A stretch of DNA of 35,372 nucleotides from a virus. This document shows, piece by piece, positions 1 to 35,372 of this stretch. The notes under the pieces are model-generated. The model saw only the letters and a list, made by a program, of their open reading frames with translations. It was not told the DNA's origin and did no database searches. The position numbers were made by a program, and so were the translations under genes. Where the stretch lies: IMG/VR virus record IMGVR_UViG_3300044633_000885, positions 1 to 35,372 of that record; one strand, given 5' to 3'. The first letter of the stretch is position 1; the number at the start of each line of letters is the position of its first letter.

Positions 1-141
1 CTCCTTTGATCAGACCTTGAACACAACGGACGCAGTGGAGTTTGCTGGCCTTGTTAACAACGGCCTGACCTTTCCGACGGCAGACGGCACCGCTGGACAA
101 GTAATCGAAACAGACGGCGCGGGAGTCCTTAGTTTTGTTAC
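1..141. repeat. Terminal overlap of a circular genome, left copy
   Basis: This segment is repeated at 35232-35372. The copies are co-linear and identical except at position 127 (c here, t at 35358). A coding frame entering at 35125 stays open through the join, so the overlap most simply reflects a circular or circularly permuted molecule assembled past its own start. The identical run is 126 bp, similar to an assembler k-mer overlap, so it need not be a biological terminal repeat. Confidence 0.93.
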
Positions 142-1738
142 GCCTAGCGGTGGTGACTTTCTGCCACTCGCTGGCGGGACGATGACAGGCAACATTGTTT
201 TCGATGGCACCAGTGGGCAATTCATCGGCAAGGGAACCTTCGACACCGCACGAAGCGGCAATTATGGCATCTCAATCGTTTGCTCCGTTGGCTACGAATT
301 TAACTGGCAAGCTGGCTGGCTGATAACCACAGAGCAAAGCTCGGCAACACCACGGCCCCTTTATCTAGACTCGCTCGCTGGCACTACCTTAAGAGCATGG
401 GATTCTTCAGCGGCAACAGGCACCGAAGTTACTCATTTAGGAATCACTTTTGCAGACACCACGGTGCAGACTACAGCGTACACCGGAGGGGCAGGCGTTT
501 CCTCGCTCACCGCTGGCACTGGCATTTCTCTTGATGTGACCACTGGCGATATCACCGTCACAAACTCAGAGCCAGACCAGACGGTAACGCTTACGGATGG
601 CACTGGCATTACTGTTACTGGAACTTACCCATCGTTCACTATCGATTCTGATATCACGCAATACACAGACACCGACGCAAGACTCGCAATCTCGGCAGGC
701 ACAGGTATCAGCTACGATAACGCAACCGGAATCGTGACTAATGATAATCCAGACCAGACCGTAGTTCTTACCGATGGCACCGGCATTACAGTTACTGGAA
801 CTTACCCGAGCTTTACCGTTACCAACTCATTACCAGACCAGACGGTAGTCTTGACCGATGGCACCGATATTACGATTACCGGCACCTATCCGAACTTTAC
901 TATCGCTTACAGTGGCGCTGGTGCAGGGGTTTCCTCTTTGACCGCTGGCGCTGGTATTTCACTCGATGTGACCACTGGCGCAGTTACCGTCACAAACTCC
1001 GAACCAGACCAGACCGTAGTTTTGACCGATGGAGCAGGGATTACGGTTACTGGCACTTATCCATCCTTCACGATTACCTCTAGCATTACGCAATACACCG
1101 ACACCGACGCAAGGCTTGCGATCTCCGCAGGCACCGGTGTCAGCTACGATAACGCAACCGGCATCATTACCAACGATAATCCAGATCAAACGGTAACGCT
1201 CACGGATGGTGCAGACATTACGATCACTGGCACTTACCCTTCGTTTACGATTGCTTACAGCGGAACGCCTTCAAGCGGAACCGTTACCACCGCAAGCGTA
1301 GTAAGCGCAAACGGCTTTGCTGGCACAGTGGCAACGGACACCACCACACCAGCGATAACAATTTCAACTAGCATCACAGGGCTTTTAATCGGCGACGGCA
1401 CTGCTATCGCAGCAGCTACCGCAGGCACCGACTATGTTGTTCCGTCTGGATCGATCACCGGCTCGGCAGCATCCTTATCTGCTACGCTCGATATAACTTC
1501 TGGCGGCACCGGAGAGATTACCGCAACCGCATCCTTCAACGCACTTGCTCCTAGCCAAGCTAGCAACAGCGGAAAATATCTAAAAACGGATGGCACGAAT
1601 ACTTCTTGGGAAACGCTACCGAGTGCGCTACCTGTCACGCTATTTAGTGGCAGTGTGACCAATGTCAGTATTTCAAATGGCTCGTTGCCAGTGCTTTTAT
1701 TTGGTGGCGTTACCACCGTTAATGTAACCGTCACCTAG
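1..1738 (+). CDS. Tail fibre protein with internal repeats (3' part; gene starts at 35125 across the join)
   Basis: This is the 3' part of a 614-residue structural protein whose GTG start lies at 35125; the local ATG at 17 is internal (residue 42). Near residue 90 is FLPLAGGTMTG, a motif widespread in phage tail fibres. A repeat block follows (about residues 199-466): five copies of a unit around DQTVVLTDGTGITVTGTYP, two copies of a unit around QYTDTDARLAISAGTG, and two of VSSLTAGTGISLDVTTG. The C-terminal part has TSGGTGEITA and GKYLKTDGTNTSW, again typical of fibre ends. It probably forms a trimeric beta-rich fibre binding the host surface. The next fibre-type gene follows after 8 bases with a good SD, so they are likely co-transcribed. 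Receptor and fold are inferred. Confidence 0.88.
   Translation, partial: SFDQTLNTTDAVEFAGLVNNGLTFPTADGTAGQVIETDGAGVLSFVTPSGGDFLPLAGGTMTGNIVFDGTSGQFIGKGTFDTARSGNYGISIVCSVGYEFNWQAGWLITTEQSSATPRPLYLDSLAGTTLRAWDSSAATGTEVTHLGITFADTTVQTTAYTGGAGVSSLTAGTGISLDVTTGDITVTNSEPDQTVTLTDGTGITVTGTYPSFTIDSDITQYTDTDARLAISAGTGISYDNATGIVTNDNPDQTVVLTDGTGITVTGTYPSFTVTNSLPDQTVVLTDGTDITITGTYPNFTIAYSGAGAGVSSLTAGAGISLDVTTGAVTVTNSEPDQTVVLTDGAGITVTGTYPSFTITSSITQYTDTDARLAISAGTGVSYDNATGIITNDNPDQTVTLTDGADITITGTYPSFTIAYSGTPSSGTVTTASVVSANGFAGTVATDTTTPAITISTSITGLLIGDGTAIAAATAGTDYVVPSGSITGSAASLSATLDITSGGTGEITATASFNALAPSQASNSGKYLKTDGTNTSWETLPSALPVTLFSGSVTNVSISNGSLPVLLFGGVTTVNVTVT
491..1264 (+). repeat. Duplicated super-repeat inside the tail fibre gene
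   Basis: Two diverged super-units lie in tandem, about 491-920 and 922-1264. Each runs from the VSSLTAG segment through the QYTDTDAR segment to the DQTV...GTYP.F units. The first has three DQTV units and the second two. Unequal recombination between units could lengthen or shorten the fibre shaft; that is an inference. Confidence 0.85.
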
Positions 1739-1746
1739 GAGAAAAC

Positions 1747-2388
1747 ATGGCAGCACGATATCCATTAGTAGTGAACACGACCACAGTGCAAGAACTGCAA
1801 AGCGGCGACACGCTTTCTTTGACTTCACCTACGCTCGTCACTCCTATACTTGGCACACCTTCCAGCGGAACGCTCACCAGTTGCACCGGACTTCCAATCT
1901 CAACAGGTGTAAGCGGACTTGGTACTAGCGTTGCTGCATTCCTTGCTACTCCAAGCTCGGCCAATTTAAAAACCGCCATCACGGATGAAACCGGCACCGG
2001 CGGAAGTTTAGTTTTTGCCACCGCACCAACGCTTACAAGCGCAACGATCACCAGCCTCATCGAAACGAAAACCGCACCAACGATATCGACAGGAACACTG
2101 ACTTTAAATTGTGCTTTAGGAAATGTGTTCCATGTAAGTTTGAACGCAGCGATAACCACATTGACAATCAGCAACATACCGACCACCGGAAACGCTTTCG
2201 GGATCACACTGGCATTCACGATGGATGGAACGGCTAGGGCTGTGACTTGGGGTGCCGCTGTGAAATGGGCCTCTGGTGGTACGGCACCAACGCTGACTAG
2301 CACTAACGCCAAGGTAGACATCTTTGTGCTGACCACATGGGATGGCGGTACGACATGGTATGCGATGGTTGGAGGTCAAAACTTCTAA
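1747..2388 (+). CDS. Second tail fibre-type structural protein (213 aa)
   Basis: The protein is rich in Thr, Ser, Gly and Ala, with the repeating pattern PTLVTPILGTPSSGTLT...TGLP near its N-terminus and ETGTGGSLVFATAPTLTSA in the middle; both are widespread in phage tail and appendage proteins. The C-terminal half (about 120-213) is a compact beta-rich segment ending WDGGTTWYAMVGGQNF, a common terminal domain of phage fibre proteins. The ATG follows an AGGAG-type SD at the end of the preceding gene. It overlaps the next gene as TAATG. It probably sits at the tail tip with its neighbours. No enzyme motif is visible. Confidence 0.8.
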   Translation: MAARYPLVVNTTTVQELQSGDTLSLTSPTLVTPILGTPSSGTLTSCTGLPISTGVSGLGTSVAAFLATPSSANLKTAITDETGTGGSLVFATAPTLTSATITSLIETKTAPTISTGTLTLNCALGNVFHVSLNAAITTLTISNIPTTGNAFGITLAFTMDGTARAVTWGAAVKWASGGTAPTLTSTNAKVDIFVLTTWDGGTTWYAMVGGQNF

Positions 2389-3407
2389 TGCCAATCTCTA
2401 GAAAAATCATGGGTGTAAAAAGGGGTGTTACTTTCACAGGTGCATTAAGTGGCACTACCACAATTGCGACTGGTACGAGTCCGCAAGATATTTGCATTTC
2501 TGCCGACGGTGCCTCAGTCTATGTAACTAATAGAACATCCGCCACAGTTAGCTTTTTTGCTCGTAATACAAGCACCGGCGCACTTTCTGGAACTACCACA
2601 ATTGCGACTGGAGCAAATCCGCAAGATATTTGCATTTCCGCAGATGGTGCCTCAGTCTATGTGGCCAATAACAACTTATCAGGCACCGTCAGCATCTTTG
2701 CTCGAAACACCAGCACAGGCGCACTTTCTGGGACTACTACGATTGCAGCCGGAACTAGTCCTTACGGTATTTGCGTTTCGGCCGATGGTGCCTCGGTCTA
2801 TGTAACTAATTCCAACGCCAATACAGTTAGCATCTTTGCGAGAAACACCAGCACAGGAGCGTTGTCTGGCACTAGCACTATCGCCACCGGATCAAGTCCT
2901 TACGGTATTTGTATTTCCGCTGATGGTGCCTCAGTCTATGCGGTTAATAATAACGCAGCCACAGTTAGCATTTTTGCTCGAAACACCAGCACAGGCACAC
3001 TTTCTGGCACCACCACAATTGCCACGGCTGCAAGCTCTTTTTCTAGGCGAATTTGCATTTCCTCTGATGGTACAAGCGTCTATACATCTAACTACAACAC
3101 CGCCAATGTCAACTTTTTTGTTCGGAATACCAGCACAGGCGCACTTTCTGGCACCACCACAATCGCCACGGGAACAAACCCTTTTGGCATTTGCGTTTCG
3201 GCAGATAAAACAAGCGTCTACACCAACAACCGTGGTAGCTCTACCACTAGCATCTTTGCTCGCAATATAAGCACAGGCGCACTTTCTGGAACTACGACAA
3301 AAGCCACAGGAACTTGGCCCCAAGGCATTTGCATTTCCGCTGATGGTACAAGCGTATATGCGGTTAATAACAACAGCAACACAGTCTCAATCTTCACTCG
3401 GAGCTAA
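2388..3407 (+). CDS. Seven-repeat YVTN-type beta-propeller tail protein (339 aa)
   Basis: After about 17 residues the protein is seven tandem copies of a 46-48 residue unit with core GALSGTTTIATG...GICISADGASVYV.N....TVSIFARNTST. This is the YVTN beta-propeller repeat, and seven copies match a closed seven-bladed propeller. Such domains in bacteria and archaea bind surface or carbohydrate ligands. Its place between fibre genes suggests a receptor-binding or virion-decoration role. The start at 2388 is preferred over an upstream ATG at 2337 because it overlaps the previous stop (TAATG) and has GGAGGT at 2371-2376. Repeats are nearly identical in DNA as well, so the array is probably young. No signal peptide is seen. 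Confidence 0.85.
   Translation: MPISRKIMGVKRGVTFTGALSGTTTIATGTSPQDICISADGASVYVTNRTSATVSFFARNTSTGALSGTTTIATGANPQDICISADGASVYVANNNLSGTVSIFARNTSTGALSGTTTIAAGTSPYGICVSADGASVYVTNSNANTVSIFARNTSTGALSGTSTIATGSSPYGICISADGASVYAVNNNAATVSIFARNTSTGTLSGTTTIATAASSFSRRICISSDGTSVYTSNYNTANVNFFVRNTSTGALSGTTTIATGTNPFGICVSADKTSVYTNNRGSSTTSIFARNISTGALSGTTTKATGTWPQGICISADGTSVYAVNNNSNTVSIFTRS
2433..3403 (+). repeat. Seven tandem repeats of about 138 bp in the propeller gene
   Basis: Each period begins near a gcactttctggaactac-like segment and ends near agcatctttgctcg. Neighbouring copies share long identical stretches. The fifth copy carries an insertion (SSFSRR), and the fifth to seventh lack some consensus residues. 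Repeats this similar can collapse or expand in short-read assembly. Confidence 0.85.
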
Positions 3408-3410
3408 CCC

Positions 3411-3770
3411 ATGCAATACGCAAAAATAAACGGTGATGTGATCCTAGAATTTCCATCCTATCCACACACAAACCATCCTAACACCAGCTTTTCAGAAGGC
3501 TGGCAGGGTGGCGATGTGGAAGGATCAACCTATGTTATGGTTGAAATTGAAGACACACCAGCTACCGACTACCTGACACAAGACACGGAAGTTGAACCAC
3601 CGAAAAAGGTGAAGGGCAAATGGTCAGTGAAAACCAAAGTGAAAGATATTTCGCTAGAGGAAAAAGCTAAACGCAAAGCGGATAAGGCAGAGCGAGACGC
3701 AGAGCAAGAGGATAACTTTTTAACCAAAGCAGAAATCAAAGCAATACGAAAACTTCTTAAGGCGCAGTAA
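3411..3770 (+). CDS. Small tail-associated protein (119 aa), tail fibre assembly-like
   Basis: The N-terminal half (MQYAKINGDVILEFPSYP...NTSFSEGW) resembles a common type of small virion or fibre-associated protein in phages. It is followed by a charged, probably helical segment rich in Lys, Glu and Asp (about 65-119) that could be a coiled coil. The ATG lies three bases after the propeller stop, with GGAG about 10 bases upstream, so it is translated with the fibre genes. It may be a chaperone or connector for one of the adjacent fibres, but no catalytic motif shows this. Function is a context inference. Confidence 0.6.
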   Translation: MQYAKINGDVILEFPSYPHTNHPNTSFSEGWQGGDVEGSTYVMVEIEDTPATDYLTQDTEVEPPKKVKGKWSVKTKVKDISLEEKAKRKADKAERDAEQEDNFLTKAEIKAIRKLLKAQ

Positions 3771-3782
3771 CCCGAAAGGCCC

Positions 3783-5300
3783 ATGATGAACCTCTTCCTA
3801 TGGCTCTTGCTATTCAGTCAGATCGAGGCAACCTCCGTCGAGGGTGGCCGCACCTCTCCCGATGGCGCCGAGGAAATTCAAATCGACTTGCCCGGATCGC
3901 AACAGATGAAGAACACCGGAGGCAAAGACGGCGCGGGCCTTTGTGTCTTCACATCGATCGAGCACGCAGGCAGGTGGCAAAATGTGGACTCCATCCTCGG
4001 ACTCCAACAGAAGATGACTAAGGAGCAGGGTGGTGGCTATCCTAGCAAGGTTGAAAAGATGCTCGCTAAATACTGCGACGGCGCACAGTATCTTCAGTAC
4101 GAAGGAAGCGACCCCGCTTTGATCAAGCTTGCCCTCACTACGGGTCGGATGCCCTCGGTTACTTATGGCTACTCGCCCAGGTACACCGGCAAGATTGCGC
4201 ACATGGTCAACGCAGTACACCTCACCGAGAAATGGGCAGCGATCTTGGATAATAATTTCCCTGGTGAAACCAAGTACGAATGGATGAGCCCTAGCGAGTT
4301 CAAGAAGAGATGGGTCTCGGGTGGTGGTGGCTGGGCCGTGGTCGTGATTGCACCCCCGCCTCCACCGATGCCGTACAACGAGGGCGAACCGGTTAAGGTG
4401 TACGGGCAGAAATGGGGCACACCCTCGAGCGCTGCGGTCGTAGCGCCCTATGAGTGGAAAGTTATCGATGCCAACCAAATAGCACTCTACAGCGCAGGCA
4501 AGCAGCTCGGCGTCTGGATCATGGCGAGGCAATGCTACCGGGAACTTCTCCCCGATGGCAACTGGAGTGCAGACCAGGAGCTCGCCCCGTTCGCACCACC
4601 CGCATCGCACCTCGCAAAGATCATCGAACAACAGGAGCAGAACTTCGGACTCGATCGATCCCGCATCGACTCAGGTGTGGAGAAGTTCTGGTTAGGTGGC
4701 AGAGAGGTTACCCGTAAACAAGCCTACAGCGCAATCGAGGGGAAGGGTAAAGACCTCATCGATGACCGGGAAAAGCTTCGGCTAACTGTAATCGGCACGC
4801 CGTCTGAATGCAAGGCAGTGATCGCAGATCTCGAAAGCAACCCCGCACTCAGCGTGTTTGCTGACACCCTCTTGGTGCAAGCTTACCGACCCGATAACTG
4901 GGCAGTCAAGGAACTCGGGTTCCTTCCCGGTACACCTCGCATTATGGTGCAGGGTGGCCCAGACTTCCGAGGAGCGGGTAAGGTGCTGCATAGCCAAGGT
5001 GATTACAATGGCGGGGCTAATGCCCTTGCTGATGCCCTCAGACGGGTAAGGCCTGACTACGACCCCAACAAGGATGTGGACAAACGAAAAGCCCCCGCAA
5101 AGCCTACGGCACCGGATGCGGGAAACAGCACCATCGCACTCATTGTGATGTTGTTGGCAGGCGGGTTAACCGTGGCGGGTTTCCCTGCGTTGGCATCCCT
5201 AGTGCGCATCGGTGGCTCGATGTTCACACCCAAGCCTGCCGAGGTCGTGGTGGAAACTGTAAAGAGGAAAGCCGTAAAGCCAAGAAAGAAAAAGGTTTAG
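3783..5300 (+). CDS. Secreted, membrane-anchored C39-like cysteine peptidase; candidate lysis enzyme (505 aa)
   Basis: Residues 1-16 form a hydrophobic export signal. Residues about 45-185 look like a papain/C39-type fold: Cys54 in GAGLCVFTS, His140 in IAHMVNAVH, and Asp156/Asn157 in AILDNNFPG could be the catalytic triad. A proline run (191-196) leads to a second domain. Residues about 345-425 look thioredoxin-like, with a probable cis-proline in GTPRIMV. A strong membrane helix follows (about 448-472, STIALIVMLLAGGLTVAGF) before a basic tail. It lies directly before a holin, and no lysozyme, amidase or transglycosylase motif is recognisable elsewhere, so a cell-wall-cleaving role in lysis is the best inference. 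Alternatives are a virion-associated or host-surface-modifying peptidase. Confidence 0.6.
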   Translation: MMNLFLWLLLFSQIEATSVEGGRTSPDGAEEIQIDLPGSQQMKNTGGKDGAGLCVFTSIEHAGRWQNVDSILGLQQKMTKEQGGGYPSKVEKMLAKYCDGAQYLQYEGSDPALIKLALTTGRMPSVTYGYSPRYTGKIAHMVNAVHLTEKWAAILDNNFPGETKYEWMSPSEFKKRWVSGGGGWAVVVIAPPPPPMPYNEGEPVKVYGQKWGTPSSAAVVAPYEWKVIDANQIALYSAGKQLGVWIMARQCYRELLPDGNWSADQELAPFAPPASHLAKIIEQQEQNFGLDRSRIDSGVEKFWLGGREVTRKQAYSAIEGKGKDLIDDREKLRLTVIGTPSECKAVIADLESNPALSVFADTLLVQAYRPDNWAVKELGFLPGTPRIMVQGGPDFRGAGKVLHSQGDYNGGANALADALRRVRPDYDPNKDVDKRKAPAKPTAPDAGNSTIALIVMLLAGGLTVAGFPALASLVRIGGSMFTPKPAEVVVETVKRKAVKPRKKKV

Positions 5301-5372
5301 AAGAAAGTTATTACGAGGCGGTTGATAAATGGAAATTTCAGCAGACGATGAACGAATAATAAGGAGTGCCTC

Positions 5373-5594
5373 ATGGATAAGTTAAAGTCAGGTTGGAAGA
5401 CTTCAGAGTTCTGGACGACGCTCGTCCTCCAGGGCGTTAGTTTAGCGGTGATCGTGGGCATGGTTAACGGAACCGAGAGTGCAACGCTCACGGATTCGCT
5501 GACTAAAATGGTCACCGCCATTTTCACCCTAGCCATTTCTGGCGGGACTACTCTTGCCTATATCAAAAGCAGATTCGATCTTAAAAACAAATGA
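5373..5594 (+). CDS. Putative holin, two membrane segments (73 aa)
   Basis: A small basic protein with two hydrophobic helices, about residues 14-35 (WTTLVLQGVSLAVIVGMV) and 46-64 (MVTAIFTLAISGGTTLAYI), followed by a charged tail. Size and topology match class II phage holins, which open the inner membrane at the timed end of infection. AAGGAG sits about seven bases before the ATG, and the gene follows the candidate lytic peptidase. Its stop overlaps the next small gene as ATGA, so they are translationally coupled. The family is not certain from sequence alone. Confidence 0.7.
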   Translation: MDKLKSGWKTSEFWTTLVLQGVSLAVIVGMVNGTESATLTDSLTKMVTAIFTLAISGGTTLAYIKSRFDLKNK

Positions 5595-5740
5595 CTACCT
5601 TCCACAGGGTCATCACTGGAATGCTCGTCGCATGGTGTTGCTGGTTCACGCTCTATGGTGGTTGCCACTGCTACGCCGATCGACCTTTCCTCAAATTGGC
5701 AAAGCTCCTCCTCTGGCTCCTCGGGTCTCTCGCTCTCTAG
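5591..5740 (+). CDS. 49-residue membrane protein in the lysis region
   Basis: This short frame starts at an ATG overlapping the holin stop (ATGA at 5591-5594) and ends TAG at 5738-5740, just before the SD of the next gene. Tight fit on both sides supports a real gene. It has a hydrophobic stretch at about residues 8-24 (with Cys16 and Cys17, then Cys25 and Cys27) and a second, Leu-rich one at 33-49. The position after a holin suggests an antiholin, spanin-like or other lysis accessory protein, but it is too short and generic to classify. Confidence 0.55.
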   Translation: MTTFHRVITGMLVAWCCWFTLYGGCHCYADRPFLKLAKLLLWLLGSLAL

Positions 5741-5753
5741 ACAGGGAACACAC

Positions 5754-6104
5754 ATGGAAGAAGACCCTTGGTTGAAACACTTAGAGCAATGCTACAGCGA
5801 CCGTGATAACGGAGCAAAGGCTTCCGACCCCGAAGACCTGCGCACGCTGATGCTACGGAGGATAGTGATCACCTTCGGCGTCGATTCGGATTATGTCAAT
5901 AGCCTCATGCCGTTACTGATCCAGCAGTTCGTGATTGAATATGCACGACACGGCTCGAGCAAGAAGTGCTTTGAATCCCTCGATGATAACTTCATCGACT
6001 TGAGCGACCCACGCTTTCAGGTCAAGTTAAAGAAGATCCGCAGAGGCAGGGGCAATGACCCTTACGAAATACCACCCAAAACCAAAGGCAAGCTGGATGG
6101 CTGA
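5754..6104 (+). CDS. Hypothetical protein (116 aa)
   Basis: The start at 5754 is preferred because AGGGA lies seven bases upstream and the previous small gene ends at 5740; the ATG at 5655 would read through a low-complexity Ser stretch out of the 49-residue gene. The protein is mixed charged, mostly helical in appearance, with a basic C-terminus (KLKKIRRGRG...). There is no signal, membrane segment or recognised motif. Its 3' end overlaps the next gene by eight bases, so both are probably co-translated. Function unknown. Confidence 0.65.
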   Translation: MEEDPWLKHLEQCYSDRDNGAKASDPEDLRTLMLRRIVITFGVDSDYVNSLMPLLIQQFVIEYARHGSSKKCFESLDDNFIDLSDPRFQVKLKKIRRGRGNDPYEIPPKTKGKLDG

Positions 6105-6552
6105 GATTACCTGCATCACCTGCGGAGAACGCAAACCACACCGAGCCAAGGGGCTTTGCATCAAGTGCTACGATCGCATACCCAGAAGGCTGATAACCTG
6201 CATCTCATGCGGGGAGCGCAAGCCCCACGAGGCGAGGCAACTCTGCCGCCAATGCTACAAGAGCACGGGGCCCGACACGCCGAAGATGTCGCACTCGCTC
6301 GGGTGCGTCAAGGCAGAGGAGGAGAACAAGCGAGACTCACTGCGGGTGCCACCACTCGGGCCGACGCTAGCGCGCCCCGGATCTGAGGAAAAGATTCAAG
6401 TCCTCATCGCCAGGCACACCCGCTTTGAAACACTCTATCACCCCAACGACTGCGTGATCCCGAAGGAGCTTGACGGCGCTGGCTCAAAGCGCATCGATGG
6501 CGGCTGGCATAACGGCGCACAAATCTTTCACGCCCCCGATCTCGATGACTAG
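6097..6552 (+). CDS. Tandem zinc-ribbon protein (151 aa)
   Basis: Two copies of a CxxC-x11-CxxC ribbon occur back to back: CITCGERKPHRAKGLCIKC and CISCGERKPHEARQLCRQC. They are clearly a duplication. Such ribbons bind zinc and often nucleic acid or protein. The remaining residues (about 55-151) are hydrophilic with no recognised domain; DGGWHNGAQIFHAP near the end looks conserved-like but I cannot name it. The ATG at 6097 lies inside the end of the previous gene. The frame ends inside the start of the next gene. Role is unknown. Confidence 0.65.
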   Translation: MAEITCITCGERKPHRAKGLCIKCYDRIPRRLITCISCGERKPHEARQLCRQCYKSTGPDTPKMSHSLGCVKAEEENKRDSLRVPPLGPTLARPGSEEKIQVLIARHTRFETLYHPNDCVIPKELDGAGSKRIDGGWHNGAQIFHAPDLDD

Positions 6553-6775
6553 CCAGACCCGGCGAATGTCCCTGGTCGAGTCCATCGCTAACACGGGCGC
6601 AGGCTTTCTTGTATCCCTACTCATTCAGATTTCACTCTTCTCAATCATGGGAATCGAAACCACGACCACGCAGAACATCACCTTGAGTGGGGTGTTTACC
6701 TTGGCCAGTCTGGTGCGGGGCTACCTCATGCGGAGGCTGTTTATATGGTGGCAAAGTGGTACAACATTTTTTTAG
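6545..6775 (+). CDS. Small two-TM membrane protein, DUF7220-like (76 aa)
   Basis: The sequence TSQTRRMSLVESIANTGAGF... followed by a helix, a short Thr/Asn loop (about 38-46) and a second helix ending SLVRGYLMRRLF matches the pattern I recall for DUF7220 phage membrane proteins. That family assignment is from memory, not a search. The ATG at 6545 overlaps the previous stop, which favours it over the upstream ATG at 6470. Placed last in the lysis region before attP, it may modulate lysis or act at the membrane during infection. The gene ends in a T-run, but no clear terminator hairpin precedes it. Confidence 0.65.
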   Translation: MTSQTRRMSLVESIANTGAGFLVSLLIQISLFSIMGIETTTTQNITLSGVFTLASLVRGYLMRRLFIWWQSGTTFF

Positions 6776-6887
6776 AAATCATGCGTATTCCTGCATAATA
6801 ATGCATAAGAAGTTTAACGGATTTTAAAAAATTAGCGATGATAATACGCTATCAGAATAGGGCTTTGCTGCTCTTCCATATTTCCGG

Positions 6888-6931
6888 TTGGGGTGGAAGA
6901 GGTCGCAGGTTCAAATCCTGTATCCCCGACC
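6888..6931 (+). other. attP: Probable attP core: 3' half of a tRNA-Pro(GGG) gene
   Basis: Read as tRNA the segment gives an anticodon loop TTGGGGT (6888-6894; anticodon GGG 6890-6892, G37), 3' anticodon stem GGAAG, variable loop AGGTC, T-stem GCAGG/CCTGT (6905-6909 and 6917-6921) around TTCAAAT, acceptor strand ATCCCCG (6922-6928), discriminator A6929 and CC. CGGGG-type acceptor, A73 and G37 fit tRNA-Pro. The 5' side does not form a matching anticodon stem, so only the 3' half is present. That is the usual form of an attP that rebuilds the host tRNA after integration, and the integrase gene follows directly. Confidence 0.82.
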
Positions 6932-6963
6932 TTGTTTTTGATAGAAAAGTGATTTTGGGAAAG

Positions 6964-6985
6964 TTGTACTGTACAACATTGTACA
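6964..6985. promoter_or_regulatory. Operator-like palindrome with an extra half-site
   Basis: TTGTAC-T-GTACAA (6964-6976) is a perfect 6-bp dyad around one base, and a third TTGTACA half-site starts at 6979. The palindrome overlaps the presumed -35 region of the integrase promoter, which is where a repressor would bind. The binding protein is unknown; the products at 8379 and 9065 are candidates. Confidence 0.6.
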
Positions 6986-6999
6986 CCTTCTGCTATGAT
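6970..6999 (+). promoter_or_regulatory. Predicted sigma70-type promoter for integrase
   Basis: An extended -10, TGCTATGAT, lies at 6991-6999 (TATGAT one base off consensus). A weak -35 (TGTACA, 6970-6975) lies 18 bases upstream. Transcription would begin near 7006, which excludes the ATG at 6995 as the integrase start. Confidence 0.55.
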
Positions 7000-7048
7000 T
7001 CTCCGCATGGAGGCCCGCTTTTGGGCTTCTTCCGTGCGAGTTCAAATC

Positions 7049-8263
7049 ATGGCAAAGAAAAAAGTACCCGGTCTGCTACACCATAAGGGAAAAAACTTAG
7101 GGTATAGCATCAGCCCCGCAACCCGTAAGGCCACTTACCACGGGCAGTGGGGCCTCGTAGCTACCAAGCAGGCCTACCTCCGATGGTGTGCTGACCTTCT
7201 TACTGAGGATGTCTCACCCTCGATCGTGCCTGAACACGAACCCGTTGTCGCTGACTTAGTCAACGCAATGATTAAGCACTCCATTTCCTACTACCGAGAC
7301 CCGACCACCGGGAAACCCACATCGCAGGTGGGTGTCATCAAGTCGGCACTGCGGGAGCTCGACCTTTATCTTGAAATGAAAATAAAAGATTTTAAGCCCT
7401 CAGTGCTGGTGGCGGTTCGTGCTGCCATTGTCAACCGAGACATCATTCCCCAGTCAGAAGGCGCACCGAAAAAGAAATTGTGTATCAGTAGTGTGAACAA
7501 TGCCATCGTAAAGATTCGCCAGATGTTTAAGCTCGGTGTCGGATGGGAACTTGTCCCAGTCGAGATATACCAAGCGCTCGCCTGTGTCCAGCATCTCAAC
7601 TGGAGAACCGCACCAACCTTAAGGAACCCTGACAGGATCGCCCCCGTGCCTGTTGAGTACTTCAGACTGATCATGCCCCACTTGAAACCAATGTACCGTG
7701 CAGTGCTCACCGTCCACCTCGCAACCGGGATGCGTGTCAAGGAACTCTGCTCCATGCGTTGGTCGGAGATGACGGAGGTCGAACCCGGTCTCTGGTGCTA
7801 CGCTCCAGCGGAACACAAGAACTCTCACCGGGGTGATCCGAGATTAATCTACATGAAGACCGATCTCATCGACCTCATGCGCTCCGTACGCAAACCGCTT
7901 TGGGATAAAGATGCTGTCTGGTGCCAGCGTGGCGTTGGCAAGAGTGCTGGCTACAGCGGCATGATCAGTGGTGATGGCTACGCCCGAGCCATTGAGGGTG
8001 CACAAAAAAGATACAACGAGGGCAGGCTCGCAATCAACCAGGGCGCTCGTACCGATAAAAAGAAACTCGACACCACCTCTGCAAAGCGTGCCCCGATGGA
8101 ACACTGGACACCGTTACAAATCCGACACACCGTCGCAACGCAGGTGCGCCGCACTCACGGGCTCGAGGGAGCGCAAGCAGTACTCGGTCACAGCACCCTT
8201 GACGCCACGCAAATCTATGCGGAAAAGCGGGACGATCTCGCACGGTGCGTAGCCCGAGGGTAA
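7049..8263 (+). CDS. int: Tyrosine-family site-specific integrase (404 aa)
   Basis: It catalyses integration and, with a directionality factor, excision of the prophage. From the 7049 start the catalytic residues are Arg229 (TGMRVKEL), a probable Lys in the following beta-hairpin (AEHKNSHRG), Arg359-His360 (LQIRHT), His381 (LGHS) and nucleophile Tyr390 (QIYAE). The first His of the usual HxxR box is Leu here (TPLQIRH). The C-terminal string THGLEGAQAVLGH is typical of planctomycete integrases. An N-terminal SAM-like/core-binding region covers about 60-190. The start MAKKKVPG is chosen because the ATG at 6995 lies in the promoter; ATG 7007 at the expected transcript start remains possible. attP lies 118 bp upstream. 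Confidence 0.93.
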   Translation: MAKKKVPGLLHHKGKNLGYSISPATRKATYHGQWGLVATKQAYLRWCADLLTEDVSPSIVPEHEPVVADLVNAMIKHSISYYRDPTTGKPTSQVGVIKSALRELDLYLEMKIKDFKPSVLVAVRAAIVNRDIIPQSEGAPKKKLCISSVNNAIVKIRQMFKLGVGWELVPVEIYQALACVQHLNWRTAPTLRNPDRIAPVPVEYFRLIMPHLKPMYRAVLTVHLATGMRVKELCSMRWSEMTEVEPGLWCYAPAEHKNSHRGDPRLIYMKTDLIDLMRSVRKPLWDKDAVWCQRGVGKSAGYSGMISGDGYARAIEGAQKRYNEGRLAINQGARTDKKKLDTTSAKRAPMEHWTPLQIRHTVATQVRRTHGLEGAQAVLGHSTLDATQIYAEKRDDLARCVARG

Positions 8264-8345
8264 ATAGTGCCAAAAATTATTTAAAATAATTTAAATATTT
8301 TATATAGATTTGGTGATCAATAGTGTTATCTTAATTTTTCTACGA
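8264..8345. promoter_or_regulatory. Very AT-rich intergenic stretch with a palindrome
   Basis: The stretch after integrase is nearly all A and T. It contains AAATTATTT (8274-8282) and its exact complement AAATAATTT (8284-8292) around one base, then TATATAG. It probably serves as promoter or operator DNA for the candidate regulator that follows. No exact -35/-10 pair stands out, and it lacks a GC-rich stem, so it is not a good terminator for integrase. Confidence 0.4.
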
Positions 8346-8378
8346 ACGACTTCCCCAGTTACTAAGGATATTTCGCCC

Positions 8379-8786
8379 ATGAGTTTGATTTTTGAGATGG
8401 CAATAGAAAAAGCGGCAAAAGAAGCAATGCACAAATATCTATACAATGATTCGGAGGGCAATTCCGGTGGCGGGTATAATGATTCTGCGGTGCTAAATGT
8501 AGTAGCTAAAAGGAGGGACAGCAAAATGTCGTGGATGGATTTCTCAGATAAAGAACTGCGCATTGTGAACGAGGTTGAAAAGAAACCCGGTATGGGTGGC
8601 AAGCAGATCATTGCACTCATGAGCACCTTTGATGCAGAATACCCGGACGGGCAGTGTCAGGAAGCTATGACTAAGATGCTTCTGGCAAACCTTGTAGACA
8701 GAAAGGTTTTAATATCGCAGGGAAAACAAGGCTATATCCTAAATGATTCAGATACCCCCCCCCCCCCCATCTTACCAAAGATATAA
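8379..8786 (+). CDS. Candidate winged-helix regulator (135 aa)
   Basis: Residues about 50-130 (DFSDKELRIVNEVEKKPGMG..., then MLLANLVDRKVLISQGKQGYIL) have the helix-helix-helix-wing rhythm of a winged-helix DNA-binding domain, with the final GYIL as the wing strand. An N-terminal charged helix (about 4-22) may dimerise. It sits between integrase and the early genes, a usual place for a lysogeny regulator, and no classical CI-like repressor is seen elsewhere. ATG 8379 has AAGGAT 11 bases upstream; ATG 8310 is possible but encodes an unrelated hydrophobic leader. A run of 14 C (8755-8768) encodes TPPPP near the C-terminus, so length changes there would alter the tail. The fold is inferred by eye. 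Confidence 0.6.
   Translation: MSLIFEMAIEKAAKEAMHKYLYNDSEGNSGGGYNDSAVLNVVAKRRDSKMSWMDFSDKELRIVNEVEKKPGMGGKQIIALMSTFDAEYPDGQCQEAMTKMLLANLVDRKVLISQGKQGYILNDSDTPPPPILPKI
8755..8768 (+). repeat. C14 homopolymer in the coding end
   Basis: Fourteen consecutive C residues lie 18 bases before the stop of the candidate regulator. Such a tract is prone to slippage in replication and in sequencing, so the reading frame of the last six to ten residues is uncertain. Confidence 0.9.
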
Positions 8787-8811
8787 CTGATAACTAGACT
8801 CTTTAAAACAC

Positions 8812-8843
8812 AAAGCCCAGCGCTCAAAACGCTGGGCTTTTTT
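8812..8843 (+). terminator. Rho-independent terminator
   Basis: AAAGCCCAGCG (8812-8822) pairs perfectly with CGCTGGGCTTT (8830-8840) around a seven-base loop and runs into a T-tract. It ends the integrase/regulator transcript. The A-run on the 5' side makes it potentially bidirectional. Confidence 0.92.
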
Positions 8844-9005
8844 CGTTTCTCCACTTCTAATTTAACCCGTTCGGGTTCCAGTACTGCCGCAGTCGTACCA
8901 GTCGTACCAGAGTAGTACCACAGTATGCTTGGTAAATAATTTCAAATAGTGAAGATTACCCCGTGTCCTGAGTGTTTCCGATATTCGCACTCGGGATGAG
9001 ATAAG
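8844..9005 (+). promoter_or_regulatory. Gene-free control region between two terminators
   Basis: No ORF is supported. It holds a small hairpin AACCCG-TT-CGGGTT near 8862-8875, three iterons (AGTCGTACC at 8891-8899 and 8900-8908, AGTAGTACC at 8911-8919), a possible -10 TATGCT (8924-8929), and a stem CCTGAGTG/CACTCGGG (8967-8974 with 8988-8995). A promoter here would produce a short structured RNA ending at the terminator at 9043, or read through into the early genes. Confidence 0.5.
8891..8919. repeat. Three tandem operator-like iterons
   Basis: AGTCGTACC occurs twice head to tail (8891-8899, 8900-8908), then AGTAGTACC at 8911-8919 after a two-base spacer. Near-helical-turn spacing (9 and 11 bp) suggests cooperative binding of a regulator ahead of the early operon. 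The role is inferred. Confidence 0.6.
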
Positions 9006-9043
9006 GCGACGCAGTTTATCCTTTTTTACTGCGTCGCTTTTTT
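9006..9043 (+). terminator. Rho-independent terminator upstream of the early genes
   Basis: GCGACGCAGT (9006-9015) pairs perfectly with ACTGCGTCGC (9028-9037), followed by T6. It lies only 22 bases before the GTG of the next gene, so it may act as an attenuator controlling entry into the early operon. Confidence 0.9.
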
Positions 9044-9064
9044 AACACGAGGATTTAACTACTA

Positions 9065-9361
9065 GTGGCACGCATCATAATTCCAAAACGACCTGTGTCT
9101 GTGCGAGAGCTCTCAGAGCTTTTCAGTGTGAACCTGCAAACAGTCTACCGCTGGGAGCGCCAAGGCATCGTCATTGATGGCCGCATTGTGCGCCTCCAAA
9201 CTTACCGAATCGGCGGGTGCAAACGCATCGAGCCTGAGATGGTGGCGCAGTTCTACGACGAACTTAACCCGCCACCCGTAGAGCGTCGGCTCACAAAGAA
9301 GAAAGAAACCAAGCTCGTCTCTGACGCAGTGGAGCAGGCGAGAGCCTGGCTTAACCAGTAA
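9065..9361 (+). CDS. Small HTH protein, excisionase/DUF1580-like (98 aa)
   Basis: Residues about 10-60 (VSVRELSELFSVNLQTVYRWERQGIV then RIGGCKRIEPEMVAQFYDEL) form a MerR/excisionase-type winged HTH: helix-turn-helix, a short wing, and a recognition helix starting YRW. The layout also resembles planctomycete DUF1580 proteins. It is first in the early operon, so it could be the excisionase that directs integrase or a regulator of the iterons upstream. The start is GTG with GAGG about 12 bases before it; no ATG is available nearby. The C-terminus is charged and helical. It overlaps the next ATG by one base. Confidence 0.75.
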   Translation: MARIIIPKRPVSVRELSELFSVNLQTVYRWERQGIVIDGRIVRLQTYRIGGCKRIEPEMVAQFYDELNPPPVERRLTKKKETKLVSDAVEQARAWLNQ

Positions 9362-9555
9362 TGCCGATCAAAGAGAACTACATCGAATATGTTCGTGACC
9401 TTCTCTTGCGCATGATTGATCACGCTCAAAGTGCAGACGCACCGAGCACCAAATTTCAACACGGGATCTATGACGCACGCACAACGGCGCTCATCAACCA
9501 TATGCTCGAGACCCTCGCGGACGCGATTCTCGAAGACGAGCCACCCCGCTCCTAA
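9361..9555 (+). CDS. Hypothetical small protein (64 aa)
   Basis: The ATG overlaps the preceding stop (TAATG), a sign of translational coupling with the HTH gene. The protein looks helical and acidic, with YVRDLLLRMIDHA and NHMLETLADAILEDE segments, and has no recognised motif. It may be a partner of the upstream DNA-binding protein, but nothing in the sequence shows this. Confidence 0.55.
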   Translation: MPIKENYIEYVRDLLLRMIDHAQSADAPSTKFQHGIYDARTTALINHMLETLADAILEDEPPRS

Positions 9556-9558
9556 CAC

Positions 9559-9578
9559 CATCGGACACACGACCGATG
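9559..9578 (+). promoter_or_regulatory. Hairpin in the csrA leader
   Basis: CATCGG (9559-9564) and CCGATG (9573-9578) form a six-bp stem with an eight-base loop, about 35 bases before the AAGGAGG of the csrA homologue. It has no T-tract, so it is not a terminator; a leader structure is possible. Confidence 0.35.
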
Positions 9579-9627
9579 CAGTCTCGTCGACTGGTGGAGC
9601 GGGAGGGATTTAACAAGGAGGTTTCTC

Positions 9628-9810
9628 ATGCTTAATTTTACCCGCAGAAGCGGCGAGTCTCTCAGGTTTATTTCAGGTGAACACACCGTCATCGTGCATC
9701 TCACGATGGACGGGCCAAGGATGAAGGTTGCAATCGATGCACCCAAAGCCGTGAAGATCTACCGCGAAGAACTGATGATCAAAGAAGCAACTCTGAAAGG
9801 GGCGATTTAA
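9628..9810 (+). CDS. csrA: CsrA-family translational regulator (60 aa)
   Basis: The protein starts MLNFTRRSGESLRF and continues to APKAVKIYREEL, which is the CsrA/RsmA fold from end to end. Thr5, Arg6, Arg7, Gly9 and Glu10 of the first strand and Arg46 (equivalent to the RNA-binding Arg44 of E. coli CsrA) are present; Leu4 is Phe. CsrA dimers bind GGA-containing hairpins in mRNA leaders and block or stabilise translation. A strong AAGGAGG precedes the ATG. A phage copy could redirect host metabolism or control phage genes such as those with GGA-rich leaders. The family call is firm; the targets are inferred. Confidence 0.88.
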   Translation: MLNFTRRSGESLRFISGEHTVIVHLTMDGPRMKVAIDAPKAVKIYREELMIKEATLKGAI

Positions 9811-9811
9811 T

Positions 9812-10240
9812 ATGGCAGCGATTCCGAACGACATAAGAGAAGGCATCGAGGCAGCGATCACTCGTGGTCTGCAAGATGATGTGGTCTGCACTTCCTCCGA
9901 GAGGAAGCGCAGGGAGGAATACTTCGCCTCTCTCCCGCCTTGGATGGCCCAGTGTCATCGTCAGGACTACGAGTTTGACCCGACCTACGACATCGCCAGT
10001 GCGACCTTTGCGCTACCCGGTGGCGAGAAGATCTCAGTAAAGCGGGCGTGGGGCACACTCTATTCAAAGCCCGGTGAGGTTAGCACCTCGATGCACTTCA
10101 AGTATTGGGTACATAACCAATCACGCTGGGCGAAAGCCGACACCTTAGATCATGCAATCTATTGCGCAACCGAGCTCACCCGCGAGGACATGATTGCGAA
10201 GGCGAAGAAGGAACTCGATGCCCAGGAGGAGTCGGCATGA
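9812..10240 (+). CDS. Hypothetical protein (142 aa)
   Basis: It starts two bases after csrA and overlaps the next gene as ATGA, so it belongs to the early operon. The sequence is soluble and mixed alpha/beta: an N-terminal helix, a central beta-rich part (FALPGGEKISVKRAWGTLY) and an acidic C-terminal helix. No membrane segment, metal site or known motif is visible. Function unknown. Confidence 0.65.
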   Translation: MAAIPNDIREGIEAAITRGLQDDVVCTSSERKRREEYFASLPPWMAQCHRQDYEFDPTYDIASATFALPGGEKISVKRAWGTLYSKPGEVSTSMHFKYWVHNQSRWAKADTLDHAIYCATELTREDMIAKAKKELDAQEESA

Positions 10241-10539
10241 GAAACTTTATGACCTGCGACAAGTGCGGGAAGGCAGTGGTTAAAAAGTATGGGTATAAAG
10301 ATCTCTGCAATCTTTGCTACACCAAAAGCCTGAACCTCTCAGCCCGCCAAACTTTGGAAATGCAGAAACTAAAAGACGAATTGAAGCAGGTCAAGGCCAT
10401 GCTGAAAACTCTCCGAACGACATTAGGAAACCACAAGCTATCCCTTCAGACCGCTGCACGAAAAAACGAAAAGCTTAAGGCTACAAACAAGGAACTCGAA
10501 TCTTATTCCAGTCACTTAAAAAAAATAGGAGATCGATGA
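10237..10539 (+). CDS. Zinc-ribbon plus coiled-coil protein (100 aa)
   Basis: The N-terminus has a CxxC...CxxC ribbon (CDKCGKAVVKKYGYKDLCNLC), probably zinc-binding. Residues about 35-98 form a long charged coiled coil (heptads in LKDELKQVKAMLKTLRTTL). The ATG overlaps the previous stop (ATGA); the longer frame from 10162 is mostly shadow of the upstream gene. The product at 14620 has the same architecture, so they may be paralogues or analogues. A nucleic-acid-binding dimer is likely, with role unknown. Confidence 0.65.
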   Translation: MRNFMTCDKCGKAVVKKYGYKDLCNLCYTKSLNLSARQTLEMQKLKDELKQVKAMLKTLRTTLGNHKLSLQTAARKNEKLKATNKELESYSSHLKKIGDR

Positions 10540-10907
10540 TGAACCTTCCCGAAACGAAACCACGGGTGACGATCATCTCGCAACTCTGCACCCGTCAGGG
10601 CAAGACCGACATAGGCAAGCCGTATGTGGTCTACCTCAGTGATGGTAGGTGGTGGTTACAGCAAGAGCAATCACTCTGGCCCGATCGTGAGCTTACCTTC
10701 CTTGAGATGTGGACGCTTCTCAAAGGAGAGAACCACTACAACCTGACGAGACAGGGCACAGCCATGCGGATCGATAAGCGCTGGGAAACCCTGCACAGCA
10801 AGGCCGAATTCGACAACATCGATCGCTGGGATGAGACCGGCAACATGATGCGGGAAGTCAAAGAAACGCTCGAGCGACTCATGAAAGAACTGGAGTTGAT
10901 GAAATGA
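10536..10907 (+). CDS. Hypothetical early protein (123 aa)
   Basis: It begins at ATG overlapping the preceding stop and ends overlapping the primase start (ATGA), so it is translated with the replication gene. A Trp-rich beta segment (YVVYLSDGRWWLQQEQSLWP) precedes a helical, acidic C-terminus (REVKETLERLMKELELMK). It may assist the replicase, but no motif supports a specific role. Confidence 0.6.
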   Translation: MMNLPETKPRVTIISQLCTRQGKTDIGKPYVVYLSDGRWWLQQEQSLWPDRELTFLEMWTLLKGENHYNLTRQGTAMRIDKRWETLHSKAEFDNIDRWDETGNMMREVKETLERLMKELELMK

Positions 10908-12949
10908 CCGCTAAAGAATGCGCCCTTAAATATCTGGCAATGGGTCTCTCGGTAATCGCTATCGCACCCAACGGAAGCAAAGGCCCGGCAACCGTGGTCG
11001 GGTCGTGGTTACCCTTCATGACAGGCGCTCGGGCAACCCCGCAGCAGGTCGATGCGTGGTGGCCAGAAGGAACGAGGAACGGTGTGGCTATCGTGGGCGG
11101 GATACTCAGCAACGATCTCGCTGTCATCGACATTGAAACCGGTGACGCTTATGCCCAGTACCGCCAAGACTGTCAGCAAGAAGGCTTGCTCTACGCTTTG
11201 GATTCGTGCCCTATCGTAGTCACCCCGAATGGCGGCAGGCATATCTATTGCTTTGGTGTTCAGCGTAAGAACCTCAAGCTAGCCAAGTCTACCGAGGGCA
11301 AGACCTTAATCGAGATTAAGGGATCGAATGGCTATGTCCTGGCACCGGGCTCAACGGAAGAGTGCCACCCGACTGGGCTACTCTATAGGTGGGAAAACAA
11401 TTCGCTCTTGGATCTACCTGCACCCGCTCTGCCTGTGGACTCGGACGACTTCGATCTAATGGTCACCGTCGCAACGATACAAAATGTAGGAAAGTTTCCG
11501 GAGAAGTTTACACTTCCGATACAAGCTGGCGAAATCAGAGACAACCGCAAGAGGCCCGGCGATGACTACAACGAACGAGCCGAGTGGGCAACGATCTTGC
11601 AAGGCGCTGGCTGGGAGATCTCCCGCATCGGTCAGGATAAAATCTACTGGCGCAGGGCTGGTAAAGACGATGGCATCTCAGGCACGACCGGGCACTGCCG
11701 CACTGATGGCTCTGGCGATATGCTTTATGTCTTCTCATCGAACGCTGCACCCTTTCAAGAAGCCAAGGCCTACAGCAAGTTTGCAGCCTACACCTTGTTA
11801 TCCCACGACGGCAACTTCACCGCAGCAACCAGAGCTCTTGCGGGTGCAGGTTTCGGCGAACCGGAAGTGGAACTTAACTTTCTGCATAAGGCGAAGGCGC
11901 CCATCGAAGCGACTATCGTGGAGGCAACCCCAGACCCAGCAACCGGGAGAAGGTTTAAGTGGGGCCGTGAGATCAAGGCCGCAAACATCGACGGGGTCTG
12001 GCACTGGCACGGGTATGTTCGCCCTGGTTGCGTGACCATGCTTTCCGCTTTGTGGAAGGCTGGCAAGACAACACTCATCTCACAGCTTCTTCGTGCGTGG
12101 GAAACTCAGGAAAGCTTTCTCGGGCAGAAGATAGCCAAGACCCGAGCGCTCTACATCAGCGAAGAAAACGATTCAACATGGGAACCAAGGGCCAAGAATT
12201 ACGGGCTCAACATCAACGATCATCACGGGTGGATCATGCAACCGTTCTCAGGAACGCCGAGCATGGCACAGTGGCAAACCTTTCTGGGTGAGTGCAAGGC
12301 AGACATGGTGGAGCACGGGTTTGATTGTCTTGTTGTAGACACCCTCTCTTCGGTCTGGCCGGTCAAGGATGAGAACTCAGCCAGCGAGGTGGGGGCAGCA
12401 TTTCAAGCCCTCAAGTACTTTGCCAAGGATGGCAAGCATAGCGTCTTGGTTGTTCATCACATGAGGAAAAGCCAAGGCGCTGATTTTACAGCGGCCCGAG
12501 GTTCTGGCGCAGGGTCTGCGGCAGCGGATTTGCTGATGGAGTTCTTTAGAGAGGAGGCTGGTTTTGGTCAGCGGTCAAAAACGAAACGCGTAATAAAAGG
12601 TTCCGGGAGATTTAATGAAGTCACCCCGGACGAGATGATCATCGACTTTGTCGAGGGTGATCTGGTTTGCCTCGGAGCGAAGGATGAACTCGACCACGAA
12701 TCGAGAAAGAAATCCATCATCGAGGTACTGAGCGAGGGCGAGTTTATGACACTCGAACAAGTTCAGATCGCATCAGGTCAGCGAAGAGACACGGTGATCA
12801 AGCAACTCGAGGAACTCGTGCGGGGTGGCGAAGTCGAAACCACGGGCGCAGGTACTCGGGGCAGCAAAAAGAAATTCAGAAAAGTTACTATTCAACAACC
12901 GATTCAGAAAAATCTAGGAGATTTCAATGGCGATGGTCAAAGTCTGTGA
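10904..12949 (+). CDS. Primase-polymerase and RepA/DnaB-like helicase fusion (681 aa)
   Basis: Residues about 5-175 are a bifunctional primase/polymerase (Prim-Pol) domain: Asp76-x-Glu78 (AVIDIETG), His113 (GGRHIYCF) and Lys139 (EIKGSNGYVLAPGS) fit its metal- and nucleotide-binding motifs. Residues about 350-560 are a RecA-fold ATPase with Walker A ALWKAGKT (382-389), Walker B LVVDT (Asp479) and the sensor-like VLVVHHMRKS. Residues about 615-670 look like a winged helix (MTLEQVQIASGQRRDTVIKQLEEL). One protein thus primes, may extend and unwinds DNA, a common arrangement in temperate phages and plasmids. It is the replication hub, followed by an SSB-like gene. Confidence 0.9.
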   Translation: MTAKECALKYLAMGLSVIAIAPNGSKGPATVVGSWLPFMTGARATPQQVDAWWPEGTRNGVAIVGGILSNDLAVIDIETGDAYAQYRQDCQQEGLLYALDSCPIVVTPNGGRHIYCFGVQRKNLKLAKSTEGKTLIEIKGSNGYVLAPGSTEECHPTGLLYRWENNSLLDLPAPALPVDSDDFDLMVTVATIQNVGKFPEKFTLPIQAGEIRDNRKRPGDDYNERAEWATILQGAGWEISRIGQDKIYWRRAGKDDGISGTTGHCRTDGSGDMLYVFSSNAAPFQEAKAYSKFAAYTLLSHDGNFTAATRALAGAGFGEPEVELNFLHKAKAPIEATIVEATPDPATGRRFKWGREIKAANIDGVWHWHGYVRPGCVTMLSALWKAGKTTLISQLLRAWETQESFLGQKIAKTRALYISEENDSTWEPRAKNYGLNINDHHGWIMQPFSGTPSMAQWQTFLGECKADMVEHGFDCLVVDTLSSVWPVKDENSASEVGAAFQALKYFAKDGKHSVLVVHHMRKSQGADFTAARGSGAGSAAADLLMEFFREEAGFGQRSKTKRVIKGSGRFNEVTPDEMIIDFVEGDLVCLGAKDELDHESRKKSIIEVLSEGEFMTLEQVQIASGQRRDTVIKQLEELVRGGEVETTGAGTRGSKKKFRKVTIQQPIQKNLGDFNGDGQSL

Positions 12950-13556
12950 TTCTACCGATCAGTTCAGCGTGCCTACTGGCACCTTCACCGCTAAACTTTT
13001 GGGCTATAAAGAGATGCAACCCAGTGCGAAGTTTCCCGACTCAGGTACTTCCTACGCTTGGGAGTTCGAGATTATCGAGGGGCTACACGCTCGCAAGACA
13101 ACAAGCAGGTGGACACCAACCAAGCTCACGATGTCTAACAACTTCGGCAAGCTCATTAGGGAGATGCTCGGCAGGCCACTTATCAACGGTGAAGATATCG
13201 ACCCAGATACTTTCATCAACAAGAAGTTCACGATCACCGTGGGGCCAAGCGCGGACGGGCTGAAGACTAAGGTCATCATGTGCGCACCGCTCACCGCATC
13301 CCCAGCGATGACTCCTCCTCCTCCTCCTCCTCCCGGAGCTCCGGCAGCGAAGCCCGCACCCGTGATCGCGGCGCCCGTTGCGGAAGACAAAGCCCGGAAG
13401 GTGTTTGTCAGTCGTGATGGCGTCGAGCAGGGAACCTTCTGGGATTATGACCTCGCTTACGCTGAACTCGGCAATCCAACCTGGGCAAATGCTGTGGTCT
13501 ATGACACAGCAAAGAAATCGTATGTACCTGCAAGGGATTATCTCTTGCCATTCTAG
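12927..13556 (+). CDS. SSB-like protein with a proline linker (209 aa)
   Basis: Residues about 10-115 form a beta-rich domain (TFTAKLLGYKEMQP...YAWEFEIIEG...KFTITVGP) like phage single-stranded-DNA-binding proteins of the DUF669/OB type. A run of prolines (about 130-136) coded by a TCC/CTC repeat and an Ala/Pro linker follow, then a small C-terminal domain (KVFVSRDGVEQG...). AGGAG lies nine bases before the ATG, and the gene overlaps the replicase end by 23 bases. Its neighbour supports a replication role. The fold is judged by eye, so confidence is moderate. Confidence 0.6.
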   Translation: MAMVKVCDSTDQFSVPTGTFTAKLLGYKEMQPSAKFPDSGTSYAWEFEIIEGLHARKTTSRWTPTKLTMSNNFGKLIREMLGRPLINGEDIDPDTFINKKFTITVGPSADGLKTKVIMCAPLTASPAMTPPPPPPPGAPAAKPAPVIAAPVAEDKARKVFVSRDGVEQGTFWDYDLAYAELGNPTWANAVVYDTAKKSYVPARDYLLPF

Positions 13557-13607
13557 ATGTGACCACCTCTGCGCCTGGCAATGTGTCGGGCGCATTCTAA
13601 AAAGCTT

Positions 13608-14312
13608 ATGAAAGGTCAAACTTCTGTGAACTACGCTTTAACACCAATCGAAACTGTTTATAAAGGTTACAAGTTCAGGTCAAGGCTAGAGGCCCGATGG
13701 GCAGTATTCTTTGAGGAAATGGGCCTCGACTGGTCTTATGAGGTAGAAGGGTTCAACCTTCCTAGTGGTGCAAGGTATCTCCCAGATTTCTTAGTTAAGG
13801 GGCACAAAAACGGGTGGGATTATTATTACGAAATAAAGCCGAAAGGGACTGATCCATGTAGGAAAGTTGAAGAGCTTAAATCCGTTCTTAGGTGCAATCA
13901 AAGCAGGGAAACAAGTTGGACTATGTCTTTTGGAACCTCTTCTATAGGTCAACAAATCCGTCAGCTTAATGGCGACCCAGTCGATTGCGTTACTGGAATT
14001 TGCCCTCGATGCAAACTAATAAATAGCGTTGAATTCCTTAACTTCCGTGGCGAGCTTAACGACTATTTCATGTGTGATAACTGTGATGAATCTAAAGGAT
14101 TCTATGATCATTTTGTTGAGATAGACGAATGTGAAATAGGCGGGGCGTACTACAACTTGGAATGGGATAAGGGGTCGATAAGGACAAAACACGGCTATGA
14201 CGGCAGATGGCTAACACCGCTTTATATTATGACCAACGAGGCTTGCCTTGCGGCCCGCCAAGCTCGATTCGACGGAAGGTCGGGTGGTAACACGATCATC
14301 CAGTACGTATGA
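13608..14312 (+). CDS. PD-(D/E)XK-type nuclease with zinc ribbon (234 aa)
   Basis: The N-terminal part has YKGYKFRSRLEARWAVFF, then ARYLPDFLV (Pro59-Asp60) and YYEIKPK (Glu75, Lys77): the PD-(D/E)XK nuclease core seen in many phage proteins related to VSR/T7 endonuclease I folds. Two CxxC pairs (CPRC about 128 and CDNC about 150) suggest a zinc ribbon that binds DNA. No good SD precedes either ATG (13581 or 13608), so the start is tentative. The stop codon lies inside a perfect 15-bp inverted repeat. Likely roles are recombination, repair or processing of phage DNA. Confidence 0.75.
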   Translation: MKGQTSVNYALTPIETVYKGYKFRSRLEARWAVFFEEMGLDWSYEVEGFNLPSGARYLPDFLVKGHKNGWDYYYEIKPKGTDPCRKVEELKSVLRCNQSRETSWTMSFGTSSIGQQIRQLNGDPVDCVTGICPRCKLINSVEFLNFRGELNDYFMCDNCDESKGFYDHFVEIDECEIGGAYYNLEWDKGSIRTKHGYDGRWLTPLYIMTNEACLAARQARFDGRSGGNTIIQYV

Positions 14313-14339
14313 TCACGAAACCAATTTCGTGATCATACG
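14306..14339. repeat. Perfect 15-bp inverted repeat over a stop codon
   Basis: CGTATGATCACGAAA (14306-14320) is exactly complementary to TTTCGTGATCATACG (14325-14339), with loop CCAA. The left arm contains the nuclease stop codon. No T-tract follows on the + strand, so it is not a standard terminator; it could protect the mRNA 3' end, be a protein-binding site or be a recombination remnant. Confidence 0.9.
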
Positions 14340-14357
14340 AAAATGGTCACCTAAAAC

Positions 14358-14397
14358 ACAGCGCATGAAGCGGCCCTTCAGTGCGCTGTTTCCTTTA
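14358..14397 (+). terminator. Probable terminator hairpin
   Basis: ACAGCGCA (14358-14365) pairs with TGCGCTGT (14382-14389), and TGAAG with CTTCA inside, leaving one bulged G and a five-base loop; TTCCTTT follows. A strong stem with an imperfect T-tract suggests partial termination between the nuclease and the next small gene. Confidence 0.6.
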
Positions 14398-14425
14398 ACA
14401 CTAGATAACTTAGGAGATATAGATA

Positions 14426-14623
14426 ATGGCAAGTATTCAGTTTCCTTATTCAGTTCCCCCTATAGTCATAGGAATTACGGAACTTATTCAGTACCTAGAA
14501 AGAAAGACTCGTAAACTCGTCTTTGATATACTAAGAGTCTCTTTAACTCTTAGTTATATAAGCACTTATGCATTTAGTTCCTTGATTCCTCTCTCTATAG
14601 AGGGAACGGAATACGAATCATGA
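14426..14623 (+). CDS. Hypothetical small protein in an AT-rich island (65 aa)
   Basis: AGGAGA lies about nine bases before the ATG, and the stop overlaps the next ATG (ATGA). The protein has a hydrophobic middle (about residues 29-56, LVFDILRVSLTLSYISTYAF) that could be one membrane helix. Its DNA is much richer in A and T than neighbouring genes, and has the hairpin CTAAGAGT/ACTCTTAG (14531-14553). Composition suggests a recent insertion. Function unknown. Confidence 0.45.
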   Translation: MASIQFPYSVPPIVIGITELIQYLERKTRKLVFDILRVSLTLSYISTYAFSSLIPLSIEGTEYES

Positions 14624-14946
14624 GCAACCTTTGCAAGCAGTGCGGGAAGTCGATCACCCGTGGTGGCTACCCCATAGGACGAGGTTCTAAGGCGTATGCG
14701 TGCCGCTTCTGCGCGGTGCGTGCGACCGGGTTAACCACAACCGCACTCAGGGCCGCACACGGGGCCCGTATTGCGGGCGAGAACTACCGGAGGGTGATTA
14801 AGCGTCTTAAAGCGAAGGTCGCAAAATACGAGGAGATGGAGGCCTCGAGACGCGAACGGGTTGAATACCTCGAAGATCAAATCGCAGAGATGTTAAACGA
14901 TAAAGCAACCTACGAACGGGAGATGGCAAAACATGGAGACAAATAG
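14620..14946 (+). CDS. Zinc-ribbon plus coiled-coil protein (108 aa)
   Basis: CKQCGKSITRGG...ACRFC at the N-terminus forms a zinc ribbon. Residues about 50-105 form a basic then acidic coiled coil (RRVIKRLKAKVAKYEEME). The layout mirrors the product at 10237. The start overlaps the previous stop (ATGA), and the end overlaps the next gene by 14 bases. A DNA- or RNA-binding accessory protein is likely, but the role is unknown. Confidence 0.62.
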   Translation: MSNLCKQCGKSITRGGYPIGRGSKAYACRFCAVRATGLTTTALRAAHGARIAGENYRRVIKRLKAKVAKYEEMEASRRERVEYLEDQIAEMLNDKATYEREMAKHGDK

Positions 14947-15217
14947 CCAGGACATTCTCGCCCAGGTTGATGGCATCATCTCGGAGCGAGGCATCAACTA
15001 CGGCGACCCGCGCGAGAGCTTTACCCAGATCGCTGAAATTTGGACAACTCTCCTCCGCGGGAAACTTGCACCCGGTCAGCGGGTGAGTGCGAGCGATGTG
15101 GGATTGTTGATGGCAGCACTTAAGATCGTGAGGCAGTCGAACACCCACAAACGGGACAACCTCGTTGACGCGATCGGCTACCTGACGATTGTGTCACGAC
15201 TGGAGGAGCGACCATGA
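14933..15217 (+). CDS. DUF6378-type, MazG-like helical protein (94 aa)
   Basis: The string ISERGINYGDPRESF followed by WTTLLRGKL, LLMAALKIVR and KRDNLVDAIGYL (Asp75, Asp79) matches the phage DUF6378 family as I remember it. Its helices and acidic residues recall all-alpha NTP pyrophosphatases of the MazG type, which hydrolyse nucleotides. The gene is packed in the early operon (ATGA overlap with HNH at 15214), consistent with nucleotide metabolism. Enzyme activity is inferred. Confidence 0.7.
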   Translation: METNSQDILAQVDGIISERGINYGDPRESFTQIAEIWTTLLRGKLAPGQRVSASDVGLLMAALKIVRQSNTHKRDNLVDAIGYLTIVSRLEERP

Positions 15218-15537
15218 GTGTAATCAAAACAATCAGCGAATACTTTGCCGGGTTGCCTGCCCGCTCACCGAGATGGGCAGCGGTGCGAGGGGCGCACCTC
15301 AAACGCAACCCGACCTGCGCAGCGTGTGGGACTAAGGACAAGCTCGAGGTACACCATATTCACCCATTCCATCTTTTCCAAAATCTCGAGCTCGAGCCCT
15401 CGAACCTTCTGACCTTGTGCGAGACGGGTGGCAACTGCCACATCATGCTCGGACACCTCAAGAACTGGAAGAGCTACAACCTCGGTGTAAGAAAAGATGC
15501 GGAGGTTTTATTACAGAAAATAAAAGCCAGACCGTGA
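15214..15537 (+). CDS. HNH endonuclease (107 aa)
   Basis: Zinc ligands Cys35 and Cys38 (CAACG), the catalytic pair His47-His48 (LEVHHIHP), Asn64 (PSNLLTLCE), Cys69 and the later Cys75-His76 form a complete HNH/beta-beta-alpha-metal domain. It cuts DNA, but whether it nicks phage or host DNA is not shown. It is small and free-standing. Its stop overlaps the GTG of the PAPS-reductase-like gene, linking the two in translation. Confidence 0.87.
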   Translation: MSVIKTISEYFAGLPARSPRWAAVRGAHLKRNPTCAACGTKDKLEVHHIHPFHLFQNLELEPSNLLTLCETGGNCHIMLGHLKNWKSYNLGVRKDAEVLLQKIKARP

Positions 15538-16367
15538 GGTCTGCTTATTACCTTAAGTCCCCCTCGGTGATATCTTTCTCGGGTGGTAGAACTTCAGCCT
15601 TCATGCTGGCCAAAGTCCTTGAAGCGCATGAAGGCAAGCTCCCTGATTATGTCAAGGTGGTGTTCACCAACACCGGGCTTGAGCATCCGAAGACCCTCGA
15701 CTTCATCGAGCAAATATCAAAAGAGTGGGGCGTTGATATCGTTTGGCTTGAGTACGCAGGCAAAGCTACCACCCCACGATGGAAGCTTGTCACCCACGAA
15801 ACCGCATCACGCAACGGCGAACCCTTCACCGTGTTAATAAAAGAGAGGCAGTACTTACCGAACCCGGTGGCTAGGTTCTGCACGGTCGAGCTCAAGATTC
15901 TCCTTCTTGACCGATGGGCGAAAGATACTCTCGGGGCTGAGTTCCGCAAGCATGATCAGCTTATCGGTCTGCGCTACGACGAGCCGAGGCGAGTATCAAA
16001 CATCAAGAAGAACAGGAGGCGAAATCCTGCCGTTACTCCTTTGCATGAAGCAAAGCACACCCTTCAAGATGTGACGAACTTTTGGGCAAAGCAATCCTTT
16101 AGCTTAGATATCCCGATGCACCAAGGAAACTGCCAAGGGTGCTTTTTAAAAAGCCGTTACAGAACCGACCTTGTCGCACGGGAAACCCCAGAAGCTTTGA
16201 ACTGGTGGATCGAGCAAGAGAGATCGATGCTCGGGGTGGCAACAGCAAAGAACCACACCTTCAGGAAAGATCGACCCAGTTATGAAAACATCTTGAAGCA
16301 ATCCAGAATGCAACTCCCAATGTTCCCCGATTTCGATGACACCGTTAGCTGTCATTGCACCGATTAA
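15534..16367 (+). CDS. PAPS reductase-family protein (277 aa)
   Basis: The PP-loop SFSGGRTSA (residues 14-22) binds ATP in the adenine-nucleotide alpha-hydrolase fold of PAPS reductases and DndC-like enzymes. Cys116 (RFCTVELK), Cys200 and Cys203 (GNCQGCFLK) could hold a metal or Fe-S centre. NTGLEHPKT is a typical family motif. The GTG at 15534 overlaps the HNH stop; it is preferred because upstream codons belong to the HNH gene in another frame. Phage members of this family are common, and their substrate is unknown. Pairing with HNH suggests DNA processing or modification, which is inference. Confidence 0.85.
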   Translation: MRSAYYLKSPSVISFSGGRTSAFMLAKVLEAHEGKLPDYVKVVFTNTGLEHPKTLDFIEQISKEWGVDIVWLEYAGKATTPRWKLVTHETASRNGEPFTVLIKERQYLPNPVARFCTVELKILLLDRWAKDTLGAEFRKHDQLIGLRYDEPRRVSNIKKNRRRNPAVTPLHEAKHTLQDVTNFWAKQSFSLDIPMHQGNCQGCFLKSRYRTDLVARETPEALNWWIEQERSMLGVATAKNHTFRKDRPSYENILKQSRMQLPMFPDFDDTVSCHCTD

Positions 16368-16375
16368 GGAGGCTG

Positions 16376-16768
16376 ATGGCAGATAAAATCGCAACTGTAG
16401 TAAGGCTCGAGGTTCCGATACCGCCCTCGACTAACCAACTCTTCCGCGCCTCGGGTCGGCGTGGCAAATTTTATAAAGCCCGCTGTTATATGGCATGGCT
16501 CGCCGAGGTAGCGATCCTCATCCCGAGGGGGAAAGCTCTTGAAGGGCTGGCAGAGATCCTAATCGAGATACATGGTGGCGAAGGCTGGACGCACCGGCGC
16601 GATTTGGACAACACGAATAAAGCGGTCATCGATATGTTGGTGAACAAGGGTTACCTTCATGATGACAACACCAAATATGTGAGACGCATCACCACCTCTT
16701 ATCACCCCCCAACCCAAGCTAAAGTGCGAGCGATTTGCGTTGTTTACTTAAGGCGCACACAATCTTAG
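16376..16768 (+). CDS. rusA: RusA-like Holliday junction resolvase (130 aa)
   Basis: The N-terminal IPPSTNQLFRASG and the core RRDLDNTNKAVIDMLVNKGYLHDD carry the RusA signature, with the acidic residues Asp76, Asp78, Asp96 and Asp97 that bind metal at the active site. RusA resolves four-way junctions formed in recombination and replication. AAGGAGG lies just before the ATG at 16376. Length fits the family (about 120-130). It follows the PAPS-reductase-like gene after eight bases. Confidence 0.9.
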   Translation: MADKIATVVRLEVPIPPSTNQLFRASGRRGKFYKARCYMAWLAEVAILIPRGKALEGLAEILIEIHGGEGWTHRRDLDNTNKAVIDMLVNKGYLHDDNTKYVRRITTSYHPPTQAKVRAICVVYLRRTQS

Positions 16769-16791
16769 ATAGTTTTTTTAGGAGCTTGCAT

Positions 16792-17667
16792 TTGGCAAAG
16801 CCAAAACAGCGCTGGTCATGTGGGACTGTTACAGATCGAGTCCATGAACTCCGTGTCAGCTTTCCGAAATCGGGAAGCCGATTCAGATTTCTCGCTTTGA
16901 CCGATCTCCACTGGGACTCAGCGCACTGCGACCGAGCCTTCTTGAAAAAGCATCTTGATTACGCATTGAACGAGAACGCCCCCGTGATAATCGTGGGCGA
17001 TCTCTTCGATGTGATGCAGGGAAAATACGACCCGAGATCAGACCCGAAGACGCTGAGACCCGAGCACCGTGGAAGCAATTACTTTGACCTTATAAGCAGC
17101 ACCGCACTCGAATGGTTCAAGCCTTATGCAAGCATCCTTGCACTAATTACGCCTGGTAATCATGAGGCCTCAATCATCAAGAGAAACGAGATCGACCTGA
17201 TCGATAGACTCACCCACTCACTGAGAACGCAACATAACAGCCCCGTGATCTACGGTGAAGACTGGTGCTATCTATTGCAAAAGAACGACCGCACGACAGG
17301 TAAAGCCGATGTGCGAACCAAGCGCATCTTCCTTCATCACGGCTATGGTGGTGGCGGCGAATCAGGCAGAGGCATTCCCCAGCATCAAGCAACCCGATCG
17401 CAATGGCAGGCTGATGTCTTCATCAGTGGGCACATCCATCGTCGCAACACCGACCACAATGTCATCACCAGCGTCAGCGGTAAAGGGAACATAGAGACTA
17501 CTGATCAATGGTTCGTTCGCTGCGGATCTTACAAACAAGAATTAGATTGCGGGTGGCACATCTCCCGAGGTGCCGCAGCTCGGCCGCTTGGTGGCTGGTG
17601 GATCACGACCGAGATGACTAGGTCGAACTCGCACACCGAGTACAACACTTTTCCGGAGCAACCATGA
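16792..17667 (+). CDS. Calcineurin-like metallophosphoesterase (291 aa)
   Basis: All five motifs are present from the TTG start: Asp38-x-His40 (LTDLHWD), GD with Asp70 (IVGDLFD), GNHE with Asn123-His124, LHHG (His182/183) and GHIHR (His214, His216). These coordinate two metals in the calcineurin-like/Mre11-type fold. The TTG at 16792 is chosen because GGAG ends seven bases before it; the upstream ATG at 16735 lies inside rusA. Substrate may be DNA ends, a nucleotide or a protein phosphate. A role in phage DNA repair or processing fits the neighbours. Confidence 0.88.
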   Translation: MAKPKQRWSCGTVTDRVHELRVSFPKSGSRFRFLALTDLHWDSAHCDRAFLKKHLDYALNENAPVIIVGDLFDVMQGKYDPRSDPKTLRPEHRGSNYFDLISSTALEWFKPYASILALITPGNHEASIIKRNEIDLIDRLTHSLRTQHNSPVIYGEDWCYLLQKNDRTTGKADVRTKRIFLHHGYGGGGESGRGIPQHQATRSQWQADVFISGHIHRRNTDHNVITSVSGKGNIETTDQWFVRCGSYKQELDCGWHISRGAAARPLGGWWITTEMTRSNSHTEYNTFPEQP

Positions 17668-17987
17668 GAAGCCACAAGCCCCCTAGGCATGAGGTCAGGT
17701 TTCATGATGCGCCTGGGTGCAAGCCGCCTAGGCTTTGCCCGTCCAAGCGTGGCTACGGTTACCAATGGCGACAACTCCGCAAGCTAGTCTTTGCTCGTTC
17801 TCCGCTCTGCGTGCGATGCGCAGCGCCTGCAACTGATGTTGACCACATCATCGCAAAGAGTCACGGCGGCACCGACTCCCTCGACAACTTGCAGACGCTT
17901 TGCCACAAGTGCCACGCCCTCAAAACATGGCATGAAGACAAGGTCGGCGGTGGTTTCGTCAAGCTCTCAGCGAGGCCTCAAAAATGA
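17664..17987 (+). CDS. HNH endonuclease of the packaging module (107 aa)
   Basis: Cys49-x-x-Cys52, Asp60-His61 (ATDVDHIIAKSHGG), Asn75 (DNLQTLC), Cys80 and Cys83-His84 form a classical HNH domain. HNH proteins directly upstream of terminase act with TerL and portal in cleaving cos DNA in HK97-like phages. The start overlaps the metallophosphoesterase stop (ATGA). The stop sits in an inverted repeat that begins the putative cos region. Confidence 0.93.
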   Translation: MRSHKPPRHEVRFHDAPGCKPPRLCPSKRGYGYQWRQLRKLVFARSPLCVRCAAPATDVDHIIAKSHGGTDSLDNLQTLCHKCHALKTWHEDKVGGGFVKLSARPQK

Positions 17988-18116
17988 CCATTTTTGGAGC
18001 GAAAAAGGGGAGGGGGGTCTTTTTTGTTTCAAGAGGGGTCAGTTCACCTCGCGTGGTATGCGTGGACAAAGATTCACGATTTTGGGCCTTTTTCATGATG
18101 TTTATGGAGTAGTGGT
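17979..18116. other. cos: Putative cos/packaging region
   Basis: The gap between HNH and TerS has no gene. It begins with inverted repeat CAAAAATG/CATTTTTG (17979-17986 and 17989-17996), then a G-rich tract GGGGAGGGGGG (18007-18017) and a second G-rich motif GAGGGGTCAG. G-rich tracts beside HNH/TerS genes are typical of cos sites in phages with HK97-type packaging. The cut position cannot be read from sequence alone. Confidence 0.45.
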
Positions 18117-18590
18117 ATGAAAGGTAGAAAAAAAACACCGACGGCGATACTAAAAATGCGAGGGTCGTGGCGTGCGAAGACGCGCCCAGGCGAACCCGCT
18201 CCGAGCGCATCGCAACTCGACTCGCCTGAGTTTCTCGGGCCTCGGGAAAAGATTATCTTCGACCAGATGAGCGAGGCGTTGTTCCGCGTTGGCGTTCTCA
18301 CCGAGATCGATGGTTCAAGTCTTTCCCGTTATGCGATCTGTCTCGTCCGATGGATCGATGCCGAGGCCGCTTTGTCTGCTGGAACTCCCACGCACATCGA
18401 GATCATGGGTGATGACGAACGCCCGAAGGGTTACAAAGAGACCCCGCCTTACATGGTCTCATGCAAAATGCACGACCAACTCTTGAAGTTGGAATGCCAG
18501 TTCGGCCTAACGCCTGCATCGCGCCCTAATCTCCAAAGCACGAACGGCGGCAAAGACGGTATCATCGACATCATGAGGGCGATCCAATAA
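18117..18590 (+). CDS. terS: Terminase small subunit, P27 family (157 aa)
   Basis: The opening KGRKKTPTAILKMRGSWRA, a central helical part and the end FGLTPASRPNLQS are hallmarks of the P27/Terminase_4 small subunits. TerS recognises phage DNA at pac/cos and loads TerL. GGAG lies about eight bases before the ATG. Length is normal for the family. It is directly upstream of TerL, whose likely AUA start overlaps its stop codon. Confidence 0.92.
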   Translation: MKGRKKTPTAILKMRGSWRAKTRPGEPAPSASQLDSPEFLGPREKIIFDQMSEALFRVGVLTEIDGSSLSRYAICLVRWIDAEAALSAGTPTHIEIMGDDERPKGYKETPPYMVSCKMHDQLLKLECQFGLTPASRPNLQSTNGGKDGIIDIMRAIQ

Positions 18591-20164
18591 CCACCCGAGC
18601 GCCAAGGAAAAAGAAGCCTGCACCCGCCAAAGATCACCCGATCGTTCGGTTCTTTGGTGACCACTTGCGCCATACGAAAGGCGAGTGGGCGGGTACGGGC
18701 TTCGTGTTGGCTGAATGGCAACGACAGTTTCTCAATGAACTTTTCGGCACGGTGCGCAAGGATGGCCTGCGCCAGTACCGCACCGCCTACCTCGAGGTTC
18801 CACGCAAGAACGGTAAGTCAACTCTCGCAGCGGGCATCGCCTTGTTCTTGCTCTGCCTTGATCGTGAAGAAGGTGCTGAGATCTACTCGGCAGCGAGCGA
18901 CAAAGATCAGGCCAGCATCGTGTTCGACCAAGCCTGCCAGATGATTGAAGAAAACCCAAACCTCTCAACAATGCTCCGCATCTATCGCAACAAAACCATC
19001 GAGCATAAAAGCTCGAACTCGTTCTATAGATCGCTATCCTCGGACGCATTCACCAAACACGGGCTCAATGCTCATGGAGTCATCGTGGACGAGGTGCACG
19101 CTCAGCCGAATCGAGAGCTATGGGATGTGTTGACAACCTCAACGGGTGCCCGCAGGCAACCGCTCACGCTCGCATTGACTACCGCTGGGCACGATCGCCA
19201 GAGCTTATGCTGGGAGCTTCGCCAGTATGCCGAGGGTGTGAACGATAAGCTCATTCACGACCCGACTTTCTATAGCAAAATCTACACCTCAACAGGCGAT
19301 TGGAAGTCTGAATCAACTTGGAAACAAGCCAACCCGAACTATGGCGTGACCGTGAAAGAGGATTACTTCGTGAAGGCAGTCGCTGAAGCCAGCGCCAACC
19401 CTTCCCGAGAGAACGCTTTCCGCAGGCTACATCTGAACCAGTGGACATCGCAGGAGACGAGATGGATCTCGCTCGAGCGCTGGGATGCGTGCTCCCGCGA
19501 TCTCCCTGACCTTTCCGGGAGGATGGCGTTCGGGGGTCTTGATCTCAGCAGTACCTTAGATCTCACGGCGTTCGTGCTTCTCTTCCCGCCTATCGAACCG
19601 AATGAACCCTACTGGATCGTGCCGACCTTCTTCGCACCTGCGGACGCAGCGAGGGAACGAGAGCGCAATAACAAGCACCGGCTCGATGACTGGGAACGCC
19701 AAGGCTTGATCGTGACTACGCCAGGGCGATCGCTCGACTATAGGGCAGTCGTGGCGGTGATCGATGGACTGGCCCGAAAGTACAACATCCAAGAGATCGC
19801 AGTGGACAGGTGGAACATCAACCAGATCAGTAAGGATCTCGAAACGCTCGGCAAGAATAACGGGCGGCCCGATTGGCTTGTTGGCTTCGGTCAAGGCTTC
19901 GCAGCGATGACCGCACCATCAAAAGAGTTAGAAGTCTTGGTTCTCTCTGAGAAGATTGCACACGACGGCAACCCGGTGCTGCGTTGGATGTTCAGCAATG
20001 TTCAGGTGGAACGAGACAATGCAGGCAACATCAAAATGCACAAGGGAAAAGCGGTCGAGAAAATCGATGGCATCGTGGCAACTATCATGGCCCTCGGACG
20101 GGCGCAAGTAAGCAGCTTAAACGCAACCAACATATACGACACCCAAGGAATAACACTACTATGA
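18587..20164 (+). CDS. terL: Terminase large subunit with probable AUA start (525 aa)
   Basis: The ATPase domain has Walker A PRKNGKS (72-78) and Walker B GVIVDEVH (Asp168, Glu169); the C-terminal RNase H-like nuclease has Asp319 (GLDLSS) and Asp407 (AVDRW). It packages DNA into the procapsid and cuts it. In-frame sequence from 18587 encodes a typical family N-terminus (HPIVRFFGDHLRHTKGEW), but no ATG, GTG, TTG or CTG occurs between the upstream in-frame stop (18527) and TTG 18665. ATA 18587 overlaps the TerS stop and has GAGGG seven bases upstream, so AUA is the best start. TTG 18665 would remove 26 family-like residues and has no SD. Confidence 0.93.
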   Translation: MTTRAPRKKKPAPAKDHPIVRFFGDHLRHTKGEWAGTGFVLAEWQRQFLNELFGTVRKDGLRQYRTAYLEVPRKNGKSTLAAGIALFLLCLDREEGAEIYSAASDKDQASIVFDQACQMIEENPNLSTMLRIYRNKTIEHKSSNSFYRSLSSDAFTKHGLNAHGVIVDEVHAQPNRELWDVLTTSTGARRQPLTLALTTAGHDRQSLCWELRQYAEGVNDKLIHDPTFYSKIYTSTGDWKSESTWKQANPNYGVTVKEDYFVKAVAEASANPSRENAFRRLHLNQWTSQETRWISLERWDACSRDLPDLSGRMAFGGLDLSSTLDLTAFVLLFPPIEPNEPYWIVPTFFAPADAARERERNNKHRLDDWERQGLIVTTPGRSLDYRAVVAVIDGLARKYNIQEIAVDRWNINQISKDLETLGKNNGRPDWLVGFGQGFAAMTAPSKELEVLVLSEKIAHDGNPVLRWMFSNVQVERDNAGNIKMHKGKAVEKIDGIVATIMALGRAQVSSLNATNIYDTQGITLL

Positions 20165-22014
20165 TCGAACGCATAAAAGGCTTTATCTCTCGGGCGCTTT
20201 CCCTCAGTGGTGGCAACCTGAAAGACCCTCGCTTGAATGAACTCTTCGGGGGCGCATCGACTGACTCGGGCGTCAGCGTCACACCCGATACTGCCCTCAC
20301 TTACTCCGCCGTGTATGCCGCGGTAAGGTGTATTGCCGAGTCCGTGTCCTCGCTTCCGCTCAACTACTACGAACGCCTACCGGGTGGTGGCAAGGCACAC
20401 GCAAAAGCGAACCCGCTGCACACGCTTCTGCATGATGAACCTAATCCCGAGATGAGCTCGCTGCAATGGCGTGAGGCTTCGATGGCGCACTTGCTTCTTC
20501 ATGGAAATTCTTACTCTGAAATCGTGCGTGACCTCGAGGGCAATGTGGTCGAGCTCTGGCCGATCGACCCGACTATGGTAACGCCCAGGCGCACCGACTC
20601 GGGAGAGCTTTACTACGAACTCAACCGGGGAAAGTCTTTCATCACCGCTGGCAATATGTTGCACATACCCGGTCTATCATTCGATGGCATCTCGGGCATC
20701 AGCGTGATCGGCCTTGCTCGTCAGTCGATCGGATTATCAATGGCGATTGAAAGCTTCGGTGCTGGATACTTTGGTCGTGGTGCGAGGCCCGGTGGCGTGT
20801 TAACTTTCCCTGGTCAACTCTCACCCGAAGCGAGGCAGAACCTTCGCAGATCGTTTGAGGAACTTCATGCAGGCGGTGCAAACAGTCACAGGGTCGCCCT
20901 CTTGGAAGCGGGCCTTAAGTGGGAAGCGATTGGCGTGCCTCCTGACGATTCGCAGTTCTTGCAGTCGAGAGAGTTCCAGATCATCGAAATCGCTCGCTGG
21001 TTCAACCTGCCACCCAACAAGCTCAAGGACTTGTCAAAGACTTCGTACAACTCCCTCGAACAGATGGAGATTAGCTTTGTGGTGGACACCCTGCGCCCTT
21101 GGCTAGTTCGTTGGGAACAGCAACTCAACCGCAAGATTATCAGACCGAAAGACAAAGGCACTTTCTTTTTCGAGTTTAATGTCGATGGGAAATTGCGGGG
21201 CGAGATCGCTGCCCGTTACCAGTCGTACTCGGTCGCTCGCAACTGGGGCTGGCTCTCGGTGAACGAGATCCGAGAAAAAGAAAACATGAACCCGATCGAG
21301 GGTGGCGATGTGTATATGCAGCCAATGAATATGCAGTCGATCAACACCGCACCCACGGCAGCGCCTGCAACCGATCCAAGTTTGATGGCAGTACCCACAC
21401 CCGAGGCCCAAGACCCGACAGCGATCGCAGCACCCGCAGCAGCAGCGGGGGCAGATGTCGCCAGCACCGCATTGAACGGCGCACAGATCACCAGTCTTGT
21501 TGACTTGGTTACTCAGGTAGGCATGAAGCTCATCCCGATCGCATCGGCCAAGGCGATTGCAATTGCCTCGTTCCCATTCCTCTCGCAAGCGGTGGTCGAT
21601 CAAATCTTCAACGGGCTCGACAGTGTGCCAACTCCACCAACCTTACCAAACCCTCCAGCGGACACACCCGCTCGCTCTCATGAGTCGATCATCTTGCGCC
21701 TGCTTGATGATGCAGGCGAGCGCCTGCAAAATGTGGAGTGTTCAGCCGTGAAGCGCTTTGCCAACAAACCAGCAGAGTTCTTAACCAAGCTCGACCACTT
21801 CTGCGCCGAGCATCGGGCCCGCGTCGTGTCCGCCTACTCACCCGTCTTGGAAGCGTTTGGCTTGACCACCGATCTCGATGGCCATGTCCAGCGCCACCTC
21901 GACCAGTTCAGATCAACCTGGTTGGACTTCAGCGGATCAGTGACCGCAACGAAACTTGCCGAAGCAGTTTCGCTTAAGATTCAAAACATGAAAGGGGTCA
22001 AAGATGAAAACTAA
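20161..22014 (+). CDS. Portal protein, HK97 type, long C-terminal extension (617 aa)
   Basis: Residues about 30-400 are the HK97-like portal (PF04860 type): LTYSAVYAAVRCIAESVSSLP, then RSFEELHAGG and FLQSREFQIIEIARWFNLPP. The dodecameric portal is the DNA gate and packaging motor base. The ATG overlaps TerL stop (ATGA). Residues about 415-617 are unusual: a Pro/Ala linker, a helical segment (VGMKLIPIASAKAIAIASFPFL), and another helical domain. Many portals of this family end near 400-450, so about 170-200 extra residues are present. The extension may contact the protease or internal components. Confidence 0.93.
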   Translation: MIERIKGFISRALSLSGGNLKDPRLNELFGGASTDSGVSVTPDTALTYSAVYAAVRCIAESVSSLPLNYYERLPGGGKAHAKANPLHTLLHDEPNPEMSSLQWREASMAHLLLHGNSYSEIVRDLEGNVVELWPIDPTMVTPRRTDSGELYYELNRGKSFITAGNMLHIPGLSFDGISGISVIGLARQSIGLSMAIESFGAGYFGRGARPGGVLTFPGQLSPEARQNLRRSFEELHAGGANSHRVALLEAGLKWEAIGVPPDDSQFLQSREFQIIEIARWFNLPPNKLKDLSKTSYNSLEQMEISFVVDTLRPWLVRWEQQLNRKIIRPKDKGTFFFEFNVDGKLRGEIAARYQSYSVARNWGWLSVNEIREKENMNPIEGGDVYMQPMNMQSINTAPTAAPATDPSLMAVPTPEAQDPTAIAAPAAAAGADVASTALNGAQITSLVDLVTQVGMKLIPIASAKAIAIASFPFLSQAVVDQIFNGLDSVPTPPTLPNPPADTPARSHESIILRLLDDAGERLQNVECSAVKRFANKPAEFLTKLDHFCAEHRARVVSAYSPVLEAFGLTTDLDGHVQRHLDQFRSTWLDFSGSVTATKLAEAVSLKIQNMKGVKDEN

Positions 22015-22561
22015 TATTGAACGCAGGTTCAGCACCGAACTCCGAGTCGATGTCGCAGCGCAGAAGATCATCGGCTATGCAGCGAAATACGACTTATCCT
22101 CAGAAGACCTCGGCGGCTTTCGTGAGTTCGTTCGCCCTGGTGCATTCCAGAGGTCGCTCGACTCCAACCCCGATGTGAGGGCGCTCATCGACCACAACCC
22201 GAGCCTCATCCTCGGGCGCACCGTCTCGGGCACCCTAAGACTTGAGAGCGATGCGACAGGGCTCAAGGTTACCATCGACCCGCCTGACACCCAGTACGCT
22301 GCCGACTTGATGGCGGTCATGGCTCGGGGTGATGTCTCGCAGATGAGCTTTGCTTTCACCACCAGTGAAGACGCTTGGGATCTTGTTGATGGCAAACGGG
22401 TGCGCAGTCTTCTCGCCGTGGAGCTCCACGATGTCTCGGTGGTGACTTATCCCGCCTACCCTGACACGACTGTGGCAGTTCGCTCCTTATCGATCTACAC
22501 CCAGGACGCAATCAGGTCAGCGCAACGCATCCGAGAGCTTCGCCTGCGTGGTGATCGGTAG
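22004..22561 (+). CDS. Prohead protease, HK97 gp4-like (185 aa)
   Basis: His64 (LIDHNPSLILG), Ser115 (QMSFAF) and Glu140 (VELHDVSVVTYPAY) match the U35/HK97 serine protease catalytic site. It cleaves the N-terminal delta domain of the major capsid protein during maturation. GAAAGGGG precedes the ATG, which lies 11 bases inside the portal gene. The size is as usual. The gene ends at the beginning of a GGA-rich structured noncoding stretch rather than running straight into the capsid gene. Confidence 0.93.
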   Translation: MKTNIERRFSTELRVDVAAQKIIGYAAKYDLSSEDLGGFREFVRPGAFQRSLDSNPDVRALIDHNPSLILGRTVSGTLRLESDATGLKVTIDPPDTQYAADLMAVMARGDVSQMSFAFTTSEDAWDLVDGKRVRSLLAVELHDVSVVTYPAYPDTTVAVRSLSIYTQDAIRSAQRIRELRLRGDR

Positions 22562-22801
22562 TCCAGCAACTTGGACTAAGGACTCGCCTTAGTTCACGAA
22601 AACGCCTTTCCGTGGACTAGGGGTGGGGGAATTCCTCCACCCTATAAAAGCCCTAGGAAAATTGACTTTCTGGAAGCTTTCTAACCAACCATATCGTGAT
22701 TATCCATAATAAAGTGCGTGCTCCCACGAACAATAGGCTACGATAGCAATACGGCGACCGGCGTTTGCCCGGTTGAATGGATCGAAAAAAGGAGCAGAAA
22801 C
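22560..22801 (+). promoter_or_regulatory. Structured, GGA-rich noncoding leader
   Basis: No ORF is supported. Stems include AGTCCA/TGGACT (22560-22565 and 22572-22577), overlapping CTAAGG/CCTTAG (22576-22581 and 22587-22592), and the near-palindrome at 22621-22642 built of GGGTGG, GGAATTCC and CCACCC. A second TGGACT (about 22613) could pair with the first AGTCCA, so alternative folds exist. GGA occurs six times in about 105 bases, several at stem/loop borders. A TTGACT at 22662 could be a -35, but no convincing -10 follows. Confidence 0.5.
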
Positions 22802-23125
22802 ATGGACAGTAAGACAAAGATCAACCTCTTGGTTGCAGCGGTGGCGTGCCTGACAGTAACTTTGATCGTGGCGGGTGTGGTCGTGGTGGTCGTAGTGAAG
22901 GGTGGTAACCAGCAAGTAATTCAGGAAGCCGCAGAGAAAAGCGTGAGTGACATGGCAGCGGCGATGAAGAAGAACGCCCTCGAGGCCGAGGCCCGTGCCG
23001 AGGAGCGCAAGAAAGTAGAGGATGCGAAAGAGGAGTCCCGTAAGAGGGGCGCAGAAATAACGGCGATCATGAAAAAAACTGATGACGAGATCAGCGCAAT
23101 CCGAGCTGGAACCTTTAAGAAGTAA
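22802..23125 (+). CDS. Membrane-anchored coiled-coil protein between protease and capsid genes (107 aa)
   Basis: Residues about 9-34 form one membrane helix (LLVAAVACLTVTLIVAGVVV), with a basic Lys4/Lys6 before it, and residues about 42-100 a charged coiled coil (EAEARAEERKKVEDAKEESR). AAAGGAGC lies seven bases before ATG 22802; the ATG at 22718 lies in the structured leader. Topology predicts a short N-terminus inside and the coiled coil outside, or the reverse. Holding a place usually occupied by a scaffold gene, but with a membrane helix, it is odd. It may be a spanin-like or membrane-linked assembly protein. It is flanked by its own leader and terminator, so it may be expressed separately (a moron-like unit). 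Confidence 0.62.
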   Translation: MDSKTKINLLVAAVACLTVTLIVAGVVVVVVVKGGNQQVIQEAAEKSVSDMAAAMKKNALEAEARAEERKKVEDAKEESRKRGAEITAIMKKTDDEISAIRAGTFKK

Positions 23126-23148
23126 CCCCTTCCCCCCCGCTCTCCCTA

Positions 23149-23179
23149 GGCTCGCCTTCACCGGCGGGCCTTTTTTTTT
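23149..23179 (+). terminator. Rho-independent terminator after the membrane coiled-coil gene
   Basis: GGCTCGCC (23149-23156) pairs with GGCGGGCC (23163-23170), one T-G wobble, around a six-base loop, followed by T9. It insulates the capsid promoter downstream. Confidence 0.93.
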
Positions 23180-23189
23180 GGCACGATTG

Positions 23190-23217
23190 TTGACGAATCG
23201 CAGATCCGTGGTTTAAT
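23190..23217 (+). promoter_or_regulatory. Predicted sigma70-type promoter of the capsid operon
   Basis: TTGACG (23190-23195) is one base off the -35 consensus; TTTAAT (23212-23217, 16-base spacer) or TTAATC (17-base spacer) could be -10. It starts just after the terminator at 23179, so structural genes from the capsid onward probably begin here. Confidence 0.7.
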
Positions 23218-23244
23218 CGGTCTATCGAAATCAGTGCAGTCTTT

Positions 23245-23283
23245 ACGCACAGTTTCCCGAACAAGGGGCCTGTGCGTTTTTTT
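23245..23283 (+). terminator. Terminator/attenuator in the capsid leader
   Basis: ACGCACAG (23245-23252) pairs perfectly with CTGTGCGT (23270-23277), with CCC/GGG inside the loop and T7 after it. It lies about 20 bases after the predicted transcription start and 60 before the capsid ATG, so most transcripts could end as a roughly 60-nt RNA unless read through. Confidence 0.85.
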
Positions 23284-23311
23284 ATGTCTCTCACCGAGAC
23301 TGATGCACTGC

Positions 23312-23332
23312 CCTAATACCGCAAATATTAGG
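23312..23332 (+). promoter_or_regulatory. Hairpin occluding the capsid ribosome-binding site
   Basis: CCTAATA (23312-23318) pairs perfectly with TATTAGG (23326-23332) around CCGCAAA. The SD of the capsid gene (AGGAAG, 23330-23335) begins inside the 3' arm, so folding would restrict ribosome access. Confidence 0.65.
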
Positions 23333-23342
23333 AAGAAATCCA

Positions 23343-24710
23343 ATGACCGAAATCGAAACCCTGCGCAACCAGCGCACCGCAAAACTTGCCGAAGCCCGAG
23401 CCATACACGCTAACGGCACCACCGAAAAGCGAGAACTAACACCCGAAGAAGCTACCGCTTTTGAAGCCTTGGTTTCTCAGGTTGATGAACACGAAGCCCG
23501 CATCACCGAGATTGAAGGCGGCGCAGCAGCTCCCGCAGAAGAAGCCGCTCCCGAAGAAGCTGCCTCCGCTCGCAGCAATAAGCTTGCAAGCTTGGAAGCT
23601 TCCTCCAAAAGACCCGCAGCACGACGATCATCCCCGATCGAAGCGCCTGCGTTTGTGCGCGATTTTGGCGATCGTCAAAGCACTTCAGACCGAGCATTGG
23701 CCTTACGAGGATGGCTCGGATTTCATAGCGTGAACGGTGCCTCCAATGAACAAAGAAACGCTGCACAGCGCTCTGGCCTTGAACTTGGCAACAATCGCTT
23801 GAGCTTCAAGCTCAACGCTAAAGCTCCTAAGTCACAAGCCGAAGCTCGTGCGCAATCCTTGACCGCTGCCGCTGGTGGTTACACCGTGCCACAGGGTTTC
23901 ATCAATCAGCTCGAAGCTTCTTTGCTAGCCTTCGGTGGGATGCGAGAAGTCGCAACCATCCTGAGAACAGCAGAAGGCAATGACCTGCCAATTCCTACCG
24001 TGAGTGATCACAGTAATGTTGGCGCAATCCTTGCAGAAAATACTCAAGTTGCTGAGCAAGATATCACTTTTGCCCAGATCACCTTGAAGGCTTACAAGTA
24101 CTCCAGCAAGCTCATCCGAGTTTCGTCTGAACTCTTGCAAGATTCTGCGATTGATTTGGAATCTTTCATCGGCGGCGCTTTGGGTGAGAGGATCGCAAGG
24201 ATCTTTAATACTCACGCAACCACTGGTGACAATTCCTCAAAACCACAGGGGATCTCGGCATCCGGTGCAGGTAAAACTGCTGCCGCTGTTGACGCAATCA
24301 CCTTCGCTGAGTTGCTTGATCTTCAGCACTCGCTCGATCCAGCTTATCGTGCTAATGCTAAATTCATGATGCACGACTCGACCTTCAAGCTTGTGCGAAA
24401 ACTTGTGGATGATCAGAACAGGCCGATCTTCATGAACGACCTTTCTGCGACTTCCCCTGGTACTTTGTTCGGCGTGCCTGTCGTGATCAACCAAGATGTG
24501 GCAACAGTTGCGGCTGGCGCCAAGGCTATCTACTACGGTGATTTTTCCAAGTATATCATTCGAGATGTTCAGGACTTCACACTCTTGCGCCTTGAAGAAC
24601 GATACGCTGATTACCACCAAGTTGGCTTCGTAGGTTTCTCCCGTCATGACGGAAGAATCCTCGACGCTGGCACTGATCCGATTAAGCATTTGATCATGGC
24701 AGCTAGCTAA
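23343..24710 (+). CDS. Major capsid protein, HK97 family, with N-terminal delta/scaffold domain (455 aa)
   Basis: Residues about 1-110 form a charged coiled coil (MTEIETLRNQRTAKLAEARA...) with an Ala/Pro/Glu stretch; in this family it acts as scaffold and is removed by the prohead protease. The rest is the HK97 fold: TAAAGGYTVPQGF, GMREVATILRTAEGN, QITLKAYKYSSKLIRVSSELLQDS and GDFSKYIIRDVQDFTLLRLEERY. AGGAAG precedes the ATG. The leader has its own promoter, attenuator-like terminator and SD hairpin, suggesting tight late control. Confidence 0.97.
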   Translation: MTEIETLRNQRTAKLAEARAIHANGTTEKRELTPEEATAFEALVSQVDEHEARITEIEGGAAAPAEEAAPEEAASARSNKLASLEASSKRPAARRSSPIEAPAFVRDFGDRQSTSDRALALRGWLGFHSVNGASNEQRNAAQRSGLELGNNRLSFKLNAKAPKSQAEARAQSLTAAAGGYTVPQGFINQLEASLLAFGGMREVATILRTAEGNDLPIPTVSDHSNVGAILAENTQVAEQDITFAQITLKAYKYSSKLIRVSSELLQDSAIDLESFIGGALGERIARIFNTHATTGDNSSKPQGISASGAGKTAAAVDAITFAELLDLQHSLDPAYRANAKFMMHDSTFKLVRKLVDDQNRPIFMNDLSATSPGTLFGVPVVINQDVATVAAGAKAIYYGDFSKYIIRDVQDFTLLRLEERYADYHQVGFVGFSRHDGRILDAGTDPIKHLIMAAS

Positions 24711-24712
24711 AC

Positions 24713-24919
24713 ATGAAAGTTAAATTTCATACTTCTGTAGCGGGCCTGTCGTTCACCTATGATGCAAATCTGGTGTACGACCTCCCGCTCGATGAAGCGG
24801 CTAATTGCATCCGACTCGGCTGGGCGAGCGCTGAAGAAGCGCTCGTTCCTCCGGTCTCGGAAACCCGAACAACCAAGGCTGAGAAGGCAACCTCGAAAAA
24901 ACAAAAAGAGAAACGCTAA
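24713..24919 (+). CDS. Small post-capsid protein (68 aa)
   Basis: MKVKFHTSVAGLSFTYDANLVYDLP followed by DEAANCIRLGWASAEE is the usual form of small proteins encoded between capsid and connector genes. The C-terminus is very basic (KAEKATSKKQKEKR) and could bind DNA. It overlaps the next ATG (TAATG). It may help head completion or capsid decoration; exact role is unknown. Confidence 0.7.
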   Translation: MKVKFHTSVAGLSFTYDANLVYDLPLDEAANCIRLGWASAEEALVPPVSETRTTKAEKATSKKQKEKR

Positions 24920-25488
24920 TGTTGACAGTTGTCACTCCTCCAGCGACGGAACCGATCACCCTTGCAGAAATGAAACTGCACAGCCGTATCGATGGCAACG
25001 ACGATGACGCTCTAATCAATACGCTCATCACCGCAGCACGGCAGCAGCTCGAGCAGATGGCCAGTCACAAAATGGTGACGCAGACTCTTGCGCTTTCGAT
25101 TGACGACTTCCCCGACTCTGGCATCCTCTACCTCGAAGGCCCAGTGCAATCGGTGAGCTCAATCCAATATTACGACCTTGATGGCAACCTTCAAACTTGG
25201 GATGACGAACTTTATCAGGTTGACATCACCTCGAACCCCGGCCGTGTAATGCCCGCCTACGATGAGGACTGGCCTGATTACTTAGACGATTACAACTCCA
25301 TCGTGGTGACTTATGTCGCAGGTTGTGGCAACGCAGCAGCGGTGCCAGCGATTTTAAAACAAGCGATCAAGATGCTGGTGGCGCACTGGTACAACCAGCG
25401 CGAGACAGTAGGAGAAGCGCAGGGCTACGAAGTGCCATACGCGGTCGATAACATCGTTAAAATGTTCAGTCGAGGCATTGTGAACTAA
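24919..25488 (+). CDS. Head-tail connector, phiE125 gp8/HK97 gp6-like (189 aa)
   Basis: The opening LTVVTPPATEPITLAEMKLHSRIDG.DDDALINTLITAAR is characteristic of the phiE125 gp8-type adaptor that binds below the portal. The central beta part (LYLEGPVQSVSSIQYYD) and C-terminal helices (AILKQAIKMLVAHWYNQRE) fit. It starts and ends with one-base overlaps with neighbours, as usual for this module. Confidence 0.92.
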   Translation: MLTVVTPPATEPITLAEMKLHSRIDGNDDDALINTLITAARQQLEQMASHKMVTQTLALSIDDFPDSGILYLEGPVQSVSSIQYYDLDGNLQTWDDELYQVDITSNPGRVMPAYDEDWPDYLDDYNSIVVTYVAGCGNAAAVPAILKQAIKMLVAHWYNQRETVGEAQGYEVPYAVDNIVKMFSRGIVN

Positions 25489-25814
25489 TGCTCAAAGCAG
25501 GCGAATTAACCCAGAGAATAAGCTTTCAGCGGGATGAATCAACCACCGTGGATGATTACGGTCAGGTGACCCGAAGCTGGTCTACCTACTACACGACCTG
25601 GGCGAGTGTTCGCCCGCTCTCAGGCAGGGAGCAAGAGCAGGGCATGGCGAGGCAGGCTTCCATCTCGCATCGTGTGCGTGTGCGTTTTAAAGATGGCATC
25701 CTTCACGGTGATCGCATCTCGATGGGTAGTCGCACGCTTGAGATCGTGAGCATCCGCAACATTGATGAGGGCTCATGGGAACTCGAGATCGATGCGATTG
25801 AAAGGGGGGCGTAA
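25488..25814 (+). CDS. Head closure protein (108 aa)
   Basis: GELTQRISFQRDESTTVDDYGQVTRSWSTYYTTWASVRPLSGRE matches the PF05521-type head-tail joining/closure proteins, a small beta-barrel ring that closes the connector after packaging. Length and position between adaptor and HK97 gp10-like gene are standard. Confidence 0.92.
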   Translation: MLKAGELTQRISFQRDESTTVDDYGQVTRSWSTYYTTWASVRPLSGREQEQGMARQASISHRVRVRFKDGILHGDRISMGSRTLEIVSIRNIDEGSWELEIDAIERGA

Positions 25815-26431
25815 TGGGAAGACCACGATCAACATCCATGGCAGGCAAACGAGGAAGCAAGATATTCATCGAAGCTGGTGCATTAGAAGGCATCCTCAAA
25901 AACATGGAACACATTGATAAGTATATCAAGCGGGTTGCCCTTGCCGATGCTTTGGAAGCTGGTGGCGAAATCATTCTTCAAGCGGCAAGAGCGAAGGCAA
26001 AACGCAAGAGCGGTCACCTTGCAAACTCTTTGGGACTAAGAAAGAAAATCGTACTTCAGAAAAACGCACAGTACAGCTACGCAGTGATCGGCCCGCTCCG
26101 CAGAAGTTACGCAGCAACGATCAAGAGGCTGCACATGAACCGCTCACAGAAAAGACAGCAAACAAGATCCGGCACCGAAGCGGTCAACAGTGCTACCCAG
26201 TACGCTCACTTTGTCGAGTACGGCACCGCAGCGCATCCGATAGGAAGTGGCGACCTCACCAACGAAACTTTGCTCGGCCGCAAGGGTGCTGTGCGAAAAG
26301 CGCAGGGTGCGAATCATCCAGGCGCAAGGCCACAACCTTTCTTGAGGCCTGCTTATGACGAAACAAAAGATCGGGTCATTAAAGTTATGGGTGACATTCT
26401 CGCCGATGGCGTGGAAAGGGGCTCATCATGA
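25814..26431 (+). CDS. HK97 gp10-like tail-completion protein (205 aa)
   Basis: The protein has ALADALEAGGEIILQAARAKAKRKSGHLANSLGL and, later, YAHFVEYGTAAHP and ARPQPFLRPAYDETKD, the standard signature of HK97 gp10-like proteins. An N-terminal basic leader of about 20 residues and a central basic insert (about 90-115) make it somewhat longer than usual. It joins the head connector to the tail. Confidence 0.92.
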   Translation: MGRPRSTSMAGKRGSKIFIEAGALEGILKNMEHIDKYIKRVALADALEAGGEIILQAARAKAKRKSGHLANSLGLRKKIVLQKNAQYSYAVIGPLRRSYAATIKRLHMNRSQKRQQTRSGTEAVNSATQYAHFVEYGTAAHPIGSGDLTNETLLGRKGAVRKAQGANHPGARPQPFLRPAYDETKDRVIKVMGDILADGVERGSS

Positions 26432-26835
26432 GTGCTAGCAAAGCCCTTCGGGCCCGACTAATCGACGATGCTACGATGTCTGGTTATGTGGGAACTCGCA
26501 TTTATCCCGGTCGTGCACCACAAAAGCCGGTCATGCCGTACATTGTTTACCACAGAATCAGCACCATAAGGTCAGCAACACTTGACTCAGGCAACACCAA
26601 GGTGCCCGAAGTGCGAATGCAGTGCGATGTCATCGCAACAACACAATCGGAAGTCGAAACCATCATGAATCAAATGCGAATCGTGATGGACAACTTTCGC
26701 GGCACCTCCTCTGGGGTGGTCGTTCTCGGCGTTAGCGTGAGTGATGAGCAAGACCAGCCCGAGTTTTTTGAAGGCTCGGACACCGTGTTTTATCATTCTT
26801 CTTTGGATTTTTCCATCATCTATAGGGAGTCTTAA
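26428..26835 (+). CDS. Tail terminator, DUF3168 family (135 aa)
   Basis: The pattern ALRARLIDDATMSGYVGTRIYPGRAPQKPVMPYIVYHRIS is that of DUF3168 tail terminators (lambda gpU-like function). It caps the growing tail tube and binds the head. The start overlaps the gp10-like stop (ATGA). Two bases separate it from the tail tube gene. Confidence 0.92.
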   Translation: MSASKALRARLIDDATMSGYVGTRIYPGRAPQKPVMPYIVYHRISTIRSATLDSGNTKVPEVRMQCDVIATTQSEVETIMNQMRIVMDNFRGTSSGVVVLGVSVSDEQDQPEFFEGSDTVFYHSSLDFSIIYRES

Positions 26836-26837
26836 TT

Positions 26838-27245
26838 ATGGCTGCAGTCTTAACCCAAGGCACGGCAATCTCGATCGGCGGCACCACCCTCACCGGTGTT
26901 ACCGATATCACACCACCCAGTGCGACCCGTGGCACCGTTGATATAAGCAATCTACTTAGCCCAGATCACGCTAAGGAATACGCAGGCGGGATGATCGATG
27001 GTGGCGAGATGTCTGCCACCGCCATCGTAGGTGTGGGCAACGCAGCACTCGGCACGATCAGCGCTTACATCGAAGATTACGGCGCAGCTAAACCCTGCGT
27101 GATAACCCTCGCCGATTCATCGACCGTCTCTTTCGATGGCATCATCACGAAGTTTCAAGTCGATGGCGTTGCAACGGGCGACAATACGGTCAAAGCTACC
27201 GTGGGCGTTAAACCAGTAGGCAAAATAACCTACGCTTTTGATTAA
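26838..27245 (+). CDS. Major tail tube protein (135 aa)
   Basis: A small beta-rich protein (TQGTAISIGGTTLTGVTDITPPSA, then DGIITKFQVDGVATGDNTVKATVGVKPVG) of the type that stacks as hexamers to form the siphovirus tail tube. The C-terminal GDNTVKATV pattern and position between terminator and chaperone genes support this. It is short, without an added Ig domain. AGGGAG precedes the ATG. Confidence 0.88.
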   Translation: MAAVLTQGTAISIGGTTLTGVTDITPPSATRGTVDISNLLSPDHAKEYAGGMIDGGEMSATAIVGVGNAALGTISAYIEDYGAAKPCVITLADSSTVSFDGIITKFQVDGVATGDNTVKATVGVKPVGKITYAFD

Positions 27246-27255
27246 GGAGTTTCTC

Positions 27256-27603
27256 ATTTTAGATAAAGCTAAGTTACTAAGTGCAGGCAGTGCGTACAAG
27301 CTCGGGGAGATCGAGATCCCCGAGCTCGGTGGCAAAGTATTCTTGCGAGTGATTAGCTCCCGTGAGCGTGATCAACTTGAAAGCGAAATCTCAGCGGGCT
27401 CGAAGTCGGGCAACTTATCCAACATCCGAGCCAAGCTCGTGGTGAGATCTATCGCAGATGATCAAGGCAAGCGGATCTTTACCGATGCCGAGGTTGAGGC
27501 TGTGGGCGAGATGCCTGCGCCTCTTGTTGGCATCTTGTTCGATGCGTGCGCCCGTCATAACGGCATGAGTGGCGGTGCAGTCGAGGAAGCAAGAAAAAAC
27601 TAA
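27256..27603 (+). CDS. Tail assembly chaperone gpG-like, probable AUU start (115 aa)
   Basis: The protein (LDKAKLLSAGSAYKLGEIEIPELGG...ERDQLESEIS...) has the size, acidic helical nature and place of lambda gpG chaperones, which bind tail tube and tape measure before assembly. AAGGAG (27244-27249) overlaps the preceding stop and points to ATT at 27256. No ATG lies near. The alternative TTG 27238 lies upstream of that SD and lacks one of its own. A slippery A_AAA_AAC ends at 27600 just before the stop, so part of translation shifts to the gpT frame. Confidence 0.85.
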   Translation: MLDKAKLLSAGSAYKLGEIEIPELGGKVFLRVISSRERDQLESEISAGSKSGNLSNIRAKLVVRSIADDQGKRIFTDAEVEAVGEMPAPLVGILFDACARHNGMSGGAVEEARKN

Positions 27604-27645
27604 TCGAGCGCCCGGGGAGGCGGTTTCTATTCCGTCTGGCTGGGC
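27594..27645 (+). promoter_or_regulatory. Programmed -1 ribosomal frameshift signal
   Basis: The heptamer A_AAA_AAC (27594-27600) is aligned with the gpG frame (AGA-AAA-AAC, then TAA). Nine bases downstream a stem-loop begins: GCCCGG (27610-27615) with CTGGGC (27640-27645), and AGGCGG (27618-27623) with CCGTCT (27632-27637), with wobble pairs and an eight-base loop. Slippage continues in the frame that opens at 27600 and ends at 27923. Confidence 0.92.
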
Positions 27646-27923
27646 ACTTAAAGAAAACCGTCTCGGAGCTCCTAGACGGCATGGACGCCCAGGAGTTGAC
27701 CGAGTGGATGGCTTTCTCCACGATCGAGCCGCTTGACGCTGATAGATCCGACATTCACGCAGCGCAGGTGTGCTCAACGACAGCGAATGTGTGGCGAGGT
27801 GCAGAGTCGAAAGTGCTCGAGGTGAAGGATTTTATCCCGGACTGGTACGGGGAAAACAAGAAAGCCGACAACTTCGCAGGGCTCAAGGCGTGGGCGCAAG
27901 CGATGGGCACCAAGAAAACTTAA
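27600..27923 (+). CDS. gpT-like extension made by -1 frameshift (fusion of 222 aa)
   Basis: Read from CTA at 27600 after slippage, this adds 107 residues: LIERPGRRFLFRLAGHLKKTV..., ELTEWMAFSTIEPLDADRSD and then EVKDFIPDWYG. This is the tail assembly chaperone/DUF4035-type pattern, and the conserved RRFLFRLAGHL part lies upstream of any ATG, so the frame is reached only by frameshift. ATG 27681 inside it is not the start. The fusion (gpGT) and gpG recruit tail tube protein to the tape measure, as in lambda. Confidence 0.9.
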   Translation, partial: LIERPGRRFLFRLAGHLKKTVSELLDGMDAQELTEWMAFSTIEPLDADRSDIHAAQVCSTTANVWRGAESKVLEVKDFIPDWYGENKKADNFAGLKAWAQAMGTKKT

Positions 27924-27935
27924 AGGGGAGTCGTG

Positions 27936-30900
27936 ATGGCAAAAACTATCGGATCATTAAATGTTTCGATGGGCCTGTCGATCACCGACTTCGTCTCAAA
28001 CTTGGATAAGGTCAAGGATGACCTAGGCGGCCTCGAGGCGATCACCTCCGAGGCCTCCAAGCATTTCGAGGAAGATGTCGCTGGGATCATGGGCGACGCG
28101 CTTCACAAGTTCGCCAAGACTTCTAAGCTCGGTGCAGACGATGCGCTTGCCTTTGCGGTCTCGCTCAAGAAGCTCGGCCTCGATGCGGACACGATTACCA
28201 GCACCCTGGACAAGTTCGGTAAAGGTATAGGGAAGTTTGCGAAAAACGCAGGCGAAGCGTCGAAAGCATTTGCTGGCATCCTCGGAAAGATCGGCGAGTC
28301 TGATAAAGTCTTATTGAAAGATATCCAAGCGCTGGAAAGCATGGGCGTGAAAGCGTTCGATGCACTAGCGAAAGAACTTTCCAAGGTCGAAGGCAAAGCA
28401 GTCAGCACCGCAGAAGTCATGAAGCGGATCGCCTCGGGGTCGCTCTCCGGTGCGGATGCGTTGAAAGCCTTAACCTCGGGCCTGACTGCGGTTGCCGAAA
28501 AGATCACGGACACGAACACCGCTGAATACATCGCCAACTCTAAAACCCTAAAAGCTACAACCGATCTCGCTACAAAGTCACTCGAGCTACAAGCACGGCA
28601 GATGAATGTTGACAGCGGTGCGACTAAGCAACTTTTTGAGGACATGAAGAAACTCGAAGCGCAAGAGCTAGCTATCATCGCTCTAGAGAATAAAGCGAAG
28701 GGTATTGTTACGCCTCCGAAGGTTGACACGAATACGGCAGAGTTTGTTAACGAGCAAATGAACTTGAAGTCGCAAACCGACCTCGCCTCTAAAGCTTTAG
28801 AGTTGCAAGCTCGGCAGATGAATGTTGACAGCGGTGCGACTAAGCAACTTTTTGAGGACATGAAGAAACTCGAAGCGCAAGAATTAAAGCTCATCGAAGC
28901 CGAGAACAAGGCCCGCGGCATCCCGCCCCCACTTCCGATCATGCCTCCCCCGATCCCCGTCAATAAAAATACCGCTGATTATGTGCTCAACGCTAAAAAG
29001 ATGGCGAGCGAAACGGACATCCTCAACAAGTCGCTCGACCTGCAAGCTCGCCAGATGATGATCGACTCGGGTGCGACCAAGCAACTCTACGAGGACATGA
29101 AGAAGCTTGAGATGCAAGAGAAGAAGCTGGTCGATGCTGAGAACAAAGCCAAGGGTATCGCCTCACCAGTAGCCGCAAAAGAATCGCAAGCCAAGTCAAA
29201 GCTCGCATCGTTCCTCACCCATGTCGAAACTAAAATCAAGTCCGCTGCCAGTTCGATCTTCTCCAAAGTAACCAACCTCATCATGAACCCGGTCACCGCG
29301 ATCGGGGGCGCTCTCGCCTCTTATGGCGTGTACAAAATCTATGACCGTGCGGTGATGGCCTTTGCGAACACCGAGGAAATCCTGACTAGAATCAAGGGGC
29401 TCGCTGGCGAGGCCAACGCAGAGCGCTTGGGTGGCGTGATGGGCGAGATCGCCAACCAGGGGCGCATCGCACAAGATGCGGTCGGCAAGCTAGCCACGGG
29501 CTTTCTAGGGCTCGGGGTCTCGGGCGCAGACGCAGCACGCATGATCGAAAGCTTCGGGCGCACAAGCTTAGTCGCTGGCTCAGGTGCCACCGATGTGTTT
29601 AATAAATTAGGGGAAGTCGCCCAGAACATGACCCGCACCGGGCAAGTTTCCAAAGATGATTTTGCAACACTCTTTTCAATGGGCTTGCCGGTTTACGATG
29701 CACTGGCACAAAGGTTGTCAATAGTGAAGGGCAGAGCGATCAGCGCACAAGAAGCGATGGGGATGCTAGCTAACAATGAAGTCGGGACTGCGACAGCACT
29801 CAACGCATTAAACAATATGCAAAGCAACCCCGAGGTGATCAAGCAAGCAGAAGCGCAAGCGGGAACCCTCAAAGGTATTTACGCCCGCCTCGCTGGCGAG
29901 GTCGAAGGGTTCTTCACTGAGTTCGGTGGCAAGATTGTGGAAGCTTTGGATTTGAAAGGATTCTCGAATGGTCTCATTGGGTTCGTGCAGAACTTCCGAA
30001 ACAATTTTGAATCACTCGTTCCAGCGATCAAGAACATCGGGACGGTTCTCTCGGTGGTTCGGGATGTGTTATTTCAAGCGTTCTCGGGTCTGGTAGACTT
30101 CTTCACCACGATGGGTGGATCGAGTGAAGTTGTTGGCAACATCGACAACATTAGGGCTGTGGTTGTTTCCTTTGCACAGGGCGTAATGGTAGCAATGCAG
30201 TCGGTGATGAGTGGGGCAATCACGGTGATTAACGAAATCATCAACGCAGTGGGCGGGCTCAAGAAGTTTGCAGCCATCTTTGCAGGTGTGGTAGCAGGCG
30301 CCAAGGTTGGAACGCTCGCTGGTTCGTTTGGTGGCGTTACTGCTCTTCCCGCTGCGATCATTGGTGGTGTTGCGGGTGGCCTTTACGCTAATAGCAAGGT
30401 AAGTGGTGGTGGCCCTCAGATCGACGCAGAAGCGATCAAAGCAAAAATGAATGAGGCTTTTAAATCAATCGCTGATTCGATTGGAGCAACAGGCACAGAC
30501 ACGGCAAAGGGTATCGTCGAAAAGTTCGTAGGTTCCTTCAATCAATATATGTCAGAGTTTAACGATGGATCTGCAACCATCGGGGGAACACTTCTGAAAA
30601 TTGCAAATTCTTTCCAGAGTCTTTTTGATAACCTTGAAATTGGGATGGAGAACGGCACGATAGGTCACACTGCTTTTCTTAGACAGTTGGCTGGTGGCAC
30701 CGCAAGCGGTATTGCGATGTTTCAACGGCAGATGGCGCTTGGTAAGATATCGACAGAGCAGTTCGAGGCGGCAATGGCCAAGCTAAGTAAGGGAGCCTTT
30801 GACGCTCTTGAGAACCAACTCATCGCTGGCACCATCACCAACGAAGAGTATGTCAACACGATCGTGGCGATTCAAAACCAGTTCGACTCCCTCAAGCCCC

Positions 30901-31325
30901 CCGACCTTGCAGGCCTCAACGCATTTATGGGTGGTGACAATATGCCCGCATGGATTCGCGAGCTTTCCAACATAGAAAGCCCGCTCGAAACCTATCGCAG
31001 AAAAATGGAAGAGCTCAAAATGACCCTTGCGGATCGGCCCGATCTTTTCGCAGCGGGTGCAGCGCAACTAACTGCGGAGCTCGAAAGATCCGTGGGAGCG
31101 ATGGAAGAACTCAAGAACCCCGGCGCATTGATGCAGGGCTCGTCGGCAGCATTCTCGCAAGTGCTCAAGATTCAGAACGCAAACGGCGGGGAGAGCGCAG
31201 CGGAAAGGCTTCTAAGAATCCAACAGCAGGCCTTTGAAATGCAAAGGGTTCAAACTGAGTACGCAAGAGCAACCGCAGCAGCGGCAGCAAACCAAGGCAA
31301 TATAGCTAACTGGGCAATTAACTAA
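27936..31325 (+). CDS. Tape measure protein (1129 aa)
   Basis: This is the longest gene and directly follows the chaperones, as expected. Residues about 480-660 contain the tape-measure domain (FGRTSLVAGSGATDVFNKLGEVAQ then FATLFSMGLPVYDALAQRLS). A degenerate copy of that pattern lies near residues 50-185 (ALAFAVSLKKLG, then LQDIQALESMGVKAFDALAKEL-like). Between them are three repeats around LQARQMNVDSGATKQLFEDM. Hydrophobic segments lie near 450 and 780-830 and may enter the membrane at DNA injection. ATG 27936 has AAAGGGGAG upstream. Length sets tail length. Confidence 0.95.
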   Translation: MAKTIGSLNVSMGLSITDFVSNLDKVKDDLGGLEAITSEASKHFEEDVAGIMGDALHKFAKTSKLGADDALAFAVSLKKLGLDADTITSTLDKFGKGIGKFAKNAGEASKAFAGILGKIGESDKVLLKDIQALESMGVKAFDALAKELSKVEGKAVSTAEVMKRIASGSLSGADALKALTSGLTAVAEKITDTNTAEYIANSKTLKATTDLATKSLELQARQMNVDSGATKQLFEDMKKLEAQELAIIALENKAKGIVTPPKVDTNTAEFVNEQMNLKSQTDLASKALELQARQMNVDSGATKQLFEDMKKLEAQELKLIEAENKARGIPPPLPIMPPPIPVNKNTADYVLNAKKMASETDILNKSLDLQARQMMIDSGATKQLYEDMKKLEMQEKKLVDAENKAKGIASPVAAKESQAKSKLASFLTHVETKIKSAASSIFSKVTNLIMNPVTAIGGALASYGVYKIYDRAVMAFANTEEILTRIKGLAGEANAERLGGVMGEIANQGRIAQDAVGKLATGFLGLGVSGADAARMIESFGRTSLVAGSGATDVFNKLGEVAQNMTRTGQVSKDDFATLFSMGLPVYDALAQRLSIVKGRAISAQEAMGMLANNEVGTATALNALNNMQSNPEVIKQAEAQAGTLKGIYARLAGEVEGFFTEFGGKIVEALDLKGFSNGLIGFVQNFRNNFESLVPAIKNIGTVLSVVRDVLFQAFSGLVDFFTTMGGSSEVVGNIDNIRAVVVSFAQGVMVAMQSVMSGAITVINEIINAVGGLKKFAAIFAGVVAGAKVGTLAGSFGGVTALPAAIIGGVAGGLYANSKVSGGGPQIDAEAIKAKMNEAFKSIADSIGATGTDTAKGIVEKFVGSFNQYMSEFNDGSATIGGTLLKIANSFQSLFDNLEIGMENGTIGHTAFLRQLAGGTASGIAMFQRQMALGKISTEQFEAAMAKLSKGAFDALENQLIAGTITNEEYVNTIVAIQNQFDSLKPPDLAGLNAFMGGDNMPAWIRELSNIESPLETYRRKMEELKMTLADRPDLFAAGAAQLTAELERSVGAMEELKNPGALMQGSSAAFSQVLKIQNANGGESAAERLLRIQQQAFEMQRVQTEYARATAAAAANQGNIANWAIN
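28565..29165 (+). repeat. Three internal repeats in the tape measure gene
   Basis: A unit coding LELQARQMNVDSGATKQLFE...ENKA.GI.P occurs near 28580, 28800 and 29035. The first two share a long identical DNA stretch through gacagcggtgcgactaagca; the third is diverged. Loss or gain of a unit would change the predicted tail length by a fixed step. Confidence 0.88.
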
Positions 31326-31334
31326 GGAGCCCTC

Positions 31335-32285
31335 ATGGCAGTCGTGAACACCTATGAAACTTTTGAAGGCCGAACCGGTAGCGATGACAGCAAGCGCCAG
31401 GTCTCGCTTGTGCGCTCGTTCATTGTGCAGACGAACGATGTGGCAGACGATGTCCCCAATCTGTTCGGCGAGAACCTGCCCGCCATGTTCTCAGTGCACC
31501 CAAAATATGATAAAGCCTTCTGTGTCGGTAGGACTGCCTCGCAGATGGAAGACCCGCACTTCTGGAAAATCACTTGCAGTTACAACTCCAATATCGACAC
31601 CGTGGCGCCGAGCTCTACGCCAAGCGCAGCGCAGCCCCCAGAGGTTGCGAGTCAGAACAAGGGGGCAAGCCCCGAAGAGAAGGCCAGCGAGGCGAACGAG
31701 AACCCGCTGACTCGGCCCACGGACATCGACTTTTCCACGGGCGACAAGGAATGGGTACTCGACAAAGACTTCAGCGACCCACGCAAGCCGATGGTGAATG
31801 GGAACGGCGAGCGCTTCGACCCTCCGGTGATGTCTCACAAGCCGTTACTCACTATGAAGCTAGAATTTAACAGTGCCACCTTCGTCGCTCTCACATGGAT
31901 GGCACGGGTCAAGTGCGTCAATACGGATGCGTTCTCGGGTTTCCCTGCGCGCAGTATGCTCCTCGATAAAGTCACCGCAAAGAGGGTCTATGAGAACGGC
32001 GTCAAGTACTGGAGGATCTCGCTTGAATACCTACTAGATAAAGAAAGCTGGGATGCGTTAGTCCTGAATCATAGCTACACCGAATGGAACGGCACCCAAC
32101 TGATCACGGCTCGAGATGTTGCGGGTAATGTTCTCCCGAATGGGGTAGTCATCATAGGTGACACTGGCATTCCTCTCGATCATGGGGTCTTCCCTACTGA
32201 GGCGAACGAAGGCTTCCTTCGCTTCCGTATTTACGACGACATTGATTACTCCTATCTGACCCCCATCTACAGAAAGATTCTCTAA
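31335..32285 (+). CDS. Putative distal tail protein (316 aa)
   Basis: It follows the tape measure gene after nine bases with AAGGAG before the ATG. Two beta-rich parts (about 20-90, about 140-316) are separated by a charged Ala/Pro/Glu linker (about 90-125). Phrases such as FWKITCSYNS, KYWRISLEYLL and YNSATFVALTW-like strands suggest a structural adaptor, possibly the distal tail/baseplate ring. Family is not recognised. Gene order is the main support. Confidence 0.6.
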   Translation: MAVVNTYETFEGRTGSDDSKRQVSLVRSFIVQTNDVADDVPNLFGENLPAMFSVHPKYDKAFCVGRTASQMEDPHFWKITCSYNSNIDTVAPSSTPSAAQPPEVASQNKGASPEEKASEANENPLTRPTDIDFSTGDKEWVLDKDFSDPRKPMVNGNGERFDPPVMSHKPLLTMKLEFNSATFVALTWMARVKCVNTDAFSGFPARSMLLDKVTAKRVYENGVKYWRISLEYLLDKESWDALVLNHSYTEWNGTQLITARDVAGNVLPNGVVIIGDTGIPLDHGVFPTEANEGFLRFRIYDDIDYSYLTPIYRKIL

Positions 32286-33313
32286 TGTCCAGCGCATATG
32301 GCTTCACTGAAGACTCAGCAAGACGGATCGCCCGCGTCGTGAAAGCGGTCGAGGGCGACACGACCACGCCGACACGGATCGGGCCCATGCTCGGCGGTTC
32401 CACGATGTCGGTGGTGAAGGTGACGGCACTAGGCTCGCCACTCAACACCGGGCAGCGGGTGGACTACCACGCCAGCGCAAACACCATGAATGACATTAAC
32501 GAAGTAAAGATCCGGGAACTCAACGGCGCCGCGCTCACCGTGGGCTCTCGCTACATGGGGCAATTCTCTGGCTACACCGAAGCAGGGTTGCCGGTGTTTG
32601 TGGTGAAGACGAGCACCGCCTCGGGTGGTTCCGCAGTGATCGATGTGGTGACTGATGTTGTCGTAACTCCAACTGGTTTGGATGTGACATACGCCACCTT
32701 CTCGGGAGCAGACTACGATAACGCAGTGATTAAGCAATTTCTTGCGCTTTCAGATGTTACTCCATCCAGTTATATTGGCAACCAGAACCGATGTGTAAAA
32801 GTAAACAATGCTGCAACAGGTTTAGAATTTGGTGCAATAACAGATGTAACCGCATCCACCTTCATTGCTTTGACTGACACCCCATCTGTTTGGGGAACTA
32901 ATGCCTACAAGACACTTACAGTTTCAAGCACAAACAATAGCGTAGTATTCTCCTTAAACAATGTAGCAACCGCAGGCTCAATCGAAGGGGGTGGCAACCC
33001 CAACGACCCTACTTATGTTGCTCTAAGTCTGGTGAACGATAAGACAAGTCCTGGGAATTACTATGCTTACTCTACAAACTCATCTGGTGTGAAAGGTTGG
33101 AACCTTCAATCAGCGACACCAGCAGGCTTAACCGTTGGTGGCAATGTGGTAGTCAGTAGCAGAAAAGCAGCGGTCACTGATGTGGCAGCGCATACCATTT
33201 CTAGCGCAGACCTAGCCACCGCAGCGTCAACAACACAAACCGCTATTGATGATTTGACAACTCAAGTGAACCTGTTATTAGCTCGTATCCGATCTCACGG
33301 ATTAATATCCTAA
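32285..33313 (+). CDS. Tail tip/fibre-adaptor protein (342 aa)
   Basis: The middle carries two copies of a tail-fibre motif: FLALSDVTPSSYIGNQNRCVKVN...TGLEFG and FIALTDTPSVWGTNAYKTL. The last about 40 residues are a coiled coil ending NLLLARIRSHGLIS, common at the end of phage tail proteins and likely for trimerisation. It starts overlapping the preceding stop (TAATG) and ends overlapping the next gene. DNA around 32750-32990 is richer in A/T than the flanks, suggesting an exchanged module. It probably anchors or forms a fibre. Confidence 0.7.
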   Translation: MSSAYGFTEDSARRIARVVKAVEGDTTTPTRIGPMLGGSTMSVVKVTALGSPLNTGQRVDYHASANTMNDINEVKIRELNGAALTVGSRYMGQFSGYTEAGLPVFVVKTSTASGGSAVIDVVTDVVVTPTGLDVTYATFSGADYDNAVIKQFLALSDVTPSSYIGNQNRCVKVNNAATGLEFGAITDVTASTFIALTDTPSVWGTNAYKTLTVSSTNNSVVFSLNNVATAGSIEGGGNPNDPTYVALSLVNDKTSPGNYYAYSTNSSGVKGWNLQSATPAGLTVGGNVVVSSRKAAVTDVAAHTISSADLATAASTTQTAIDDLTTQVNLLLARIRSHGLIS

Positions 33314-34713
33314 TGCAATTTTACACAGGTGGAAGTCAGATTGTTGGTTACAACTCAACCACTAAGGAAATATCGTTTTCTTTTGGTTTCAATAATAATT
33401 TTCCAACTGTTCCATATCAGTTAATTCATGATCCTCTGATTCACAGAATATTGCTTTGTGGTGCTAGTTTTGATTCAAACATAATTTATCACGCAAGAGT
33501 GACTGGAGCATCCGCTTGTACTGTGCATTCAACCCGAGCAGATGCAGAGGCAAACATAAACATAATTAGCTTTGCAACTAATCCCACTCCAGTCAAGTTT
33601 TTAGACTACGATATACCAGATAATTTTGCTGCGTTCTACGCACAGAGTACCCTGCCAAAAATCGTTTTCAGTCCTGATCCTGAACTTACAGCAGGCTACA
33701 ACCAAATTTATACCAGTTCTAGAATCGTAATTACAGATGCCTACCTGAATAATTCTGGATATGTATCTAATCAAGGAATTTATAAGATACCAAGTCGTGG
33801 TCTAGGTGTATCACCTAACCCATACAACATAAGCATTGGAAATATAGATGAGGTTTGCGAGTACAGTGAAGGCTCTTACTATTCCAGAGTTTTGACTTTT
33901 GCAGGTGTTTCAGGAAGGATTCACTTTTACGCTCAAAATCACCAACAGTATTACTCGCAACACCAAAGCCGAATTTTTACCATAGACAGAGTTTCTGGCC
34001 TAACAGATTATGATGTTGGCACACATGTCTATTTTCCTTTTAGCTTGTGTTACAGTGTTAAGAAAAAGCAGATAAATCAAGCCGCAAATGCTGTAAGTTG
34101 GAGTCATGATAATGATAGCGAAAGAAACTATTGGTTTAAGACTCCTATATTTAACATTATAGCAGCGGGATATAACACTACTAGAACTTACTCCACTACA
34201 CCACCAACGCCTACTCCAACGCCTACTCCAACGCCTACTCCAACGCCTACTCCAACACCGACCCCAACTCCAACACCGACCCCAACACCTACCCCAACAC
34301 CAACGCCTACCCCAACTCCTACCGTTGCGTTTGCGATTTACGACCAACTACCGGGGCCGGGCGATGTGGCGAACGGGTCATGGGATACCAGCAATTCGGG
34401 GGCTGGAAGCTTTAGCGACCACCTCTCCTTCCAGAGTAGCAGCAACTTCCCAAGCGTCGGCGGATACCTCTACATATACCTGACACCTAATGTAACCGGC
34501 GTCCTCACTTACAGCATTACTTGGTCAGTGGCTGAAATTGGCAGCAGCTTCGCCGGGATGGAAAACCCGTCTGGATCAATGGGCGATTTTACCCTTGAGG
34601 GCGGCCTAAATGTGACCGCAGGAGTCGCCTACCTCGTTGCGACTCACCGCCCCGCAAACCTGCCAGACAATTACACCTATGTCACAGGTGATGTTTATGT
34701 TTCGCCGTCCTAG
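33313..34713 (+). CDS. Receptor-binding-type tail protein with a (PT)20 linker (466 aa)
   Basis: Residues 1-297 are an aromatic, beta-rich domain with no recognised family, encoded by DNA clearly richer in A/T than the rest. Residues 298-337 are twenty Pro-Thr pairs, an extended rod-like linker. Residues 338-466 are a Gly/Ser-rich beta domain (FAIYDQLPGPGDVANGSW...) in GC-richer DNA. A head, linker and end domain layout suits host contact. The composition change at the linker suggests domain exchange there. It starts overlapping the previous stop (TAATG). Confidence 0.65.
   Translation: MQFYTGGSQIVGYNSTTKEISFSFGFNNNFPTVPYQLIHDPLIHRILLCGASFDSNIIYHARVTGASACTVHSTRADAEANINIISFATNPTPVKFLDYDIPDNFAAFYAQSTLPKIVFSPDPELTAGYNQIYTSSRIVITDAYLNNSGYVSNQGIYKIPSRGLGVSPNPYNISIGNIDEVCEYSEGSYYSRVLTFAGVSGRIHFYAQNHQQYYSQHQSRIFTIDRVSGLTDYDVGTHVYFPFSLCYSVKKKQINQAANAVSWSHDNDSERNYWFKTPIFNIIAAGYNTTRTYSTTPPTPTPTPTPTPTPTPTPTPTPTPTPTPTPTPTPTPTPTPTVAFAIYDQLPGPGDVANGSWDTSNSGAGSFSDHLSFQSSSNFPSVGGYLYIYLTPNVTGVLTYSITWSVAEIGSSFAGMENPSGSMGDFTLEGGLNVTAGVAYLVATHRPANLPDNYTYVTGDVYVSPS
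34204..34323 (+). repeat. Pro-Thr coding repeat
   Basis: Twenty PT codon pairs in 120 bp. The first eight pairs are perfect copies of a 12-base unit (ccaacgcctact); later units vary. Simple repeats like this change length readily and can misassemble. Confidence 0.95.
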
Positions 34714-34781
34714 TGCGAGCGATTTGCATCGCCACACAAGCCAGATTAACCTCGGTAATATTCTTTTTTTCGGAGGTCATT

Positions 34782-35132
34782 ATGCCAGCAGGAATCTACA
34801 ACTTTGCGGCAGAACAGGGCGCAACGCTCGCCCGTACGATCCTTTACACCGACGCTGACGAGGTCGAGACCGATCTGACAGGCTACACCGCTGCTATGCA
34901 AGTACGACCAACCGCAGCGAGCGCAACCGTCACGCTGGAGCTCACCACCGAAAACACCCGAATCACGCTTGGCGGTGCCGCTGGAACTGTGGATCTACTC
35001 GTTGACGCGGCCACGATGGAAGCGATTACGCCTGGTAAATACTTCTATGATCTCGAGCTTTATAACGGCTCAACGGTGATCCGGTTGATTGAAGGCACTT
35101 TCACCGTGAAAGCGGAGGTGACCCGTGCCTGA
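34782..35132 (+). CDS. Baseplate/fibre N-terminal adaptor-like protein (116 aa)
   Basis: GIYNFAAEQGATLARTILYTDADEVETDLTGYTAAMQVRPTAASATV is the common small beta-domain found at the base of phage fibres and baseplates (BppU N-terminal-like). The ATG at 34782 has CGGAGGT five bases upstream; the frame from 34713 reads unlikely sequence. It overlaps the fibre gene start (GTG 35125) by eight bases, so it probably links that fibre to the tail tip. Confidence 0.72.
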   Translation: MPAGIYNFAAEQGATLARTILYTDADEVETDLTGYTAAMQVRPTAASATVTLELTTENTRITLGGAAGTVDLLVDAATMEAITPGKYFYDLELYNGSTVIRLIEGTFTVKAEVTRA

Positions 35133-35372
35133 TATTGTAGTGGTCACAGAATCCGGCATCGTCACAGTCGCACAAGGCGAAACGCTGGTAACCGTCTACG
35201 ATGGCCGAGGGTTTAAGGGTGATCCCGGCGACTCCTTTGATCAGACCTTGAACACAACGGACGCAGTGGAGTTTGCTGGCCTTGTTAACAACGGCCTGAC
35301 CTTTCCGACGGCAGACGGCACCGCTGGACAAGTAATCGAAACAGACGGCGCGGGAGTTCTTAGTTTTGTTAC
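35125..35372 (+). CDS. Tail fibre protein, 5' end (continues at 1-1738 across the join)
   Basis: GTG 35125 opens PDIVVVTESGIVTVAQGETLVTVYDGRGFKGDPGDSF..., with a short collagen-like G-x-y stretch (GFKGDPGD) frequent near fibre N-termini. The frame (residue 1 at 35125) stays open to the window end and, by the 141-bp overlap, continues exactly in frame at 1-1738, giving 614 residues. The GTG lies inside the end of the adaptor gene, so translation is coupled. AAAGCGGAGG lies just upstream. Confidence 0.9.
   Translation, partial: MPDIVVVTESGIVTVAQGETLVTVYDGRGFKGDPGDSFDQTLNTTDAVEFAGLVNNGLTFPTADGTAGQVIETDGAGVLSFV
35232..35372. repeat. Terminal overlap of a circular genome, right copy
   Basis: This is the second copy of bases 1-141 with a single difference (t at 35358 for c at 127). 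The substitution (gttctt versus gtcctt) turns GTC into GTT and leaves the encoded Val unchanged, so it could be population variation in the sampled phage. Confidence 0.93.

Follow-up and report, generated by a model that had tools for sequence, protein, structure and literature searches.

A seven-bladed YVTN-type propeller as the probable, exchangeable receptor-binding tip of a phage tail fibre

Results

The window analyzed here, i.e., the full 35,372-bp stretch of IMG/VR record IMGVR_UViG_3300044633_000885, is a virus sequence whose terminal 141 bases are repeated with one mismatch (1-141 vs. 35232-35372), and because of this end repeat the record is regarded as an effectively complete, circularly assembled genome of ~35.2 kb. 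The genome was assembled as a circle, although the record may carry a linear class. Its head module comprises TerL, portal, protease, and capsid genes, followed by connectors and a major tail protein; the tape-measure position is taken by an ORF of 1130 aa. Next come fibre genes, which cross the record ends, then the gene for the propeller, one for a small protein, and the integrase gene (Table 1); the propeller gene thus directly follows the fibre genes in the late region, as the initial annotation had it when placing the gene in a phage tail cluster. We infer that the window represents a temperate tailed phage, probably a siphovirus. The integrase ORF is listed from 6995, with the ATG at 7049 as its likelier start. 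Two further ORFs deserve mention. After the tip module, ORF 3783-5300 (505 aa) has Cys- and His-containing stretches that resemble a cysteine peptidase by eye and returned no match in Pfam or PHROG, and a protein nearby in locus L082 has a weak papain match (0.04). A low-complexity PT-repeat linker lies at 34202-34323, within tail-region ORF 33313-34713.

Table 1. Features of the tail-fibre end of the window and of the adjoining integration region.
Feature	Position	Strand	Evidence or remarks
Repetitive fibre gene	1..1738	+	5' part at 35125-35370, gene spans the record ends; ORFs and end repeat
Upstream fibre gene	1747..2388	+	phrog_9017 tail fiber protein, 2e-15; alignment A1, 86% mean column identity
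Fibre C-terminal domain, conserved partner of the slot	~2050-2385	+	Alignment A1
Putative tip adhesin gene, leader plus seven YVTN-type blades, 339 aa	2388..3407	+	PF10282, AlphaFold2, Foldseek/VIA-align
13-codon leader MPISRKIMGVKRG	2388..2426	+	Common to YVTN tips and KAIFGYG tips; predicted disordered, pLDDT ~31
Seven blades	2436..3404	+	Starts 2436, 2574, 2715, 2853, 2991, 3135, 3273
Small conserved 119-aa protein, marker of the cassette's right-hand breakpoint	3411..3770	+	Follows the tip gene in every YVTN locus read; phrog_4998 weak, 1e-4
tRNA-Pro-like block, probable attP, beside integrase	6880..6940	+	Same sequence in L017, which has the other tip type, and in L042
Tyrosine integrase	7049..8263	+	PF00589, 2.4e-12; 95.4% DNA identity to L017

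The mechanical ORF of the propeller gene opens at 2337. The ATG at 2388 overlaps the stop codon of the fibre gene (TAATG) and starts a leader conserved in all relatives, which makes 2388 the right gene start. Behind the leader are seven tandem units of 46, 47, 46, 46, 48, 46, and 44 residues; in Tandem Repeats Finder this array scored 647 at period 138, the top score in the window, and the protein matched PF10282 (Lactonase, 7-bladed propeller) at 4e-42, with 145 bits against a curated cut-off of 21.7. An AlphaFold2 model, built from an input alignment of 15 phage relatives, has 28 strands ordered 7 x 4 (pLDDT 86.5, pTM 0.86), and by Foldseek and VIA-align it groups with propellers, seven-bladed ones at the top, including a Z of 39.7 to the seven-bladed design 7big. 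Accordingly modeled, the protein is predicted to form seven four-stranded blades closed into a ring, and the strand order suggests a "velcro" closure in which the last blade would be completed by the first strand. The initial annotation had read the seven repeats as a whole propeller and proposed structure prediction as a check, which the model bears out. Its description of the repeats as near-identical was too strong, with pairwise identity between window blades averaging 71% in protein (54-85%), and the high DNA identity it reported was overstated at a mean of 69% (61-81%), though the likeness is well beyond chance, as the same codon is used at 56% of same-residue sites between blades vs. 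37% after shuffling of the protein's synonymous codons. Seven blades occur in 17 of the 18 distinct relatives and five in the remaining one. Databases already contain a protein of this kind, UniProt A0A6J5SZJ1 from an uncultured Caudovirales phage (COG3391; 333 aa, 61% identity and TM 0.95-0.97 to the window protein), which is annotated automatically only.

The family name, the PF10282 match, and the presence of a GDSL esterase behind the same fibre end in one locus (L076) could point to a tail enzyme, i.e., a lactonase or other propeller hydrolase altering the cell surface. Enzymes of the lactonase/cycloisomerase kind, judging by the muconate cycloisomerase relatives, use His/Glu-type catalytic residues. 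Since the window protein contains neither His nor Glu, and most relatives none or one or two, a lactonase was dismissed as unlikely, and with seven equivalent blades offering no unique pocket residues we regard any enzymatic role as highly improbable. An inner-strand Cys is present in every window blade (2388-3404) and in 120 of the family's 124 blades, and the seven Cys could possibly form a ring around the channel; a pattern-based count at this residue in YVTN proteins of bacteria yielded too few motifs to judge whether the Cys is specific to phages.

The ten IMG/VR loci found with the window protein all have seven units and a leader of the form MPISRKIMGVxRG, and the TAATG overlap is present in the window and nearly all relatives. 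Searching the viral collection with the leader DNA retrieved phages in which this fibre end and leader are followed by a different repeat, KAIFGYG. Both tip types, 29 loci in all, conserve the leader, which opens the tip gene as MPI[SN]RKIMGVSRG, and in 28 distinct loci the tip gene comes after this fibre end and leader. A scan with the fibre C-terminal domain gave 55 loci, most of which, where the next gene was readable, have such a leader and then YVTN blades or KAIFGYG repeats. Other occupants include a tail-fibre protein of the DUF7483 kind in L073, a protein combining LamG and a GDSL esterase in L076, and in L077 a gp38-like protein rich in glycine. Among cultured phages whose fibre end is related, the gene that follows encodes a glycine-rich protein in Microcystis phage Mel-JY34 and a DUF7483 protein in two Roseobacter phages. 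Because the other occupants are of these gp38-like, DUF7483, and LamG/GDSL kinds, families of tail fibres or host specificity, we consider the position an adhesin slot. The leader shares 67% of its codons between loci vs. 48% in the fibre end (64% in some fibre stretches), a DNA-level conservation that could stem from recombination and not from what the peptide does.

YVTN propellers are known from cell surfaces (e.g., 1l0q) and the phage is temperate, so the protein might be imagined as a prophage-made coat of the host, masking receptors or capturing ligands outside the virion. Its gene, however, starts within the fibre stop codon in the late region and occupies a slot also used by tail-fibre families, and no signal peptide is evident, which makes such a lysogen surface protein very unlikely.

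The KAIFGYG tip consists of six units of ~47 aa with the motif KAIFGYG...TNLVSNxGVVSxDTTGVGTAR and is unrelated to the YVTN blades. In the slot, each of the nine KAIFGYG tips examined is followed by a 206-aa protein, which is absent from the YVTN loci read. Scanning with this protein (L043:6237-6854) yielded 57 viral loci, and since KAIFGYG-type repeats are in the gene directly upstream in 41 of the 42 loci inspected (among L096-L151), the 206-aa protein is their dedicated partner. The upstream repeats are joined to very different N-terminal parts, in one case on a 322-kb contig. The partner is plausibly a chaperone; it gave no match in PHROGs, none above the Pfam cut-off, and none in phage or plasmid collections. 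A KAIFGYG profile (alignment A5) matched the Photorhabdus PHL/PLL lectins at E 9e-12, which are seven-bladed propeller lectins (PMC6943638), and on this match we class the repeat as PLL-lectin-like. The AlphaFold2 model of the repeat (pLDDT 46) was too poor for the fold to be read.

Comparison of the window with L017 and L043 showed 84% DNA identity over 1622-2425, no similarity over the propeller, and 92% over 3417-8624. The swap thus has clean breakpoints, one near codon 13 of the leader and the other within the opening codons of the following gene, with similarity restarting at 3417, inside the gene for the 119-aa protein. The same tip replacement separates L001 from L064 (95.9% downstream) and L042 from L043 (~90%), such that downstream flanks are 90-96% identical between phages with swapped cassettes. 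Because the window and L017 share an exactly alike 61-bp tRNA-Pro-like block and integrases 95.4% identical, the swap probably occurs between phages that share a host group. A tree of 28 fibre ends (17 YVTN and 11 KAIFGYG) has 9 changes of tip type vs. 8.9 with shuffled labels, at least six of these changes being forced by well-supported branches. Tip type therefore shows no phylogenetic signal on the fibre tree, and the tip resembles a tool head that can be exchanged.

Across 15 proteins, blade DNA identity was 71.2% within a protein vs. 63.4% between blades at the same position in other proteins. Blades of one protein grouped together on the blade tree (37 changes vs. 84 when shuffled), and position gave no grouping (74 vs. 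72); codon sharing between blades exceeded codon-usage shuffles in every protein. Two blades of L058 have identical DNA, two of L039 are 99.3% identical, and a truncated relative (L044) fuses blades like blades 1 and 6 of L002. This pattern indicates concerted evolution of the blades, most simply explained by recombination between them, in repeats of a kind that short-read assembly can collapse. A variable blade number, which the initial annotation held would break the seven-blade closure, was seen in one related protein only: L041 and L042, from two metagenomes, equal L039 minus two blades (five vs. seven), which possibly reflects a true deletion or an assembly collapse. As to the window itself, same-position blades of the window and L001 share 84% of their DNA vs. 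69% among the blades within either protein, so the seven-blade state is not very recent and predates the split of the two. Of the recent amplification or concerted evolution previously suggested, the latter is upheld in the family, while the window's blade number is older than proposed.

Variation among blades is one-sided. The d-a and b-c loops, taken from the DSSP of the predicted model, share one face by strand geometry and have a mean entropy of 2.21 bits vs. 0.69 bits for the opposite loops (P = 0.002), and the variation on that face is rich in Tyr, Arg, Phe, Gln, and Trp. In blade pairs >80% identical, dN/dS was ~1.19 at variable sites vs. 0.10 in strands, the former being a small-sample counting estimate from columns picked partly for variability and hence indicative only. 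Between the window and L001, dN/dS at variable top-face sites was 0.22, i.e., conserved. It seems that new blades first diverge on one face and are constrained later.

That loops are conserved between the window and L001 would also suit a structural cap or fibre-folding factor, in which the propeller closes the fibre end or aids its folding and the top face varies because constraint is relaxed; the place directly behind the fibre gene is also that of chaperones, T4 gp38 among them (PMC12892980). Since the many replacements by an unrelated repeat protein and the one-face variation in the residues named above fit ligand contact better, we think a cap or folding factor unlikely. Phage receptor-binding proteins are common targets of diversity-generating retroelements (DGRs; PMC10743442), and the variable face might thus be taken for a DGR target; an RVT_1 search of the effectively complete record found no reverse transcriptase, which does not support DGR-driven variation and leaves this explanation a negligible probability.

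The initial annotation had also taken the propeller to be host-derived and pointed to planctomycete surface proteins. A scan of ~85,000 bacterial and archaeal genomes (species) with two exact peptide patterns, which diverged host proteins would escape, found a single genome encoding a relative, a MAG named Flavipsychrobacter in which the gene lies on a phage-like contig of 8.5 kb. The best other match among 296 genomes of the MAG's phylum scored 96 bits vs. 495, and plasmid matches to the propeller are ~34% identical. No planctomycete link emerged from this general scan, by which planctomycetes were covered, and recent capture from a host or from a planctomycete surface protein is not supported, given the phage-like contig, the 96-bit next match, and the ~34% plasmid matches. 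Judging from the fold family, old descent from cellular YVTN proteins is likely. TerL relatives are broad and all <60% identical, and the attP core matched the 395 genomes of the MAG's phylum that were searched only with two mismatches.

Discussion

An adhesin role is supported by the adhesin slot behind the fibre gene and by variation on one face. We therefore propose, at a probability of roughly 0.7, that the propeller protein is a separate receptor-binding tip of the tail fibre, gp38-like in action and a propeller in fold, with a docking leader, one variable face toward the ligand, and a slot that serves as the site of exchange. The earlier suggestion of a receptor-binding device is thus backed by slot context, gp38-like, DUF7483, and LamG-GDSL co-occupants, and one-face variation; the protein is probably located in the virion. 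Through the TAATG overlap, translation of the tip would be coupled to that of the fibre gene, the 13-residue leader would dock the tip onto the conserved fibre C-terminal domain, and the seven-bladed ring would turn its variable face to a ligand on the cell surface, for which a glycan or glycoprotein is the likeliest candidate. Recombination bounded by the leader and the beginning of the following gene could then swap the whole tip, a YVTN propeller for a KAIFGYG repeat with its 206-aa partner or the reverse, and recombination between blades could copy and delete them, after which the top-face loops would diverge.

The gp38 of T2-type phages lies at the tip of gp37, which its N-terminus binds, and bears hypervariable loops (PMC12892980). 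Like the window tip, gp38 of the T2/S16/PP01 type is encoded by a separate gene directly behind the fibre gene and has a constant N-terminus and a variable face or loops on a constant scaffold. However, gp38 has glycine-rich motifs forming a polyglycine II sandwich, whereas the window protein is predicted to be a seven-bladed propeller, and because the fold differs the window tip is not a member of the gp38 family. The likeness between N-terminal fibre binding by gp38 and the window leader is suggestive only, being drawn from leader conservation. The archaeal surface-layer YVTN propeller 1l0q is the best PDB sequence match (1.6e-31) and the best Foldseek match (Z 38.1, rmsd 1.7 over 277 residues); it is a cellular surface protein with PKD domains, ~30% identical to the window protein. 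Propeller domains occur in proven or putative receptor-binding proteins of phi11, PRD1 (P2), and phiKZ (gp131C) (PMC4901313). Those of phi11 and PRD1 are five-bladed, and phiKZ gp131C has seven blades within a larger protein, whereas the window tip is a separate seven-bladed protein; an exchange of cassettes behind a leader, as in the window, is described for none of the three in PMC4901313. A survey of highly repetitive propellers of the Pereira and Lupas type, viruses included, traced blade likeness within proteins to amplification (PMC9218822); it names neither phages nor YVTN, and the present case differs in that blades are older in the window and homogenized across the family. Within the open-licence literature on YVTN or seven-bladed propellers in phage tails, we found no description of this slot or exchange.

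More tentatively, with the odds somewhat against it, these phages may switch receptors without a reverse transcriptase: phages integrating at the same host tRNA site, with a constant fibre end and leader, would often exchange whole propeller tips from two unrelated repeat families, one with its dedicated 206-aa partner, and blade recombination inside each tip would supply new ligand faces. If our reading is right, a compact adhesin slot is defined in uncultured phages, in which receptor specificity changes wholesale by cassette exchange and finely by blade recombination behind a constant docking leader. Simple recombinant proteins would then make it testable how amplified, symmetric propellers turn into ligand-binding devices, and the leader, fibre end, and 206-aa partner would be handles by which receptor-binding proteins now listed as unknown may be annotated.

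YVTN repeats were also seen outside the slot. In L001, the fibre gene that precedes the propeller (2998-7998) bears YVTN repeats of its own near the N-terminus, and the tail of that phage may have two propellers. A single contig of 274,625 bp carries three separate YVTN-repeat genes (L182, L185, and L187); L182, the one read, has PTPTP linkers.
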